From positions 1-64,000 of the forward strand of contig WSXV01000006.1 of assembly GCA_009773475.1 (NCBI GenBank): DNA of 64,000 nt. The letters are read 5' to 3'. A program made the position numbers and the translations under genes. The notes below the pieces were generated by a model that did no database searches, had not been told where the DNA came from, and saw nothing but the letters and a program-made list of their open reading frames with translations. This document shows, one piece after another, positions 1 through 64,000 of this stretch. The DNA is from Desulfobulbaceae bacterium (GTDB taxonomy: Bacteria > Desulfobacterota > Desulfobulbia > Desulfobulbales > Desulfocapsaceae). How positions within the stretch are numbered: the first letter of the stretch is position 1; every line of letters begins with the position of its first letter.

Positions 1-1370
1 CACCTCGGAAATCTTCTCGATATCTTCCACGGTTGTTGAGGTTGTCACCTGCATCTCGTTGATCTGATTTTTAATATCCACAGTGGCTGCAGCGGTCTGA
101 CGGGCCAGTTCCTTGATCTCATTGGCGACAACGGCAAATCCTTTACCTGCTTCTCCGGCTCTCGCGGCTTCAATGGTTGCGTTTAAGGCAAGGAGATTGG
201 TTTGTTCTGAAATTTCGGTGATGGTTTCGGTAACCCGGCCTATCTTCCGCGCTGATTCGCCGAGGATGGACATTTTCTCGGAAGCGACACGTGACTGGGT
301 GACTGCACCCTCAGAGATCGCACGAGCTTTTTCCGCACTCTGAGCAATCTCGTTGACGGTGGATGTCATTTCCTCGGTGGCGGAGGCGACCATGTTGACG
401 TTGCATGAGGACTGCTCCATCGCCGCTGATACTGGATATTGACACTCATCTCTTCAGTGGCTGCGGCGACCGAGGAGGATTGATCCGCAGTGTCCTGAGC
501 AGCAGATGATAACTGCTTGGAAACAGATGCTAAATCGTTAGAGGAGGACGTTAGGCTGCCGGCATTGATGACGATATCCCTGATCATGGCACCTAACTGT
601 TCAACCATCGAATTGAGCGATTTTGCCATCACCCCGATTTCATCCTTCTGGTCGATGTCGAGTTTGGCGGTGAAGTCTCCACCGGCCATGGCCTCAGCCA
701 GGGCAGAAGCCTTGCCCACAGGGGTGGTGATGGAGCGGATAATCACGATTGTTAAAAAAATGCTTAGGATCAGAGCGACGGCCAATAGAGTGCTGATGAT
801 CATCATTGCGGTGCGGCTGGCATTGGCTGCCTGCTTCCCGAGTTCTTCGGCCTGCTTTGTTTGCAAAGTGACAAATTCACCAACGGCTTCCATATAGTTT
901 CTCTGGGATGTTCGGACCTCGTTGAGCAGTTTCTTTTTGGCTGTCTCTGTCTTCCATTCCTTAATCAGCTCCATATACAGTTCAGTGTCCTTGACGTAGA
1001 TAGCGCGTAGATCGATCACTTTCTTTAAAAGAATGCCATCCTCGCTGCCTTTGACGATGCTTTTGTCCAACTTTTCGAGAATGTCAGCAATTGTCTTGCG
1101 GGATGTGGCAATCCGCTGCAATTGCGAACTCTGTTCCTGCATGCTGTCATCGATGATAATATTGCGCAAGGCCCGGGCGATGACGTTGAGATTGTCATTG
1201 ATTTGATGAGCCTGTTCTACCTGCGCCATGTTCTCGGTAATAAGCGTGTTCATCTGGCTATGCAGTGAGTTGATCAACTGTAGTGAATATCCTCCCACAA
1301 TCATCATCAACAGCATGATAAGCCCAAACCCAAAGCTTAATCGCGATCCAATCTTAAAATTTTTCAGCAT
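1..1370 (-). CDS. Methyl-accepting chemotaxis protein, partial and frameshifted
   Basis: Membrane chemoreceptor that signals to CheA/CheW. From the start: a short cytoplasmic tail, a first membrane helix (residues about 12-30), a periplasmic four-helix-type sensing region to about 185, a second helix (about 190-215, rich in I/L/V), a HAMP domain (about 216-270) and the cytoplasmic coiled coil. The frame breaks near 437: after the conserved ATEEMSVNI the methylation and signalling region continues in another frame, where the hairpin-tip motif [19 protein letters not shown] is readable at about 115-215. One missing base near 437 would explain it. The start at 1370 (MLKNFKIG) is preferred over an ATG at 1388 because GGAGAG lies just upstream of it and the family usually begins this way. 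The 3' end is outside the window. Ligand unknown. Confidence 0.85.
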
Positions 1371-1987
1371 TGCGACTCTCCATTGCAAACATTTATAGAA
1401 AATAGCTCATTCGTCTTCGATTCATGCGACGCAATTCCAGGTGCCTTACATCGAAAAAGCCCGTTGAGCTTACAATTGACAACGACCGACAATGATAATT
1501 CACAAAGTTTTTATTCACATACAGAGCCACATGCAAAAGTTTAAATTTGAGAAAAATCGAAGCTGAACTCTTGAAACTTGGCGTAATAATGGACGGTTAG
1601 CCTCTCTACTTATACTTTTTTGGATCTTATCGAACCATAAATCTTATACTTGCACATGATGCTCATTTTTTAAAGCAAATCTTGTGCCACAGAAAAAAAA
1701 ACAAACAATTTCCCTTTGTTTCAAAGCTGTTACCAGGAAACTCAGAATAGCACATTCTTATTCTGATGTTATTATGAGAAAGGCATTTGTTCAAAATCGG
1801 ACACGAATCCGGAAGAATCATAGCTGTAAACACTAAAAAAATAGTAAAATCAAGGCATTGCAACAAAATGCAATGAATGTTCAAGATCGGGCATGAGTTT
1901 CACCCGAATGCACTTCATTATCCATTCAATTTTTTCACATCAGAGGTCATCAAAGATTATCTTTCGAGTAAAACGAAGGTTCCATAA
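1371..1987. other. Noncoding, AT-rich gap
   Basis: About 600 bases between the chemoreceptor start and the end of the cobalamin operon. It is AT-rich and has no frame with a ribosome-binding site or recognisable protein. It must hold the chemoreceptor promoter and the 3' end of the cobalamin transcript, but I see no clear hairpin terminator or strong -35/-10 pair. Confidence 0.4.
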
Positions 1988-4792
1988 TCATAGCCTTAAA
2001 AGCTGATAAATCCGGTTCATATCCACGCTCTCGCGAACGGTGGTAGCCAGGCGATCGAAAGCAGGTTCCAGGTCGTAGGGAGCTGGAATGCCGGACAAAG
2101 GGGAGAGGCCGTGGCGCTCCCGCAAGCGGTTGATGAACCAGCGGCGGAAGCGATCGGAATCAAAGATGCCGTGCAGGTAGCTGCCCCAGATTTGACCGAA
2201 GGCGTTGCTGGCTCCGCATCCGCTGCCATCGGTAAAGGCCAGAATGGGTGGCAGGCTGGATTGGGTGCGGCCGTGATGGATCTCGTAGCCGTGCAATGGT
2301 TGGCTGGACTCCGTATGCACGCCCTGCTGTCGGGTCAGTTTTTTGTCTGCGGCCAGCACCGTGGTCATGGCCAGCAAACCTAGACCGGCAATAGATACCT
2401 TATTGGACTCGATGGCCAGCGGGTCTTCGATGGTCGTCCCCAGCATCTGATAGCCGCCGCAAACCCCGACGATCTCGCAGCCCTCCGCCGCCTTGCGCTG
2501 GATGGCGGCCGCCAGTCCGCAGGAGGCAAGGGCAGCCAAATCGTAAATCACATTCTTGGAGCCGGGCAGAATGATGGCTTGCGGATTACCCAAGTCTTCC
2601 GCCCGCTCCACCACCCGCAGATAGACATCAGGTTCGGCGGCCAGGGGCTCGATATCAGTGAAATTGGAGATATGGGGCAGACTGATAACGACGATCTCCA
2701 CATGCTCGCCTGTCGGTCGGTCGCAGCTGAACAGCCCCTCCTTGAACGAAACCGAATCCTCCTCCGGCAGTCCCAGATTCTTCAGATACGGCACCACTCC
2801 GAGCACCTCGCGGCCAGTATGCGCCAGAACGTAGTCGTGGGCCGCTTGCAAGAGCTCCGCCTGGCCGCGAAAGCGGTTGACCACAAATCCCGCCACCAGC
2901 GCCCTCTCCCACTCGTTCAGCACCTCCATGGTGCCGACAAAGGAGGCGTACACCCCGCCCCGGTCGATATCGCCCACCAGCAGCACCGGAGCCTGGGTGT
3001 AGCGGGCCATCCCCATATTGACGATATCGTGCCGTTTGAGATTGACCTCACCCGGCGAGCCCGCCCCTTCCAGCAGGATCACATCATACTCGGCGGCCAA
3101 GCTGTCATAAGAGGCGTGGGCTGCCTGCCTGGCCTTTTCCTTGTAGCGCAGATAGGTCAGGACATCCATATTGCCCACTGGCCGCCCGTGGATAATGACC
3201 TGGCTTCCGGTATCGGAGTTGGGCTTGAGCAGCACCGGATTCATGCGCACGTCCGGGTCGAGGCGCGCGGCCTGGGCCTGCACCACCTGGGCGCGGCCCA
3301 TCTCCAGCCCGTCATGGGTGACAAAAGAGTTGAGCGACATATTCTGGGCCTTGAACGGGGCCACCCGCACTCCGTCCTGGAGCAGGATCCGGCACAGGGC
3401 GGCGGTGAGCACCGATTTCCCGGCATTGGATGAAGTGCCTTGGAACATCAGGGGGTGCGCCTTTTTCGGAACAGATGTTTTTTTTGCGGAACCGGAATTC
3501 TTCCCAATAGACTCCCCCTCCCTTGACGGGAGGGGGTTGGGGGGTGGGTGAAGTTGGAACATACCGATTTCATGGCTATCTCCCCCCCACCCTAACCCTC
3601 CCCCGCAAGGGGTGAGGGAATTTTTCTCCGATTTAAATGAATGCGGTTGCAGGATCTCACCCAAGGCTTGGAGCAGCGCTTCGTTTTCCGGCGCTGTTCG
3701 CACTGCAACTCTGAAGTAGCTAGCATCCAGCCCAGTATAATTGGCGCAGGTGCGGATCATGATCCTCCGCTCTAGCAGTTGTCGGGCAAGGGGTTCGGCA
3801 TTGCTGCCATCCACCAGCCGCAGCAACAGATAATTGGCGGAGGAATCAAAGACCTGCAAGGCCGGAATCTGCCGCAGTTCCCGGACAAATACCGTCCGCA
3901 GTTCCCGGCAAAGGGCCCGGCTCTGCTCGCCATATTCCTCATCGGCCAGGGCTCGGACACCCACGGCCTGGGCCAGGGTATTGACCGTCCATGGCGGCAG
4001 ATGCTCCCGCAGCAGACGGGCAATGGGCAGTGAAAAGATCCCGAAACCCAGGCGCAGACCGGGGATGGCGTAAAATTTGGTCAGGGAATGGAGGGTCAGG
4101 ATGTTGTCGGCAGCAAGGGCCGCGCTTCTTCCATCCATGGCGCGCGCGGCACTGGGGCGTCCATGCCCTGCGGCCACGTTTCTTCCATCCTCGACAAAAT
4201 CAAGAAAAGCCTCGTCCACCAGGAACAGGGTGGCGGGATGGGCCTTGGCCAGGGCGATGATCTGATCCGGGTCCACCAACGCGCCGGTGGGATTATTGGG
4301 AGTCCCGATCACCACCAGTTCCCCACCGGTGAGCAAGGGGGAAAGCTCCTGCAGACTTAGTGAAAATCCACGCTCAGCAGTAAGCAGAAAGGGATGGACG
4401 GTCATCCCGGCCAGTTCCATCACCCTGGTATAATCGATATAGGAGGGACAGGGGATGATGGCACGGTCACAGCCCAGGAGTTTCGGCAGTTGATAAAGCA
4501 GCTCGGTGGTGCCGTTGGCCACCACCACCGACTCCTCGGGAACCTGATAGCGGGCGGCGATGGCGTTGACCAGCGCGGAGGCATAGGGATCTGGGTAATG
4601 CACCAGATTTTCCACCTCGCGGCTGATTACAGGCCGTAGCCACTCCGGCGGTCCCATCGGGTTAATATTGGCACTGAAATCCAGCAGATCGGCGATATTG
4701 AGGCCCATTTCCCGGGCCAGGGCGTGGACATTGCCGCCGTGCCCAGTGGCGGCTAACTGGGAAGGCGGTAAAAATGGCATGGTGTTCTTCAT
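1988..4792 (-). CDS. cobDQ: Threonine-phosphate decarboxylase / cobyric acid synthase fusion (CobD-CobQ)
   Basis: Two cobalamin enzymes in one 934-residue chain. Residues 1-390 are CobD, a PLP aminotransferase-fold decarboxylase that makes (R)-1-amino-2-propanol phosphate; the PLP lysine is K239 in [14 protein letters not shown], and GTPNNPTG is at about 163-170. Residues from about 449 are CobQ (CbiP), the ATP- and glutamine-dependent amidase of cobyrinic acid: P-loop-like [11 protein letters not shown], glutamine-amidotransferase cysteine in GVCGGYQ, histidine in YLHGIFD near the end. The linker (about 391-427) is encoded by a palindromic repeat (3511-3619), so it is probably unstructured. 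CobD also carries an 18-residue in-frame insertion (about 203-220). Last gene of the cob operon, 11 nt after cobS. The fusion could be two translated proteins if a start near residue 449 is used; I see no ribosome-binding site for that. Confidence 0.93.
3511..3619. repeat. GC-rich palindromic repeat inserted in frame in cobDQ
   Basis: Two hairpins face each other: CCCCCTCCC (3514-3522) with GGGAGGGGG (3528-3536) around TTGAC, and CCCTCCCCC (3596-3604) with GGGGTGAGGG (3609-3618, one bulged T) around GCAA. The inner flanks, GGTTGGGGGGTGGG and CCCACCCTAACC-type runs, can also pair, giving a cruciform of about 109 bp. On the coding strand it reads [12 protein letters not shown] ... [13 protein letters not shown], a peptide signature that I recall from many unrelated proteobacterial proteins carrying such dispersed repeats. 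No second copy lies in this window. Confidence 0.8.
4126..4190. repeat. 11-bp direct repeat flanking an 18-codon insertion in the CobD domain
   Basis: TTCTTCCATCC occurs at 4126-4136 and again at 4180-4190, exactly 54 bp apart. The intervening DNA adds 18 residues in frame between the [12 protein letters not shown] strand and the PLP-lysine segment, a place where CobD proteins normally have a short loop. It looks like a small duplication or the scar of an excised or inserted element. The protein copy repeats the tripeptide DGR. Confidence 0.6.
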
Positions 4793-4803
4793 GGGAGAGT
4801 CAT

Positions 4804-5601
4804 TTACGCAATGCCGAAGGTCATGGCCATAGCGACCATCATCTCGGTGAGTTCACAGACTGCGCCCAGGGTGTCGCCAGTGGCGCCGCCAATTTTACTC
4901 CGGCACCAGAGGGAAAAGAACAGGACTGTGGCAAGAACGGCGACAAGCGTGGAGAACACCATGGGCAGACCGCCAAAAATGAGGATAACCGTCAGAAAGA
5001 CCAAAGCCCACAAGGCGGTCAAACGGGTTGATGAGGCATAGAAAAGCCGCCCCAAGCCCTCACCGTCCCGGGCATAGGGAAGACAGGCCATGGTCAGGAC
5101 AATGGCGCAACGACCTGCGATGGGCATGGCGATGACCGTAAAAATCAGCATCGATCCTTCCAGGGAAGAAAGGGCTGCATATTTGCCGAGCAACACCACG
5201 ACAATGGCAATCACACCCATGGCCCCGGTGTGGCTGTCGCGCATAATCTCGAGGATGCGTTCGCGGGTACGGGCGCTGAGCAGACCGTCGCTGCTATCGG
5301 CCAGGCCGTCCAGATGGAGACAGCCGGAAGCCGCCGCCAGCAGGATAACCGCAGCAACAGCCGACACTGAGGGCGGGAAGAAGGGACTCAGGCAGGAGAC
5401 AAGAATGGCGGCGGCAAGACCGATTAATACTCCTACAATCGGGAACCAGGCGAGGGCGGCACCAAAAAAACGGCCATCCTGCTCACAACGCCAGGTCAGC
5501 GGCACAATGGTCAAAAAACGTAGGGCCGCCAGAAATCCGGCCAGCGGATACCGAAAGGCCTCCGGCAGCCGGAATCGTCTCTCCTCTTCCTGATCGGGCA
5601 C
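4804..5601 (-). CDS. cobS: Adenosylcobinamide-GDP ribazoletransferase (cobalamin synthase)
   Basis: Joins adenosylcobinamide-GDP to alpha-ribazole or its phosphate to close the lower nucleotide loop of cobalamin. The 265-residue protein has the family's usual length and is mostly membrane helices. The conserved segment [39 protein letters not shown] acidic region is at about 95-130 (seen in pieces: [20 protein letters not shown]), which binds Mg and substrate. The stop of cobT is only 3 nt away and cobDQ follows after 11 nt, so it is translated within the cob operon. Confidence 0.95.
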
Positions 5602-5604
5602 GAT

Positions 5605-6669
5605 TTATTTATCAGCCCCGGCTATCGCGGCTTCTTCAAAGGTCGCCACCTCGGTGAGCACAGCCACTGCCGCCTCCACCAGATTCATGGCCAGGGCCGC
5701 ACCGGTACCTTCACCGAGGCGCATATTCAAGTCGAGCAGTGGTTTTAATTTTAACTTTTCATGCATGAAAGCATGTCCCGGCTCCATGGACTTATGGGCA
5801 CAGATGATATAATCACGGACAAAGGGCTCGATGGCATAGGCGATCAGGGCCCCGGCGGTGGAGATAAAGCCGTCGATAATAACCGGCTTCTGATTGGCGG
5901 CAGCGCCCAGGATCAAACCGGCAATTCCACCGATCTCAAATCCACCCACCTTGGCCAGGACATCAAGGCCATTCTTGGCATTGGGCATGTTCACCGCCAG
6001 GGCCTTGATAATCACCTCGGCCTTATGGCTCAGCTGAGCATCGTCAAGACCTGTGCCCCGCCCGGTAAGCTCCGCCACCGGCTTGCCGGTGAGCACCGCG
6101 GCAATGGCGGTGGACGGGGTGGTGTTGCCGATACCCATATCGCCGGTGCCAAAGACATCGATACGGCCGGCTAAATCATTGGCGACATCAATCCCCGCCT
6201 CCACTGCCATCTGGGCCATGGTACGGCTCATGGCCGGGCCGATGGCGATATTGCCGGTACCCATGCCAATTTTTTTATTGATGATCTTGCCGGCAGTAGC
6301 CAGTTCCCGTAGATCCGCCGCCACTCCCATATCAACGACGATCACTTCCGATCCGGCTTGCCGGGCCAGGGCATTGATCCCGGCTCCACCGTTAACAAAA
6401 TTATAGACCATCTGTTGCGTCACCTCGGAGGGAAACTTGCTTACGCCCTCGGCAACCACCCCATGATCCCCGGCCATCACCACCACCGCCTTGCGCTTGA
6501 CTGAAGGCGATATGGAACGGGTCATCCCAGCCAGATCCATAGCCAGATCCATGAGATCCCCCAAGGCCCAATGGGGCAGGGCCAATTGGTCAAGGCGTTC
6601 TTTGGCAAGATCACGGAAGATACTGTCCTGGGGGTAGATTTTCTGCAGGGTGTTCTCTAAAAGGCTCAT
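5605..6669 (-). CDS. cobT: Nicotinate-nucleotide--dimethylbenzimidazole phosphoribosyltransferase
   Basis: Activates the lower-ligand base: transfers phosphoribose from nicotinate mononucleotide to dimethylbenzimidazole (or another base) to give alpha-ribazole phosphate. Length 354 residues, standard. Visible family motifs are VMAGDHGVV (about 65-73), NFVNGGAGINALA (about 90-102), GDMGIGNTTPSTAIAA (about 175-190) and the C-terminal LGEGTGAA that carries the catalytic glutamate region. Third gene of the operon, 57 nt after cobU; the gap holds only short repeated GTTGGATGTTGA-like words. Confidence 0.96.
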   Translation of the reverse strand: MSLLENTLQKIYPQDSIFRDLAKERLDQLALPHWALGDLMDLAMDLAGMTRSISPSVKRKAVVVMAGDHGVVAEGVSKFPSEVTQQMVYNFVNGGAGINALARQAGSEVIVVDMGVAADLRELATAGKIINKKIGMGTGNIAIGPAMSRTMAQMAVEAGIDVANDLAGRIDVFGTGDMGIGNTTPSTAIAAVLTGKPVAELTGRGTGLDDAQLSHKAEVIIKALAVNMPNAKNGLDVLAKVGGFEIGGIAGLILGAAANQKPVIIDGFISTAGALIAYAIEPFVRDYIICAHKSMEPGHAFMHEKLKLKPLLDLNMRLGEGTGAALAMNLVEAAVAVLTEVATFEEAAIAGADK

Positions 6670-6726
6670 GATTTCTCAATGTTGGATGTTGAAGATTGAA
6701 GGTTAGATGTTAAAAAATACCTGTGA

Positions 6727-7263
6727 TTATTTTAAACGCAGGGGGATGCCGCAACTGACGAGGTAGACCTCATCCGCCGACGCAGCCAGCATCCGGTTGC
6801 AGCGGCCAACCAGATCCCGATACAACCTGGCCGAAGGGTTGTCGGGGACTATGCCCATGCCGACCTCATTGGTCACACAAATTACCGTTCCCTGATGCAG
6901 GGCCAGAGCTTGAAGCAAGCCGTCACACTGCTGGCGCAGCTCGCTGTCAAAAAATATTTCTTTCGATTGTTCAGCATGATACAGGAGATTATTCACCCAG
7001 AGGGTGAGACAATCAACCAGACAAACGGAATCGTTCCGGTGCGCTTGAAGAATGGCGGCAATATCCGTCTGCTCCTCCACCGTCTGCCACTCTCCTCCAG
7101 CCCGGTCCTCACGGTGCCGGGCAATTCGCTCTTCCATCTCTGGATCGACCAATGGACAAGTGGCAATAAAACAGCGCGGACCAGGCAGGGCCTCCGCAAT
7201 GTGCAGGGCAAAATCACTCTTGCCGCTTCTTGCCCCGCCCGTCACCAGAATCAGTTTCCCCAT
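6727..7263 (-). CDS. cobU: Adenosylcobinamide kinase / adenosylcobinamide-phosphate guanylyltransferase
   Basis: Bifunctional enzyme that phosphorylates adenosylcobinamide and then attaches GMP. The P-loop GGARSGKSDFA (about residues 9-19) and the ARHREDR segment with the guanylylated histidine are clear; VCVTNEVGMGIVP near residue 130 is a further family signature. 178 residues, full length. Second in the operon, between cobC and cobT, supplying the GDP-cobinamide that CobS uses. Confidence 0.95.
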   Translation of the reverse strand: MGKLILVTGGARSGKSDFALHIAEALPGPRCFIATCPLVDPEMEERIARHREDRAGGEWQTVEEQTDIAAILQAHRNDSVCLVDCLTLWVNNLLYHAEQSKEIFFDSELRQQCDGLLQALALHQGTVICVTNEVGMGIVPDNPSARLYRDLVGRCNRMLAASADEVYLVSCGIPLRLK

Positions 7264-7343
7264 ACCTCTCGTCCTCCGTTATGAAAGCGCATATGAAAGA
7301 TCCCTTCCTTTCCTGCCTGACAAAATAATCTCAAAACCACTGA

Positions 7344-7937
7344 TTATTCCGCAACGGCTCCCAGGTTCATTCCAGTCAGAACCCCGCCTCCACTGTGAAG
7401 ATCGATCGTACTATACTGTCCCTTCGCCACCTGAAAGAGGAGGTAGTTGTCCAAAGACAAGCCGAGTAAAGAACAGATCAAGGAGCGGATTACCCCACCA
7501 TGGGTTACCAGCAGCACCGTCTGATCTTCCAAGGCCACAAGACGAGTCTTGATGGCTTCAATGCGAGCGGCAAATCCAGCGACGCTCTCACCTTCGGGAA
7601 AGCAAAAATCCCTGCCACCCTGCGCCCACCCTTGAACCAAGCCTAGGTCCCGGGCCTCAATTTCAGCAAAGGTCTTGCCTTCCCAGCGACCAAAATCAAT
7701 CTCCCGCAAATCAGGCTCAAGCCACACCGGAAGCCCCAACTCCAGCAGCCCAAGGGACTCTGTGCAGCGGCGCAAAGGGCTTGTCATCAGGGTATCGATC
7801 CCCATGGCCGCAAGCGTTGGCCGCAACATCACCATCTGAGCACGCCCCTCCTCGGAAAGAGGCACGTCCGTTGAACCGACATAGCGGCCAGACAGCCCGG
7901 TACGTCCATGCCGAAGAAGAACCAACCGCGATATCAT
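7344..7937 (-). CDS. cobC: Alpha-ribazole phosphatase-type histidine phosphatase
   Basis: Histidine-phosphatase superfamily member with the phosphohistidine motif LLRHGRT at residues 5-11 and a second histidine in VTHGGVIR near residue 152. In the cob operon its likely job is removing the phosphate from alpha-ribazole phosphate or adenosylcobalamin phosphate. The frame is open upstream to 8039, but the start at 7937 (MISRLVLLRHG) is chosen: it is preceded by GAAGGGTAGG and places the RHG motif at the normal distance from the N terminus. First gene of the operon; no B12 riboswitch is visible upstream. Confidence 0.88.
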   Translation of the reverse strand: MISRLVLLRHGRTGLSGRYVGSTDVPLSEEGRAQMVMLRPTLAAMGIDTLMTSPLRRCTESLGLLELGLPVWLEPDLREIDFGRWEGKTFAEIEARDLGLVQGWAQGGRDFCFPEGESVAGFAARIEAIKTRLVALEDQTVLLVTHGGVIRSLICSLLGLSLDNYLLFQVAKGQYSTIDLHSGGGVLTGMNLGAVAE

Positions 7938-8566
7938 CGACCTACCCTTCGCCAGGCCAGATAAATATTCACCAGAATAACAGCAAGAGGAAAATTCATC
8001 CAGGCGCGACAGACAACAAAACCAAAGACATTGCAGCAACTTTTGCTACCCACAACGATCTTTTGAAAGTCATAGGGAAATATCTTCAAAAAAAACATCT
8101 CGTTAACCAAATAAGTGGAGATTCATTTATTACTGAATGCTTTCAAGCTGAGTCCTGCCTGAAACTCCAAGCGCCATTTAAGACGGTAAGCTCTTAGAAA
8201 TCAACCATAAACCAAAAATTCAAAGGAACATCACAACCTGGACATGAGTTAAATTTCTAAAAGAATAATAATAACGAAATCATACCTACTTTTTATTCAA
8301 AAAAAAGGACTTGCGGTTTGACTTCAAAAGAAGATAATGCTATATAAATAGCTTCGGTAATTTTAAAACCATCACGACATATTAATGATCCTCCTGTCCA
8401 CTTTTAATGCAGGAATGGATGAAGTTCAGCTTCAAAGGCGGCATGGATGGCGCGGCAGGAATTCGCTCTAAAGCCGACAAAAAGTGACAGGATTTCAACG
8501 ACTATAAAACATTGCATTTCTGTAAAATTCATTAAAAATCAGCTTCAATCAGGGAACATACACATC
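7938..8566. other. Divergent intergenic region, no gene seen
   Basis: Lies between the cob operon start (minus) and the SH3 protein (plus), so it should carry promoters for both. I searched by eye for a cobalamin riboswitch (conserved GCCACTG B12 box on the minus strand) and found none. Sequence is AT-rich, with A-runs at 8090-8100 and 8298-8306. Open frames here have no ribosome-binding site or recognisable product. Confidence 0.4.
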
Positions 8567-9034
8567 ATGAATATTCAAATCCGACTCTCACATTTTTTTT
8601 CCCGAAGCATCCTCACCTGTGGCGCGATAGTCCTCTTGAGCGCCTCCGCCTTGAACGCAGAGACCGTCAGCGTCCTGAAGGATGGGGCCAATGTTCGCAC
8701 CGGCCCAACCACAAATGATCAAGTGGCCATGGAGCTCTTTCAGGGATACCCGCTGATGGTTGTTGAAAAGAAAGGGGACTGGATCAAGGTTTCTGATTTT
8801 GAAAATGACACCGGCTGGATCAATAAGAGTATGGTAGGAGCCGGGAACACGGTCATCGTTAATGCCCAGAAAACCATCAACATGCGGGCCGAACCTGCCA
8901 CGAGTGCCGCCATTGTCGCCAACATCGAACGCGGTGTGGTGTTGACCAAGATCTCCACCAAAGGCGACTGGGTTAAAGTCAAACATGCCAAAGGAACGGA
9001 AGGCTGGATCAACAAGACCCTCCTCTGGCCTTAA
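8567..9034 (+). CDS. Secreted tandem SH3 (SH3b) domain protein
   Basis: A 155-residue exported protein. The N terminus has a signal peptide (hydrophobic SILTCGAIVLLSASALNA, cleavage after about residue 29). Two bacterial SH3 repeats follow: residues about 30-85 (VLKDGANVRTGPT ... WIKVSDFENDTGWINKS) and about 92-154 (NMRAEPATSA ... GDWVKVKHAKGTEGWINKT). Such domains bind cell-wall peptides; the role here is unknown. ATG 8567 is chosen because the signal peptide starts there and AGGGA lies 12 nt upstream; the frame is open from 8447. A hairpin terminator follows, so it is probably monocistronic. Confidence 0.82.
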   Translation: MNIQIRLSHFFSRSILTCGAIVLLSASALNAETVSVLKDGANVRTGPTTNDQVAMELFQGYPLMVVEKKGDWIKVSDFENDTGWINKSMVGAGNTVIVNAQKTINMRAEPATSAAIVANIERGVVLTKISTKGDWVKVKHAKGTEGWINKTLLWP

Positions 9035-9060
9035 TTCTATACATCTAAGCCCGCACTCAA

Positions 9061-9103
9061 GTGCGGCGGTGCGTCATGTACCGCAACGCCGCACTTTCCT
9101 TTT
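9061..9103 (+). terminator. Rho-independent terminator of the SH3 gene
   Basis: GTGCGGCG (9061-9068) pairs with CGCCGCAC (9087-9094), extended by an inner GCG/CGC helix, followed by TTTCCTTTT. An overlapping alternative hairpin, CCGCAC (9051-9056) with GTGCGG (9061-9066), competes for the same left arm. Confidence 0.7.
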
Positions 9104-9433
9104 ATCCTCTCCATGCTGCCAAGCCCCCTCTCATCAGGTAAAAACTTGCCTTCACCACTGACAATGTTTACTTTGCAAAAAGTGACTTGTAGATACAATA
9201 TGTCCTGTCATACTTTAGAAGGCAAGACATCGATTTATCAACCATATTCATTTTCAGAAGCCGTTCCGAAACAACTCATTTTTGCAGGCTCATTCGCTCC
9301 TCGAACCTAAGACTGTGCAGCGCCTCACGAGGGCCATCACCGGTACTTAAGCGACTGAAGGGATGGTCTTCATAAAGAAGTTAACAGTATTTTTTCACCT
9401 ACGGCTTATCATCTCTACCTTATAGAATTTGCC
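9104..9433. other. Gap before the prephenate enzyme gene, nothing recognised
   Basis: About 330 bases with no coding signal that I trust: one 65-codon frame at 9113-9310 lacks a ribosome-binding site and resembles nothing. It probably holds the promoter of the next gene. Confidence 0.35.
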
Positions 9434-11164
9434 ATGATCAGTATCGCCGCCCTCGGGCCCGATGGCTCTGACGGCTGTCAGGCCGCCAGAAAATTCGCGC
9501 CTGATGCCACCCTTCATCTGTACAACCGGATTCCGGATATTGTTAACGCCTTCATTCGCAAAGAGACCGATGTAGCCCTACTCCCCATCTACAATACCAG
9601 GGAAGGCGAGAATAAAGAATACTTCCGTCTTATGGAGCAACTGGAAGAGGGCTACTGGATTGACAACATTGTCCTGCCCATCCACCTGTCCATCGGCGTC
9701 CTTCCTCCGAACAGCAGCCAGGGCAATGCCCAAGAAAATGCTAAAAGAGCCATAAAGATCATTGTCAGCAGAGGTTCGGTCTTCCGCCAGTGCGAAGAGT
9801 ATATCGCCGAAAACTACCCCGAAGCCACTCTGATGACCGTTCAGGATATTGATCAGGCTCTCACCGACATCCGAGAACGTCAACTTACCGATCACGCCGT
9901 CATCGAGTCGGAAGAACTCCTGCACCAATACGGCCTGGAGCTCCTCGCCCGTGAGGTTGTCCCCCATAACCGCACCCGTTTCGCCATCCTTGGTTCTGAA
10001 TTGGCCAGACAGACCGGTTATGATGCCACTGCCCTGATCACCCGTCCCCTGAAAGATCGGGTGGGAATGCTCGTTGATATCCTGGGAGAATTTACCCGCC
10101 GCGGGATCAATATCCTCGACCTGCGTTCAGAAAACGACATCAAGACCCAGAAGCTGCAGATTTACATCGAAGTGGAAGGACACATAGAGGACGATCTGCT
10201 CAGACGCGCCCTGGAAAGTATTGAAAGAAATATCATCCAGGAGAAAGGTGCGCTGAAGCTTCTCGGCTCCTTCCCCCGTGTTGACATGCGGGTCAAGAAG
10301 ATCAAGACCTTTGGCTTTATCGGCAGTGGTGACATGAGCACCTGGTTTGCCGATCGCCTTGAGAATGAAGGCTATCGCACCCTGATCACCGGCCGCTCCA
10401 CCACCCTGCGACCTGAAGAGATGATTCCCCAGGTGGACGTGGTGGTAATCTGCGTCCCCATCTCGGTCACCGCTGACACCATCCGCCAATATAGCGGCCT
10501 GCTGCACGACGGACAGGCCCTCATCCTCCTGGCCGGGGAATCCGAACAGACCCTGCAGGCGGCCATGGAGACAACCCGCCAAGGCGTTGAGATCATGCTG
10601 GTCCATAACCTCTGGGGCCCCCAGGCGGTCACGATGAAAGACAAGAATGCCTCGGTGGTGCGCACTCCTCGGAGCGGTAGCTTCTGTGCGGAATTTGAGG
10701 CCTTTCTCTATAAGCACGGCGCCGACATCTTTCAGGATACCCCTGATAAACATGACCTGCTCATGGGAGTCGGCCAGAAATTGCCGACCATCATTTCCGT
10801 GGCCATGGCCGCTGCTTTGAGAGAACATGGGATCGACTGCAAGGATATCGGCAGCCATTCCACCCTCACCTCGCTCTACGGAATCCTGGCAATGGCTCGA
10901 GTCCACAATCAGAATCCCCGCACTTATGCCGAAATCATGGCGACCACCGGAGACGGGAAAAAGATTGTACGCAGTTTTGCAAAGAATCTTGATCAGATCA
11001 TTGATCTTGCCGAAAATGGGCAAATCTCAGAACTCTGTGACCTGATGGATCAGAACCGCAAATATTTCACCCCGGCTTTTCTTGGCGCCAGGATGAAGCA
11101 GGCAAGGGCTGTAGATGAAATCCTGACCAAATCGAACAAAGACGATATGACAGATGACAGATGA
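9434..11164 (+). CDS. Prephenate dehydratase-like / ACT / prephenate dehydrogenase fusion
   Basis: Aromatic amino-acid biosynthesis. Residues 1-190 match the prephenate dehydratase fold: AALGPDGSDG at the start, PIYNTREGEN near 50, and HNRTRFAIL near 178 with the TRF triad threonine. Residues about 197-275 form an ACT domain (KDRVGMLVDILGEFTRRGIN), the usual phenylalanine-binding regulator. Residues about 290-576 are TyrA-type prephenate dehydrogenase: nucleotide motif FGFIGSGDMS, VVICVPIS, catalytic histidine segment LVHNLWGPQ, and HDLLMGVGQKLP. So one chain could send prephenate to both phenylpyruvate and hydroxyphenylpyruvate. Whether the dehydratase part is active is not certain, since some family residues are changed. 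No ribosome-binding site is obvious before ATG 9434. Confidence 0.85.
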   Translation: MISIAALGPDGSDGCQAARKFAPDATLHLYNRIPDIVNAFIRKETDVALLPIYNTREGENKEYFRLMEQLEEGYWIDNIVLPIHLSIGVLPPNSSQGNAQENAKRAIKIIVSRGSVFRQCEEYIAENYPEATLMTVQDIDQALTDIRERQLTDHAVIESEELLHQYGLELLAREVVPHNRTRFAILGSELARQTGYDATALITRPLKDRVGMLVDILGEFTRRGINILDLRSENDIKTQKLQIYIEVEGHIEDDLLRRALESIERNIIQEKGALKLLGSFPRVDMRVKKIKTFGFIGSGDMSTWFADRLENEGYRTLITGRSTTLRPEEMIPQVDVVVICVPISVTADTIRQYSGLLHDGQALILLAGESEQTLQAAMETTRQGVEIMLVHNLWGPQAVTMKDKNASVVRTPRSGSFCAEFEAFLYKHGADIFQDTPDKHDLLMGVGQKLPTIISVAMAAALREHGIDCKDIGSHSTLTSLYGILAMARVHNQNPRTYAEIMATTGDGKKIVRSFAKNLDQIIDLAENGQISELCDLMDQNRKYFTPAFLGARMKQARAVDEILTKSNKDDMTDDR

Positions 11165-11273
11165 CAGAAAGCCAGACGAAGAGAGAAAACGACCAGAAGT
11201 GATGGTCTTAATTCTGATCGTTGCCTGCTGGCTCATTTTTCTTTATTTTTTTGGTGGAAAGGGCCCCGGCTGA
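11154..11273 (+). CDS. Small single-pass membrane protein (39 aa)
   Basis: A 39-codon frame starting at ATG 11154, inside the last codons of the prephenate enzyme gene (11-bp overlap). It reads a charged N-terminal tail (MTDDRKPDEERKRPE), a hydrophobic stretch of about 18 residues (MVLILIVACWLIFLYFF) and GGKGPG. The overlap would permit translational coupling. No independent ribosome-binding site is seen. Function unknown; may be chance, but the topology is typical of real small membrane proteins. Confidence 0.4.
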   Translation: MTDDRKPDEERKRPEVMVLILIVACWLIFLYFFGGKGPG

Positions 11274-11405
11274 GGCCCGTCCATCCTTCGGTCTGAAGGA
11301 GATCAATGCGATTTCCCCAAATCATTTCAACAAAACAACATCAACGGTAAATAATTATTTCTTTGTTTTTCCATCAATCTTTTTTCCCAGTGAGGAGGAA
11401 ACCAT

Positions 11406-12056
11406 ATGTATACCTGTAATTGTAGCTATCTTGACGAAGTCCATATCTGTCCGAGTTGCCAGACCCCGATGTCCTGCTGCGAAGCGCCCCCTGTTCACGT
11501 TGGTGACGGCCTTGGCTGGGGATCTGAAGTTCTGTTTATCTGCTTGAATGATGAATGTCCCACCTTCAAAAACGGCTGGGAGCACATCGAGCTCAAGTAT
11601 GGACACAAGGGATCGTATCGCTGCATGGAACTGCCCGGCAGCAGTGAAAAAAACGTCATGATGGTCGCCAGTGAATACGCCTTTACCGGGAGCACCATTA
11701 ATGTTGAGGCCGCAAAACTGCAGAACATCCGCTATATCAAGGAACAGGAAGCGCTGGCTGCCCTTGACACTTGCAAGAAAACCCATGATCTTGGACCGGT
11801 TCTCACCCTGATCCTTGATGAAGCGGCCAGCCTTCCTAACAGGCATAAGGCTGTTGGCTGCCTGTTGGAGATCAATGATATTGCCTGCATTGATCCCATC
11901 AGAAATCACACCTTCAACGACACTTCTCTTGCCCAGGCGTGCAATCTTATCATCAGCGAAATCCTTCAGGCCCATTTCAAAAAAGAGTGCCCCTACTGTG
12001 CTGAAATCATCAAGGCACAGGCCCACAAATGCATGTACTGCAAGGCAGACCTGTAA
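11406..12056 (+). CDS. Zinc-ribbon protein of unknown function
   Basis: A 216-residue cytoplasmic protein with cysteine clusters at both ends: CNCSYLDEVHICPSCQ and CC near residues 4-25, CLNDEC near 47, and a C-terminal zinc ribbon CPYCAEIIKAQAHKCMYC at about 196-213. The middle is helical (about 100-190). The ribosome-binding site GAGGAGG sits 7 nt before ATG 11406. It is followed by a strong hairpin, so it is a single-gene unit or the end of one. I do not recognise a named family beyond the terminal ribbon, which occurs in many membrane and regulatory proteins. Confidence 0.75.
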   Translation: MYTCNCSYLDEVHICPSCQTPMSCCEAPPVHVGDGLGWGSEVLFICLNDECPTFKNGWEHIELKYGHKGSYRCMELPGSSEKNVMMVASEYAFTGSTINVEAAKLQNIRYIKEQEALAALDTCKKTHDLGPVLTLILDEAASLPNRHKAVGCLLEINDIACIDPIRNHTFNDTSLAQACNLIISEILQAHFKKECPYCAEIIKAQAHKCMYCKADL

Positions 12057-12065
12057 AATATGTGC

Positions 12066-12120
12066 CTGCCGTTACCAAGTAGAGCTGTTCTTGGCTCAAC
12101 TCGGTAACGGCAGTTCCTTT
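12066..12120 (+). terminator. Long-stem terminator
   Basis: CTGCCGTTACC (12066-12076) pairs perfectly with GGTAACGGCAG (12103-12113); a second inner helix AGAGC/GCTC extends it. TTCCTTT follows on the plus strand. It lies between convergent genes, so it may work in both directions. Confidence 0.7.
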
Positions 12121-12163
12121 GACAAGCAGTCCAGCTTTTAAGCACTTCAGACGACTTTGGCAG

Positions 12164-12592
12164 CTAGGCCAGCCATAGCTGAGTTGTCAATGCCACGATG
12201 AAATCCTGCTGATCCCGTGTAAGCGGGCAGAATGGAGAATTATCATAGGTGGTGTCCCGATTCTCCACGACCAAGACCATCGCATCTTCACTCAATGTAT
12301 GGGAATGCCAGACCTTTTTTTTTACATTATAAAGGGTATGCGGTATCATCTCCTGCCCATGAATGGCGGTAACTGCTTGATCCCCTTCCCCTAAAAAAAG
12401 AATACAGCGACCACGCAACAAGACAAAGACCTCATCAGTTTCGTTATGCCGCTGCAGAGTACTGATATTTTCCGAGCGCAGATCATCGCTAAAATTAAGA
12501 ATTGCCACCCGCCAATTGGCATAATCAACAAGCGGCTTATACCCTGAAAGCTTATGCTCCCGTATCTCCAACAATTTTTCGCTTATTTTCAT
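12164..12592 (-). CDS. Cupin-fold protein of unknown function
   Basis: A 142-residue protein whose centre reads as a single cupin barrel: LQRHNETDEVFVLLRGRCILFLGEG (motif 1, about 46-70, with H, E and D) and PHTLYNVKKKVWHSHTL (motif 2, about 84-100). Small cupins bind a metal and do many things; no substrate can be named. The ribosome-binding region is AT-rich and weak. The gene converges on the zinc-ribbon gene at a shared hairpin. Confidence 0.65.
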   Translation of the reverse strand: MKISEKLLEIREHKLSGYKPLVDYANWRVAILNFSDDLRSENISTLQRHNETDEVFVLLRGRCILFLGEGDQAVTAIHGQEMIPHTLYNVKKKVWHSHTLSEDAMVLVVENRDTTYDNSPFCPLTRDQQDFIVALTTQLWLA

Positions 12593-12806
12593 TATTTTTC
12601 GGTTTTATTTTCATACGTCGACTAGAGAGTGAAACGGAATTCACCGCCACAGGGAACATTCACAGCGCACACTATTGAGAGCGTGATCATAAATGCTTCC
12701 CCTTCCATAGAAAATCCCATCCCCATTCCAGAGACGCCGATGTCTCTCCATTTCCATGATTGACAGAGCAAGCTGCAAGAGAGACTCTTTTAGACACCCC
12801 AAGCAG

Positions 12807-13733
12807 CTACAATGATGTTTTTTTCTGTTCATCTTCAGTGGACTTGACTGAGACCAGCACTGGATCCTGATGAATGGTCACATCAGCATGGGGGAATTGT
12901 TCAACAATCATTTTTTCCACATCTTTGCCGATGGTATGGGCCTGCGCAAGGGTAAGATCGGCATTCAAATCGAGATGAAACTGGACGATGGCGATCTGCC
13001 CGGACTGTCGGGTTCGCAGGTCGTGCAGGCCAAGGATTTGAGGATGATCGCCGACTATCTGCTGCAACTTCTCCCGTTGTTCCTTTGGCAACTGTTTGTC
13101 CATCAATAGAGCCACGGCTTCTTGGGCTATCTTCCAGGCACTATGGCCCAAAATCAGAGCGATAAGCATGGAAAAAAGAGGATCCATAATCCCCCCCCAA
13201 CTGCAACGGGTCAACAGAAGGGCAACAATGGTGCAGACATTAGTGAGAATATCGGTGATATAATGCAGTGAATCGGCCCGGATCGCCGTGGAGTTGGTCT
13301 TTTTTATAACAACCCTCTGAAAAACAACCAGCACCAAGGTGGCAAGAATGGAAAAAACCATAATACCAACACCTACCCCCACAGCCTGAATAGGGACAGG
13401 TGTCTTCAACCTCTCTATGCCATGCATAAGAAGAATCAGGGCCGAGCCGGTGATAAAGCTTGCCTGCCCCAAACCTGCCAAGGCCTCGGCCTTGCCATGA
13501 CCGAAGCTGTGCTCAGTATCGGCCGGACTCAGGGAATAACGAATCGCCATCAGATTGATAAACGAGGCCATAACGTCCATGAGGGAATCAATCAGCGAGG
13601 CAAGGATGCTGAGAGAACCGGTAAGCAGCCAGGCAGCAAATTTGACCGCCACCAGCAGAACAGCGGTTGCAACAGAGGCATAAGTGGCAAGTTTTAAAAG
13701 CTTCCCGTTTTTATTGGCATCAGATTGTTTCAT
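12807..13733 (-). CDS. Cation diffusion facilitator (FieF-type metal exporter)
   Basis: Inner-membrane proton/metal antiporter exporting Zn, Fe or similar divalent ions. Six helices; the metal site motifs are DSLMD in helix 2 (about residues 48-52) and DSLHYITD in helix 5 (about 155-162). The cytosolic C-terminal domain (about 212-295) has the usual GHAVEM-like fold with histidines (DHPQILGLHDLRTR, FPHADVTIHQDP). The start overlaps the stop of zwf by 4 nt, so the two are translationally coupled. Substrate is inferred from the family only. Confidence 0.88.
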   Translation of the reverse strand: MKQSDANKNGKLLKLATYASVATAVLLVAVKFAAWLLTGSLSILASLIDSLMDVMASFINLMAIRYSLSPADTEHSFGHGKAEALAGLGQASFITGSALILLMHGIERLKTPVPIQAVGVGVGIMVFSILATLVLVVFQRVVIKKTNSTAIRADSLHYITDILTNVCTIVALLLTRCSWGGIMDPLFSMLIALILGHSAWKIAQEAVALLMDKQLPKEQREKLQQIVGDHPQILGLHDLRTRQSGQIAIVQFHLDLNADLTLAQAHTIGKDVEKMIVEQFPHADVTIHQDPVLVSVKSTEDEQKKTSL

Positions 13734-15289
13734 AGGATGTTTTTTTCAATAATGGTTCTGGCCTTCTCCGGGCCCCAACTGCCAGCAGCATAGCCATGCA
13801 AACGTTGCGCACGACTTTGACAGGTTTCGCATTCGTCAAGCAGGGGCGTGAGGAGCGCCCAAGACTGTTCAATCCCATCCTGTCGCCAGAAGAGCATGTG
13901 CTCGCCCTGAATACAATCAAGCAGGACCTTCTCATAGGCATCAGGGGAGGATTGGACATAGACCTCATCGTAGTTAAAATTCATGGTCATGGTCTGCATA
14001 CACATTTTGGTACCTGGATGCTTGGTCTGAAAACTCAGACTGATTGATTCTTTAGGATAAATCCCCAGCACCAGACGATTGGCAACAACCCTAGTCCCCA
14101 GGATGTCGCGGAACAGGGAGTGAGGCACATCCTTGAACTGGATCACGATCCGGGTTTCCTTTCGGGCCATTCGTTTCCCGGAGACAAGATAAAAGGGTAC
14201 GCCCTGCCAGCGCCAGTTTTCCACTCGCACGGGCAGCATGGCAAAGGTCGGGATCAAGGAACTGGAGGAAACACCAGGTTCTTGCCGATAACCTGCGACC
14301 TCTCGGCCATCCATACTCCCCGGCCCGTACTGCCCCAGGATTATTTCTTCGTTGTCATGCAGTGGGGCGATTGAACGGAACAGTTTAATCTTTTCATCCC
14401 GCACCCGTTCCGCCTCAAAATGGGAAGGCGATTCCATGGCAATGAGAGACAAAAGCTGGAGCATGTGATTCTGAAACATATCGCGAATGACTCCGGCCTG
14501 CTCATAATATCCGGCCCGATGCTCAACCCCCAGCTTCTCGGCAGCCATAATCCCTACTGATTGCACATACCCACGGTTCCAGATGGGCTCAAAAATGGTA
14601 TTGGCAAAACGGAAGGTCAGAATATTCTGCACGGTCTCCTTGGCCAGATAATGATCGATTCGAAAGATCTGTTTTTCCGTAAAATATTGATGCAAGGCCC
14701 GATCCAGGGCAAGGGCGGACTGGAGGTCACGCCCAAAGGGTTTCTCGATCACGATCCTACTCCAGCCCCGGCCCTGTTCAAATTGACTGGCCAGTCCTGC
14801 CTGACCGATCATGGTGGCGACGGGAGTGTAGAGCGATGGGGGCAAGGCCAGATCAAAGAGATAGTTCCCTTTAGTGATTCCCTGCTGATCGGACGATGCT
14901 AGAAATCCGGCTAAATCCTGAAAGTCCTGAAACGAATCGTACTGAAGGGGGAAATAAAAGATCCGGGCCGCAAACTCATGCCAACGTGCCATATCAAGCC
15001 CTGTATTGCCTGCATTGTCGACACAGGCACTCAGCAGAAAGGCGCGAAAGGTGTCATGGGTATAGGCAGTACGGCTGCATCCGATAATGGATACCGGATC
15101 GGGCAAGGTGGCGCTCAAAAACATCCGGTAGAGGGCGGGGATTAGCTTTCTCGAACTCAGGTCACCGGATGCCCCAAAAATAACAATAGCGCAGGGATCA
15201 AGTGCACCCACCGTTGTGCACGCGCAGATATTATCAAGGCTGCATTTCTTTGCCGGAATAATGGCTGGTTCCATGTTGATATCTTTCAT
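13730..15289 (-). CDS. zwf: Glucose-6-phosphate 1-dehydrogenase
   Basis: Oxidises glucose-6-phosphate to 6-phosphogluconolactone with NADP, feeding the oxidative pentose phosphate pathway. The nucleotide motif GASGDLSSRKL begins about 40 residues in, the substrate/catalytic motif RIDHYLAKE is near residue 185, and the length (519) is normal. The frame stays open to a GTG at 15331, but bases from 15300 up belong to an insertion element, so that start would be element-derived. The first ATG outside the element is 15289 (another at 15274); neither has a good ribosome-binding site. The element therefore probably cut the gene off from its native promoter and leader. The 3' end overlaps the cation exporter by 4 nt. 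Confidence 0.9.
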   Translation of the reverse strand: MKDINMEPAIIPAKKCSLDNICACTTVGALDPCAIVIFGASGDLSSRKLIPALYRMFLSATLPDPVSIIGCSRTAYTHDTFRAFLLSACVDNAGNTGLDMARWHEFAARIFYFPLQYDSFQDFQDLAGFLASSDQQGITKGNYLFDLALPPSLYTPVATMIGQAGLASQFEQGRGWSRIVIEKPFGRDLQSALALDRALHQYFTEKQIFRIDHYLAKETVQNILTFRFANTIFEPIWNRGYVQSVGIMAAEKLGVEHRAGYYEQAGVIRDMFQNHMLQLLSLIAMESPSHFEAERVRDEKIKLFRSIAPLHDNEEIILGQYGPGSMDGREVAGYRQEPGVSSSSLIPTFAMLPVRVENWRWQGVPFYLVSGKRMARKETRIVIQFKDVPHSLFRDILGTRVVANRLVLGIYPKESISLSFQTKHPGTKMCMQTMTMNFNYDEVYVQSSPDAYEKVLLDCIQGEHMLFWRQDGIEQSWALLTPLLDECETCQSRAQRLHGYAAGSWGPEKARTIIEKNIL

Positions 15290-15299
15290 CCATACTGTT

Positions 15300-16791
15300 G
15301 AGTCTCTTGCAAAATGAGGTTTTATATCCACTAACTGTCATTCCTGCGTAGGCAGAAATCCAGAACATACTAAATTTAGGAAACTGGAGCGCCTATTGCG
15401 GAAGTCCAAAAAGCCGTTCTTTCTAGCATTTAATATGCTGAGATAATTGAACTTCATGGAATTTTCTGGTATTGGTTTGTACCACCAAAGCAATACCAGG
15501 GAGAATGCCAATGTAGCTCAAAGAGAAGATATCATGGTTGATGGGCCGTGTCCAAAGAAGTTTGTTTTCCCATCTTAATGAATGCCTTGATACACGCCTT
15601 ACCGAACAGGAACAACAACTGGTAACTATTCTCGAGATTGTCCAGGTAGAAAAGTATGTTCCCAAAAGTGCAGTTACCCAGTGGATGGGCCGTAAGCCTC
15701 TTAATCGGCAAGCCATTGCCAGAGCGTTTGCAGCAAAGGCAGTGTATCGGATTTCCAAAACCAGTGACTTGCGCCGGGCACTTCTGGCTACCAGAAACCT
15801 TCGGAGTATCTGCGGCTTCAGAGCTCTTGGTGAAATCCCGTCGGAATCTACCTTCTCACGAACCTTCACTGAGTTTGCCGCCAGTGAACTCGGTAGCCGG
15901 GCACACGATGCCCTGGTAAAAGACTACCTTGAGGGTGAACTCCTTGGGCATATCAGCCGTGATTCTACAGCCATTGTTGGCCGGGAGAAACCAGTCAGGA
16001 AGGTGAAAGAGCAAAAGAAGCCACGCAAGAGAGGCCGTCCTGCCAAGGGTGAACAAAGGGAGCCGGTTGTCGAGAAACGACTTGAACGTCAACTCGGCCA
16101 GTCCGTAGGGGAGGCCATCCGTGAATTGCCGTCCCGCTGTGACCGAGGCACCAAGAAAAATGCCAAGGGATACAAAACGTCCTGAAATGGCTATAAGCTG
16201 CATCTGGACACAAACGATGTGGGGCTATCGATCAGTGCTATTGTTACTTCTACTTAGGTTCATGACAGTCAGGTTGCCATCCCGACGATGAAGCTGACCA
16301 GCAATAAAGTGACCTATCTCTATAACCTGATGGATGCGGCCTACGATGCTAAGCGAATTGATGAAATAAGTCAAAAGCTTGAACATATTCCGATCATTGA
16401 CAAAAATGCTCGAGGCAACGAAGCTATCCCGATGGCACCCCACGAAGCTGAGCGTTACAAGATGCGATCTCATCTGCGGAACGGGCAAACAGTCGACTGA
16501 AAGAAGACTTTGGCGCCAACAACGTCATGGTGAGGGGTTACTGCAAAGTAACCCAGCACTTGATGTTCGGGATCATTGTTTTATTCGCTGATCAGCTTAT
16601 ACGGCTGCTCGAGTAGATTTTCAAAGATCGGAAACAACACAAAACAAGGGAGACGTGCGCCCATGTTGCCGCTGCATTAAACTAAAACTCTGTAGAATTA
16701 ACAACGGAGGGGACAAACGGCCATTTTGAAGGCCAAGCCTCAAAAGTTCAGCTCATTGTTCTTCTCAAACTGAACATTTTGCAAGAGGCTC
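15300..16791. mobile_element. Decayed 1.49-kb insertion sequence with intact ends
   Basis: Terminal inverted repeats of 17 bp with one mismatch: GAGTCTCTTGCAAAATG at 15300-15316 and its partner CATTTTGCAAGAGGCTC at 16775-16791. A 4-bp direct repeat TGTT flanks both ends (15296-15299 and 16792-16795), which is the target-site duplication. The transposase inside is broken in three places. The ends and duplication are well preserved although the gene is not, so the element could still be moved by a related active copy. Family not certain; the protein is a DDE enzyme of the IS4/IS5/IS1182 kind. Confidence 0.88.
15538..16614 (+). pseudogene. DDE transposase pseudogene
   Basis: The protein can be read across three lesions. 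Frame 1 runs from 15538 (VQRSLFSHLNECLDTRLT, then PSESTFSRTF and HISRDSTAIVGREKP, where the first catalytic Asp lies) to a TGA at 16183-16185 that replaces a tryptophan codon before NGYKLHLDTND. The same frame then meets a TAG at 16255-16257 before HDSQVAIP. Near 16465 it shifts frame, and the end (SSAERANSRLKEDFGANN ... FADQLIRLLE) is read in another frame to about 16614. I judge the TGA to be a nonsense mutation, not selenocysteine, because the gene is decayed elsewhere. Confidence 0.85.
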
Positions 16792-16945
16792 TGTTGAAGA
16801 ATCATTTCCCTGGAACAGTGGGGAGCAAGGAAATTCCGCTCGCGAGTTTTTTTTGCGCCTCGCCATTTAAGGGAGCATACCAGCCCAGATGGAGACCCCG
16901 AAGCGGCTCCCCTGAATATTTGGCTGGATTTTCCCACAGGGGACG

Positions 16946-17167
16946 CTAATCTTTATCCGCTGCCGGCCATGCCTGCTCATTTTTTTCCATCATATAACAA
17001 AATCTATCCCAGGAATACTCCTTCCCACTGAGCGGACAGCGTAGGGTGATCTTCCTCTCATCCATCCCCACCACCATCCAGTCTCCGTGGCGAGGGCCTT
17101 GGGAGATGTGGATCTTTTCACCAATGACAAAGGGGTACGGAGCAAACACAGTAACAATTGTCGGCAC
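16946..17167 (-). CDS. Small conserved-looking hypothetical protein (73 aa)
   Basis: A 73-residue soluble protein starting at GTG 17167 with AGGAG 8 nt upstream, a strong start. It contains ISQGPRHGDWMVVGMDERKITLRCPLSGKEYSW split over about residues 22-55, resembling a short beta-rich domain I recall as a recurring hypothetical protein in Desulfobacterota; I cannot name a function. It lies just beyond the IS that separates it from zwf, and the two may have been one operon before the insertion. Confidence 0.62.
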   Translation of the reverse strand: MPTIVTVFAPYPFVIGEKIHISQGPRHGDWMVVGMDERKITLRCPLSGKEYSWDRFCYMMEKNEQAWPAADKD

Positions 17168-17206
17168 GAGATATCTCCTATTAAGAATCGATAGTCAGCT
17201 GAAATC

Positions 17207-18016
17207 CAGTAATGTCCGGTTAGAAAATTGCATACAAAAATACGCCCTAATTTTATCGCCAATAAGAGTGCTTTTCACTTGACAAAGAACTAAAATTTTT
17301 TCGCGTTTTTTCTTGAAAGAGCATTTAATTTAAATGAGATAAGTTATGAATCGCGTTAAAATTTACTCGTATTGGCAGATGGTTCCGGAGCAAAAAAAAC
17401 TCATTGTTCCATTAAAGAATATCCTTCCACAAACACCACCACTTCGATCAAGGCGCAAGAAACCATTGGCAATGAATACCGAAGAACTGCTGAACATCTT
17501 AACCTATTACCACCTACAGGGGGTTTTCTTCAGAGCGGGAACTGGTTCAATCCCTGCAGGAAGATGAGTACACCCGCAATCTTATTGCTCCTGCCGGCGG
17601 TTTGCAGCGCTCAACATTTTTCGATTCGGTCAATGATCGTGGAGTGGAGCAGCTTCTTCATGTCTTTACTGAACTGCAAAAAGAAGCAGCAGCAGTACTT
17701 CCAAATCAATATGCTCATCTTGGCAACCTGGTTGCCATTGATGGCTCTTTTATTGATTCGGTTGTCAATCGGCATAGAAATGTTGAAAAAATTTGCAACG
17801 ACCATGGAAAATCACTCTGAGGGCATATTGGCCTACTTTGATTTTGATTGCTTATCGACAGGCCCTCTCGAAGGCACCAGCAATAAAATCAAGACGATGC
17901 AGAGAAAAGCCTATTACTTGAGAGATAGAGAATCCTTCAAACTGAAAATAATGGCACTGCATGAAACCAAGTACGCTTGATCCGGATGAACCAAATTTTC
18001 TAACCGGACATTACTG
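17207..18016. mobile_element. Chimeric IS relic: IS4-type ends, ISL3-type transposase tail
   Basis: A perfect 23-bp inverted repeat bounds it: CAGTAATGTCCGGTTAGAAA plus ATT at 17207-17229 and the complement at 17994-18016. Inside, broken frames in the first part (17346-17790) read like an IS4-family transposase (NTEELLNILTYYHLQG, LQEDEYTRNLIAPAG, HLGNLVAIDGSFID). The last part (about 17780-17980) reads like the C terminus of an ISL3-family transposase (STGPLEGTSNKIKTMQRKAY). No clean target duplication is visible; GAAATC occurs just outside the left end and 3 nt outside the right end. Non-functional. Confidence 0.75.
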
Positions 18017-18225
18017 ACGGAAATCGGCAATAATGTTGTTTACACAAAATTATTTACAGACCCTCATAATCATTGCTTAAAACGGCTTATTAAAACCTCC
18101 TCCCTTGGATTGTGTTATTTTGGTTATACATGTTTTTCTGGTGACAGAAAACTCACATTAGGGCATGGCTCCCATCAGGGCAATCTCTTCTTGAAACCAC
18201 TTCAAACGTCGGAACCAGAACTCTC

Positions 18226-18594
18226 TCACTTGGTTGGTGACTTGCCATCTGAGCCTAAGCAGGCGTCCTTGAGGCCCTGAATATTTTCGGCAACAGGTTT
18301 TTCAAGCCACACTTGGACTGCCAGCAGGCTCTGCACTTTTTCCCAGCAGCCGACCTTTGCTATAGCTGGCAAGTTGAGAGCTCCAGTCTTCAGGTTTTGA
18401 ACCTGTTCCTGCACGTTAACGTTTGCTCCAATGCTTGCAACCTGTTTAACGGTTGCAACGCCTGCCCAAATAATAAGACCACCCACCAGCAAGATGCTAA
18501 GGCAACCGATGCCAAGGAATACTTTGAGCTTCTTCTTAAGCTGGTCATTCGCCACAACTCTTCGCATTATTTCAGATAAATCTACTTGACTCAC
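18226..18594 (-). CDS. Membrane-anchored hypothetical protein
   Basis: A 122-residue protein starting at GTG 18594, with AAGGAGATATAA giving a very good ribosome-binding site. One transmembrane helix (about 25-48, LGIGCLSILLVGGLIIWAGVA) with a short basic cytoplasmic tail, then an outside domain with two cysteines (WEKVQSL preceded by GC, and DACLG) that might form a disulfide. It follows the cytochrome b gene by 166 nt in the same direction and may share its transcript. Family not recognised. Confidence 0.65.
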   Translation of the reverse strand: MSQVDLSEIMRRVVANDQLKKKLKVFLGIGCLSILLVGGLIIWAGVATVKQVASIGANVNVQEQVQNLKTGALNLPAIAKVGCWEKVQSLLAVQVWLEKPVAENIQGLKDACLGSDGKSPTK

Positions 18595-18760
18595 TTATAT
18601 CTCCTTTCTTGTTGATTAAAATCCTGCAAGCTTGAATTGCAGGATTACCTGTTGTTGACTGTCTAAGCATACCGAAAGATTTTACCGCCTCGCCAATGTC
18701 GTATCTCCTCTCTCGATATTTAATAGCCAGCATGCCAAAAAAAGCCTCTGGTCGGATCAC

Positions 18761-19429
18761 TCATAAATACATATCCTTGTTACCCGTTATCATGGACCTG
18801 ACAAGGTTCTCATTATGTTTTCTGCTTGAAACAGCAACGCCAATTATATGTAAACCAATCAAGAATAGCATGAATTGTGCCGACATTTCATGGATGTCAC
18901 TCCATACGCTGTCACGGTCATCATCGTCCTCCCTGTCAGATTCTAGATTTCCTCCATGATGTTCTCGCTTTCCCTTATGCTCCCTTTTACCATCGTCATC
19001 GGCATAGGCGCTTTCGACAATCGAAAATGTAATGCCAAAACCCAACGAAGGATTCTTCCCCTTGGCTGCATACGCTGCATATCCAGTCAGGCAGACTAAT
19101 ATACTGTTTGCCAAGAAGAAAAAGATCATCCAGGCGGCTGCGGGATTGTGCCCTGCATAGTGCGTTGGTTTCCCAGTTACGAGCTCTTTCAGGTAGGTTA
19201 GAGCCTTTGCGGGAGAACATATGAAGTCACTAAAAAGAGCATGTCTCGTGCCGCAAAATCCCCAAACTATACGACTTGCCACAAGCCCCAGAACTGCATA
19301 GCCGACATAGCGATGCAGGGGCCCTTTCTCCTCCCCTGTCAAATACGCCACGAAGAAGAGCGGTAACAATGACCAATGGAAAACTCTTACAAAGAGATCC
19401 CATACGCGTATTTGATTATTCTTGTTCAT
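18761..19429 (-). CDS. Cytochrome b561-type membrane protein with charged insert
   Basis: Four-helix di-heme b-type cytochrome of the inner membrane. Helix 1 contains VFHWSLLPLFF, helix 2 HRYVGYAVLGLVASRIVWGF, helix 4 MLFLIGLHIIGVAVS; the histidines in these are the likely heme ligands. Between helices 3 and 4 there is an unusual hydrophilic insert of about 50 residues, rich in H, K, E, D (KREHKGKREHHGG ... DREDDDDRD). ATG 19429 is chosen: GGGGGG lies just upstream and the family starts this way (the frame is open to 19468). It is divergent from a two-component system that may regulate it. Electron partner unknown. Confidence 0.82.
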   Translation of the reverse strand: MNKNNQIRVWDLFVRVFHWSLLPLFFVAYLTGEEKGPLHRYVGYAVLGLVASRIVWGFCGTRHALFSDFICSPAKALTYLKELVTGKPTHYAGHNPAAAWMIFFFLANSILVCLTGYAAYAAKGKNPSLGFGITFSIVESAYADDDGKREHKGKREHHGGNLESDREDDDDRDSVWSDIHEMSAQFMLFLIGLHIIGVAVSSRKHNENLVRSMITGNKDMYL

Positions 19430-19604
19430 TTGTATTCCCCCCCTCAGATAAATAATCAAGATTTCCACTCAATTTTTTATTGAATTTATTTAATCAGTCT
19501 ATATTTGATCATTTATGGAATATACTTGATGGACAATGAAGAATTGATGAAGAAATAAAGAACCCCTGTAACTATGGTTTTCCTCAAAGCCTCAGGGGCA
19601 GGAT

Positions 19605-19979
19605 TTGAAAACCGAGCGTGACGGAATTTATCTTCCAGGGGGTGGATGTTCATCATTTCTTCATCTTTGCCGGTTATCCTTTGATCTGTTACAGAAAAAT
19701 TTGCTGCAATTCAAAAAAGAGAGGTATCCGACCGTGCGCTCCGTTTCAATCATCTGCCCAAAAGAAGTGGCAAAAGCCATATCTGGGACGTTCCGAGGTA
19801 CTGAGATGCTCTTTTTTGAAAAGGATCCGCAGTTACTCTGCAGTATTCTCCGGAAAACAGTTGGGTCATATTGTTTTGTCGACTACCTAAACACCACACT
19901 CCTAGAGGACCTTATGATTTATCCAGCACATGCAAAAACAAAGATCTTGACGGCCGATAGCTGGGTCGCTCGACAATGA
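19605..19979 (+). CDS. Possible small protein upstream of the response regulator
   Basis: A 124-codon frame with a TTG start and no clear ribosome-binding site. Its stop overlaps the start of the response regulator by 4 nt, which suggests translational coupling and is the main argument for it. The sequence (RSVSIICPKEVAKAISGTF, KTVGSYCFVDYL) matches nothing I know. An overlapping frame at 19618-19890 competes. Low confidence. Confidence 0.28.
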   Translation: MKTERDGIYLPGGGCSSFLHLCRLSFDLLQKNLLQFKKERYPTVRSVSIICPKEVAKAISGTFRGTEMLFFEKDPQLLCSILRKTVGSYCFVDYLNTTLLEDLMIYPAHAKTKILTADSWVARQ

Positions 19980-20656
19980 ACATCCTCGTTATCGATGATG
20001 AACGTGAACTCCTTGATAAGCTCAACTCTGTACTAACGAGCGAACATTACACCGTCGAGACTGCCAGTAATGGAAGTGAAGGTCTGGAAAAGGCCTGGAA
20101 CGACGCCTATGATCTGATACTCTTAGATATAATGTTACCGGGGATAAACGGCCTTGAGGTCCTCTCCGAAATTCGGGCGGCCGGAATTTTAACACCAGTC
20201 CTGATGCTCACCGCCAAGGGCGATATAAAAGACAAGATTACCGGCCTTAACCTCGGAGCTGACGACTATCTGGCAAAACCTTTCTCCCTGGGGGAACTTC
20301 TGGCGAGGATCAGGGCCTTGCTCAGGCGGGGCAATACCGGCAGTCCTGTTTTGGAGGTCTGCGGCATCCGCCTCAACACCGTCAGTCGCGAGGTAACAAA
20401 AGATGGTGAGCCGCTAGCACTTACCACCAAGGAATTCGCACTCCTTGAGTTTCTCCTGCACAACCGAGGTCGGGCAGTATCACGGTTTACCCTAGCTGAG
20501 CATGTCTGGGGAGATAACTTTGACCCTTTTAGAATGTCCAATTTTATCGACGTTCACATGAAAAATCTTCGAAAAAAGCTCAATTCCCCCGATCAGGAAC
20601 CAGCAATTAAGAGCATTCGAGGATTTGGCTATCTTATTGAAAAAGAAGAAAAATGA
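19976..20656 (+). CDS. OmpR-family response regulator
   Basis: Receiver domain (1-115) with acidic pocket D7/D8, phospho-acceptor D51 (LILLDIMLPG), T/S in VLMLTAKG and the lysine in YLAKPFS. A winged-helix OmpR/PhoB DNA-binding domain follows (about 130-224; LTTKEFALLEFLLHNRGRAVSR, FIDVHMKNLRKKL). Partner of the histidine kinase whose gene overlaps its stop by 4 nt. Divergent to the cytochrome b561-type gene, a plausible target. The signal is unknown. Confidence 0.93.
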   Translation: MNILVIDDERELLDKLNSVLTSEHYTVETASNGSEGLEKAWNDAYDLILLDIMLPGINGLEVLSEIRAAGILTPVLMLTAKGDIKDKITGLNLGADDYLAKPFSLGELLARIRALLRRGNTGSPVLEVCGIRLNTVSREVTKDGEPLALTTKEFALLEFLLHNRGRAVSRFTLAEHVWGDNFDPFRMSNFIDVHMKNLRKKLNSPDQEPAIKSIRGFGYLIEKEEK

Positions 20657-22047
20657 AGGTCAGAACGAAGTTTACTCTATGGATATCTCTTGCAGCCCTT
20701 GCAACAGCCACAATCTTTTCTCTTTTTGTCTACGTTGAACTCGTTGAGGAACCATATAGACTGATTGACAGAGAACTCTCAGAAATTGCCGAAACCGTAT
20801 TTAATAATCTTGAGTTCTCCAATTTTTTTGAAGAAGCCCGTCTTCTGAATGAAGACCAGCACGTGAATCGATACTGGCTCAAAATCATTAACAGCACAGG
20901 GAAGGCCATCTTTACCTCCCCTCTAGCTCGAGAATTTGATATTCCTTTTTTTGAAGATAAAAAAGCGTATTTCATCAAAGAAGACATTCCCTTAACCTCC
21001 CTCTGGATTGCCCCCCAAGATGCAATAAAACTAGAAGAAGTAAAGGGTGACTCGGTAAGATTCAGAGTACTGGTGCTGACTAGGGCCTTTTCGGAACAAA
21101 AGTTCACTCTTTTGATAGCCAAGCCCCTTCTGTTCCTGGATCTGGAACTCCAGGAATTGCTTACTCGTCTTATTATTGGAATTTTCACAATAATTATCGT
21201 TATTTTTGTGTTGAGTTACCTTCTGGCTGGCAGGATTCTTCAACCACTGGCAACCATCAATTATAAAATTAAAGAGATCCGTGAAAATTCATTAGATCGC
21301 AGGATCCCGCTTGGCACAAGTAAAGATGAGTTGTATTGCCTGTCACTCTCTCTCAACTCGATGGTTGATCGCTTGGAAAATTCCTTCTACAGGCAAAAAG
21401 AGTTTGTCAGTAACGCCGCCCATGAGCTAAAAAGTCCCTTGACCATCTTGATGCTGGGACAAGAAGAATTATTGACGAAGAGCTCGTCAGGCCCCATTCA
21501 CTCAGAACTGGAAAAACAACTCGGCATCATGCGTCGTCTAAGCAGGTTGATACGCAATCTTCTCGATATTTCGCGGCTTGAACAAGATGAAAACTGCGCT
21601 CGCGAACCTGTCAGAGTGGATATACTCATTGAGCGAGTTCTCGAAGATTATCATGAGATTCTGGAGGCGCAAAATATTGCAGTGGAGACTGAGATAGAGA
21701 AATGCCATTTCTCAGGCGACTCAGAAAAGATCCTTCGGCTCATCATTAACCTGATCGACAATGCGACCAAATACAACACTGAGACAAGCTGCAGAATCAG
21801 GATCACAGCCCGTACAAATAAAGGGAAAGTGCACTTGACCATCGCCAACACCAGCCAAGAGATTCCTCCTGCCGATTTGCAACGACTGTTTGAGCAATTT
21901 TTTCGAGTGGAAAAATCCAGATCCCAATACTCTGGCGGCTCAGGCCTCGGTCTAACGATCGCAGAAAGAATCGTAGAATTGCATGGCGGCTCCATAGAAG
22001 TAAAAAATAGCGAAGGGTGGACAACATTCTTCGTTACACTGTTGTGA
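20653..22047 (+). CDS. Sensor histidine kinase
   Basis: Membrane kinase of 464 residues. Helix 1 at about 9-28, periplasmic sensor to about 170, helix 2 at about 175-195, HAMP (about 195-248), HisKA with phospho-acceptor H257 (FVSNAAHELKSPLT), and an HATPase domain with N box LIINLIDNATKYN, G1-like PPADLQRLFEQF and G2 GGSGLGLTIAERI. Overlaps the response-regulator gene by ATGA. An IS200-type remnant begins 10 nt after its stop, so the native terminator has probably been replaced. Confidence 0.93.
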   Translation: MKVRTKFTLWISLAALATATIFSLFVYVELVEEPYRLIDRELSEIAETVFNNLEFSNFFEEARLLNEDQHVNRYWLKIINSTGKAIFTSPLAREFDIPFFEDKKAYFIKEDIPLTSLWIAPQDAIKLEEVKGDSVRFRVLVLTRAFSEQKFTLLIAKPLLFLDLELQELLTRLIIGIFTIIIVIFVLSYLLAGRILQPLATINYKIKEIRENSLDRRIPLGTSKDELYCLSLSLNSMVDRLENSFYRQKEFVSNAAHELKSPLTILMLGQEELLTKSSSGPIHSELEKQLGIMRRLSRLIRNLLDISRLEQDENCAREPVRVDILIERVLEDYHEILEAQNIAVETEIEKCHFSGDSEKILRLIINLIDNATKYNTETSCRIRITARTNKGKVHLTIANTSQEIPPADLQRLFEQFFRVEKSRSQYSGGSGLGLTIAERIVELHGGSIEVKNSEGWTTFFVTLL

Positions 22048-22056
22048 ATAAAGAAT

Positions 22057-22400
22057 CCACCCCCACAGGGGGTGGTATTGAGTTTACCCCTGAAAGGGGA
22101 TAAGGCTGCCTCTTGCCCCCTGAGGAGGCGAGGTCGTTGTCCCCACTTTTTTACTATAATAACCGTAGCTGTTGCTTTTCAGACTTTCGCACTTGTGCCT
22201 CTTGATACTTCACATATTTACAAATCTTTTCAGCATCAAGGCCAACTGTGTCAACACAATGTCCTCTGGCCCAAAAATGATTGCCCCAATAGGGCTTCTT
22301 TTTCAAACTACGAAATTTATTGAATACTCGTATTGCGGTACGCCCTTTGATAATGCCCATGTAATCAGATATTGACACTTTTGGAGTAACTTGACGGCTG
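22057..22400 (-). mobile_element. IS200/IS605-type transposase remnant
   Basis: On the minus strand, 22154-22378 and a few codons above it read the C-terminal half of a Y1 single-strand transposase: VSISDYMG, KGRTAIRVFNKF, KPYWGNHFWARGHCVDTVGLD split by normal residues, then KYVKYQEAQ with the tyrosine-bearing end. Upstream of the fragment the frame meets a stop (near 22402) and the catalytic HUH half is missing. An 8-bp palindrome CCACCCCC (22057-22064)/GGGGGTGG (22068-22075) and a second hairpin (ACCCCTGAAAGGGG, from about 22086) resemble the subterminal hairpins of this family. Dead fragment. Confidence 0.75.
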
Positions 22401-22477
22401 GTTTATTCATGGTATTCTAGTACACAGGTAAGGAGCAGTGCATCTTTCTTAACACTCATATATGGATAACACTGAAA

Positions 22478-23275
22478 ATGTCTACTTTTCTCATGATATA
22501 CGCTGCGCTGGGTGCGCTGGCAGGCATCCTGGCTGGACTGCTCGGAATTGGCGGAGGCCTGGTTATTGTCCCCATGCTGGTGTTTGCCTTTAGCTGGCAG
22601 CATTTACCTGATCCAGTCATCATGCACATGGCCCTTGGAACATCCATGGCCAGTATTCTCTTCACCTCGGTGTCAAGCTTCTGGGCCCATCACAAACGGG
22701 GAGCCGTCCACTGGATGCTTGTAAGACGTATTGTCCCAGGGATTCTGGTTGGCACCTTTCTTGGTTCCTGCCTGGCTGCTAAAATGTCCACGGGTTTTCT
22801 AAAAGGATTTTTCGTCATTTTTTTATACTATGTCGGCGCGCAGATGCTGCTCAACCGTAAGCCAAAACCCAGTCGTCAGATCCCTGGTACGTACGGTATG
22901 TTCGGGGTTGGCAGTGTTATCGGGGCTTTCTCAAGCCTGGTAGGGATTGGCGGCGGAACGCTGTCTGTGCCATTTATGATCTGGTGCAATCTTTCTGTTC
23001 ATCTGGCTATTGGAACCTCTGCCGCCATTGGTTTCCCCATTGCCATTGCCGGAACCATCGGCTATATTTTTAACGGCCTGCATGCTGCCAGTCTACCGGA
23101 ATACTCACTGGGATTCATCTATCTTCCCGCTCTGCTCGGCCTGGTTTGCGCCAGTGTCATAACCGCCCCCCTGGGAGTGCGCCTGGCACACAGTCTTCCA
23201 GTGGATCGGCTGAAACTTGTCTTTGCCTTAATATTGTTTACAGTCGCAACCCGAATGGCGTATGACCTGTGGTAA
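22478..23275 (+). CDS. TauE/SafE (TSUP) family membrane transporter
   Basis: A 265-residue inner-membrane protein with about eight helices in two inverted halves. Each half has the glycine-rich family motif: LAGLLGIGGGLVIVPML (about 18-34) and FSSLVGIGGGTLSVPFM (about 151-167). Members export sulfite, sulfoacetate or other sulfur anions, or have unknown substrates; none can be assigned here. The ribosome-binding site is weak. It stands alone between the IS200 remnant and a cyclase gene. Confidence 0.85.
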   Translation: MSTFLMIYAALGALAGILAGLLGIGGGLVIVPMLVFAFSWQHLPDPVIMHMALGTSMASILFTSVSSFWAHHKRGAVHWMLVRRIVPGILVGTFLGSCLAAKMSTGFLKGFFVIFLYYVGAQMLLNRKPKPSRQIPGTYGMFGVGSVIGAFSSLVGIGGGTLSVPFMIWCNLSVHLAIGTSAAIGFPIAIAGTIGYIFNGLHAASLPEYSLGFIYLPALLGLVCASVITAPLGVRLAHSLPVDRLKLVFALILFTVATRMAYDLW

Positions 23276-23642
23276 TCAAAAACAATGTTGTGCCGGTCCT
23301 CGTAAAGCTTCCGCATTCAGCCTCACTCCCTTCTTCTGCCTATGCCGCAAATATTTCTAACGTTGCTTCAATGGCCAAATATAAGATAATGTAAATCTTT
23401 CACATTTTTTAAGTTGAATTGACCAAGCCAGGGCTGGCCATGAATTCAGACACCATCGTGTCAGAGCCAGATTCTTTGCAAATCTTATCAAAAATGAAAA
23501 AAAATCATTTTTCATTTTTTTGATGATTTAATCTTACTATCCCTTGAAACCGAGAGATGTGAATGGTAGTATCTTATTGTAATTCTATCAATAATATAAA
23601 CTCCCTTAACTTTTGAGTTGTTTTTTCCTGAATGAAAACAAG
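23276..23642. other. Gap with an A/T hairpin
   Basis: No gene seen. At 23491-23511 AAAATGA and TCATTTT pair around an A7 loop and are followed by CATTTTTTT, a weak terminator-like structure that may end the transporter transcript. The rest is AT-rich and probably holds the promoter of the cyclase gene. Confidence 0.4.
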
Positions 23643-24719
23643 ATGGTAAAGAAAAGCCAGATACAGTGTCGAAAAATTTTAGTCATTGACGACGAAGTCA
23701 TGGTGGCAGATGTAAGTAAAAGCATTCTTACTCATACCGGCCATCAGGTCTGCTGCGCCTACAGTGGAGAACAGGCCGTGGATCTTGCCATGGAAACGTG
23801 CTATGATCTCGCCATTATTGATGCCATGTTGCCTGGCATGAGTGGCATTGAAACATTTGAAATCATCAAACAAATATGCCCTCACACGCAGGGGATTCTG
23901 TTAAGCGGAGCACTGAACGTAAACATGATCATGATGGCCATGGAAAAAGGATTCAGCAAGGTCCTGGCCAAACCGTTACAGATTGCGGCTTTGACCAAGA
24001 TGGTGCAGGCCACATTAATAGAGACAGAACTGCGGGAGAAAAATAAGGTCTTACAAAAACAGATGCTGCAGATGCGGTCACTCTTTGAGCAATATCTATC
24101 TCCAGAAGTCACATCAATCCTGATGAACCAGCAGAACACTCTTTCGAAAACCACCGGCGGAGTGCAGGAAATCACCATACTTTTTGCCGATATAAGAAAT
24201 TTCACCCTCCTGATTCAGCATTTACCACTCACGGAAGCACAGACCTTTCTAACGAATTACTTTGATATGGTTGCTGATATAATAGCATCATGGCACGGTA
24301 CCCTTGATAAATTTATCGGGGATGCCGCCCTGGCGCTTTTCGGCGCACCAGAACCTTTGACTTCTCCCAACCTGGCAGCAGTATCTGCTGCCCTGGAAAT
24401 TCAAAAAGGATTTGAGGTTCTGCGAAATCAGTGGGCGTTGAAATCAGATTTTTTTATGGAGATTGGCCTTGGGATAGGAATCAGTCGTGGCCCCATCTAT
24501 CTGGGTAACGTTGGTTCACGTCGTCGACTTGATTATACGGTGATTGGGGCTGATGTAAATATAGCCCAACGACTGGCCTCAGAAACCACCGCCGGGCAGA
24601 TTCTTATTACCGACTCAGTCTATAGTGATGTGGCAGACAAATGTACCATTCAGGAAGAAAAAACCAGATCCCTGCGAGGTCTGGAAAAAACTGTTCAAAT
24701 CTATTCCATTATCCCCTAA
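23643..24719 (+). CDS. Response-regulator receiver fused to class III adenylate cyclase
   Basis: Receiver domain (about 10-125) with DD near the start, phospho-acceptor near D60 (LAIIDAMLPGMSG) and the lysine of VLAKPL; a coiled linker (about 130-165); and a class III nucleotide cyclase domain (about 175-358). Metal aspartates are in LFADIRNFT and KFIGDAALALFG; the lysine of LDKFIGD and the aspartate of GADVN fit adenylate rather than guanylate specificity; the transition-state pair is N and R in NIAQRLA. So phosphorylation may control cAMP production. No kinase is adjacent. ATG 23643 is chosen over a TTG at 23613; neither has a good ribosome-binding site. Confidence 0.9.
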   Translation: MVKKSQIQCRKILVIDDEVMVADVSKSILTHTGHQVCCAYSGEQAVDLAMETCYDLAIIDAMLPGMSGIETFEIIKQICPHTQGILLSGALNVNMIMMAMEKGFSKVLAKPLQIAALTKMVQATLIETELREKNKVLQKQMLQMRSLFEQYLSPEVTSILMNQQNTLSKTTGGVQEITILFADIRNFTLLIQHLPLTEAQTFLTNYFDMVADIIASWHGTLDKFIGDAALALFGAPEPLTSPNLAAVSAALEIQKGFEVLRNQWALKSDFFMEIGLGIGISRGPIYLGNVGSRRRLDYTVIGADVNIAQRLASETTAGQILITDSVYSDVADKCTIQEEKTRSLRGLEKTVQIYSIIP

Positions 24720-24760
24720 AGAAACATCTACTAGAGGTAACAGCTGTCCCCCTACCCTTC

Positions 24761-25015
24761 TTAACCTTTTTCTATTTCTCCATTCGTAACAAGCTGGATC
24801 AAATACAGTGCGTCTTGTAATTTTACCTGATCCCCATGGCCCAGCTTTCTCCCCCGTCTTATTTCCAAAACACCATTCACCAAGACATCCCCCTGCTGAA
24901 TCACTCTCTTGGCATCCAGCCCATCCTGAGCTAGATTGGCGAGTTTAAAGAATTGTCCCAAACGGATGGGTTCTTCAGAAATAATTACAACATGTGGTGT
25001 TTTAGGCATGCTCAT
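24761..25015 (-). CDS. S4-domain RNA-binding protein (YbcJ-like)
   Basis: An 84-residue protein made almost wholly of one S4 RNA-binding domain: IRLGQFFKLANLAQDG, AKRVIQQGDVLVNG and RRGRKLGHGDQV, with the basic surface typical of the family. Such small proteins bind ribosomal or transfer RNA; the exact role is not known. Converges on the cyclase gene with a 41-nt gap. Confidence 0.8.
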   Translation of the reverse strand: MSMPKTPHVVIISEEPIRLGQFFKLANLAQDGLDAKRVIQQGDVLVNGVLEIRRGRKLGHGDQVKLQDALYLIQLVTNGEIEKG

Positions 25016-25138
25016 AAGAAATATATTGGATCAATACAATTTTCAAATTTGGCTCTTCCCAATTTTTTTTGAATAATTAGTCTCTTGATAAGAGCTAGAG
25101 AAAAATCCCAAGAAGGAAGTCTTGTTATGAATACAAGT

Positions 25139-25184
25139 AAAACCGGATAACGATACTAAGGAAAATGTTATCCGGTTTTTTTTG
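25139..25184. terminator. Strong hairpin terminator, probably bidirectional
   Basis: AACCGGATAAC (25141-25151) pairs with GTTATCCGGTT (25167-25177) across a 15-nt loop. On the plus strand it is followed by TTTTTTTT; on the minus strand only by TTTTAC. On position it ends the oxidoreductase transcript (minus), but the better U-tract is on the plus strand. Confidence 0.75.
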
Positions 25185-25264
25185 ATCAGTCAAAAAATAC
25201 TGCCCCTTTGCCGATAGGCGAACAGGCACAGAAGCCAGCGCCCAAATGACCCAACCAGACAGAT

Positions 25265-25777
25265 TTAGCCCTGGATCATATTGTTAGTGGAGTTTATTTT
25301 ACGACTACGCCTTTTTTTATCCGAAGCCTGTTCAGGGCTACCAAAGCCAAGACAACCTGTTGTGCATTTGGTGACACATGCAGGTTCCAACCCCTGGTCG
25401 ATCCTGTCCATACACAAATCACATTTACCGACTTTTTCAGTACTGGAGTCCCATTGCGGAACGTCCCAAGGGCAAGCGGCCATGCATTCTTTACAACCAA
25501 TACAGAGAGATTCCTCAACAAAGACAATACCATCCTTAGCTCTTCGTTGCATAGCTCCAGATGGACAGACATCCACACACGGGGGTTTTTCACAGTGAAA
25601 ACAGGCCATGTAAATAAAATCAAGGACTGGTAGATCGTTGATAATCTTTGGTCCGACCTCCATCATTTTGCAGTAAAAAGCGCCTATGCCCGAGTTATTC
25701 TCGGTTTTACAATGGACCTCACAGGCCTTACAGCCAATGCATTGTTCAACTTCCTGAGTTATGTAATATATACTCAT
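25265..25777 (-). CDS. Four-cluster 4Fe-4S electron-transfer subunit
   Basis: A 170-residue iron-sulfur protein of the DmsB/PsrB/NrfC kind, carrying electrons to or from the molybdopterin subunit encoded 12 nt upstream. Cysteine groups are CIGCKACEVHC (about 13-23), CFHCEKPPCVDVC (about 59-71), CIGCKECMAAC (about 92-102) and CDLCMDR ... CVTKC (about 119-138), enough for four clusters. It has no signal peptide, matching its partner. The membrane subunit (NrfD/PsrC) usual in this family is absent nearby. Confidence 0.9.
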   Translation of the reverse strand: MSIYYITQEVEQCIGCKACEVHCKTENNSGIGAFYCKMMEVGPKIINDLPVLDFIYMACFHCEKPPCVDVCPSGAMQRRAKDGIVFVEESLCIGCKECMAACPWDVPQWDSSTEKVGKCDLCMDRIDQGLEPACVTKCTTGCLGFGSPEQASDKKRRSRKINSTNNMIQG

Positions 25778-25789
25778 TTCAACATCCTC

Positions 25790-27877
25790 CTAAACAGCCG
25801 GTTTGACGGTCACAAAAGTCTCACACAGGTTTATCCCGCCCCCTGCCTGATCCCATTCGGTAAGCTTACCCTTCATAAATATTTGATCCGCAAGCCCTTT
25901 GCCGTAGGATCTGGTCAAAACAGGAATATTCTTACCAAAGCCATGAAGCATAAAAACAGCTTCTGGATGGATAAAGTCTGTTACATAGGCCTCAATGGTT
26001 CCACTCACGTCCCCGTTCGCCACGGTTACCATTGCTCCATCAGTAATACCTAATTTATTGGCTTCTGCGGTATTGATCCACAACTTATTTGCACCAAGGA
26101 GTTGTGAAAGGACAGGATTATTATTTGACTGTCCATGGGTCTGATACCCCTTTCGGCCGTAGAGTAGCCTGTAACTCCCAACTGACGGAGCTATGGGAGA
26201 TTCATAGGGCTTAAATGACGGGACGCCCATTTTTCCCCATTTTGCGCTGACAAATTCAATTTTTCCTGAATCTGTACCAAACTTAAGATTATCTGGATCA
26301 CATCCAATAGGCTTGTCACAGAGTTTTACGAACCCCTTGTTATCAAAATCTTCTATTTTAACAGCGCTATCCTGAAGTTGAAAATTCCAGATATCCTCGA
26401 TAGATTTATAAGGAAAGTATTCACCTTTACCGAGTAACGTTGCCAATTCGGTATATATCTGCCAACCTGGTTTGGAGTTATTGATCGGTTCTATAGCTTT
26501 TCTTCGCATGCTGAATCCCGGTTTTGGCCCGCTATCGGTTCGCAAGATACTATCTCGTTCTAGAAAAGTTGACTCAGGCAAAATGACATCGGCAAACCAT
26601 GCGGTATCACTATAATTTACCTCTACTGCCACCAGGAGATCGAGTTTATTCAAGATTCGCTTCTGCTCTTCGGTATCAGGCATGGCAATCAAGGGATTGT
26701 GTCTATGGACTATATAGGCCTTCACTGGATAGGGACTTCCACTGTCTATGGCCTGATACGCCAATTGCAACATGCCCGCCCCCGAATCAAAATGTTTATA
26801 CACGCTGCCGCAACCGTCACATCTTGGATCAGTGACAGCAGGAATATTTACGCCCAGACTTTTTAATCCTTTGGCACCGGCATGTTTCGGAGACTTGGGG
26901 AGAATAAGCCCACCAGCCTGCTCCATATTTCCCATCAGGGCATTGAGGATATTCATCATTCGACTGGCATAATATGAGTCGCGATAACGTGTATAGAGCC
27001 AGCCTATATGAAAAATCACCTTTGGCCGATCATTGTTGAGCTCATGACAAAACGCCTTGATTTCATCGGCTGGAATGGAAGTTTCTCGCTCAGCCCATTC
27101 AGGAGTATACGGTGCAAGAAATGTTTGCAATTCCTGAAAACCGGTTACCCATTTGGCAACAAATTCTTGATCATAAAGTGAATTATTGACAATATAATTG
27201 GTGATACCAAGAAGAAGCGCATAGTCGGTACCAGGTTTAATGCGCCAGTATCGAGTAGCCTTGGCTGCAGTATTTGTCACCCGTGGATCGATATAGGTAA
27301 TATGAGCACCGTTTTTAGCAGCCGCCATAAAGCTTCTGACTTCTTTCACCTTAAGCGATTCTGTCATATTCCGACCAAAGAGAACAATATGACGGGCATT
27401 TTTCAAATCATAGTTAAAACCTGTCCGCCCCAGACCATCAACTGATTTTGCGGCATGGTGTGAATTACGCCCGCAAGTGCAATCATGATTAACATAGTTT
27501 GGAGAGCCAATGGCCTTCACAAAAGCCTTCCGCAGATCGGCAAATGGGCCACCGCGATCAGAAAGCATGATGGCTTTGGCGCCATGGTTTGCAATAATGT
27601 CTTTCAATTTGCCCGCGATGTACCCATACGCTTCATCCCAGGAGACATTTTTCCATTGACCGCTACCGCGCTCTCCTACCCGGATCATCGGTGACAGGGG
27701 ACGTTCATGATCATGCAGGAAAGGAATGGACGCACCGCCTTTGGCGCAGAGGGCGGTTCCCATGCCAGCATCGTGGGCGTTTCCTTCAATCCATACTACT
27801 TTCCCATTCTCAACCTCCACTCTTACAGGGCAACGAACGGCACACATGCCACAGATGGAGTACACAGTTTTTTTCAT
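25790..27877 (-). CDS. Molybdopterin oxidoreductase catalytic subunit (PsrA/PhsA-like), cytoplasmic
   Basis: A 695-residue member of the DMSO-reductase superfamily. N-terminal 4Fe-4S motif with C9, C12, C16 and a fourth Cys near 44 (CGMCAVRC ... ALCAKGG). The segment HDCTCGRNSHHA near residue 130 is where the Mo/W ligand lies, probably a cysteine. Bis-MGD binding motifs such as LFGRNMTES, YIDPRVTNTA and the C-terminal YGRKGYQTHGQSNNNP are present. The N terminus (MKKTVYSICGMC) has no twin-arginine signal, so the enzyme is predicted to stay in the cytoplasm, unlike PsrA or PhsA. Polysulfide, thiosulfate or another oxyanion is possible; the substrate cannot be named. Pairs with the Fe-S subunit downstream. 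Confidence 0.88.
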   Translation of the reverse strand: MKKTVYSICGMCAVRCPVRVEVENGKVVWIEGNAHDAGMGTALCAKGGASIPFLHDHERPLSPMIRVGERGSGQWKNVSWDEAYGYIAGKLKDIIANHGAKAIMLSDRGGPFADLRKAFVKAIGSPNYVNHDCTCGRNSHHAAKSVDGLGRTGFNYDLKNARHIVLFGRNMTESLKVKEVRSFMAAAKNGAHITYIDPRVTNTAAKATRYWRIKPGTDYALLLGITNYIVNNSLYDQEFVAKWVTGFQELQTFLAPYTPEWAERETSIPADEIKAFCHELNNDRPKVIFHIGWLYTRYRDSYYASRMMNILNALMGNMEQAGGLILPKSPKHAGAKGLKSLGVNIPAVTDPRCDGCGSVYKHFDSGAGMLQLAYQAIDSGSPYPVKAYIVHRHNPLIAMPDTEEQKRILNKLDLLVAVEVNYSDTAWFADVILPESTFLERDSILRTDSGPKPGFSMRRKAIEPINNSKPGWQIYTELATLLGKGEYFPYKSIEDIWNFQLQDSAVKIEDFDNKGFVKLCDKPIGCDPDNLKFGTDSGKIEFVSAKWGKMGVPSFKPYESPIAPSVGSYRLLYGRKGYQTHGQSNNNPVLSQLLGANKLWINTAEANKLGITDGAMVTVANGDVSGTIEAYVTDFIHPEAVFMLHGFGKNIPVLTRSYGKGLADQIFMKGKLTEWDQAGGGINLCETFVTVKPAV

Positions 27878-29034
27878 GGAATTTACCCCCAGTTATTCTT
27901 TTAATTATTCGACCCTTTCAAAATGTCTTTTTTAATGCATTGCACAACAAACAAACGAAGAAGATTAAAATCAAAAGTGAATTAGGCATTTTTATTGAAG
28001 ATAAATACATTTTCATAATTATGAAAAAATATACTTAGTCATCCGTCATAAAATTTATCAAGTTGAGCTCATTAGTGGAACTTAACTGAGTATTTTTTCA
28101 ACATCTGCCAATAATTGAGTGGCAAAAGTGTTGGCACTTAACATAGCGTTTTCTATTAAAGCAAAAATGACGCCAACTTTCCATAGCAAAAAGTTTTTTC
28201 ATATCTTTCTGTTTTTCCGTTATTTTAACAAACAACCTATGTTCATAGAAAAGATGAAATTGATTATAGCAACTTTCAGACATGCAATAAAAACCATGCG
28301 CTGCTGTTTTTTTGTTGCAGCTTAAAACAAAGAAGTAATGAAGATAGAAGGAAAACTTGCAACGGCAACGAGTCCTAATCCACAATAATCCAACAATACA
28401 TTACGGCAATGCAACAATCTTGATTAGATGAGGAGAAGCCTACGCCATCTAAAAAAAATTAATCTCTTGTTTTATAGTTCTTGGCAGGCAAAGAAAAACC
28501 GAGCTGTCAGAGTGCCAGGCAAACATAACCAACTGATTTTGACTACTATATATGCCTCTATCAGCACAGTGTTTTTTTCAGTTAAAGATGATAGGAATGA
28601 CATTAAAAGAAGTTTAACTGATAGGAAATATGTATTACTATAAAAAATTGATTACTATTTGGATATTAGACAAGTTCCTCATAAGTAAAAATATATATTT
28701 GTTCCTACGCCATGCTGCCCTCAGTGACTTAACATCTGTCTCTCTAGCTTCATATCCCAGAACCTTTATCTCGATTCAGATCGTAACATAATGAAGTCCT
28801 GTCAATCATGGCGGCGAGGACAACGTGACAAGTTACCATTATTTAATTATTTCTTCCTAACTCCCATATTGATTCTGGCACACAGTCAAGTAAAGGGCTA
28901 AGGGAATGAACCGTTCCCCTCAACTATGGTTGAAAGTGTTTTTGTTTAGTTAGTATCTTCAGATGTGAACAAGAAAACAACTCAGCATCATTTTGCTGAG
29001 CTTACTTTTGTATTTTCAGCATTAGGTGAGAAGA
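27878..29034. other. Large AT-rich noncoding region
   Basis: 1.16 kb between divergent genes, with no frame that has a ribosome-binding site or familiar sequence. It holds TTGGCAC near 28130, similar to half of a sigma-54 site but without a proper partner, and a hairpin CTCAGCA (28981-28987)/TGCTGAG (28994-29000) in the leader of the aldehyde dehydrogenase gene. The length is unusual for this window and could hide a small RNA; I cannot demonstrate one. Confidence 0.4.
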
Positions 29035-30501
29035 ATGAAATTAAAAGATCCTGCCCTGTTCCGGCAGGAATGTTATATAAATGGCACCTGGGTCTCAGCC
29101 GAAAAATCTTTTGAAGTGATTGATCCATCTGATGGCAGGGTGATTGGCAGTGCACCCTCCCTTGGTGAGGAGAAAACCCGCGATACTATTTCCGCAGCCA
29201 GTGCCTCCTGGCCAGCCTGGAAGGCCATGACGGCTAAAGAGCGATCATTGGTCCTCAAACGTTGGTATGCCTTAATTGTTGAAAATCAGGATGATCTGGC
29301 CATGATTATGACCAGGGAACAGGGGAAGCCGCTTGTTGAGGCCGCAGGCGAGGTTTTGTATGGCGCCTCCTATGTTGAATGGTTTGCCGAAGAGGCTAAG
29401 CGTGTCTATGGCGACACAATTCCCACAAACAGCCAGGGTAAACGGATGTTCGTCTTGAAAGAACCAGTGGGAGTCTGTGCCGCGATAACTCCCTGGAATT
29501 TTCCTTCAGCCATGATCTGTCGAAAAGCGGCTCCAGCCTTGGCAGCCGGTTGTCCTGTCATTGTTAAGCCGGCCGCTCAAACCCCGTTCTCTGCTCTTGC
29601 TCTGGCAGAACTTGCTGACCGAGCCGGTTTTCCCCCTGGTGTCTTTAACGTAATTACTGGTCCTGCCGCTGAGATTGGTGCCGAGCTGACTCGTAATCCC
29701 CTGGTCCGCAAGCTGAGTTTTACCGGATCCACGCCCGTCGGCAAGATGCTTATGGCCGCCTGTGCCGCGACGGTAAAAAAAATCTCCCTTGAACTTGGCG
29801 GACACGCCCCTTTTATCGTCTTTGATGATGCTGATCTCGACCAGGCTGTGGCCGGAGCCCTGGCATCCAAGTACCGAAATTCAGGACAGACCTGTGTCTG
29901 CGCCAACCGTTTTTTCGTACAGGAAAAAATTTATGAGGACTTTGCTTCCAAGCTGGCAGCTGCAGTCCGCTCCGAATTTCGTGTGGGCTCAGGAATGGAG
30001 AGAGAAAACAACCAGGGGCCACTCATTGATTTAAACGCGGTAATGAAGGTAGAAAGCCAGGTGAAGGATGCCCTTGATAAAGGGGCACGGCTGGCAGTTG
30101 GCGGAAAACGCATTGGCGAGAAAGGTTTTTTCTTTGAGCCGACGGTGCTGCTTGACGTTACCAACGAGATGAAAATCGCGCGTGAAGAAACCTTTGGCCC
30201 TGTTGCCCCGCTCTTTATCTTTAAGGATGAAGCAGAGGCAGTCAGAATGGCCAACGATTCTGAGTATGGCCTGGCCTCTTATTTTTACAGCCGTGATATT
30301 GCCCGCGCCTGGCGGGTAACGGAGGCCTTGGAATATGGGATGGTAGGGGTCAACACCGGCATCCTCTCATCTGAGGCCGCACCGTTTGGCGGGATGAAAG
30401 AATCAGGTATTGGGCGGGAAGGATCGCGCTACGGAATAGAAGAATATCTGGAAATGAAATATATGTGCATCGGTGGAATTGATCAAAAACAACCTATTTA
30501 A
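29035..30501 (+). CDS. gabD: Succinate-semialdehyde dehydrogenase-type aldehyde dehydrogenase
   Basis: NAD(P)-dependent aldehyde dehydrogenase of 488 residues, closest to GabD, which oxidises succinate semialdehyde to succinate. Catalytic residues are visible: E in LELGGHAPF (near 256), C in [11 protein letters not shown] (near 290), coenzyme motif TPWNFPSAM (near 150) and FTGSTPVG (near 230). The second cysteine two residues after the catalytic one is also typical of GabD. ATG 29035 has AGGTGAG upstream; a GTG at 29026 is in frame but less likely. No gabT or other GABA gene is nearby, so the substrate is inferred. Confidence 0.9.
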
Positions 30502-30810
30502 ACAAATTGTTACATTAATTCCTCACATCAGGACAACAAAGACCTTTTCGACAAACCATACACCTTAACCTCTTTACACCTACTATTTATATGATATAAC
30601 TGGCTCTATGATTAAATTGAAAAAATTGATACAAATGCTCGAAAGCAACTAAATTCAGCGCCAGTATTGTCATACAATCTTGCAAAGATGAGTATGACAT
30701 ACGGAACGAACAATCAGACAGATTCTACTGCTTTGAAAATTTATACGGCTCAATTGCAGAACTAAGGTAACTAAATAATGATTTCATCACTGGAAAAGGG
30801 AGTTTACATT
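30502..30810. other. Gap, nothing recognised
   Basis: About 310 AT-rich bases between the dehydrogenase and a lipoprotein gene. No gene or clear terminator is visible; it probably carries the promoter of the lipoprotein. Confidence 0.35.
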
Positions 30811-31287
30811 ATGCGATACTCGAAAATTCACATTACAGCGTCATGTTTTCTGTTGTTGTCTTCCATGCTTTTGTTAAATGGCTGCACATCTCTTTTTGAT
30901 GGCAATGAATCTCAACCACCCATGGATAATCTCCCAACTTTATCAAGTTTTGCAGGAGAATATCGTGATATTGAGCTCCCTATCGAGATGAAATATGACA
31001 CCAAGAAAAGCATGCTCGTTCGCACAGATTCTTTTACCGGTGGTGTTCTTTATTACAATGGCAAGGTAAGCCGTGACTCCTTGAAAAGTTTTATTCTTTC
31101 CGCTATGCAGAAAAATAAATGGAAACTGGCAGGCGAAGTTTCTTACGAAAATGTTCTTATGGCTTTCACTAAACCTAACAAAACCTGTACGATATCTCTA
31201 GAAGAAGGGTTTGGCGGAACATTTGGTTACACCTATGCCGCCATTTATGTAGCAGAGGATGTTTCAAGGGGATCAATGGGAAACTGA
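30811..31287 (+). CDS. Lipoprotein of unknown function
   Basis: A 158-residue lipoprotein: basic n-region, hydrophobic core and lipobox LLNGC with the lipidated cysteine near residue 25. The mature part has IELPIEMKYD, DSFTGGVLYYNGKV, SFILSAMQKNKWKL and FTKPNKTCTISLEEGF. I recall this pattern in a family of small lipoproteins of Desulfobacterota but no function. ATG 30811 is chosen for GGGAG upstream; the frame is open to 30778. Ends before a strong terminator. Confidence 0.75.
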   Translation: MRYSKIHITASCFLLLSSMLLLNGCTSLFDGNESQPPMDNLPTLSSFAGEYRDIELPIEMKYDTKKSMLVRTDSFTGGVLYYNGKVSRDSLKSFILSAMQKNKWKLAGEVSYENVLMAFTKPNKTCTISLEEGFGGTFGYTYAAIYVAEDVSRGSMGN

Positions 31288-31365
31288 TCACATCTTTAGA
31301 ATCCCAGTTTTTTATAGCTGGCATCCCACCCTCCACAAAAGCCACAAAAGCTTTCGTCGTCTTAT

Positions 31366-31409
31366 AAAATGCTGCCAAGCCACTTTCGGTTTGGCAGCAT
31401 TTTATTTTA
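31366..31409 (+). terminator. Rho-independent terminator
   Basis: AAAATGCTGCCAA (31366-31378) pairs perfectly with TTGGCAGCATTTT (31391-31403), loop 12 nt, followed by ATTTTAA. Ends the lipoprotein transcript; its symmetry may allow use in both directions. Confidence 0.85.
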
Positions 31410-31587
31410 ATTCCATAGAAATTCTGCCATTTTGGTAGTTTCAGCTACCATTACCCTACCTCGATCCTCTTCTTGTACGAACGTCTTCAGAAGTTTACTT
31501 TGGCAAATTAATTACTTATTAGCAAACAAGGAAAAAAATGAGAGACAGAAGATAAAGAGAGAATTTCTGATCAAGATGGAGGATTTT

Positions 31588-31872
31588 ATGACCTGGATAG
31601 AAGAAAAATATCGAACTGTCCATGAAAATATTCGGGATTATTTTCATGGGATGGCCTTGATTGATCCCGTTTCAACATTGCAGCAGGTTGAAGACGACCT
31701 TGATTGTCACTATTTCCGATATGGAAATAACTGGACAGGAAGAGGTATTGTCGGCGACACAATTATTACAGCAACCATCGAGGCCCTGGAAAATGTTCGC
31801 GCCGATTGCCTTGAGCGATTAAGGGCTAAACAAATGGAACAAAATGATACTATGGGTCATTCCGCACAGTAA
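31588..31872 (+). CDS. Small hypothetical protein
   Basis: A 94-residue acidic, mostly helical protein (MTWIEEKYRTVHENIRDYF, then DDLDCHYFRYGNNWTGRG and a helical C-terminal half). The start at 31588 is chosen because GGAGG lies 6 nt upstream; the frame is open from 31432. No family recognised. It precedes the photolyase gene by 180 nt with no clear link. Confidence 0.55.
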   Translation: MTWIEEKYRTVHENIRDYFHGMALIDPVSTLQQVEDDLDCHYFRYGNNWTGRGIVGDTIITATIEALENVRADCLERLRAKQMEQNDTMGHSAQ

Positions 31873-32052
31873 AAAGAATTGATTTATAGCCCATGGCAGG
31901 ATTCTCTTAGACAATAGATCGTTTTTATTCTGTAAATATGGAAAGTCCTTTCCTGGAGCCTATCCTTTACAATTTTTTCTCCCATGAAACACCGTCTCGC
32001 TGTTTGTTTCATGGGTGAAAAAGTCTACTTTTTTACGGGGAGAAATGCCGGC

Positions 32053-33465
32053 ATGACCTTTTCGACACATCAAGACATTGATCCCGCCCGCTATCGACTC
32101 CTCTGGGATGCTTCTGAGGGGTCGGGTCCGGTCATTTATTGGATGAGTCGTGAACAGCGGGCCCGTGATAACTGGGGTCTGTTTCTGGCTCAGCAAAAAG
32201 CGCTGGAGCTAAAACGACCAATGGTGGTCGTTTTTTGTCTCACAACAGAGTATCCCGGCGCAACCAGACGCCATTACGGTTTTTTATTACGGGGACTGGC
32301 TCAAGTCCAAAAGGATCTTGCCGAACACAATATTGTCCTACATCTTTTGCAGGGGGATCCTGAAAAAACTTTGCCAGCCTTTCTGGAAAGCATTTCTCCC
32401 GCCTTGGTGGTCAGTGATTTTGATCCGCTGCGAATTAAGCTACAGTGGCGAAATGCAATTTTAGCTCACTCACGAACACCCTGGTATGAGGTGGACGGTC
32501 ATAATATTGTTCCTTGCTGGCAGGCTTCTCCCAAGAGGGAATACGGAGCCTATACCCTTCGCCCTAAACTGAAAAAGCTACTGCCACGATTTTTAACCGA
32601 CTTTCCACCCCTCGCTGTTCATCCTTATTCGATAACAGAGCTTACGGGGAAGACCTTTAAGCCGGGAATACTGCTGGACCAGATTCAAAAGTCAACTGCT
32701 GGCGAGGTCAACTGGATTATCCCGGGAGAACAGGCAGCAAGGGCCATGCTGGCAGAGTTTCTTGAAAACAGGCTGGAGCACTATTCCATCGACCGTAACA
32801 ATCCCTGCGTCAACGGCCAATCCGATCTTTCCCCCTATTTTCATTTCGGGCAATTGTCCCCCCAGCGGGTTGCCTGGGAGGTGTCACAAAGTCAGTACTC
32901 ACCTGAGACCACGGAACCCTTCCTGGAAGAATTAATCGTCCGCCGAGAGCTGTCTGACAACTTCTGTTTTTATACCCCCGACTATGACAAGGTTTCAGCC
33001 TTCCCCGATTGGGCCCTCAAAACCCATGATGCTCATCGTCAGGACACCCGTCCTTATCTCGCAGATCTGGCTGAACTGGAAAAGGCAGCAACCCCTGACC
33101 ACCTCTGGAACGGCTGCCAGTATCAACTGCGTGAACATGGCAAACTGCATGGCTACCTGCGGATGTACTGGGCCAAAAAGATTCTGGAATGGAGCCAGTC
33201 ACCGGAAGAGGCCCTGAGCAATGCCATATATCTGAATGATCGTTATTCTCTGGATGGTCGAGATCCCAATGGGTACGCAGGTATTGCGTGGAGTATCGGC
33301 GGGGTGCATGATCGTCCCTGGTTTGATCGCCCTATCTTTGGCAAGATTCGCTATATGAACCAGAACGGTTGTCGGAGAAAGTTTAAGGTCGACCTCTTTC
33401 TGCAAAACCTTTTGGAAAAATCTATGATGCAGGAGACGACACTCAGCATTGGCGACAGACAGTAG
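32053..33465 (+). CDS. phr: Class II CPD photolyase
   Basis: Light-driven repair of cyclobutane pyrimidine dimers with FAD. It follows the class II pattern closely, as I recall it from the Methanosarcina enzyme: YWMSREQRARDNWGL near residue 30, VVFCLTTEYPGA near 58, FDPLRIKLQW, RRELSDNFCFY, KLHGYLRMYWAKKILEW and NGYAGIAWSIGGVHDRPW. 470 residues. ATG 32053 is chosen because it puts the YWM motif at the family's usual distance and GGGGAG lies upstream; an ATG at 31984 is also in frame. An interesting gene for an organism otherwise built for anoxic life. Confidence 0.93.
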   Translation: MTFSTHQDIDPARYRLLWDASEGSGPVIYWMSREQRARDNWGLFLAQQKALELKRPMVVVFCLTTEYPGATRRHYGFLLRGLAQVQKDLAEHNIVLHLLQGDPEKTLPAFLESISPALVVSDFDPLRIKLQWRNAILAHSRTPWYEVDGHNIVPCWQASPKREYGAYTLRPKLKKLLPRFLTDFPPLAVHPYSITELTGKTFKPGILLDQIQKSTAGEVNWIIPGEQAARAMLAEFLENRLEHYSIDRNNPCVNGQSDLSPYFHFGQLSPQRVAWEVSQSQYSPETTEPFLEELIVRRELSDNFCFYTPDYDKVSAFPDWALKTHDAHRQDTRPYLADLAELEKAATPDHLWNGCQYQLREHGKLHGYLRMYWAKKILEWSQSPEEALSNAIYLNDRYSLDGRDPNGYAGIAWSIGGVHDRPWFDRPIFGKIRYMNQNGCRRKFKVDLFLQNLLEKSMMQETTLSIGDRQ

Positions 33466-33593
33466 AATATTTTTGTGATAAAGTTAAATATTCCCCACAA
33501 AACTCAAGATATGCCGTTTTATTTTCCTCTTTGAACATTCAAGCGGGAAGTAATCATTCCACAGCAACCCTTAAATTTTAGGCGGAGGCTGAC

Positions 33594-34490
33594 ATGAAAG
33601 CCCTGGTTACCGGTAGTACAGGATTTGTAGGAACCCATCTGATACGCAGGCTGGATCATCCCATTGCTGTGGGGCGCAGTCAGGAAAAGATACGCCAGCG
33701 ACTTGGCGAGGTGGAGGCCCGGATCTGGAACCCTGGCCAGAACGTCGATCCAGCATTGTTTACCGGAGTAGATACGGTCTTTCATCTTGCCGGTGAATCG
33801 GTCTTTCAGGGTCGCTGGAACCCGGCCCGTAAAGCTGAAATTCGAAAAAGCCGGGTGGAAACCACCAGAAGACTGGTGGACGGCATGGTCGCTTGCTCTA
33901 ACCCGCCAAAAACATTGGTCTGCTCTTCAGCCATCGGTTTTTATGGAGATCGCGGTGCGGAAGAACTGAATGAGGCTGCAGCCTCAGGCCATGATTTCCT
34001 GGCCGAAGTTTGTGCTGCCTGGGAACAGGAAGCTTTGCGGGCACAGGGATTTGGTATTCGGGTCGTATGTGTCCGCACCGGAGTGGTATTGGGGAAGGAT
34101 GGTGGGGCGTTTCCCCAGATGCTGCTTCCCTTTAGAATGGGTTTAGGCGGCAGACTGGGTAATGGCCGGCAGTATATGTCCTGGATTCATATTGATGATC
34201 TTGTGGGAATCATGCTCTATGCCGCAACTCATGATTCCGTCAATGGGCCGGTTAACGGAACAGCCCCGGAAGCAGTAACAAATAGTGAGTTCACCAGAGT
34301 CCTGGCCAGCACTCTGCACCGCCCTGCCCTTTTTCCCGTTCCACGATGTGTTCTCAGGCTGGCTGTCGGCGAGTTCGCCACAGTTCTGCTTGCCTCGCAA
34401 CGGGTCGTACCTGAAAAGATAAGCCAGGCCGGATATCAATTTGTCTATCCTGACTTAAAAAAAGCAATGGCCAACCTTCTTTCACCTTGA
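33594..34490 (+). CDS. NAD-dependent epimerase-like protein (TIGR01777 type, YfcH-like)
   Basis: Extended short-chain dehydrogenase fold of 298 residues. Nucleotide motif TGSTGFVGTHL (about 6-16), FHLAGESV near 64, SSAIGFYGDRG near 110 and the C-terminal domain of the YfcH/SulA family. The tyrosine of FYG stands where the catalytic tyrosine is expected but the YxxxK pair is not standard, as is usual for this group, whose function is not settled. Ribosome-binding site GGCGGAGG precedes ATG 33594. Confidence 0.85.
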   Translation: MKALVTGSTGFVGTHLIRRLDHPIAVGRSQEKIRQRLGEVEARIWNPGQNVDPALFTGVDTVFHLAGESVFQGRWNPARKAEIRKSRVETTRRLVDGMVACSNPPKTLVCSSAIGFYGDRGAEELNEAAASGHDFLAEVCAAWEQEALRAQGFGIRVVCVRTGVVLGKDGGAFPQMLLPFRMGLGGRLGNGRQYMSWIHIDDLVGIMLYAATHDSVNGPVNGTAPEAVTNSEFTRVLASTLHRPALFPVPRCVLRLAVGEFATVLLASQRVVPEKISQAGYQFVYPDLKKAMANLLSP

Positions 34491-34539
34491 TGAGTCGATA
34501 CGGGACACTCCAAACGGAAGAATAAAGAGAGAGGAACCT

Positions 34540-35091
34540 ATGGCTAAAATACTGCTGACACTCCTCCTGCTCTCCTTAGCCCATGTCTGTTCTGCTGAGG
34601 AATCCCACTATGTTCAACAGCTCAAAGAACTTGCCGAACAGGGCAATGGAGAGTCGCAGTTTGCCCTTGCTCTGCTCTTTGAGCAGGGCGAGGAGGGGCT
34701 TGTTCGTGATCCGAAAAAGGCTGCCACCTTGTTTTTGCAAGCCGGCAAGGCAGGCATTCCGGCGGCCTGCCTTTATCTTGGGATCAAACATGAAAGTGGC
34801 AGTGGGGTGACAAGGAATCTCACGGAGGCGGCATACTGGTACTGTTGTGCCGCAACAAAAAACTGGGCGATGGCTCAATTTCTTTTGGCCAACCTCTACG
34901 AAAAAGGGAGGGGAGTGGAAAAGAACAAGATCAAAGCACTTGCCTGGTATGAACTGGCCAACGAACAGGGATATCCTGCCGCCCGAGAATCCATACTCCA
35001 GATAACAGCAGAAATGACCGCTGAGCATATAGAAAAAGCCCAGCGACTTCGCACAGAGCTTTTGTCCAATGCGAATTGTTCAGAGATGTGA
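34540..35091 (+). CDS. Secreted Sel1-repeat protein
   Basis: A 183-residue protein with signal peptide (LLTLLLLSLAHVCSA, cleavage near 20) and Sel1-like repeats of 36 residues: GESQFALALLFEQGEEGLVRD, PAACLYLGIKHESGSGVTRN and AMAQFLLANLYEKGRGVEKN each marks one. Such repeats bind protein partners. Ribosome-binding site AGAGAGG. Follows the epimerase gene by 49 nt, probably co-transcribed; converges on dxs. Confidence 0.82.
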   Translation: MAKILLTLLLLSLAHVCSAEESHYVQQLKELAEQGNGESQFALALLFEQGEEGLVRDPKKAATLFLQAGKAGIPAACLYLGIKHESGSGVTRNLTEAAYWYCCAATKNWAMAQFLLANLYEKGRGVEKNKIKALAWYELANEQGYPAARESILQITAEMTAEHIEKAQRLRTELLSNANCSEM

Positions 35092-35105
35092 GGCAGCCCA
35101 TTTAC

Positions 35106-37010
35106 TTACCGCTTCATCAGCTCCATGGCGGACTTTATAATGGATGGTGAGTCCAGCCCACTGTTCTTCCACAGGGTTTTCTGCGGGCCATGTTCAATGA
35201 ATTGATCAGGATGGGCTAGAATCATGGTTTTAATGTGAAAGAGATGTCGCGTTGACAGAAGTTCAAGAACCGCACTGCCCCATCCACCCTGCTTGACATT
35301 ATCTTCAATGGTGAGAACCCTTCCGGTCTGCTGTGCCCAGTAAGCAATCAAATCGCCATCCATCGGTTTGATGAATCGAGGGTTGATCACCGCCGCATCA
35401 ATACCGAGCTTTTCCAGCCCTTCAGCTGCCCGCAACGCAGGATACACTCGGTTTCCCACAGGCAGAAGAAGAATATCTTTTCCCTCGCGCAACACCTCTC
35501 CCCGACCGAATTCCAGTTTTTTCAAATTGCCGGTTAACTTTACCCCCTCACCTGCCCCACGCGGATAGCGAATCGCGCAAGGGGAATGATGAAAGATGGC
35601 GGTATAGAGCATGTGCTGCAACTCATCCTCATCCTTTGGCGCCATACAGCTGAGATTTGGAATAAACCGAAGAAAAGAGATGTCAAAGACGCCGTGATGG
35701 GTGGGCCCATCATCGCCGACAACGCCACTCCGGTCTATGGCCAGGGTAACCGGCAGATTGGGCAGGCAGACATCGTGAATGATCTGATCGAGGGAGCGCT
35801 GAAAAAAAGATGAATAAATTGCCACCACCGGCAGCATCCCTTCTAAGGCCAGACCAGCTGCAAAGGTAACGGCATGCTGTTCAGCGATTCCAACGTCAAA
35901 AAAACGATCAGGAAATTCCTTGGCAAAATTGCCTAACCCGGTGCCGGCGGGCATGGCCGCTGAAATGGCAGTTATCCGCTGATCCCCCCGGGCCAGATTG
36001 ATCATGGTGTCGCCAAAGACCTTGGTGTAACTGATTGACTCACTCGTGGACTTCGGGACGCCGGTTTTTACATCATAGGGCCCCACTCCGTGAAAGTTGC
36101 CGGGATTTTCTTCGGCAGGTAGATAGCCTTTCCCTTTGGTGGTCAGGACGTGCACCAGCACCGGCCCATCGAGGTTGTCCCGGACATTCTCCAGGGTGGG
36201 AATCAGCTCGTCGAGCTCATGACCGCGAATGGGCCCCACATAGTAGAACTTCAAGGCTTCAAAGAGCATCCCGGGAGTAAAAAAACACTTGAAGTTTTCT
36301 TCACTTTTCTTGAGGAAACTTAGGATATTATCCCCAATTCCAGGCATTTCGCGCAACCTTGCAGCGATATGATTTCGAAGCTGGACAATGGTCTTACCGG
36401 TCATCCGGCGATTCAAAAAACTGGAAAGGGCGCCGACGTTCGGCGAGATGGACATCTCGTTGTCATTGAGAATGACGATAAGATTCTTATCCAGATGGCC
36501 AGCCTGATTCAAGGCCTCAAAGGCCATGCCGGTGGTCATCGAGCCATCGCCGATCACGGCCAGTACCCGGCTGCTGTCTTTTTTCAGATCCTTGGCCAAG
36601 GACATTCCCAGGGCAGCCGAGATGGAAGTCCCGGCATGACCAGTCTCCAGGGCGTCATACTCGCTTTCTCCAAACTTTGGGAATCCGCTCATGCCCTTAT
36701 ACTGGCGCAGGGTATGAAACTGCTTTTGCCTGCCGGTGACTAGTTTGTGGGCATAGCATTGATGCCCGACATCCCAGATCAGTTTGTCCTCCGGGGTATT
36801 GAAAACATGATGCAGGGCCAGGGTCAGCTCCACCACGCCCAGACTTGGGGCTAGATGACCGCCGGTTTCGGAGACGGTGGTGATAATGGTCTCACGAATC
36901 TCCTGGGCAATACCTTCAAGTTGAGGAATGGAAAGGGATCGTAGGTCTTTTGGGGAATGAATGTCTTTCAGAGCAACACATTTCTGGTCCAGGGAAGGGC
37001 TTGTCAACAT
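35106..37010 (-). CDS. dxs: 1-deoxy-D-xylulose-5-phosphate synthase
   Basis: First enzyme of the MEP isoprenoid pathway; condenses pyruvate and glyceraldehyde-3-phosphate with thiamine diphosphate. 634 residues, normal. Visible: GGHLAPSLGVVELT (about 50), WDVGHQCYAHKL (about 80), ThDP motif GDGSMTTGMAFEALNQAG ending NDNEMSIS (about 155-190), and DRSGVVGDDGPTHHG (about 440). Third in the xseB-ispA-dxs cluster, so the first and a later step of isoprenoid synthesis are made together. Confidence 0.97.
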   Translation of the reverse strand: MLTSPSLDQKCVALKDIHSPKDLRSLSIPQLEGIAQEIRETIITTVSETGGHLAPSLGVVELTLALHHVFNTPEDKLIWDVGHQCYAHKLVTGRQKQFHTLRQYKGMSGFPKFGESEYDALETGHAGTSISAALGMSLAKDLKKDSSRVLAVIGDGSMTTGMAFEALNQAGHLDKNLIVILNDNEMSISPNVGALSSFLNRRMTGKTIVQLRNHIAARLREMPGIGDNILSFLKKSEENFKCFFTPGMLFEALKFYYVGPIRGHELDELIPTLENVRDNLDGPVLVHVLTTKGKGYLPAEENPGNFHGVGPYDVKTGVPKSTSESISYTKVFGDTMINLARGDQRITAISAAMPAGTGLGNFAKEFPDRFFDVGIAEQHAVTFAAGLALEGMLPVVAIYSSFFQRSLDQIIHDVCLPNLPVTLAIDRSGVVGDDGPTHHGVFDISFLRFIPNLSCMAPKDEDELQHMLYTAIFHHSPCAIRYPRGAGEGVKLTGNLKKLEFGRGEVLREGKDILLLPVGNRVYPALRAAEGLEKLGIDAAVINPRFIKPMDGDLIAYWAQQTGRVLTIEDNVKQGGWGSAVLELLSTRHLFHIKTMILAHPDQFIEHGPQKTLWKNSGLDSPSIIKSAMELMKR

Positions 37011-37101
37011 TATGGCAATGATCGTAGTAGATTTTAAGAAGCAGACCTGATCTATTCAGGTTTTATGCTCGGAATTTTCTTCACTTTTCCTGAAGCCTTC
37101 T

Positions 37102-38007
37102 TCAATGAGACCGGGTAAGGATGTACCTGGCTATGGCCCGCAGGGGATCAGCTTTAGCATCAAAGATATTCAAGGCGGATTCAGCCTCCGCCACTGCCGC
37201 ACCAGCCTTCTGGCGAGTGGCCTCAATGCCGAAAAAGCCAGGATACGTGGCCTTACCTCGACAGGCGTCTGACCCGGCGGCTTTACCAAGCTGCGCCGTG
37301 GTACTGGTGGCATTGAGCAGATCATCGACAATCTGAAAGGCCAGGCCGACCTGCTCACCGTAACGGCGCAAGGCCTCCCGTTGTGCCTGATCCGCACCGG
37401 CCGCAATGCCACCGGCCAAAATAGATGCAGTGATCAGGGCGCCGGTCTTATTGCGATGAATGGCACGCAGGGTTTCAAAGGGAAATTCTTTGTTTTCATG
37501 GCAAATATCCAGGAGCTGACCACCAACCATGCCCAGTGAGCCTGCGGCCCGGGCAATGAGATGAATGATGGCAAGCCTTTTCTCCGGCAGCAACTTACTC
37601 TTTTCGCTGTTGCTGAGCAGGTCAAAGGCCCAGGTCAACAGACCATCTCCGGCGAGGATGGCGCCAGCCTCACCATAGAGTTTATGGCTTGTCGGCTTGC
37701 CCCGGCGCAGATCATCATTATCCATGGCCGGCAGATCGTCATGGATCAGGGAATAGGTATGAATACATTCCAGGGCGCAGGCAATGGGCAGCAGATCAGT
37801 CTCCAGGGACGGACGCGCGCCGACAGCCTCCCCTGCCGCCAGGCAGAGTATGGGCCGAATTCTTTTACCGCCGGCAAACAGGCTGTACCGCATGGCCTCA
37901 ATATGGACAGAAAAGAGGCCATTTTCCACCTCCGCTGCCGGCATGTACTTCTCGAGAGCGCCTTCTACCACCAGCCTCTGCTCATTCAGATATGTCTTGA
38001 TCTCCAT
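37102..38007 (-). CDS. ispA: Polyprenyl diphosphate synthase (farnesyl/geranylgeranyl type)
   Basis: Trans-prenyltransferase of 301 residues that extends dimethylallyl diphosphate with isopentenyl diphosphate. First aspartate-rich motif [14 protein letters not shown] near residue 85, GGKRIRPIL near 46. The second motif reads DDLLN rather than DDxxD, so its last position is changed. ATG 38007 (MEIKTYLNE) is chosen, inside the end of xseB (26-nt overlap); the frame is open to 38046. Chain length of product not certain. Confidence 0.93.
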
Positions 38008-38230
38008 GATCGATCTCGTTAAAAGGAACAGACTCAAGCTGACCATCTTTGGTGAGAAGGAGTTCGACCTTCGCTCGAACTTCGGTCAAGTTCTTGTTAC
38101 AAAAGGCCACAAGCTTGATTCCTTCGTCAAATTTTTTCAAACTGGCATCGAGGCTCAGATCACCGCCTTCCAGTTCTCCGGTAAGCTGTTCAAGACGTGC
38201 CAAGGCGTTTTCAAAAGTTGGTTTAGCCAT
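37982..38230 (-). CDS. xseB: Exodeoxyribonuclease VII small subunit
   Basis: Small subunit that joins XseA in degrading single-stranded DNA. An 82-residue helical protein with the family core [19 protein letters not shown] and [19 protein letters not shown]. Overlaps ispA by 26 nt; the xseB-ispA-dxs order is common in bacteria. XseA is not in the window. Confidence 0.93.
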
Positions 38231-38348
38231 AATAATTCATGATACCATGCAGGACAGCGCTTCAATATGCATTAAAGAGTGATTAAAACAAGAATAAACT
38301 CATCATAACTTACCACTTAACACCCAAAACTTGAACCTTAATTATGGC

Positions 38349-39254
38349 ATGAACACATTGATACCGGATTTTTTACGGTGGCTGACCCATGAAAAGGGCT
38401 ACTCTCTCCATACCGTCAGCGGGTACCAGCACGATCTGCTCGAATTTTCCGCCAGTCTGGCTGAGAACCAACCCATCCAGACCATAGACGCCGCTGCTGT
38501 ACGCACGTTTGTCGTTGGCTTGCATGGGAAAAATAATGCGGCAACGGTGGCCAGAAAACTTTCCGCCCTGCGCAGTTTTTTCCATTTTCTCCAGCGACAG
38601 AAAATAGTCTCCACCGATCCCCTCGCCGGGATCTCAGGCCCGAAAATAGCTCAGTTAATTCCGGTCTTTCTCACCGTCGATGAGGTCTTCAGGCTTCTTG
38701 AGGCCCCCGCCGAACAGGACAGCTTCATGGCCCGGGATCGGGCCATTCTGGAACTTCTCTATTCCACCGGAATACGGGTCGCCGAGCTTGTTTCCCGCAA
38801 CCTGGATGACCTTGATTTCGATGCTGAGATGCTTAAGGTGCGTGGCAAGGGAAACAAAGAACGCCTGGTACCGGTGGGTCGTCCGGCCGGGGAATCTGTC
38901 CGGGCCTGGCTGCCCAGCCGTCAGCAATTACTCCAGGAACGGGCAGCTCGCGGACGGGAACTGGATCAAGGGGCACTGTTTCTCAATGGCCAGGGAGGCC
39001 GGCTGACCACCAGAAGCGTCGAACGCCTGGTTCAAAGATACAGTGAACGAGTTGGTATCCCGCAGACCGTAACACCGCACGCCCTTCGTCACTCTTTTGC
39101 CACCCATATGCTTGAGATGGGTGCGGATCTGCGTTCGGTTCAGGAACTCCTTGGTCATGCCAGTCTGTCAACAACGCAACGCTATACCCATCTGACCCTT
39201 GACCACCTGACCGAGGTTTATGACAAGGCACACCCGTTTTCTAAAAAACGATAA
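38349..39254 (+). CDS. xerC: Tyrosine recombinase XerC
   Basis: Site-specific recombinase resolving chromosome dimers at dif. N-terminal SAM-like domain (1-90) and catalytic domain with R in [10 protein letters not shown] (near 145), K in [20 protein letters not shown] (H and R near 240), [15 protein letters not shown] with the last H and the nucleophile tyrosine in RYTHL (about 270). Upstream of hslVU, an arrangement known as codV-clpQY in other bacteria. ATG 38349 is taken; a TTG at 38331 is possible. Confidence 0.93.
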
Positions 39255-39304
39255 TCACACTTATTTACCATAAATTTCAAACAATTTTTCAGGACACCAC
39301 AAAC

Positions 39305-39835
39305 ATGAAAATTCGTTCAACAACCATTCTCGCCGTCCGCCACAATGGCCAGGTTGCCTTGGCCGGGGACGGGCAGGTCTCATTGGGAAATACCATCATG
39401 AAACACAAGGCCCGCAAGGTGCGGCGCCTCTATCATGATCAGGTGATTACCGGCTTTGCCGGAGCCACTGCTGATGCCTTTACCCTTTTTGACAAGCTGG
39501 AGCAAAAGCTCGAGCAGTATAACGGCAACTTGATGCGATCAGCGGTGGAACTTGCCAAGGAATGGCGTACCGACAAGATGTTGCGCAAACTAGAGGCCAT
39601 GCTGGTGGCCGTCGATGCCGACCATTCCCTGCTGCTCACCGGCACCGGTGATGTTATCGAGGCGGATGACGGTGTCCTGGCCATCGGGTCCGGCGGCCCT
39701 TACGCCCAGTCCGCCGCCCTCGCCCTGATTCGCCATAGTGAGCTTGATGCCGAGGCCATCTGCCGCGCCTCCATGGAGATTGCGGCCTCCATCTGTGTGT
39801 TCACCAACCACTCCATTCTGATTGAAAAAATTTAA
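39305..39835 (+). CDS. hslV: HslV, proteolytic subunit of the HslUV protease
   Basis: Beta-type peptidase of 176 residues forming a double hexamer that degrades proteins unfolded by HslU. The catalytic threonine is the first T of [10 protein letters not shown], after a five-residue propeptide (MKIRS) which must be removed. [10 protein letters not shown] and [13 protein letters not shown] are family signatures; the C-terminal half has [16 protein letters not shown]. Coupled with hslU. Confidence 0.96.
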
Positions 39836-39878
39836 TGGCCTGGTCACTCTTTCACTTTTTTTCTTAAAATCATCCTTC

Positions 39879-41311
39879 ATGAACTCCATCAACTCCATCC
39901 AGTCGTTCACCCCCAGAGAAATCGTCACCGAGCTTGATAAGTATATAGTCGGCCAGGCCGACGCCAAACGTTCCGTGGCCATTGCCCTCCGCAATCGCTG
40001 GCGGCGGCGGCAGGTGCCGTCACCTTTACGTGAAGAGATCGCCCCCAAAAATATCATCATGATCGGACCGACAGGGGTCGGCAAGACTGAAATCGCAAGG
40101 CGCCTTGCCGCCCTTGCCCAGTCCCCGTTTTTCAAGGTGGAGGCCTCCAAGTTCACCGAGGTTGGCTATGTTGGCCGTGATGTTGAGTCCATGATTCGCG
40201 ATCTCGTCGAAATTGCCATCAGCATGGTCAAGGAAGAGGAGAAAGCACGAACCACCGGCTTGGCCGAGGCCAATGCCGAAGAGCGCATCCTTGATATTCT
40301 GCTCCCTGTCTCACCATCAGTATCGAAGCATATGGGGTCATCAGACACTCGTTCTTTCCTCCTCCAGGATGACGGGACACAACGACTGATCTCCCCTGCC
40401 GAGCAGCAGGAGGGGGATTCCACTCGCGAAAAATTCAGGAAGATGCTGCGCGATGGACGGCTTGATCAACGTGAACTTGAGCTTGATCTCACCGACTTTC
40501 ACAGTGCGCCCATGGTGGAAATCATGACCACTTCTGGAATGGAGGACATGCAGTCCAACCTCCAGGATGCCTTTAGCAAGATCTTCTCCAACAAGAAAAA
40601 GAAACGAAAGCTGAAGGTCCCGGAGGCCCTCAAGGCCTTGATCAAAGAGGAAACGGAACGTCTGGTGGACATGGACAAGGTGATGAAAGAGGCTCTGCGT
40701 CGCACCGAAGAATCAGGGATTATCTTTCTCGACGAGATCGACAAGATTGTCTCTCGCAGTTCAGGCGGACATGGACCGGAAGTCTCTCGCGAAGGCGTCC
40801 AGCGCGACCTGTTGCCCATCGTGGAAGGCTCGACCGTGACCACCAAACATGGCATGGTCAAGACCGATCATATCCTCTTTATTGCCAGCGGCGCCTTCCA
40901 TACGAGTAAGCCTTCGGACCTGATTCCCGAGTTGCAGGGGCGTTTCCCCATCCGGGTGGAGCTGCAATCCCTCGGCCAGGCTGAGTTTGTCCGGATTCTC
41001 ACCGAACCGGAAAATGCCCTGATCAAACAATACACGGCCCTGATGGCAACGGAAGGAGTGGAGTTGATCTTTGAGGCAGACGCCATTGAAGAGATGGCAA
41101 AGATTGCGGTGGGGATGTGAACCAGAACACCGAGGAGATTGGCGCCAGGCGACTGCATACGGTACTGGAACGGGTCTTAGATGAGCTCTCCTTTGATGCC
41201 TCGGAACGAGGCAAAGTGGAACAAGAGCAATTTGTGGTCAACGCGGCGTATGTGCGTCAACAACTTGATGCCATTGTCGAGGATCAGGACCTGAGCCGCT
41301 TTATCCTGTAA
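39879..41311 (+). CDS. hslU: HslU, ATPase subunit of HslUV, with a frameshift near the C terminus
   Basis: AAA+ unfoldase. Walker [14 protein letters not shown] near residue 57, the I domain, Walker [11 protein letters not shown] near 268, and arginine finger region RFPIRVEL. The frame ends early with a TGA at 41118-41120. The rest of the family C terminus ([24 protein letters not shown] ... DLSRFIL, in part) is read in another frame from 41114 to 41311; two extra bases, or one missing, in the GTGGGGATG run (41109-41117) would account for it. The lost end includes the tail that docks in HslV, so a true frameshift would harm activity. ATG 39879 is preferred to TTG 39822 on family length. Confidence 0.9.
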
Positions 41312-41329
41312 TTTTTTGGCCGGCCTTTC

Positions 41330-41396
41330 TCCAAAAAAAAGACAACGCCGCTGAAACACACGAGAAGCCTATCAGCTCCATCTGAGTTTCAGCGGC
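41330..41396 (-). terminator. Terminator of eno
   Basis: On the minus strand GCCGCTGAAAC (41396-41386) pairs with GTTTCAGCGGC (41357-41347), 11 bp perfect with a long loop, followed by GTTGTCTTTTTTTTGG. It lies downstream of eno; the plus strand has no U-run, so hslU would not use it in the same way. Confidence 0.8.
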
Positions 41397-41437
41397 ATGG
41401 CGTGAAATCAATAGCCTAACTTCTGCCGAATAACCCC

Positions 41438-42775
<1,338 letters not shown>

Positions 42776-42970
42776 TCACCCTGCAGCCACCTTTCCAGGA
42801 AGATTCACAGAACAAGAGCACGAAAACTCAACAAAGTATCATTGTATTAATATAGAAGACAGCAGGAAGGGCGTTACAAACTCTTTGCCATCCATGGAAA
42901 ACAAAGGCTGGAGGTCATGAAGACCTATGGAAAAAACGTACAACGTAAAGAGAGTTTTTCGAGGCGAACT

Positions 42971-43966
42971 CTAAAGTGCGCTCCCGCTTCTTGATGGTTT
43001 TTTGCCGATGGAAGCGTATTTCCTGTCGGTACCTGATTTTTTGCCACCAGCAGCTATATACTTCTTTTGATTGGATGGTTTAATCTCAACAACAACAGGC
43101 TCTTTCTCTTTTGATACTTTCATATCATTAACAACAGCTTCTTTTTCTTTGGACGGCTTCATATCTGCAATAATAACTTTTCTCTCCTCCTGAACTTGCC
43201 CCGGAATTAAATCACCACCAAAAATAAAGGGGCGAAAATCCTGAAAGACATACTGCCTCTCGGCAACCGTCACCATCGGCGGATTACGGTGTCCCTGAAA
43301 AAAATCATAGCCCTGTTTCAAGTTCTCCCAGAAGGGAATCCAGGGAGAATTGGCATTTTTTGCTAAATTTGCCCAGGTCATCCGAAAGGGAAAAATATGG
43401 ACGGATAATTGATCCTGCCCGTTGCTCATGGCAGCATCGACAATGGTGTAAATCTCTTCGATGGGAAAATCCTCCATGGCAAAACAGCCCACGGACTCGC
43501 ATTTCCCATGAACCATCAAGGCCCCTCCGGTATGATTGTGGAGCCTGTCATACTCGTTTGGATATCCCAGATTAAAAGAAAGGTGATAATCACTCCATGG
43601 ATTAAGGGCAGACGCACTGACGGTGTAGAACCCTTCCGGACTCTGCTTGTCACCCTCTTTTAATTTAGGGCCGAGCTCACCCGAGAACTTACAGATATCG
43701 TAAGTCTTAAAGAGTTCGTAGGTTACACCCCTCTTCACCCAGACCTCCAACTCACTTTCTTCCTTGAAGATCCGCAAAAAAATGGGCTGCCCCATCACCA
43801 GGTTTTTTTTCTGCATTTCACTCTTCAACCCTGGGGCGAGACGCTGAAAGGCCGCTCTAGAGATCTCGCTTCTAGGGACATTACCTTCCGCATGACCAGA
43901 TGCAGTAAGACAGAGAGAAAAAACACAGGCAACAAAAAAAGGCAAAATAAGCTTACCAGGACGCAT
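42971..43966 (-). CDS. L,D-transpeptidase (YafK/YkuD type) with repeat tail
   Basis: Periplasmic enzyme expected to cross-link peptidoglycan or attach proteins to it. N-terminal signal peptide (KLILPFFVACVFSLCLTASGHA, cleavage near 26). The catalytic part has SPEGFYTV near residue 120 and the motif HGKCESVGCFAMED near 165-178, which holds the H and the nucleophile C. After residue about 255 the chain becomes low-complexity, with three imperfect repeats of K-P-S-K-E-K-E type, then a basic end. ATG 43966 is chosen for the signal peptide; the frame is open to 44056. Confidence 0.82.
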   Translation of the reverse strand: MRPGKLILPFFVACVFSLCLTASGHAEGNVPRSEISRAAFQRLAPGLKSEMQKKNLVMGQPIFLRIFKEESELEVWVKRGVTYELFKTYDICKFSGELGPKLKEGDKQSPEGFYTVSASALNPWSDYHLSFNLGYPNEYDRLHNHTGGALMVHGKCESVGCFAMEDFPIEEIYTIVDAAMSNGQDQLSVHIFPFRMTWANLAKNANSPWIPFWENLKQGYDFFQGHRNPPMVTVAERQYVFQDFRPFIFGGDLIPGQVQEERKVIIADMKPSKEKEAVVNDMKVSKEKEPVVVEIKPSNQKKYIAAGGKKSGTDRKYASIGKKPSRSGSAL

Positions 43967-44192
43967 GACCAAAGAGATGACAGGTGGCATGATAATTAGA
44001 AAAAGGCTATTTGGATTGAATCTGAATGTGGAGCGGTGAAGAAGCAACCACATCACATGGTACCTATTGTAATCACAAATTATACAAAGAATAAATCAAG
44101 AAACACCAAGAAAGTCCAGAAAAAAGAGTAGTTATAAGCAAAAACTTCAGGCACGCAAACCCAATACAGCCCACGTTAACCGATTACAGGGT

Positions 44193-44840
44193 TCAATAAA
44201 ACAGGGCGTCAAGCAAGGATTCACGGGGCGGGGCGATTTCATCGCCGGCACCGGCCGACTGCCGCTTAAGGCCGAACATGGCAAGCACATTGTCATCCAT
44301 GCAAAGACGGTAATCAGTAGAAGAAATGATATTCCGATCTTTCGGGTTGATCAACCGGGCCGAGATATACATGACGCGTTCGGTGTAGGAATAGGTGCCA
44401 ACCAGGATAGCCTGCGGTGACAGGGTTTTTTGTTGGGTGATATCCTGTAAACTGCGGGAAAGCATGATCTCGCCGGACTGCTCACGCATGAGCAGGGTTT
44501 CTCGAAGCTTGATCTCCTGAACACTGTAATTCAGTTGAACCAGGCGTGAGGTGATGTGCTCCTGAAGGATTCTGCCGAAGCGGGACGTCTCCTTCAGATT
44601 ATCATTATTGACAAAGGTGGTGGTCAGAATCGGCAATTCCGTCTGCCTGGGCATGAGCGGAGGCATCGCCTGCTGCGTTAGATCCTCAGCGATTTGAGCG
44701 GCCAGGGTAATCAGATTCTGCTCCGCTCCCAGATGTTTTTCAAAGGGTGTGCAGTTGAATGTGGAACAACCCGCCACACAAAAAGGCAGAGCCAGGCTCA
44801 AAAACAACCGACTAAAAAAAATAAAAGGATGGTTCATCAT
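44193..44840 (-). CDS. FlgO-like lipoprotein
   Basis: A 215-residue lipoprotein with hydrophobic leader and lipobox VAGC near residue 25. The mature part follows the FlgO domain pattern: ILTTTFVNNDNLKETSRFGRILQEHI, LVQLNYSVQEIKLR, ILVGTYSYTERVMYISARLIN. FlgO is an outer-membrane lipoprotein tied to flagella in Vibrio, but no flagellar gene is in this window, and the domain is found in other contexts. Downstream of another lipoprotein gene (37-nt gap), likely same operon. Confidence 0.78.
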   Translation of the reverse strand: MMNHPFIFFSRLFLSLALPFCVAGCSTFNCTPFEKHLGAEQNLITLAAQIAEDLTQQAMPPLMPRQTELPILTTTFVNNDNLKETSRFGRILQEHITSRLVQLNYSVQEIKLRETLLMREQSGEIMLSRSLQDITQQKTLSPQAILVGTYSYTERVMYISARLINPKDRNIISSTDYRLCMDDNVLAMFGLKRQSAGAGDEIAPPRESLLDALFY

Positions 44841-44877
44841 GGCAGCTAGTATCAGAGATGAGATCAGGAGTAAGTGA

Positions 44878-45552
44878 TCAATGGTCAGTGACCTGAATGG
44901 TTTTCAACCCGGCACTCTGCTGATAATGCCAGAAGTCGAGGTCGTTAATGTAATAGATATCCGAGGTTCTGAATAGATATTTGTTATCGGATATCATGGA
45001 GGTGGTAATGATGATTTCATAATGCTCGGCATCATCGGTGGCGGAGTTGACAATATCAAGAAATCCGGCCGCGGCAATGGCCTGGAGTTCCCAAGGGGCA
45101 TCACGCAGCACCGTAACCGCTGCGGTGAGGGCAGTCAGGATTCCCGGCGGCCGGAATGCCCGCCGATTATCACGATGATAGATAGCCTGTACCTTGTAGT
45201 TGACGACAATCGCATCACGATCTTCATGGGCGCAAGTCGGCACCCTGGCATTGACAAGCCGGGTAATCAGAAGATCGCGGAAACCTTCGTTGAATTGGGT
45301 GGTTTCACCAGGGCCGCAGGGGATGTTTTCACTTCCGCAGGTGGCACGGACAAAAACCGGTTTATAGAGAGAGTCCTGATTGACAAGGGCCTGATGGATC
45401 TGACCGGCGACGTCATTGGCCAGCACATCCCAGTGATGAGTAGCCTGCATTTTCTGCTGCTCACTGAAATCATAGGTGGCAGGTTGCGGTATGCGGGTGC
45501 ATCCCTGACAAAAGAATATAAGAAAACAAGTGGTAAAAGCGATCAAACGCAT
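44878..45552 (-). CDS. Lipoprotein of unknown function
   Basis: A 224-residue lipoprotein (MRLIAFTTCFLIFFCQGC; lipidation at about C18). The mature part carries RATCGSENIPCGPGETTQF, possibly a disulfide pair, NEGFRDLLITRLVNARVPTC and a hydrophobic stretch FRPPGILTALTAAVTVL. Paired with the FlgO-like lipoprotein gene; the two share an overall plan (small-molecule-like beta/alpha domain on a lipid anchor) and may act together at the outer membrane. Confidence 0.72.
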   Translation of the reverse strand: MRLIAFTTCFLIFFCQGCTRIPQPATYDFSEQQKMQATHHWDVLANDVAGQIHQALVNQDSLYKPVFVRATCGSENIPCGPGETTQFNEGFRDLLITRLVNARVPTCAHEDRDAIVVNYKVQAIYHRDNRRAFRPPGILTALTAAVTVLRDAPWELQAIAAAGFLDIVNSATDDAEHYEIIITTSMISDNKYLFRTSDIYYINDLDFWHYQQSAGLKTIQVTDH

Positions 45553-45684
45553 GCCAGGCTCTCCCCTACGCCATTATGAATACCTTGAGCTTGATGAAAA
45601 GAAATAAGCGCTTACTCACCCTGCATCCTGCCGTTGACCACACATCAAAACCATCTGGAAAGATTTTACGGTAAGGCTCCCTCG

Positions 45685-46212
45685 TTATCCAAAACAGAGG
45701 CCGCAATCAGGACAGGTGCTGGTGGTGGGAGAAAAACGAAAGCCACAGGCCGGGCACACCGTCTGCCCGGCATCGGGATTATACACGGCACCGGCATGGC
45801 TCAGATCATGGTGATCGAGTCCGGTGGTGCGCTTGAAATCCTTGGCCAATATCGCGAGGGCCTCTTCCCCATCCGCTCTTTTGATCTGCAGGAACAATTC
45901 TGTCCCGCAGCATCCCTTGCCGCAATTTCCACTTTTCTCGCCAACAATCAGGGATGGGATATATTCCTTTGCCAGAAGCTGCTGCAATTTTTTCATTTCC
46001 AACAAGGTGCCTTTGCGGATATTTACCAGATCATCATTTTCGGACAACTCCATGGATCTGGCCGACTTCTTCGCCATGAGGCCTTGTTCGGCGGCAATCT
46101 TTACCTGGCCTGAAACCAGCTCCACCGCACAGTCCGCACACCTCTTGATATCGGACCGATATTCTTCATCGCACACGGGGCAATAATTGAGCTCAGGATC
46201 TCTCTGACGCAT
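45685..46212 (-). CDS. Zinc-ribbon protein next to the selenopeptide maturase
   Basis: A 175-residue soluble protein with zinc-binding pairs at both ends: CPVCDEEYRSDIKRCADC (about 11-28) and CPACGFRFSPTTSTCPDCGLC (about 152-172), and a cysteine cluster in the middle, GNCGKGCCGTELFL (about 95-108). The middle domain resembles the small ferredoxin-like fold DUF2007 (QQLLAKEYIPSLIVGEKSG). It lies 24 nt after the radical SAM gene, so it is very likely in the same operon as sbtA and sbtM. A role in handling the peptide or the metal is possible, but not shown. Confidence 0.75.
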   Translation of the reverse strand: MRQRDPELNYCPVCDEEYRSDIKRCADCAVELVSGQVKIAAEQGLMAKKSARSMELSENDDLVNIRKGTLLEMKKLQQLLAKEYIPSLIVGEKSGNCGKGCCGTELFLQIKRADGEEALAILAKDFKRTTGLDHHDLSHAGAVYNPDAGQTVCPACGFRFSPTTSTCPDCGLCFG

Positions 46213-46236
46213 TTTTCTGATTCCTTATTTATTTTT

Positions 46237-47817
46237 TTATCGTAAACGACTGCCGCCTGCCTCCTTACCCCTAGGCATCTTCCAGCAATAGGGGTCGATA
46301 TCCCGAAAGATGTCAAGGCCATAGCCATAGGCCACAGCCAGACAACCGCCGCAGACAGGTCTTATTTCACAATCCTGACAAGCCTCGGACCCCCGACGAT
46401 ATCGTGTGGCCAGAGAACCGTGATAAATATCGCTAAATGACTGCTCGCGCAAATTGCCAATCAGCGAGGGTAACTTACGGCAGGCATGCATCTCGCCATC
46501 GGGTAAAAGGGAAACAAAATTAAACCCGGCACCGCAACCATATCCGGCACACCCCCCACCATACGCCCCTCCCTTTTCATGACGCAGCAGGTTGAAGAGA
46601 TTATCCTTTGCGCCCATACAAGGATTCTTCTCCGCCGCCTGCAGATACTGCCGCAAAAAATCAGGAAAGTCCTCAGGGATAACCGAGGCCAGGGCCGCGC
46701 CCTCACCCACCATGGCCAGACGGTTAAAGGTGAACAGATCCACCCGCCCCCGCAGCAGTTCGGCGAGGGGCAGAACGTCCGCCATGTTGCTCCTGGTCAG
46801 GGTCAGCATCACCATGGAATATACGCCAAGTTCCCGCAAAAGGTCAAGAAATTCGAACGTCCGATCAAAATGACCAGCCCCCCGAATATAATCATTCTGT
46901 GGCTGCAATCCCTCAAGGCTCACCTGGTAAAATTCCGGCTGACGCACGGCCAGGATCTCCTCAATCCGCTTACGCGGCATGGGGTTGCCGAGAATGGCGG
47001 TCATAAAACCCCGATCTGTGGCCTCCTTGTACAAGGCGTTGAAATGGGGATAGAGTAAAGGGTTGCCACCGGTAAAGGTCACCTGGGTGAAGACATGATG
47101 GGCCGCACTGAAGTCATACAGCTGATCGAGCACCTTGATCCCTTGTGACAATTCCATCTCAGGGCGGTCACTGCGATCATAACAGTGTCGACAGTGCAAG
47201 TCGCAGGTCTGGGTGATATGCCATTGCAGGGTAAAAGTGGGGGTTGAAAAGTTACGGGGATCAACGATCTGTCCCCGGGGGAAAGTTTGCGGACGAACCA
47301 GTAGAGAGGCTGGGGCCAACAAGAGGCCGTGCTGAATGGCTGCGGCCAGGATATCATCAATGAGACCCACGGAAACGCATCCGGCACTGGCCGCCTCCCG
47401 GGAGTTGATCCCCTCGGTCACGATCTTCAGGGCTAAAAGCTCATGGCCGGAAGCCGCACGGGTCTGCACCATTTCACTCCCCGGCCGTTTATACACCAAC
47501 ACCCAGTCTTCTCCCCTCTCGGGGACAGTGGTTTGATCATCAAGAAATAAAGGCAGCTTCCTCCATTGAACAGGGACAAGCTCAAGCGTTGGATTAACCT
47601 GCCGCACCCGCACCGACTCGCCATCCAGTGCCGCTTTTGCAGCGACAAGATGGCGCGCACGTTCAATGGCCGCGAGATCGGCAAGAAAGGGGTGATCGGC
47701 ACAGAGCTCGGGACTCTGACGGAGCAGATCTGGAAGATCAAGCATGGAATTACGAATCGAATCAAGCTCTTGGCTATGCGAGAGAATGTGCCCGCTGACG
47801 GGATAAATGGTATCCAT
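46237..47817 (-). CDS. sbtM: Radical SAM/SPASM peptide maturase (SbtM-like)
   Basis: A 526-residue enzyme. The N-terminal 190 residues form a domain I associate with the selenobiotic maturase family. The radical SAM motif CDLHCRHC gives CX3CX2C at C205, C209, C212; GGNP at about 247 is the SAM-binding part. The C terminus is a SPASM region with many cysteines (CAGYGCGAGF, MHACRK, CQDCEIRPVCGGC), giving auxiliary 4Fe-4S clusters typical of enzymes that form thioether or other links in peptides. The substrate is inferred to be the selenocysteine peptide encoded 196 nt upstream. ATG 47817 is chosen: the frame is open to 47970 but that would cross a 13-bp hairpin at 47875-47909. There is no good ribosome-binding site at 47817. 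Confidence 0.88.
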   Translation of the reverse strand: MDTIYPVSGHILSHSQELDSIRNSMLDLPDLLRQSPELCADHPFLADLAAIERARHLVAAKAALDGESVRVRQVNPTLELVPVQWRKLPLFLDDQTTVPERGEDWVLVYKRPGSEMVQTRAASGHELLALKIVTEGINSREAASAGCVSVGLIDDILAAAIQHGLLLAPASLLVRPQTFPRGQIVDPRNFSTPTFTLQWHITQTCDLHCRHCYDRSDRPEMELSQGIKVLDQLYDFSAAHHVFTQVTFTGGNPLLYPHFNALYKEATDRGFMTAILGNPMPRKRIEEILAVRQPEFYQVSLEGLQPQNDYIRGAGHFDRTFEFLDLLRELGVYSMVMLTLTRSNMADVLPLAELLRGRVDLFTFNRLAMVGEGAALASVIPEDFPDFLRQYLQAAEKNPCMGAKDNLFNLLRHEKGGAYGGGCAGYGCGAGFNFVSLLPDGEMHACRKLPSLIGNLREQSFSDIYHGSLATRYRRGSEACQDCEIRPVCGGCLAVAYGYGLDIFRDIDPYCWKMPRGKEAGGSRLR

Positions 47818-47874
47818 AGGTTGGGTGGCTATAAAAAAGAAGAGATTAATTGCGGTGCAGTTCAGAACAAATAA

Positions 47875-47909
47875 GTAAGGCCGGTGTCCCAAATGAACAC
47901 CGGCCTTAC
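47875..47909 (-). terminator. Hairpin between sbtA and sbtM
   Basis: GTAAGGCCGGTGT (47875-47887) pairs perfectly with ACACCGGCCTTAC (47897-47909), a 13-bp stem with a 9-nt loop. On the minus strand it is followed by TTATTTGTT, a weak U-rich tract. It could end most sbtA transcripts and let some continue into sbtM, so the peptide is made in excess of its enzyme, as is common for modified peptides. A pure mRNA-stability role is also possible. Confidence 0.65.
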
Positions 47910-48012
47910 TTAACACTTGTTTTCCGGGCATTGCACCCGCATAATTCTGCTCAAGGCAGGAAAAATTCACTACTATTGATTATAATTCAGAATACCTCTC
48001 CACCGTAGTGGA

Positions 48013-48336
48013 TCAGCACCCTTCAATGGCTTTTTTTGCTTTTTTCTTCACAGGCTCGTCAACGGCTTTATCCGCAGCCTTTCCTGTCTCTTCTTTCACT
48101 GCCTCTTTTGCTTTATCGCCAGCCTGTTCTTTTGCAGCACTCACGGCGCTGTCCTTACTGCCGCCTCAGCCACTTCCTGCCGGCTTTACCATTTTTTCAA
48201 CGCTACCTGCGTTGTCTTTGGTTCCGCCTCAGCCACTCCCTGCTGCGTGTGCTCCCGGCAAAGTAATGCCACCGGCAGTAATCAAGCCGGCAACACCGAG
48301 ACCGGCCAGTATTTTCTTGAGATCAACATTTGCCAT
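48013..48336 (-). CDS. sbtA: Selenocysteine-containing modified-peptide precursor (SbtA-like), two in-frame UGA
   Basis: A 107-codon frame interrupted by UGA at codons 36 (48229-48231) and 57 (48166-48168), so gene callers will miss it. Both UGAs sit in the same motif G-S-G-UGA-G-G, and 14 nt beyond each lies a stem-loop of identical geometry. The start ATG 48336 has AGGAGGGTGAA directly upstream, and a -35/-10 promoter lies at 48412-48440. The N terminus (MANVDLKKILAGLGVAGLI ... GAHA/A) looks like a signal peptide with an A-x-A site near residue 31, placing the first motif right at the mature end. The rest is a charged A/K/E-rich helical tail ending in Gly-Cys. It precedes an SPASM enzyme. 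This matches what I recall of the 'selenobiotic' target family; no search was run. Confidence 0.85.
48135..48151 (-). promoter_or_regulatory. SECIS-like hairpin for UGA at codon 57
   Basis: On the minus strand, 14 nt after the UGA at 48166-48168: CAGCGC (48151-48146), loop CGUGA (48145-48141), GUGCUG (48140-48135), 6 bp with one G-U. It has the same spacing, stem length and loop length as the first, though the DNA differs, so the shape appears conserved. Confidence 0.6.
48198..48214 (-). promoter_or_regulatory. SECIS-like hairpin for UGA at codon 36
   Basis: On the minus strand, 14 nt after the UGA at 48229-48231: CAACGC (48214-48209), loop AGGUA (48208-48204), GCGUUG (48203-48198). The stem is perfect over 6 bp and the loop carries the G-G-U that SelB contacts in the E. 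coli fdhF hairpin. Distance and size fit a bacterial SECIS. Confidence 0.65.
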
Positions 48337-48411
48337 TTCACCCTCCTGTAAAAAAAGAATAGAAGAAAATCCATAGAGAAATACTATAAAGGCACACAGC
48401 CCTATAGGAAA

Positions 48412-48440
48412 ATCTTATCGTTTCATCTATCCTCTGTCAA
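48412..48440 (-). promoter_or_regulatory. Sigma-70 promoter of sbtA
   Basis: On the minus strand TTGACA (48440-48435), a 17-nt spacer, and TAAGAT (48417-48412). This leaves a leader of about 70 nt before the sbtA ATG at 48336. A second TTGACA at 48476-48471 has a poor -10. Confidence 0.65.
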
Positions 48441-48682
48441 GGAATGATTCTCAACTTTTCATTAGTTTTGTGTCAATTTTTTTTTAAAAAAACAATCACA
48501 GCACTTGGACTTTCAGTTTTACAAATAAAAATGCTTGCCTGTGGCATTGTCGCAAAAAAGTATTAAATTAGTGTAAATTTTGCTGATGATAAAAATTCAA
48601 CCATCCAGCAGGATGTTTACATAGATTTGATCAGTAGAAAGCACGGCCAGCATTTTTGGATAGAAATCCAGGGAGTACTCTT

Positions 48683-49042
48683 ATGAAAAAAAAGATTGCC
48701 ATTGCCCTCATTCTCCTGTTCTGCCCCACCATCGTCCTGGCTCAACGCTACGGGGCACCTTCTTCCTATGGCCGTGGGTCACATGGCTATTACCGGCCTG
48801 CACCGGCCTATTACGGAGGCTATTCCCATTATGGTTCATCTCATCACCATAACGATGACTGGATTGTGCCTGTGGCAATCTTCGGCACCGTGCTCGGGCT
48901 GGCGGCTCTTTCGCGCCCATACGCTTACGCCCCGCCGCCACCGCCCCTGCCACCCCGAAGAATCTGTCGAGACACCTACAATCATTATGACGAATATGGG
49001 CGCTACCTTTATTCAACCTATGTTGACCGTCCCTGCAATTAG
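48683..49042 (+). CDS. Secreted Tyr/Gly/His-rich protein
   Basis: A 119-residue exported protein. Signal peptide KKKIAIALILLFCPTIVLAQ (cleavage near 20). The mature part starts with Y/G/S/H-rich sequence (YGAPSSYGRGSHGYY, HHHNDD), then one hydrophobic helix (IVPVAIFGTVLGLAALS), a proline run and a C terminus with two cysteines (RRICRDTYNHYDEYGRY, VDRPCN). Ribosome-binding site GGGAG 8 nt before ATG 48683. Resembles short glycine-rich outer-membrane or surface proteins; no function known. Divergent from sbtA, sharing a 346-nt intergenic region. Confidence 0.72.
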   Translation: MKKKIAIALILLFCPTIVLAQRYGAPSSYGRGSHGYYRPAPAYYGGYSHYGSSHHHNDDWIVPVAIFGTVLGLAALSRPYAYAPPPPPLPPRRICRDTYNHYDEYGRYLYSTYVDRPCN

Positions 49043-49190
49043 TGGCTTACAGATTATTTCCTTGTTTTTTATCACAAGAAAATAATCTGCAAAAGGCACT
49101 TATCCCGTTCATCGGGGTTAGCCATTGCCGGCAACCAATTGATGCTTCTCAAATAAACCCCGAACATATACGGAATCTCTAAGACACCCC

Positions 49191-49577
49191 ATGCCGGAAC
49201 TCATGAAAGCGCCATCCAAAGAACCTTCCATCCGCCTGGTCATGCTGCCCAAATACACCAATCCCGATGGCGACATCTTCGGCGGAGTTATTCTCTCCAT
49301 GATTGACGAGGCCGCAGCCGTCGAGGCCCAGCGTCAGGCCCGCCATCGCTATGTCACCGTGGCCATGGACTCTATCCAGTTTCATCACCCGGTTCAGGTG
49401 GGGGACATCGTCAGCCTCTGGTGTCAAACCGTCAAGATCGGCAGCACCTCCATCTGCATCCATGTGGAGGTGCTGGCCAATCCGCGCTGGACCGGCGCTG
49501 AGAAGAAGGTCACTGAAGCCGTCGTCACCCTGGTTGCCATTGATCAAAACCGGCAGCCTGTCCCCATCCTTGGGTAA
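49191..49577 (+). CDS. Acyl-CoA thioesterase (YciA/hot-dog type)
   Basis: A 128-residue hot-dog-fold enzyme hydrolysing acyl-CoA. Motif MLPKYTNPDGDIFGGVILSMIDEAAAV places the catalytic Asp near residue 39 (IDEAA) with the N-P-x-G-D-x-F-G-G loop; then VTVAMDSIQFHHPVQVGDIV. Full length for the YciA group. Precedes the MacA-type gene by 122 nt; not obviously linked in function. The start is the first ATG giving the family length; the ribosome-binding site is weak. Confidence 0.87.
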   Translation: MPELMKAPSKEPSIRLVMLPKYTNPDGDIFGGVILSMIDEAAAVEAQRQARHRYVTVAMDSIQFHHPVQVGDIVSLWCQTVKIGSTSICIHVEVLANPRWTGAEKKVTEAVVTLVAIDQNRQPVPILG

Positions 49578-49699
49578 GGATGTTGTCCTGAAAAGACTTC
49601 CCAGTCAAGCTTGCCCTCAACAACCAGAACATTTATATTCTATGCTCGCTGCAGGTACCATCAGCGAGATATGCAACAGTCAGAAAACGAGGTTGGAAT

Positions 49700-51025
49700 A
49701 TGACACTCCCCGGCAAGAAATCATTCATTCTCATCGTCATCGTGCTTCTGGTCGGCGGCGTGATGATCTGGCAGCTGGCCCGCGGCCAAAAACAGCATAC
49801 CGCCTACCGGTCTGTCGGGATCACGCGCGGTGACCTGCTGGTTTCCATCAGCGCCACCGGTACCGTTGAACCGGAAGAGGTTATCGACGTCGGTGCCCAG
49901 GTGGCAGGCCAGATCCTCTCCTTCGGCAAGGACGCCAAAGGCAAGACCGTGGATTATGGCTCAGAGGTGGACGCCGGCACGATCCTCGCCCGCATCGACG
50001 ACTCGCTCTACGCAAGCGACGTGGCCCAGGCCGAGGCCACGCTCCAGTCCGGCAAAGCCAACCTTGAGCGGGCTGAAGCAGATCTGTTCAGAACGGAACA
50101 GGAGTGGAAACGGGCGAAAAAGCTTGGCCCCTCTGAGGCCCTGTCGCAGTCAGGCTACGATAGCTACGAATCGGCCTGGAAGATGGCAAAAGCCCAGGTT
50201 GCGGTGAATCAGGCAGCCATTCGTCAAGCCGAAGCGGCACTCAAGCGAGCCCGGCGCAATCTGGGTTATTGCACCATCACCTCGCCGGTCAAGGGCATCA
50301 TCATCGACCGCCGGGTCAATACCGGCCAGACCGTGGTCGCCAGCCTCAACGCCCCCAGCCTCTTTCTGCTCGCCAAGGATCTCACCCGCATCCAGGTCTG
50401 GGTGGCGGTGAACGAGGCCGATATCGGCAAAATTCACCCAGGCCAGCCGGTAACCTTCACGGTGGACGCCTTTCCCGGACAGACCTTCAAGGGTGAGGTG
50501 AGCAAAATCCGTCTTAATGCCGCCATGACCCAGAATGTGGTCACCTACACGGTGGAGATCGCCACCGACAACAGTGATGGCCGCCTTCTTCCTTATCTGA
50601 CCGCCAATGTCCTCTTCCATCTCCAGCTGTTTGAGAATGTTTTGCAGGCTCCAAATGCAGCTCTGCGCTGGACCCCGCCCACCGACAAGGCCGCCGGTAC
50701 CACCCAGGGCCAGGATAAAAAAGGAATGAAAGAGGGAAAAAAGATGAGCCCGGGGCAGAAAGCTGCCAACGAGGCGTCCCCCGGAGCGCTCTGGGTTCTT
50801 GACGAAACTGGGAAGCCCCGCTCGATTGCAGTTCAGACAGGGGCCGGCGACGGGATCAATACCCTCATCGAAGACAATGAGGCTCTGCACGAAGGGATGC
50901 AGGTCATCACTGGAATTGAGTCACCTGATGCGAATAAGGGCAATGAGAGCGTTAGCACTCCATTTGCTCCGAAATTTCCCGGCAGCAAAAGCAGCAAGAG
51001 CCCCAGCAAAAGCGGCGGCCGCTAA
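49700..51025 (+). CDS. macA: MacA-type periplasmic adaptor of an ABC efflux pump
   Basis: Membrane-fusion protein of 441 residues linking an inner-membrane ABC exporter to an outer-membrane channel. Uncleaved N-terminal anchor (FILIVIVLLVGGVMIW), lipoyl halves ISATGTVEPEEVIDVGAQ and GYCTITSPVKGIIIDRRV, a helical hairpin between (about 105-185) and the beta-barrel region. A Lys/Gly-rich tract (QDKKGMKEGKKMSPGQ) near 335-355 and a Ser/Lys end are non-conserved additions. First gene of macA-macB(ATPase)-macB(permease)-tolC-like. Substrate not known (macrolides, peptides or lipids in relatives). Confidence 0.9.
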   Translation: MTLPGKKSFILIVIVLLVGGVMIWQLARGQKQHTAYRSVGITRGDLLVSISATGTVEPEEVIDVGAQVAGQILSFGKDAKGKTVDYGSEVDAGTILARIDDSLYASDVAQAEATLQSGKANLERAEADLFRTEQEWKRAKKLGPSEALSQSGYDSYESAWKMAKAQVAVNQAAIRQAEAALKRARRNLGYCTITSPVKGIIIDRRVNTGQTVVASLNAPSLFLLAKDLTRIQVWVAVNEADIGKIHPGQPVTFTVDAFPGQTFKGEVSKIRLNAAMTQNVVTYTVEIATDNSDGRLLPYLTANVLFHLQLFENVLQAPNAALRWTPPTDKAAGTTQGQDKKGMKEGKKMSPGQKAANEASPGALWVLDETGKPRSIAVQTGAGDGINTLIEDNEALHEGMQVITGIESPDANKGNESVSTPFAPKFPGSKSSKSPSKSGGR

Positions 51026-51061
51026 GAGCCACAATAAACGGTTACTCGAGAAAACAGCAGC

Positions 51062-51787
51062 ATGGAACTTATTAAACTTCACGGCATCGAGAAGACCTAC
51101 CAGATGGGCGACATCTCCGTGCCTGTCCTTAAAGGCATCAGCCTGACAATCCAACAGGGGGAACTGGTTGCGCTCACCGGATCTTCCGGCTCAGGCAAGA
51201 GCACCCTGATGAATATCCTTGGCTGCCTGGATCGCCCATCCGCGGGGGAATACTGGCTGGATGGAGTTGCGACCTCACAACTCTCCACCGACGAACGGGC
51301 CCTGCTCCGCAACCGAAAACTTGGCTTTGTCTTCCAGAGCTTCAACCTGCTGGCGCGCACCAGCGCCCTTGAAAATGTAGCCATGCCCCTCTCCTACACT
51401 GCAGAACATTTAAGTGACGGCGAGATCAAAAAACGGGCCACAGAGATGCTTGGCCGGGTGGGACTGGCCGACCGGCTGAACCATCATCCCTCCCAACTTT
51501 CCGGCGGCCAGCAGCAGCGGGTGGCCATCGCCCGGGCCCTGATCAACCACCCGCCGGTTCTCTTTGCCGATGAACCCACCGGCAACCTGGACTCCCGCAC
51601 CAGCGAAGAGGTGCTGCAGATGTTTGAGCGCCTCAACCGAGAGGATGGCATCACCATCATTATGGTGACCCATGACCCCAAGGTGGCGGCCCATGCCCGG
51701 CAGATCATCCGCATGGACGACGGACTGATTCAAAACAGCGCCCCGGCTTCCTTCCCTGCTCAACAACCTCCGGGTGAGCCGTCATGA
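51062..51787 (+). CDS. macB: MacB-type ABC transporter ATP-binding subunit
   Basis: A 241-residue ATPase (LolD/MacB class). Walker [13 protein letters not shown] near residue 40, Q-loop FQSFNL, signature [15 protein letters not shown] near 145, Walker [13 protein letters not shown] near 165 and switch H in MVTHD. It overlaps the permease gene by 4 nt. Unlike the E. coli protein, in which ATPase and permease are one chain, here they are separate. Confidence 0.95.
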
Positions 51788-53151
51788 GGGTTCTTACCAC
51801 CGCCCGCACCGCCTTCACGGCCCTGCGCCGCAATCCCCTGCGGGCCATGCTCACCACCCTCGGGATTGTTATCGGCGTCGGCGCAGTGATTGCGATGATG
51901 GAGATCGGCGCCGGTTCCAAGGCCGCCCTTAATAAATCCATCGCCAGCATGGGGGCCAACGTCCTGGTGATCCGGCCCGGAACCGCCTCAAGCGGCGGCG
52001 TTTCCTTTGGCGCCGGCACCACCACCTCGCTCACTCCGCTGGATTGTCAGGCCATCCTCCGTGAATGCCCAGCCATCCGCAACGCCGCGCCCATGGTCCG
52101 TGCCCGCGCCCAGGTGGTGTACGGCAACCGCAACTGGGTCCCCAATAACATCTACGGCACCACCCCAGCCTATCTCGATGTGCAGGACTGGAGCAACCTG
52201 GCTCTGGGCGAACCCTTCAACGAGCGGGACGTGCTCAACGCCAACCGGGTCTGTATCCTCGGCCAGACCCTGGCACGCGAACTTTTCGATGGAGAATCGC
52301 CCATCGGCAAGGAAATCCGCATTAAAAACATTGCCTTTCGCGTCACCGGAGTGCTCAGCACCAAAGGTTCCAACATGATGGGCTTTGATCAGGATGACGT
52401 TATCCTGGCACCCTGGACCACAATTAAATACCGGGTCAGCGGCACCAGTCTTGCCAACGTAAACCAGAGCACCTCTTCCGCCACTGATTCGGTGAACACC
52501 CTGAGCAATCTCTACCCCTCCACCCAGACCAGCCTCTATCCCAAACAATCCAGTGTTCAACAAGCTAACAATCCCATGCCGGTGCGTTTTGCCAATATTG
52601 ACCACATCATGGCCGCAGCCAACAGCGCGGCAGAGATCTCCTCGGCCATTGACCAGATCACCGAAGTTCTCCGTGAACGACATCGCCTCCAGGCCGGTGA
52701 ACCGGACGACTTCAATATTCGCGACATGGCCGAACTGACCCGCACCCTCTCCACCACCACCCTGCTGATGACTAATCTCCTGCTGGCCGTGGCGATGATC
52801 TCGCTGGTTGTGGGCGGAGTTGGAATCATGAACATCATGCTGGTTTCAGTGACCGAACGTACCCGCGAGATCGGCCTGCGCATGGCGGTAGGGGCACGGG
52901 GACGCGATATTCTCCGTCAGTTTCTGGTGGAGGCCATCGTGCTTTGCCTTACCGGTGGCGCCATGGGTATTATCCTTGGACACGGCGGCTCCCTGCTGGT
53001 GCGCTACCTGCTCAAATGGCCGGTGGAAACCTCGCCTTCCGCCATTACCTTGGCCGTTTTCGTCTCTGCCGGGGTGGGCATCATCTTCGGCTTTTACCCG
53101 GCCTGGAAGGCCTCACGCCTTGACCCCATTGAGGCCCTGCGCTATGAATAA
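51784..53151 (+). CDS. macB: MacB-type ABC transporter permease
   Basis: Inner-membrane permease of 455 residues: helix 1 (RAMLTTLGIVIGVGAVIAMM, about 20-40), a large periplasmic domain (about 45-330), then three C-terminal helices (about 335-360, 385-415, 420-440). FtsX-like signatures VSVTERTREIGLRMAVGA and a final ASRLDPIEALRYE are present. Start overlaps the ATPase gene; end overlaps the outer-membrane gene, so the operon is tightly coupled. Confidence 0.94.
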   Translation: MRVLTTARTAFTALRRNPLRAMLTTLGIVIGVGAVIAMMEIGAGSKAALNKSIASMGANVLVIRPGTASSGGVSFGAGTTTSLTPLDCQAILRECPAIRNAAPMVRARAQVVYGNRNWVPNNIYGTTPAYLDVQDWSNLALGEPFNERDVLNANRVCILGQTLARELFDGESPIGKEIRIKNIAFRVTGVLSTKGSNMMGFDQDDVILAPWTTIKYRVSGTSLANVNQSTSSATDSVNTLSNLYPSTQTSLYPKQSSVQQANNPMPVRFANIDHIMAAANSAAEISSAIDQITEVLRERHRLQAGEPDDFNIRDMAELTRTLSTTTLLMTNLLLAVAMISLVVGGVGIMNIMLVSVTERTREIGLRMAVGARGRDILRQFLVEAIVLCLTGGAMGIILGHGGSLLVRYLLKWPVETSPSAITLAVFVSAGVGIIFGFYPAWKASRLDPIEALRYE

Positions 53152-54676
53152 TAAAAAACAATATACCGGCGGCCCATCCTTCCGGCTCATCCCTGCAACG
53201 AGAAATCCCATGCTCTCCCTCCTCTGCCGACTCTCAGGCCGAATCAGCCTGATAGTCTTTTGCGGCCTGCCCATTCTCACCAGCTGTACCCTCGGGCCTG
53301 ACTTCAAACCACCGAAGCCTGAACTCTCCAACCAGTGGTCGGAACCAACACCAACGGCAGCCATTTTCGCAAGCCTTGGTGAACAGGATCTGGCGCACTG
53401 GTGGAAGATCTTCAATGATCCTCAGCTCAGCTCGCTCATCGAGCGCGCCACCGAGGTCAACCTTGACCTGCGCATTGCCCAAAGCCGCATCCGACAGTCT
53501 CGAGCCGCATTGACCATTGCCGGGGCAAACCTTGGCCCGACGGTGGATGCCTCCGCCGCCTATCGCCGCAGTCAATCCCCCATGTCCGGCAGCGACAGCC
53601 CTGGGGCCACCACCAATCTTTACCAGACCGGGTTTGATGCCGTTTGGGAGCTTGATCTCTTTGGCGGCATCCGCCGGGAAGTTGAAGCCAGCGGCGCCGA
53701 GCTGGACTCGGCAGTTGAAAATCGCCGTGATCTGTTGGTAAGCCTCAACGCCGAGGTGGCCAACAATTATCTAAACCTGCGCTCCCTGCAGCAGCGTCTC
53801 GCCATTGCCCGCGCCAATCTGACGGCCCAGAAACATACCGTTGAGCTGACCCGACAACGCTGGGATGCGGGATTTATCAACAAGCTCGATATGGTACGCG
53901 CAGAAGCACAAGCCGCCACCACCGCCGGACAGATCCCCCTGCTGGAAGCAGCAATCCGGCAGACAATCTATGGACTCAGCCTGCTGCTGGCCAGTGAGCC
54001 TGCAACCCTTCTGGCTGAATTGACACCGGATGCCGCCTTGCCCGTGGCAATGGCCAATGTACCGCCGGGCCTGCCGTCGGAGCTGCTCCGTCGTCGGCCC
54101 GACATCCGTAGGGCCGAGGCAAACATCCATGCCGCCACCGCCCGTATCGGGGTTGCCACCGCCGATCTCTTCCCCACCTTCACCATCACCGGCAGCCTCG
54201 GTCTGCAAAACAACACCTTCAATTCCACCTTCAATCATTCCAGCCGCGCCTGGTCACTTGGCCCCTCGATCAACTGGCCACTCTTCGACATGGGCCGCAC
54301 TCGCGCCAATATTGAACTGAAAAAGGCCGTCCAGGAAGAGGAACTGCTCGCCTATGAGCAGACCGTCCTCACCGCCTTAAACGAAGTTGAAAATGCCCTG
54401 GTCGCCGCAAGCAAAGAGGAGGAGCATCGAAAATCCCTGGCCATTGCGGTCACTGCCAATCGCGCGGCCTTGAAGCTTGCCTCCACCCTCTATGCCGCCG
54501 GTGAGACTGATTTCCTCTCCGTGCTCGATGCCCAGCGCGCCCTCTTCATCACTGAAGAGGCTTTGGCCCAGAGCAGTAAAACCGTCTGCACCAATCTGGT
54601 CGCCCTGTTCAAGGCTCTCGGTGGCGGCTGGCAAGAAGATAAAAACAGCAATATCGACAAGGTTCCTAACGCATAG
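53144..54676 (+). CDS. TolC/NodT-family outer-membrane efflux lipoprotein
   Basis: Outer-membrane channel of 510 residues. The lipobox is LTSC near residue 46 after the hydrophobic SLIVFCGLPI; the first 20 residues look too long for a lipoprotein leader, so the start could be ATG 53210. ATG 53144 is given because it overlaps the macB stop. The mature protein opens with the NodT-family pattern LGPDFKPPKP and WWKIFNDPQLSSLI. Two TolC domain halves follow, including RRPDIRRAEANIHAATARIGVATADLFPT in pieces. Completes the MacAB export complex. Confidence 0.91.
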   Translation: MNNKKQYTGGPSFRLIPATRNPMLSLLCRLSGRISLIVFCGLPILTSCTLGPDFKPPKPELSNQWSEPTPTAAIFASLGEQDLAHWWKIFNDPQLSSLIERATEVNLDLRIAQSRIRQSRAALTIAGANLGPTVDASAAYRRSQSPMSGSDSPGATTNLYQTGFDAVWELDLFGGIRREVEASGAELDSAVENRRDLLVSLNAEVANNYLNLRSLQQRLAIARANLTAQKHTVELTRQRWDAGFINKLDMVRAEAQAATTAGQIPLLEAAIRQTIYGLSLLLASEPATLLAELTPDAALPVAMANVPPGLPSELLRRRPDIRRAEANIHAATARIGVATADLFPTFTITGSLGLQNNTFNSTFNHSSRAWSLGPSINWPLFDMGRTRANIELKKAVQEEELLAYEQTVLTALNEVENALVAASKEEEHRKSLAIAVTANRAALKLASTLYAAGETDFLSVLDAQRALFITEEALAQSSKTVCTNLVALFKALGGGWQEDKNSNIDKVPNA

Positions 54677-54733
54677 CCTGTCACCCTGTACGACCCGGCA
54701 TCATGCCGACTTTTTAACCTCAGGAGAATAGAT

Positions 54734-55423
54734 ATGAAAGCAATCATCACAGGTGGGAATAAAGGAATCGGTCTTGAGATCGCAAAAAATCTTCTCAACC
54801 GGGGATATGAAGTCCATGTTCTGTCACGGACCGGCATCGACTCCCCGCCGGATGGCATCATCTCGTGGAAAACAGACGTTGCCGACTATGCAAACACCAT
54901 AAAGATTGTCGATACCATTGGCGCCGCCAACGTACTGATTAATAATGCCGGGATTATGAACACCAAGACCGCGAGAGATTATCAGTCCGCGGAGGACATT
55001 CTACACATACTCAACATCAACCTGATTACTGCGGTGCGGCTGAGCGTGCATCTGGCGGAACAGATGGCCGAAAGCGGCGGAGGCCGGATCGTCAGCATGG
55101 GTTCCATCGCCGGGACCATCGGCCACCCCGACATCTGGTATGGTATTTCCAAGGCGGGACTGGTGAACGCCATGCGCTCCCTGGCAAGAACCTACGGCCC
55201 ACGAGGGGTGGTCGCCAACACCGTCGCCCCCGGCCCCGTGGAAACCGACATGATGAAGAGCATCCCTGAAGAACGCAAGAGCCGCCTGAAATCTACCACT
55301 ATCAACCAGCGATTCTGTACGGCTCAAGAGGTTGCAGAGACGACCTGCTGGCTTGCCACCGATGCCCCGGCATACATCAACGGTGAAATTATTGACATGA
55401 ATAACGGTATGAATTACCGTTAG
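54734..55423 (+). CDS. Short-chain dehydrogenase/reductase
   Basis: A 229-residue SDR enzyme: cofactor motif GGNKGIGLEIAKNL near residue 6, NNAGIMN near 76, catalytic serine in SMGSIAG near 120 and YGISK tyrosine-lysine near 135-139; NTVAPGPVETDM follows. Similar to FabG-type 3-ketoacyl reductases, but the substrate is unknown. It lies between the two efflux operons and joins neither clearly; AGGAGAATAG gives a good ribosome-binding site. Confidence 0.85.
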   Translation: MKAIITGGNKGIGLEIAKNLLNRGYEVHVLSRTGIDSPPDGIISWKTDVADYANTIKIVDTIGAANVLINNAGIMNTKTARDYQSAEDILHILNINLITAVRLSVHLAEQMAESGGGRIVSMGSIAGTIGHPDIWYGISKAGLVNAMRSLARTYGPRGVVANTVAPGPVETDMMKSIPEERKSRLKSTTINQRFCTAQEVAETTCWLATDAPAYINGEIIDMNNGMNYR

Positions 55424-55494
55424 GATACTGCCTGTCATGGAAAAATGGTGCGATTCGAATTCCTAACCTTTTCCCTGCAAAGGACTTAGCTGCC

Positions 55495-56778
55495 ATGCCT
55501 GTATCTCGGATTCTTTTAGTTCTTTTTTTCCTTCTGGTCTGCCCTGGCCGTCTTCTTCTAGCCGATCAGGGGCAGCCCCCAGAGGACCTCGAAGCCCTTG
55601 TAGCCCTGGCGCTGGTGAACAATCCCGAAGTCAGAGCCTCTGCGGAACGCTGGCAGATGATTGTGGAACGATCGCGGCAGGCAGGCGCCCTTGAAGATCC
55701 GATGTTGATGCTACGCGTCCAAAACGCACTGATTCGTGACCCGCTTAATTTTCAACGCGATGCCATGACGGCCAAGGTAATCGGCATCAGCCAGAAGTTG
55801 CCATTTTTCGGCAAGCGTGATCTTATGCGGGAAGAGGCCGGTTTTGAGGCCGAAGCGGAGCGCTGGGTGGTTGAAGAGCGTCGGATTGAATTGCGGCGGA
55901 TGGTCAAAGAGGCTTGGTACCAGATCTACCTGATTGATCGTTCTTTGGAGACCGTAGCCGGCACCGTCCTGTTGCTCGATGACCTCACCCGGCTGGCGGA
56001 ATCCATGTATGGAGCCGGCAAGACCGGGCAGCAGGAGATCTTCCAGGCTCAGTTGGAGCGATCGAAGATGGAGGAGATGCGCATAGGCCTGGAACAACAG
56101 CGCAGCACCCAGGTCGCCACTCTCAACACCCTCGTTTATCGTGCACCCGAGGTCGTCATCCCTTCCATTCCCAAGATGTCCATACCCCCGCTTTCGCTTT
56201 CAGCTGTCGAGCTGGAGAGTCTGGCGTTCAGCCGGCGGCCGGCGCTCAAATCCTTAAAGGCAAAGGTTGACAAAGCCGACGCGGGCGCCAGACTTGCCGA
56301 GAAAGAGGTTTATCCAGATGTTACCCTTTCCCTTGAATACATGCAGCGTGAACCGGCCATGGAGACTCCGGGCGATGACATGTATGGAGCCCAATTGACC
56401 TTTAACCTGCCGGTCCAATCGGCCAGGCGTCAGGCCAAAATTGCCGAAACCCTTGCCGAGAAGCGGATGGCCAATGAGGAATGGGCGGCTATGCAGAACC
56501 AGATTCGTTTAGGGATAAACACCGGGCTTTCGCAACTTGAACGTAGCCGTAAATTGACCCGGCTCTACGACATGGGTATTTTCGATCAGGCAAACGGCGC
56601 CATAAAGTCTGCCATGGCTGCTTATCGTTCTGATAAAGCCAAGTTTTCCGAGGTGCTCGCGAGTCACGTGGCTCTGTTCAATTTCGAGCGGGAATACCAC
56701 GGGGCTATAGCCGAGTACCAGATACAACTGGCAACCCTCGAAAACATTGTCGGCACTCCCTTACCCTCAACCCCGTAA
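55495..56778 (+). CDS. CusC/CzcC-type outer-membrane efflux protein
   Basis: Outer-membrane channel of 427 residues for the metal pump encoded next. Signal peptide (ILLVLFFLLVCPGRLLLA). No lipobox cysteine. TolC-like repeats include GISQKLPFFGKRDLMREE and NIVGTPL at the end. First gene of the four-gene cus-type operon (55495-62070). Confidence 0.87.
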   Translation: MPVSRILLVLFFLLVCPGRLLLADQGQPPEDLEALVALALVNNPEVRASAERWQMIVERSRQAGALEDPMLMLRVQNALIRDPLNFQRDAMTAKVIGISQKLPFFGKRDLMREEAGFEAEAERWVVEERRIELRRMVKEAWYQIYLIDRSLETVAGTVLLLDDLTRLAESMYGAGKTGQQEIFQAQLERSKMEEMRIGLEQQRSTQVATLNTLVYRAPEVVIPSIPKMSIPPLSLSAVELESLAFSRRPALKSLKAKVDKADAGARLAEKEVYPDVTLSLEYMQREPAMETPGDDMYGAQLTFNLPVQSARRQAKIAETLAEKRMANEEWAAMQNQIRLGINTGLSQLERSRKLTRLYDMGIFDQANGAIKSAMAAYRSDKAKFSEVLASHVALFNFEREYHGAIAEYQIQLATLENIVGTPLPSTP

Positions 56779-56833
56779 ATGCCACCGGGAATCAGAATGA
56801 ATGAAGGTTCCGTGATTACTTGAAGGAGTATTG

Positions 56834-58282
56834 ATGAAAGCAGGAACAAACGTGAAGGTAATTTTGGTGATCATAGGGTTGGCCCTGGCCCTTGGTGGCG
56901 GATACCTGCTTGGCATCAGTCCCCATGAGCACGGAGATACGGTTCCGGGAACAGGGAAGGACGCACCCAAGGTTCAATACACCTGCAGTATGCATCCTTT
57001 CATCATCCGTGATGCACCTGGCTCCTGCCCGATCTGTGGCATGTCACTCACCCCGGTCAAGGTTGATAAAAAGAGTGTGACCTCCGGCAGCGAGGTGCAG
57101 AAGTGGCGTTCACCGATGGACCCGACCTATGTTCGTGATGCCCCCGGCAAGGACGCCATGGGCCATGATCTGGTTCCGGTGACGGAAAGCGGGGACACCT
57201 CGGAGGGAATTCGGATTGATCCGCAAACCATCCAGAACATGGGGGTGCGCACCGAGAAAGTCGTCAAACGTAAACTCCAGCGAACCGTTCGGACCGTTGG
57301 CCTGATCAGCGTAGCAGAAGACCAACAGTTTTCCGTCAATTCCAAAATTGATGGCTGGGTGGAACGACTCTATATCAATCAACAAGGGCAACCGATTAAA
57401 AAGGGGCAGCCATTACTAGAAATCTACAGCCCCGATCTGGTGGCAGCCCAGCAGGAATATCTGCTGGCCCTGGAAAACAGGCGGCGTCTGGCCGCAAGCC
57501 CCCATCCCGAGATAGCCGCCGGCGCGGATCGCCTGCTTGAGGCCTCTCGCACCCGTCTGCAATACTGGGACATCAGCCCGGAGCAAATCCGGACCCTGGA
57601 ACGATCCGGCCAGGCGCGCAAAACCCTGACCCTTGCCAGCGAACATGCGGGGATCGTCACCAGCAAGAAGGTACTCTCAGGGGCGCGGATCATGGCTGGC
57701 GAAGAGTTGCTCCAGATCGCCGATCTTTCCAAGGTTTGGATCATCGCAGATATTTATGAGTACGAAATCCCTTGGGTCAAAGCAGGTCAGTCGGTGCGGG
57801 TGGAGCTTCCCCTGGCTGGCGGCAAGGTGATTGACGGCACGATTGCTTACCTCTACCCGTATCTCGAAAGTGAAACCCGGACCATCAAAGCTCGCATTGA
57901 GCTTGCCAATCCTGGATTAGAGCTGAAGCCTTCCATGTACGCCAATGTCAGCATCGGTACCGGGGCGGTGGAAGCTAGCCTTGCCATTCCCATGACCGCG
58001 CTCCTCAACTCCGGCAAGGGCCAGACTGTCTTTGTCAGCCTAGGTGAAGGCCGATTCGCGCCGCGTAGCGTTAAGAGCGGAGTCCGCGACGATGACGGCT
58101 TTATCCAGATCCTCTCCGGGCTGAACGAGGGGGAGGAGGTGGTGGTCTCGGCCCAATTTATGCTTGACTCGGAGAGTCGACTGCGCGAGGCCCTGGACAA
58201 GATGTCCAGCCCGAAAACCGAGTCCGCCGCTCCCGCCCCACCAAAGGCCGCTGCCAATGCCCTGGACGAGTTGTTCAAATGA
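56834..58282 (+). CDS. cusB: CusB-type periplasmic adaptor with metal-binding N terminus
   Basis: Membrane-fusion protein of 482 residues of a Cu/Ag-type pump. N-terminal anchor (VILVIIGLALALGGGYLLG), then two heavy-metal-binding repeats: YTCSMHPFIIRDAPGSCPICGM (read in part, about 48-70, with three cysteines, Met and His) and a second copy SPMDPTYVRDAPGKDAMGHDL (about 95-118) in which the cysteines are gone. Adaptor regions follow (about 150-440). ATG 56834 has AAGGAG 5 nt upstream; a TTG one codon before is also open. Metal probably Cu(I)/Ag(I), by family. Confidence 0.91.
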   Translation: MKAGTNVKVILVIIGLALALGGGYLLGISPHEHGDTVPGTGKDAPKVQYTCSMHPFIIRDAPGSCPICGMSLTPVKVDKKSVTSGSEVQKWRSPMDPTYVRDAPGKDAMGHDLVPVTESGDTSEGIRIDPQTIQNMGVRTEKVVKRKLQRTVRTVGLISVAEDQQFSVNSKIDGWVERLYINQQGQPIKKGQPLLEIYSPDLVAAQQEYLLALENRRRLAASPHPEIAAGADRLLEASRTRLQYWDISPEQIRTLERSGQARKTLTLASEHAGIVTSKKVLSGARIMAGEELLQIADLSKVWIIADIYEYEIPWVKAGQSVRVELPLAGGKVIDGTIAYLYPYLESETRTIKARIELANPGLELKPSMYANVSIGTGAVEASLAIPMTALLNSGKGQTVFVSLGEGRFAPRSVKSGVRDDDGFIQILSGLNEGEEVVVSAQFMLDSESRLREALDKMSSPKTESAAPAPPKAAANALDELFK

Positions 58283-58315
58283 TCCTGACAATCATGCCGA
58301 CCCCTGGGGGCAGAT

Positions 58316-61300
58316 ATGCTTGAAGCCATCATCGCCTGGTCGATTCGCAATAAATTCATGGTCGTCCTGGCGACCCTCTTTGTGGTGATTTCGGGAATCT
58401 ACTCCCTTCGGAATACCCCGGTGGATGCCATCCCCGATCTCTCTGACGTCCAGGTGATTGTCTTCACCGAGTATCCGGGCCAGGCGCCGCAAGTGGTTGA
58501 AGACCAGGTAACCTATCCCTTGACCACCCGGATGCTTTCGGTCCCTGGCGCCAAGGTTGTGCGCGGGTACTCTTTTTTTGGCTCCTCGTTTGTCTATATC
58601 ATCTTTGAGGACGGTACCGACATTTACTGGGCTCGTTCCCGAGTGCTGGAATACCTGAGCACCACTTCAGCCAAGTTACCGCAAGGGGTGACCCCGATCC
58701 TCGGCCCGGATGCCACGGGGGTTGGGTGGATCTATGAATATACCCTCCAGAGTGATCGACACAATCTCCAGGAACTACGCTCAATCCAGGACTGGTTTCT
58801 CCGCTACGAATTGACCGCCGTCGAAGGAGTCTCTGAGGTGGCCAGTCTGGGCGGCTTTGTGAAACAGTACCAGGTGGCGGTGGATCCCAACAAATTGGCT
58901 TCCTATAACATTCCGATCACCGAGGTGATGATGGCCATCACGCGGGCCAACCTCGACGTCGGCGGGGGGTCCATCGAGATGGGTGAGACCGAGTTTATGG
59001 TCCGCAGCCAGGGCTATATTCGCAGCCTGGCCGATCTTGGCAATATCGTGGTCATGAGTACCAAAGAAGGTACTCCGGTCCTGGTAAAAGATCTGGCCGA
59101 GGTCCGGATCGGGCCGGAGATGCGCCGGGGCGTCGCCGAGTTGGACGGGCAGGGCGAAACGGTGGGCGGGATCATTGTCATGCGTTTCGGGGAAAATGCC
59201 CTCCAGACGATCGAGCGGGTCAAGGTCAAGCTGGATAGCCTGAAAGCCGGATTGCCCGAAGGGGTGACCATCAAAACCGCCTATGACCGGTCCGGGCTGA
59301 TTGAACGGGCGGTGAGCACCCTGAAAGAAAAACTGCTCGAAGAATCCCTGGTCGTCGCCCTGGTGGCGCTGCTCTTTCTCGGCCATCTGCCCAGCGCCCT
59401 GGTGGCCATCTGCACCCTGCCCGTCGCCATTCTCCTTGCCTTTGTGATCATGCATGCCCAGGGGATCAACGCCAATATCATGAGTCTGGGCGGTATTGCC
59501 ATCGCCATCGGCGCCATGATCGACGCGGCTATCATCATGATCGAAAATGCCCACAAGCATCTGGAACGTGACCGTGGCCGCAAGCCCCACTGGCAGATTA
59601 TCCTCGACGCCGCCACCGAGGTCGGGCCGACCCTTTTCTATTCGCTCCTGGTGATCACTGTTTCCTTCGCTCCTGTTTTTACCCTCACCGAACAGTCCGG
59701 ACGCATGTTCAAACCCCTGGCCTTTACCAAGACCTACGCCATGGGAGCGGCTGCCTTGCTTGCGATCACCCTCGTGCCGGTCCTTATGGGCTGGTTTATC
59801 CGTGGCAACATTAAGCCGGAATCGGCCAATCCCCTCAACCGGCTTCTTATTCGCCTCTACCATCCTGTTGTCGACTGGGTTCTCAAATGGCGCAAAGTGA
59901 CCCTGCTACTGGCCCTGGCGGCCATGTTCTCCATTGCCTGGCCGCTGTCCAAGATGGGATCGGAATTTATGCCGCCGCTCTACGAGGGGGATCTCCTCTA
60001 CATGCCGACCACCCTGCCGGGGCTGTCGGTGACCAAGGCCAAGGAGATTCTACAGCAGACCGACCGCATTATCCGCCAATTTCCGGAGGTGGAACAGGTC
60101 TTCGGTAAGGTCGGCCGGGCCGAGACCGCCACTGACCCGGCGCCGATGATGATGCTCGAGTCCACCATCACCCTCAAACCGGAAAGCGAGTGGCGGCGGG
60201 TACCGGCCATGCGCTTCTATTCCACCTGGCCTGGCCAGGTGGAGGGCGTGAAACGCCTCCTTCGCCGGATCTGGCCGGAAGAAAAGCCCTTGACCCTGGA
60301 TCAGCTCATCGACCGGCTCAACAGCGCCATCCAGTTCCCCGGTCTGACCAATGCCTGGACCATGCCGATCAAGACGCGCATCGACATGCTCTCCACCGGG
60401 ATCAAGACCCCGGTGGGGATCAAGGTCATGGGCAATGACCTGGCGACCCTTGGCCGGATTGGCGAGGAGATCGAGGGTCTGATCCGCACCCTGCCCGGAA
60501 CACTCAGCGCCATCTCTGAACGGGCGGTGGGCGGCAACTACCTCGATATCCGCATCGACCGCAACAAGGCAGCCCGCTACGGCATCAATGTCGGCACCAT
60601 TCAGGAGGTCATCCAGGCTGCAGTGGGCGGCATGGCGATTACCGAAACGGTGGATGGGCTGGAGCGCTACTCGGTCAATGTTCGCTATGATCGAGATTTC
60701 CGCAGTGACCCGGAGGCCTTGCAGCGTGTGCTGGTGCCCGGTTCCGGCGGCAGGCAGATCCCGTTGGCGCAACTGGCCGAGATTACCCTCAGTACCGGTC
60801 CGGATAGCATCAAGAGCGAGAATGGCCGCCGCACCGCCTGGGTCTACGTCGATATCAAAGGCGTGGACATCGGCACGTATGTAGCCAATGCCCGCAAAGC
60901 AGTGGCGGCGCATATAAAACTGCCGCCTGGCTACAATATCATATGGAGCGGTCAGTTCGAATATATGGAAAAGGCGCGGGCGCGGCTTATGGTGATTATC
61001 CCGCTGACCGTGCTGATCATCTTTGTGATTATATACCTGAGCACCAAAAGTCTGGTCAAGACCGGGATTGTCTTTCTTGCCGTGCCCTTTTCCCTGGTGG
61101 GCGCCTTCTGGTTCCTGTATCTGCTCGGCTATAACACCTCGATTGCGGTCTGGGTGGGAATTATCGCCCTGGCCGGATTAGACGCGGAGACCGGCGTAGT
61201 GATGCTGCTCTACCTTGATCTGGCCTACAAAAGCTGGGGCGATAAGGGACGGATGCGAACCTGCGGCGACCTTGTCCAGGCCATCCATCACGGTGCGGTC

Positions 61301-61597
61301 AAACGCATCCGGCCCAAAATCATGACCATCGCGGTCATCATTGCCGGTCTCATCCCAATCATGTGGAGCCACGGAGCCGGAGCGGATGTAATGAAGCGCA
61401 TCGCCGCCCCGATGGTTGGCGGCGTGGTCACTTCCGGCCTCATGGAGCTGTTAATCTATCCGGTTATTTTTTATCTCTGGCGTTCACGGAGGCTTGATCC
61501 CAGCCTGGACGCCAGCTCAGAGGAACCTTTCTATATAGAGAATAATCTCATCAATCCTCCCCACCCGGAGGAATTACCCCAGGAGAACCGACCATGA
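58316..61597 (+). CDS. cusA: CusA/CzcA-type RND metal efflux pump
   Basis: Inner-membrane trimeric proton/metal antiporter of 1093 residues, a little longer than typical. Twelve helices in two halves. DAIPDLSDVQVIV near residue 40, GAMIDAAIIMIENAHKHLE in helix 4 with the charged proton relay, MPPLYEGDLLYMPTTLPG near 560, LDAETGVVMLLYLDLA in helix 10-11. Met residues for metal transfer are present (for example PAMRFY, AWTMPI). 33 nt after cusB; 4-nt overlap with the following gene. Good coupling suggests one complex. Confidence 0.95.
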   Translation: MLEAIIAWSIRNKFMVVLATLFVVISGIYSLRNTPVDAIPDLSDVQVIVFTEYPGQAPQVVEDQVTYPLTTRMLSVPGAKVVRGYSFFGSSFVYIIFEDGTDIYWARSRVLEYLSTTSAKLPQGVTPILGPDATGVGWIYEYTLQSDRHNLQELRSIQDWFLRYELTAVEGVSEVASLGGFVKQYQVAVDPNKLASYNIPITEVMMAITRANLDVGGGSIEMGETEFMVRSQGYIRSLADLGNIVVMSTKEGTPVLVKDLAEVRIGPEMRRGVAELDGQGETVGGIIVMRFGENALQTIERVKVKLDSLKAGLPEGVTIKTAYDRSGLIERAVSTLKEKLLEESLVVALVALLFLGHLPSALVAICTLPVAILLAFVIMHAQGINANIMSLGGIAIAIGAMIDAAIIMIENAHKHLERDRGRKPHWQIILDAATEVGPTLFYSLLVITVSFAPVFTLTEQSGRMFKPLAFTKTYAMGAAALLAITLVPVLMGWFIRGNIKPESANPLNRLLIRLYHPVVDWVLKWRKVTLLLALAAMFSIAWPLSKMGSEFMPPLYEGDLLYMPTTLPGLSVTKAKEILQQTDRIIRQFPEVEQVFGKVGRAETATDPAPMMMLESTITLKPESEWRRVPAMRFYSTWPGQVEGVKRLLRRIWPEEKPLTLDQLIDRLNSAIQFPGLTNAWTMPIKTRIDMLSTGIKTPVGIKVMGNDLATLGRIGEEIEGLIRTLPGTLSAISERAVGGNYLDIRIDRNKAARYGINVGTIQEVIQAAVGGMAITETVDGLERYSVNVRYDRDFRSDPEALQRVLVPGSGGRQIPLAQLAEITLSTGPDSIKSENGRRTAWVYVDIKGVDIGTYVANARKAVAAHIKLPPGYNIIWSGQFEYMEKARARLMVIIPLTVLIIFVIIYLSTKSLVKTGIVFLAVPFSLVGAFWFLYLLGYNTSIAVWVGIIALAGLDAETGVVMLLYLDLAYKSWGDKGRMRTCGDLVQAIHHGAVKRIRPKIMTIAVIIAGLIPIMWSHGAGADVMKRIAAPMVGGVVTSGLMELLIYPVIFYLWRSRRLDPSLDASSEEPFYIENNLINPPHPEELPQENRP

Positions 61598-62070
61598 AAC
61601 GTACCCTTATCACCTCTGCCATCCTTGCCCTCTTGAGCCTGCCTGCGGCTGCCCCGGCCCAGAGCGCCAATGACCACAGTGGTCATGCCATGGACCATGG
61701 TTCCATGGCAATGAATCCTGCCAAGACGATCATGCTGGGCGAGCAAACGGTCGAGGGCATCAAAGGGATGGCCCATCTCAACGATGTCGGCGCCATGATG
61801 GCGCAGATGGGACAGAAGGAAAACTATCACTTCATGATTATGTTCAGCGATGTCAAGACCGGAGCGGCCATCGAGCAGGGCACGGTGGCGGTGAAAATCA
61901 TTGATCCAAAAACCAGCCAGCCTGGCGAGGCCATCGCCCTGATGGGCATGGGGAATCATTTCGGCGCAGACATCGTCCTCCCGGCCAAGGGCGAGTACCA
62001 CTTTCAGGTAGGGAGTAAACTCTCAGACGGGACTAAACGTCAGTTCACTTTTCATTATACGGTGCAGTAG
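61594..62070 (+). CDS. Periplasmic Met/His-rich protein of the metal pump operon
   Basis: A 158-residue exported protein. Signal peptide (ITSAILALLSLPAAAPAQ), then a H/M-rich segment (HSGHAMDHGSMAMN, about 27-41) fit for Cu or Ag, and a small beta-sandwich like YtkA/FixH domains (HFMIMFSDVKTG ... GEYHFQVGSKL). Overlaps cusA by 4 nt. It could serve as the metal chaperone of the pump, as CusF does, though the fold is different. Confidence 0.78.
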   Translation: MKRTLITSAILALLSLPAAAPAQSANDHSGHAMDHGSMAMNPAKTIMLGEQTVEGIKGMAHLNDVGAMMAQMGQKENYHFMIMFSDVKTGAAIEQGTVAVKIIDPKTSQPGEAIALMGMGNHFGADIVLPAKGEYHFQVGSKLSDGTKRQFTFHYTVQ

Positions 62071-62254
62071 ATTCTTCCTGCTGGAATCAGGGGGAATGGC
62101 AGCAACCGTGCAGCCATCGAGAGACTGGAGATGCATTAGATGTATTATTTAACAATCGGATTACGCCGCAATAGAACTCACTGCCAGCCCCCTTTCCTGT
62201 TTGCAGGTTGAGCGATCGCAGCATGGTCCCCCATTAATCGAAACGGAGAATGTC

Positions 62255-62974
62255 TTGCATACACTGTCCCGAGAATTCCCTTCTCATTCCATGAAGCTTG
62301 CCGATCCATCAAAGCCGGAACAAATATCCCATTGGAATGAGGTGTTTGCCCAGAACCCAGCCTTCTTTGGTGAAAATCCGAGTAGTTGTGCGCAGAGCGC
62401 TCTTGCTCTGTTCCGCAAGGAGGACACACGGTCGATTTTGGAGTTGGGCTGTGGTCAAGGGCGAGATACCTTCCACTTTGCCCAAAACGGCCTTGAGGTG
62501 ACTGCCTTGGACTATTCGGAAACGGCCGTTTCGGTCGTACAGGAAAAGGCCAAGGCAGCCAAAATCCCTGGCCGTATTCACGCACACATCCACAATGTGA
62601 AAGAGCCGCTGCCATTTCCTGATAATTCCTTCGATGGCTGCTTTTCTCATATGCTGCTGTGCATGGAGTTATCCACGGCCGAAATCGGCTTTGTCCTGCA
62701 CGAAACACACCGCATCCTCAAGCCGGGAGGCCTGGTGGTCTACTCGGTGCGAAGTAATTTCGACAAGCATTACCGAACCGGGAATCATTTTGGGGAAGAT
62801 ATTTACGAGATCGGCGGCTTCATCATTCATTTTTTCACGGAAGAAAAGATCAGAAAGCTGGCCAAGGGCTATGAGCTATTGGAAATTAAACGCACAGAGG
62901 AAGGAGGTTTGCCTCGAGATCTTTTCCTTGTCACTCTGCGGAAAGCGGCATACCCCGAGAAGGGGGAATATTGA
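62255..62974 (+). CDS. SAM-dependent methyltransferase
   Basis: Class I methyltransferase of about 240 residues: SAM motif ILELGCGQGRDTFHFA near residue 61, acidic end of strand 2 in VTALDYSE, LPFPDNSFDG near 120 and LKPGGLVVYSV near 160. Similar to a group of small-molecule methyltransferases (thiopurine/tellurite-type or arsenite-like), substrate unknown. TTG 62255 is chosen because GGAGA lies 5 nt upstream; ATG 62291 is a second option and the frame is open to 62201. Stands alone after the metal pump operon. Confidence 0.82.
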   Translation: MHTLSREFPSHSMKLADPSKPEQISHWNEVFAQNPAFFGENPSSCAQSALALFRKEDTRSILELGCGQGRDTFHFAQNGLEVTALDYSETAVSVVQEKAKAAKIPGRIHAHIHNVKEPLPFPDNSFDGCFSHMLLCMELSTAEIGFVLHETHRILKPGGLVVYSVRSNFDKHYRTGNHFGEDIYEIGGFIIHFFTEEKIRKLAKGYELLEIKRTEEGGLPRDLFLVTLRKAAYPEKGEY

Positions 62975-63031
62975 ATGAAAAAGATCATTGAAAATCATGG
63001 GTTTCCAACCAAGTAAATATCTGAGATACTC

Positions 63032-63463
63032 TTAATCCTGAATAACCAACATTACCTTCACCCCTGGAGCCAGCTGGTTCGCGTCGACATAGCCGATGGC
63101 GCCGGGAGTTGAGCGAACAAAGTCGATCATCGCTTGAGCGGTGCTCACCTCCACAGGGGGAATACCCTTGCCGATAGCACGCCGCACGATCCAGTAGGCG
63201 ACATAGTCGTCATCGCTCTGTTGCAAGACTGCCCGAAAAAAAAGGCCCCGCGTCTTGTCGCCGGCCTTCAGATTGACGGGCAACACCGTCCTTCCACCGA
63301 CCTCAACCGTTCTACCGGTGAAGACACGGCTGACCACGGTTTTATCCATGGCCTCAAGCCCTTCATGGCCGATCACCGCCACAGCGGCATAACTCCAGGA
63401 GGATGTGACGGCCAGTAGCAAGGTTACCAGGGTAAGCAACGCGCCTCGAAAGAATCTCGGCAT
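63032..63463 (-). CDS. Short phosphate-binding-like periplasmic protein
   Basis: A 143-residue exported protein with signal peptide (GALLTLVTLLLAVTSSWSYA). The mature part is like one lobe of PstS: VAVIGHEGLEAMDKTVVSRVFTG, GRTVLPVNLKAGD and TPGAIGYVDANQLAPGVKV. Such short proteins occur next to porins and are usually annotated as phosphate ABC transporter substrate-binding. ATG 63463 is chosen for the signal peptide; open to 63487. Upstream (minus strand) lies the barrel protein below, 41 nt away; likely the same operon. Confidence 0.8.
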   Translation of the reverse strand: MPRFFRGALLTLVTLLLAVTSSWSYAAVAVIGHEGLEAMDKTVVSRVFTGRTVEVGGRTVLPVNLKAGDKTRGLFFRAVLQQSDDDYVAYWIVRRAIGKGIPPVEVSTAQAMIDFVRSTPGAIGYVDANQLAPGVKVMLVIQD

Positions 63464-63504
63464 GATGAATGACACGAACTCTAGCATACGATCTGATTCA
63501 ATCC

Positions 63505-64000
63505 CTAAAAGGCGAAATTGTAGGACAGGGAGTAGACCATGACGTTTTCATGGGCGATATCGCCGTCGAACATGGCGGAACGTTCGCCGACATGGGTGAG
63601 CATCGCCTCGGCCTTGACTTTCTGTTTTGGGGTAAAGGCATAGGATGTGCCGAGCATCCAGGAGTTCTGTTCATAAATGGCCATGGCGCTGGCCGCATTG
63701 TCAATTACAGCCTGGGTGACACCAAACGGCGGAACTGGGGTGGCGCCCTGAACCTCGCGCCAGGTGTCCATCCCATTCGTCCACATCTGGGCGTAGGTTA
63801 GGTAAGGTGTCCAGTTGTTCAACTTGCGCGAGACTGAGATATAGGCTGCAAAAGTCGGTGGCGCTGCTTCAAAATCCTGGGCCAGTATGGCTGTCCCTTC
63901 GCAGGTGACGAAAAATTTTTCCAGGGGGAAACTGGTACCAAGGAAAAAGGTATTGAGATGGGTGGTGGCTTTATTAATCGGCTCACCCAGAGTATAGAAA
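63505..64000 (-). CDS. Outer-membrane beta-barrel protein, C-terminal part
   Basis: The reading frame is open from the window edge at 64000 to the stop at 63505. It has alternating hydrophobic strands: FFLGTSFPLEKFFVTC, FAAYISVSRKLNNWTPYLTYAQMW, WMLGTSYAFTPKQKVKAEAMLT and a final MVYSLSYNFAF. The terminal F is the usual outer-membrane assembly signal. A porin or similar channel, placed with the phosphate-binding-like gene; substrate unknown. The N-terminal part is outside the window. Confidence 0.72.
   Translation of the reverse strand, partial: FYTLGEPINKATTHLNTFFLGTSFPLEKFFVTCEGTAILAQDFEAAPPTFAAYISVSRKLNNWTPYLTYAQMWTNGMDTWREVQGATPVPPFGVTQAVIDNAASAMAIYEQNSWMLGTSYAFTPKQKVKAEAMLTHVGERSAMFDGDIAHENVMVYSLSYNFAF

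Follow-up and report, generated by a model that had tools for sequence, protein, structure and literature searches.

Introduction

The SbtA/SbtM system is a known kind of system, and its chemistry has been partly worked out. Its precursors are collected in NCBIfam as TIGR04081, 'SbtA family thio(seleno)oxazole RiPP natural product precursor', and PMC13188914 lists the same profile as 'Selenobacteriocin' with the motif SGUG. According to Lewis 2021, as related in PMC11002830, another SbtM converted Cys or Sec into a thio(seleno)oxazole, with the ring formed at the Cys or Sec itself; the same text describes a loss of four hydrogens by Cys and by Sec substrates, and a thiooxazole identified by NMR of the Cys product. 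In bufferins, Cys-derived thiooxazoles hold periplasmic copper; these peptides bear Sec signal peptides, which are considered highly unusual for RiPP precursors, and in Buf2 about 16% are of the lipoprotein type (PMC12452194). Captophorins likewise bind copper (PMC12668002). For the SbtA family, we found no statement in the open literature on signal-peptide leaders, more than two Sec residues or a SECIS past the stop codon; Haft & Basu 2011 and Lewis 2021 may contain one.

In the present study, we analysed a window, the whole stretch of 64,000 nucleotides from a Desulfobulbaceae bacterium, in which an original prediction had placed a hidden selenopeptide precursor gene. Related loci, genomes and database proteins are cited by their numbers in our survey (L, G and P).

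Results

The sbtA frame and its family membership

The features of the locus are collected in Table 1. The original prediction described a 107-codon frame with two UGAs in GSGUGG motifs and gave no strand; we found this frame on the minus strand, and the plus-strand frame at 48013..48336 differs from it. With U for UGA, the SbtA translation is MANVDLKKILAGLGVAGLITAGGITLPGAHAAGSGUGGTKDNAGSVEKMVKPAGSGUGGSKDSAVSAAKEQAGDKAKEAVKEETGKAADKAVDEPVKKKAKKAIEGC. The ribosome-binding site that had been claimed is present 5' of the ATG. For the claimed promoter the evidence is weak: two TTGACA-type sites lie upstream, but a scan of 3.3 kb turned up six promoter-like sites, and shuffled sequence gave 3.0 +/- 1.5. 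As had been stated, a stop-terminated search gave only short pieces: the ORF list under translation table 11 contained no minus-strand ORF of at least 60 aa at sbtA. The same list contained two antisense ORFs over sbtA, one of 122 aa (48008-48376, plus strand) and one of 76 aa.

Table 1. Features of the sbtA/sbtM locus in the window.
Feature	Position	Strand	Remarks
Two adjoining sigma-70-like (TTGACA-type) promoter candidates	48476..48447 and 48440..48412 (span 48412..48476)	-	weak
Shine-Dalgarno AGGAGG	48342..48347	-	5' of sbtA ATG; from sequence
sbtA, selenopeptide precursor gene	48336..48013	-	107 codons + stop; in-frame UGA at codons 36 and 57 (TGA=U translation); TIGR04081 match
Leader, residues 1-31 (MANVDLKKILAGLGVAGLITAGGITLPGAHA)	48244..48336	-	Sec-signal-peptide shape; cleavage predicted at AHA, ahead of AGSGUGG
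UGA codon 36, predicted selenocysteine	48229..48231	-	context GSGUGG; hairpin 3' of codon
SECIS-type hairpin 1	48198..48214	-	AACGC-AGGTA-GCGTT + one outer pair; 6 bp stem; covariance model 46.7 bits, E 3.6e-8
UGA codon 57, predicted selenocysteine	48166..48168	-	context GSGUGG; hairpin 3' of codon
SECIS-type hairpin 2	48135..48151	-	AGCGC-CGTGA-GTGCT + one outer pair; one G-U pair; covariance model 37.6 bits, E 2.9e-6
Third in-frame UGA, read as ordinary stop of sbtA	48015-48013	-	
Strong hairpin with T-rich tail, likely terminator or attenuator	47872..47912	-	18 bp, -31 kcal/mol; between sbtA and sbtM
sbtM, radical SAM/SPASM maturase	46237..47817	-	ATG 47817 likely start, in-frame GTG 47970 possible; TIGR04082
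Zinc ribbon (seleno)protein DG, Cys form	45685..46212	-	NF049953 233.5 bits, cut-off 130; directly downstream of sbtM

The leader scored 41.9 bits against TIGR04081 over residues 1-27 (cut-off 30.5), the profile that the original prediction had correctly named, and this was the only match in the genome (48256-48336, minus strand). Besides the leader score, GSGUGG occurs twice in the precursor, with Cys versions in relatives, and SbtM is encoded in the same genome. A Pfam scan of the precursor gave nothing above cut-off; PF27804 is a precomputed label that the scan did not return. In database proteins P0003-P0013 of the SbtA family, Trp stands at the Sec positions, evidently from UGA translated as Trp, and we read the W at both Sec places as translation under code 4. 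UGA as a Trp codon was rejected for this genome: Cys occupies the motif in relatives, 4 of the 12 window genes inspected end in UGA, and a tRNA-Sec is present.

A survey of 395 genomes of the phylum revealed SbtM in 39 and SbtA in 39 (37 over cut-off), with both in 37 (Fisher p 3.6e-47). The SbtA-only matches in G176 and G305 (L103, L104) fall within frames that stay open for 363 and 356 codons; we judged them unrelated. As for the SbtM-only genomes, G129 has an all-Cys SbtA (L027) beside sbtM, and no SbtA was found within 3.5 kb of sbtM in G289 (L100). Precursor and maturase lie on separate contigs in G088, G339 and G376. The closest named relatives among the matches listed were Desulfocapsa/Desulfobulbaceae MAGs, with an SbtM identity of 82-83%. 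The original prediction had called the system a rare class; this stands in part, as SbtM in 39 of 395 genomes is not very rare in the phylum and the class was already described.

We collected 62 SbtA frames, from which the two false matches (L103, L104) were removed, leaving 60 with the window included. They hold 140 putative Sec codons, with 14 further UGAs set aside by judgement of context as stops or tails past the stop. The number of Sec per precursor was 0 in 4 frames, 1 in 6, 2 in 20, 3 in 26 and 4 in 4. Cys takes the motif position throughout L027 and in a C-terminal GSGC in L013; L096 and L090 are mixed, combining several Cys-Gly motifs with a single GSGUG at the C-terminus. Next to the Sec-containing precursors of G053 and G196 lie second lipobox peptides that resemble SbtA and have no Sec (L101 and L102).

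Coding conservation across the UGAs

The original prediction named loss of the frame across the UGAs in related genomes as grounds for abandoning it; the frame proved to be conserved. We compared four genus-level copies with the window by codon position. Between the two UGAs, the differences at positions 1/2/3 were 1/0/6 for L047, 1/1/4 for L048, 1/3/7 for L071 and 3/4/5 for L032. Past codon 57, they were 3/2/13, 4/5/16, 7/7/25 and 7/11/19, respectively. In the more distant L032, nonsynonymous codon differences past codon 57 (17) outnumbered synonymous ones (8). By this measure, the divergence of the three closer copies, L047, L048 and L071, is of the coding type, and L032 is ambiguous.

The third in-frame UGA, after IEGC, was rejected as a Sec codon. 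In an alignment of five genus-level copies, L048, L071 and L032 end with TAA or TAG after the same Gly-Cys, and no qualifying hairpin lies 3' of the terminal UGA in the window or in L047.

SECIS-type hairpins follow the putative Sec codons

The distance from the UGA to the apical loop was 20 nt for UGA 36, and the spacing was the same for UGA 57. Across the family, a hairpin with GG or GT in the loop followed 137 of the 140 putative Sec codons, compared with 183 of 2800 shuffled segments. With the loop centre required at 20-30 nt from the UGA, the hairpin was in place for 128 of 140 Sec codons and for 1 of 39 Cys codons; these controls were the 45 Cys past residue 30 minus six within 10 codons of a Sec. 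The single exception, Cys95 of L013, lies in the C-terminal motif and is likely a former Sec that retained its hairpin after a recent Sec-to-Cys change.

The published limits for bacterial SECIS elements (PMC13188914, Fig. 2 legend) are a 4-16 bp stem, a 3-9 nt loop, a G in the first two loop positions, a spacing of 16-37 nt and an MFE of at most -7.5. Under these constraints, 132 of 140 Sec codons passed, compared with 343 of 1400 shuffles. UGA 36 passed at every one of the four folding lengths, UGA 57 at a single one (50 nt) and the terminal UGA at none.

We aligned 38 gapless segments, leaving out the window, L047 and L048 and including the genus-level L071 and L032; all six pairs had two-sided changes in some of the sequences. 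Paired cells made up 98.2%, compared with 80.3% after shuffling and at most 50.9% with slid partners, the 98.2% being inflated because the aligned segments had all been accepted by the hairpin finder. The fair tests are the shuffle and Cys-codon counts given above. A covariance model built from these segments, with no window sequence among them, found exactly two places in the window, both of them sbtA UGAs. In the 3.03 Mb genome, with 150 of 1419 first-look candidates scored, it found the same two and no other. Because the UGA and its GGCGG context are part of it, the model describes SbtA Sec sites and not SECIS elements in general. The strict hairpin finder is no general SECIS test either, as it misses the Sec-type SelD UGA of this genome (score 8.8). 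At gathering thresholds, Rfam gave no match in the window.

A stretch like S-A-V-S or G-A-G-S follows 76 of 98 internal Sec residues (strict pattern), compared with 1 of 26 Cys, the lone Cys being a lipobox-type residue just 5' of a Sec in L038. This stretch is likely an imprint of the hairpin and not part of the peptide motif. For Sec codons near the C-terminus, the hairpin loop lies beyond the stop codon in 41 of 42 cases; the literature places bacterial SECIS elements within coding regions. We found at least eight close UGA pairs, and in seven of eight the first UGA was without its own hairpin in the usual range; this count was sorted by locus, and loci with two precursors may hide more. 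In L037, L024, L021, L106, L080, L009 and L010, UGAs 3-6 codons apart share one hairpin, in range for the second only. At the end of sbtA in L009 and L010, a UGA is followed directly by TAA (TGATAA in L009), and a SECIS-type hairpin is suitably spaced from that UGA; Sec may be the final residue there.

Selenocysteine machinery of the genome

Absence of selA, selB, selC and selD had also been named as grounds for dismissal; all four are present. The profile search of the genome revealed SelA (622 bits), SelB (392 bits), SelD (375 bits; its frame contains one TGA) and a tRNA-Sec (69.1 bits, anticodon tca). SelA is found in 37 of 39 SbtM genomes, but 355 of the 395 phylum genomes have it too, so its presence is necessary and discriminates little. 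A second tRNA-Sec-like gene, on contig C4 of the same genome (L002:1501-1598), scored 47.9 bits (Rfam cut-off 47) with TCA at the anticodon place. It lies between apparent hdrA and mvhD genes, received no ARAGORN call and may be degenerate or unusual.

The maturase and neighbouring elements

The next gene downstream passed TIGR04082 with 663.4 bits, 313 bits over the cut-off of 350, which agreed with the statement that sbtA lies directly upstream of a radical SAM/SPASM gene. The SPASM domain was recognised by Pfam (36.6 bits, cut-off 21.5). The CX3CX2C cysteines (C205, C209, C212) were invariant in 45 sequences, as were eight further Cys (C423, C428, C446, C480, C483, C489, C492, C511). The AlphaFold model of SbtM had a pLDDT of 91.7 and a pTM of 0.89. 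In this model, residues 79-162 form three strands and then three helices, with a short helix between strands 1 and 2; the radical SAM region, in which strands and helices alternate, comes next. The order at 79-162 is presumably that of an RRE leader-binding domain. The closest solved structures, as best sequence and fold matches, were 5wgg, which we take to be CteB, 5v1q (SuiB) and 6efn (SkfB). The strand and helix order and these matches suggest that residues 79-162 of the model are an RRE-like domain.

A strong hairpin separates sbtA from sbtM (Table 1). Of 14 loci examined, 12 have a hairpin of -20 kcal/mol or stronger within 170 nt 3' of the sbtA stop, a count made without a shuffle control. 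The gene for DG, a protein that a review lists as a selenoprotein with the motif GUxG, lies beside sbtM in seven entries (the window twice, L031, L032, L047, L048 and L049). We rejected DG as a core partner, as it adjoins sbtM in genus-level loci only; it is probably not a core part. On the plus strand at 49700-54676, a divergent cluster resembles, as read from translations, an HlyD-type protein, an ABC ATPase, a MacB-like permease and an outer-membrane factor.

The leader resembles a signal peptide

The signal-peptide-like leader of the original prediction is in keeping with pattern and hydropathy, on which all signal-peptide calls here are based: the core, the AHA-type end and the lipobox variants of relatives all fit. 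A hydrophobic core (best 12-mer Kyte-Doolittle of at least 1.85) was found in 59 of 59 complete leaders. The lipobox pattern matched 19 of 59, of which 16 are credible after discounting L009 and L027 (core Cys) and L063 (ambiguous). The leaders have a Lys-rich start, and in many of the others an AHA/A-like end lies just 5' of the first Sec motif.

No exporter, protease or metal gene recurred at the loci, and no family beyond sbtA/sbtM occurred in more than 7 of 52 entries, where the window was counted twice and frames over sbtM/sbtA themselves were set apart; distant partners could be missed because only 12 of the 52 entries have at least 3.5 kb on both sides of sbtM. This result is compatible with general Sec export and signal peptidase. 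Judged from the leaders, SbtA peptides are likely exported via the general Sec pathway.

Discussion

The TIGR04081 leader score, the recurrence of the frame with its UGAs in relatives and the SECIS-type hairpin after both UGAs confirmed that the sbtA frame is more than chance. The frame, its UGAs and hairpins, the adjacent sbtM and the selenocysteine machinery of the genome can be read directly from the DNA. The reading of the locus as a selenopeptide precursor with a radical SAM/SPASM maturase was supported by family libraries, relatives and RNA hairpins. We consider it probable, with good confidence, that UGA 36 and UGA 57 are read as Sec, that SbtM converts each into a selenooxazole and that the peptide is then likely exported by the Sec pathway.

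On this reading, transcription would start upstream of sbtA, and the hairpin of -31 kcal/mol would yield more precursor than maturase message. SelB and Sec-tRNA would decode the two UGAs via their hairpins. SbtM would bind the leader and cyclise each Sec to a selenooxazole, with four hydrogens lost per residue, as in the in vitro work on another SbtM, reportedly that of Geobacter lovleyi. The anatomy of the leader suggests that it would serve both maturase recognition and export as a signal peptide. Cleavage near AHA/A would then release a peptide of some 76 residues, rich in Lys, Glu and Ala, that carries two selenooxazoles. For a cut after AHA, the calculated monoisotopic mass is 7500.59 without modification and 7492.53 once two rings have cost 8 H. 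In the least certain step, the selenolate rings might bind a soft metal in the periplasm, by analogy with the thiooxazoles of bufferins and captophorins.

Two other readings concern the frame itself. If both UGAs were stops, the real product would be a 35-residue peptide and the downstream similarity leftover sequence. It is true that UGA serves as an ordinary stop codon here, as in 4 of the 12 window genes inspected, and that databases hold SbtA relatives of 58-66 aa (P0014-P0020), with P0014, P0015 and P0024 ending ...GSG before a UGA. Nevertheless, divergence after both UGAs is biased to third positions in the three closer copies, covarying hairpins stand at each UGA, and some relatives have Cys at the equivalent motif, which makes termination at these codons very improbable. 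The reading that the antisense ORF is the real gene, with the minus frame there by coincidence, has almost no chance of being right. Its 122 open codons speak for it, but conservation tracks the minus frame and its third positions, and the lone TIGR04081 match is on the minus strand.

The remaining alternatives accept the two Sec residues and concern their fate. SbtM might make a thioether- or selenoether-type cross-link, as in sactipeptides or ranthipeptides, and not a selenooxazole; its closest solved structures, CteB, SuiB and SkfB, point in that direction. Against a cross-link stand the four-hydrogen loss on Cys and Sec and the NMR-based thiooxazole of the Cys product described in PMC11002830, and the Gly-rich motif context offers few cross-link partners. 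We regard a cross-link as quite improbable. The leader, for its part, might be a RiPP leader bound by SbtM and nothing more, with the product staying inside or using another exporter. The RRE-order domain of the SbtM model (79-162) speaks for this, and if modelled correctly it means that the leader must also serve recognition. A leader for recognition only would leave aside the Lys-rich start, the core in 59/59, the AHA-type ends and the lipobox in 16/59, and no exporter or protease family recurred at the loci (only 12 of 52 entries with at least 3.5 kb on both sides). We therefore judge this alternative unlikely, and we retain the reading of Sec-derived selenooxazoles on a peptide that is likely exported.

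Beyond this, we propose tentatively, giving it somewhat less than an even chance, that SbtA peptides are exported seleno-metallophores: they would carry a genuine signal peptide, of the Sec or lipoprotein type, and up to four selenooxazoles made by the radical SAM chemistry of SbtM, would hold soft metals in the periplasm or at the outer membrane, and would be a selenium counterpart, evolved apart, of the thiooxazole captophorins. As part of the same proposal, the mRNAs of the family would carry about one bacterial SECIS per Sec, including one beyond the stop for a C-terminal Sec. Metal binding is our best guess because the ring, the motif and the leader resemble those of bufferins and captophorins.

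Genes with in-frame UGAs are missed or truncated by annotation, and the SbtA family is a clean case of a readable RNA signal. The hairpin survey tells the demands of the RNA (the SAVS/GAGS stretch after internal Sec) from those that the maturase likely makes (SGU-G). Should the leader be a signal peptide, the role of the selenopeptides becomes testable as periplasmic metal binding.

Comparison with known systems

The locus shares with the published SbtA/SbtM thio(seleno)oxazole RiPP system the leader and maturase profiles, the SGUG motif and UGA-encoded Sec with SECIS. PMC13188914 gives the figure 2 for the SbtA family, which we took as the number of Sec, whereas 26 of the 60 frames here have three and 4 have four.

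The ACGX system (TIGR04340), whose substrates are Cys-Gly repeats, was the second-best profile for SbtM, at 174.5 bits and below its own cut-off of 400. The sactipeptide/ranthipeptide synthases SkfB, CteB and SuiB share the radical SAM and SPASM architecture of SbtM and make thioether or carbon-carbon links.

Bufferins and captophorins resemble SbtA in their Sec or lipoprotein signal peptides (putative ones in SbtA, by pattern and hydropathy), in their Cys-Gly motifs (Sec-Gly in SbtA) and in a sulfur-bearing oxazole ring. They differ in maturation, which depends on an MNIO and a partner protein and not on the radical SAM enzyme SbtM, and in carrying sulfur where SbtA carries selenium; SbtA, moreover, is not known to have a link to metals. 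At the sbtA locus, the adjacent maturase is a radical SAM/SPASM protein and not an MNIO; SbtA is therefore not a member of the bufferins or captophorins, only a possible functional analogue.
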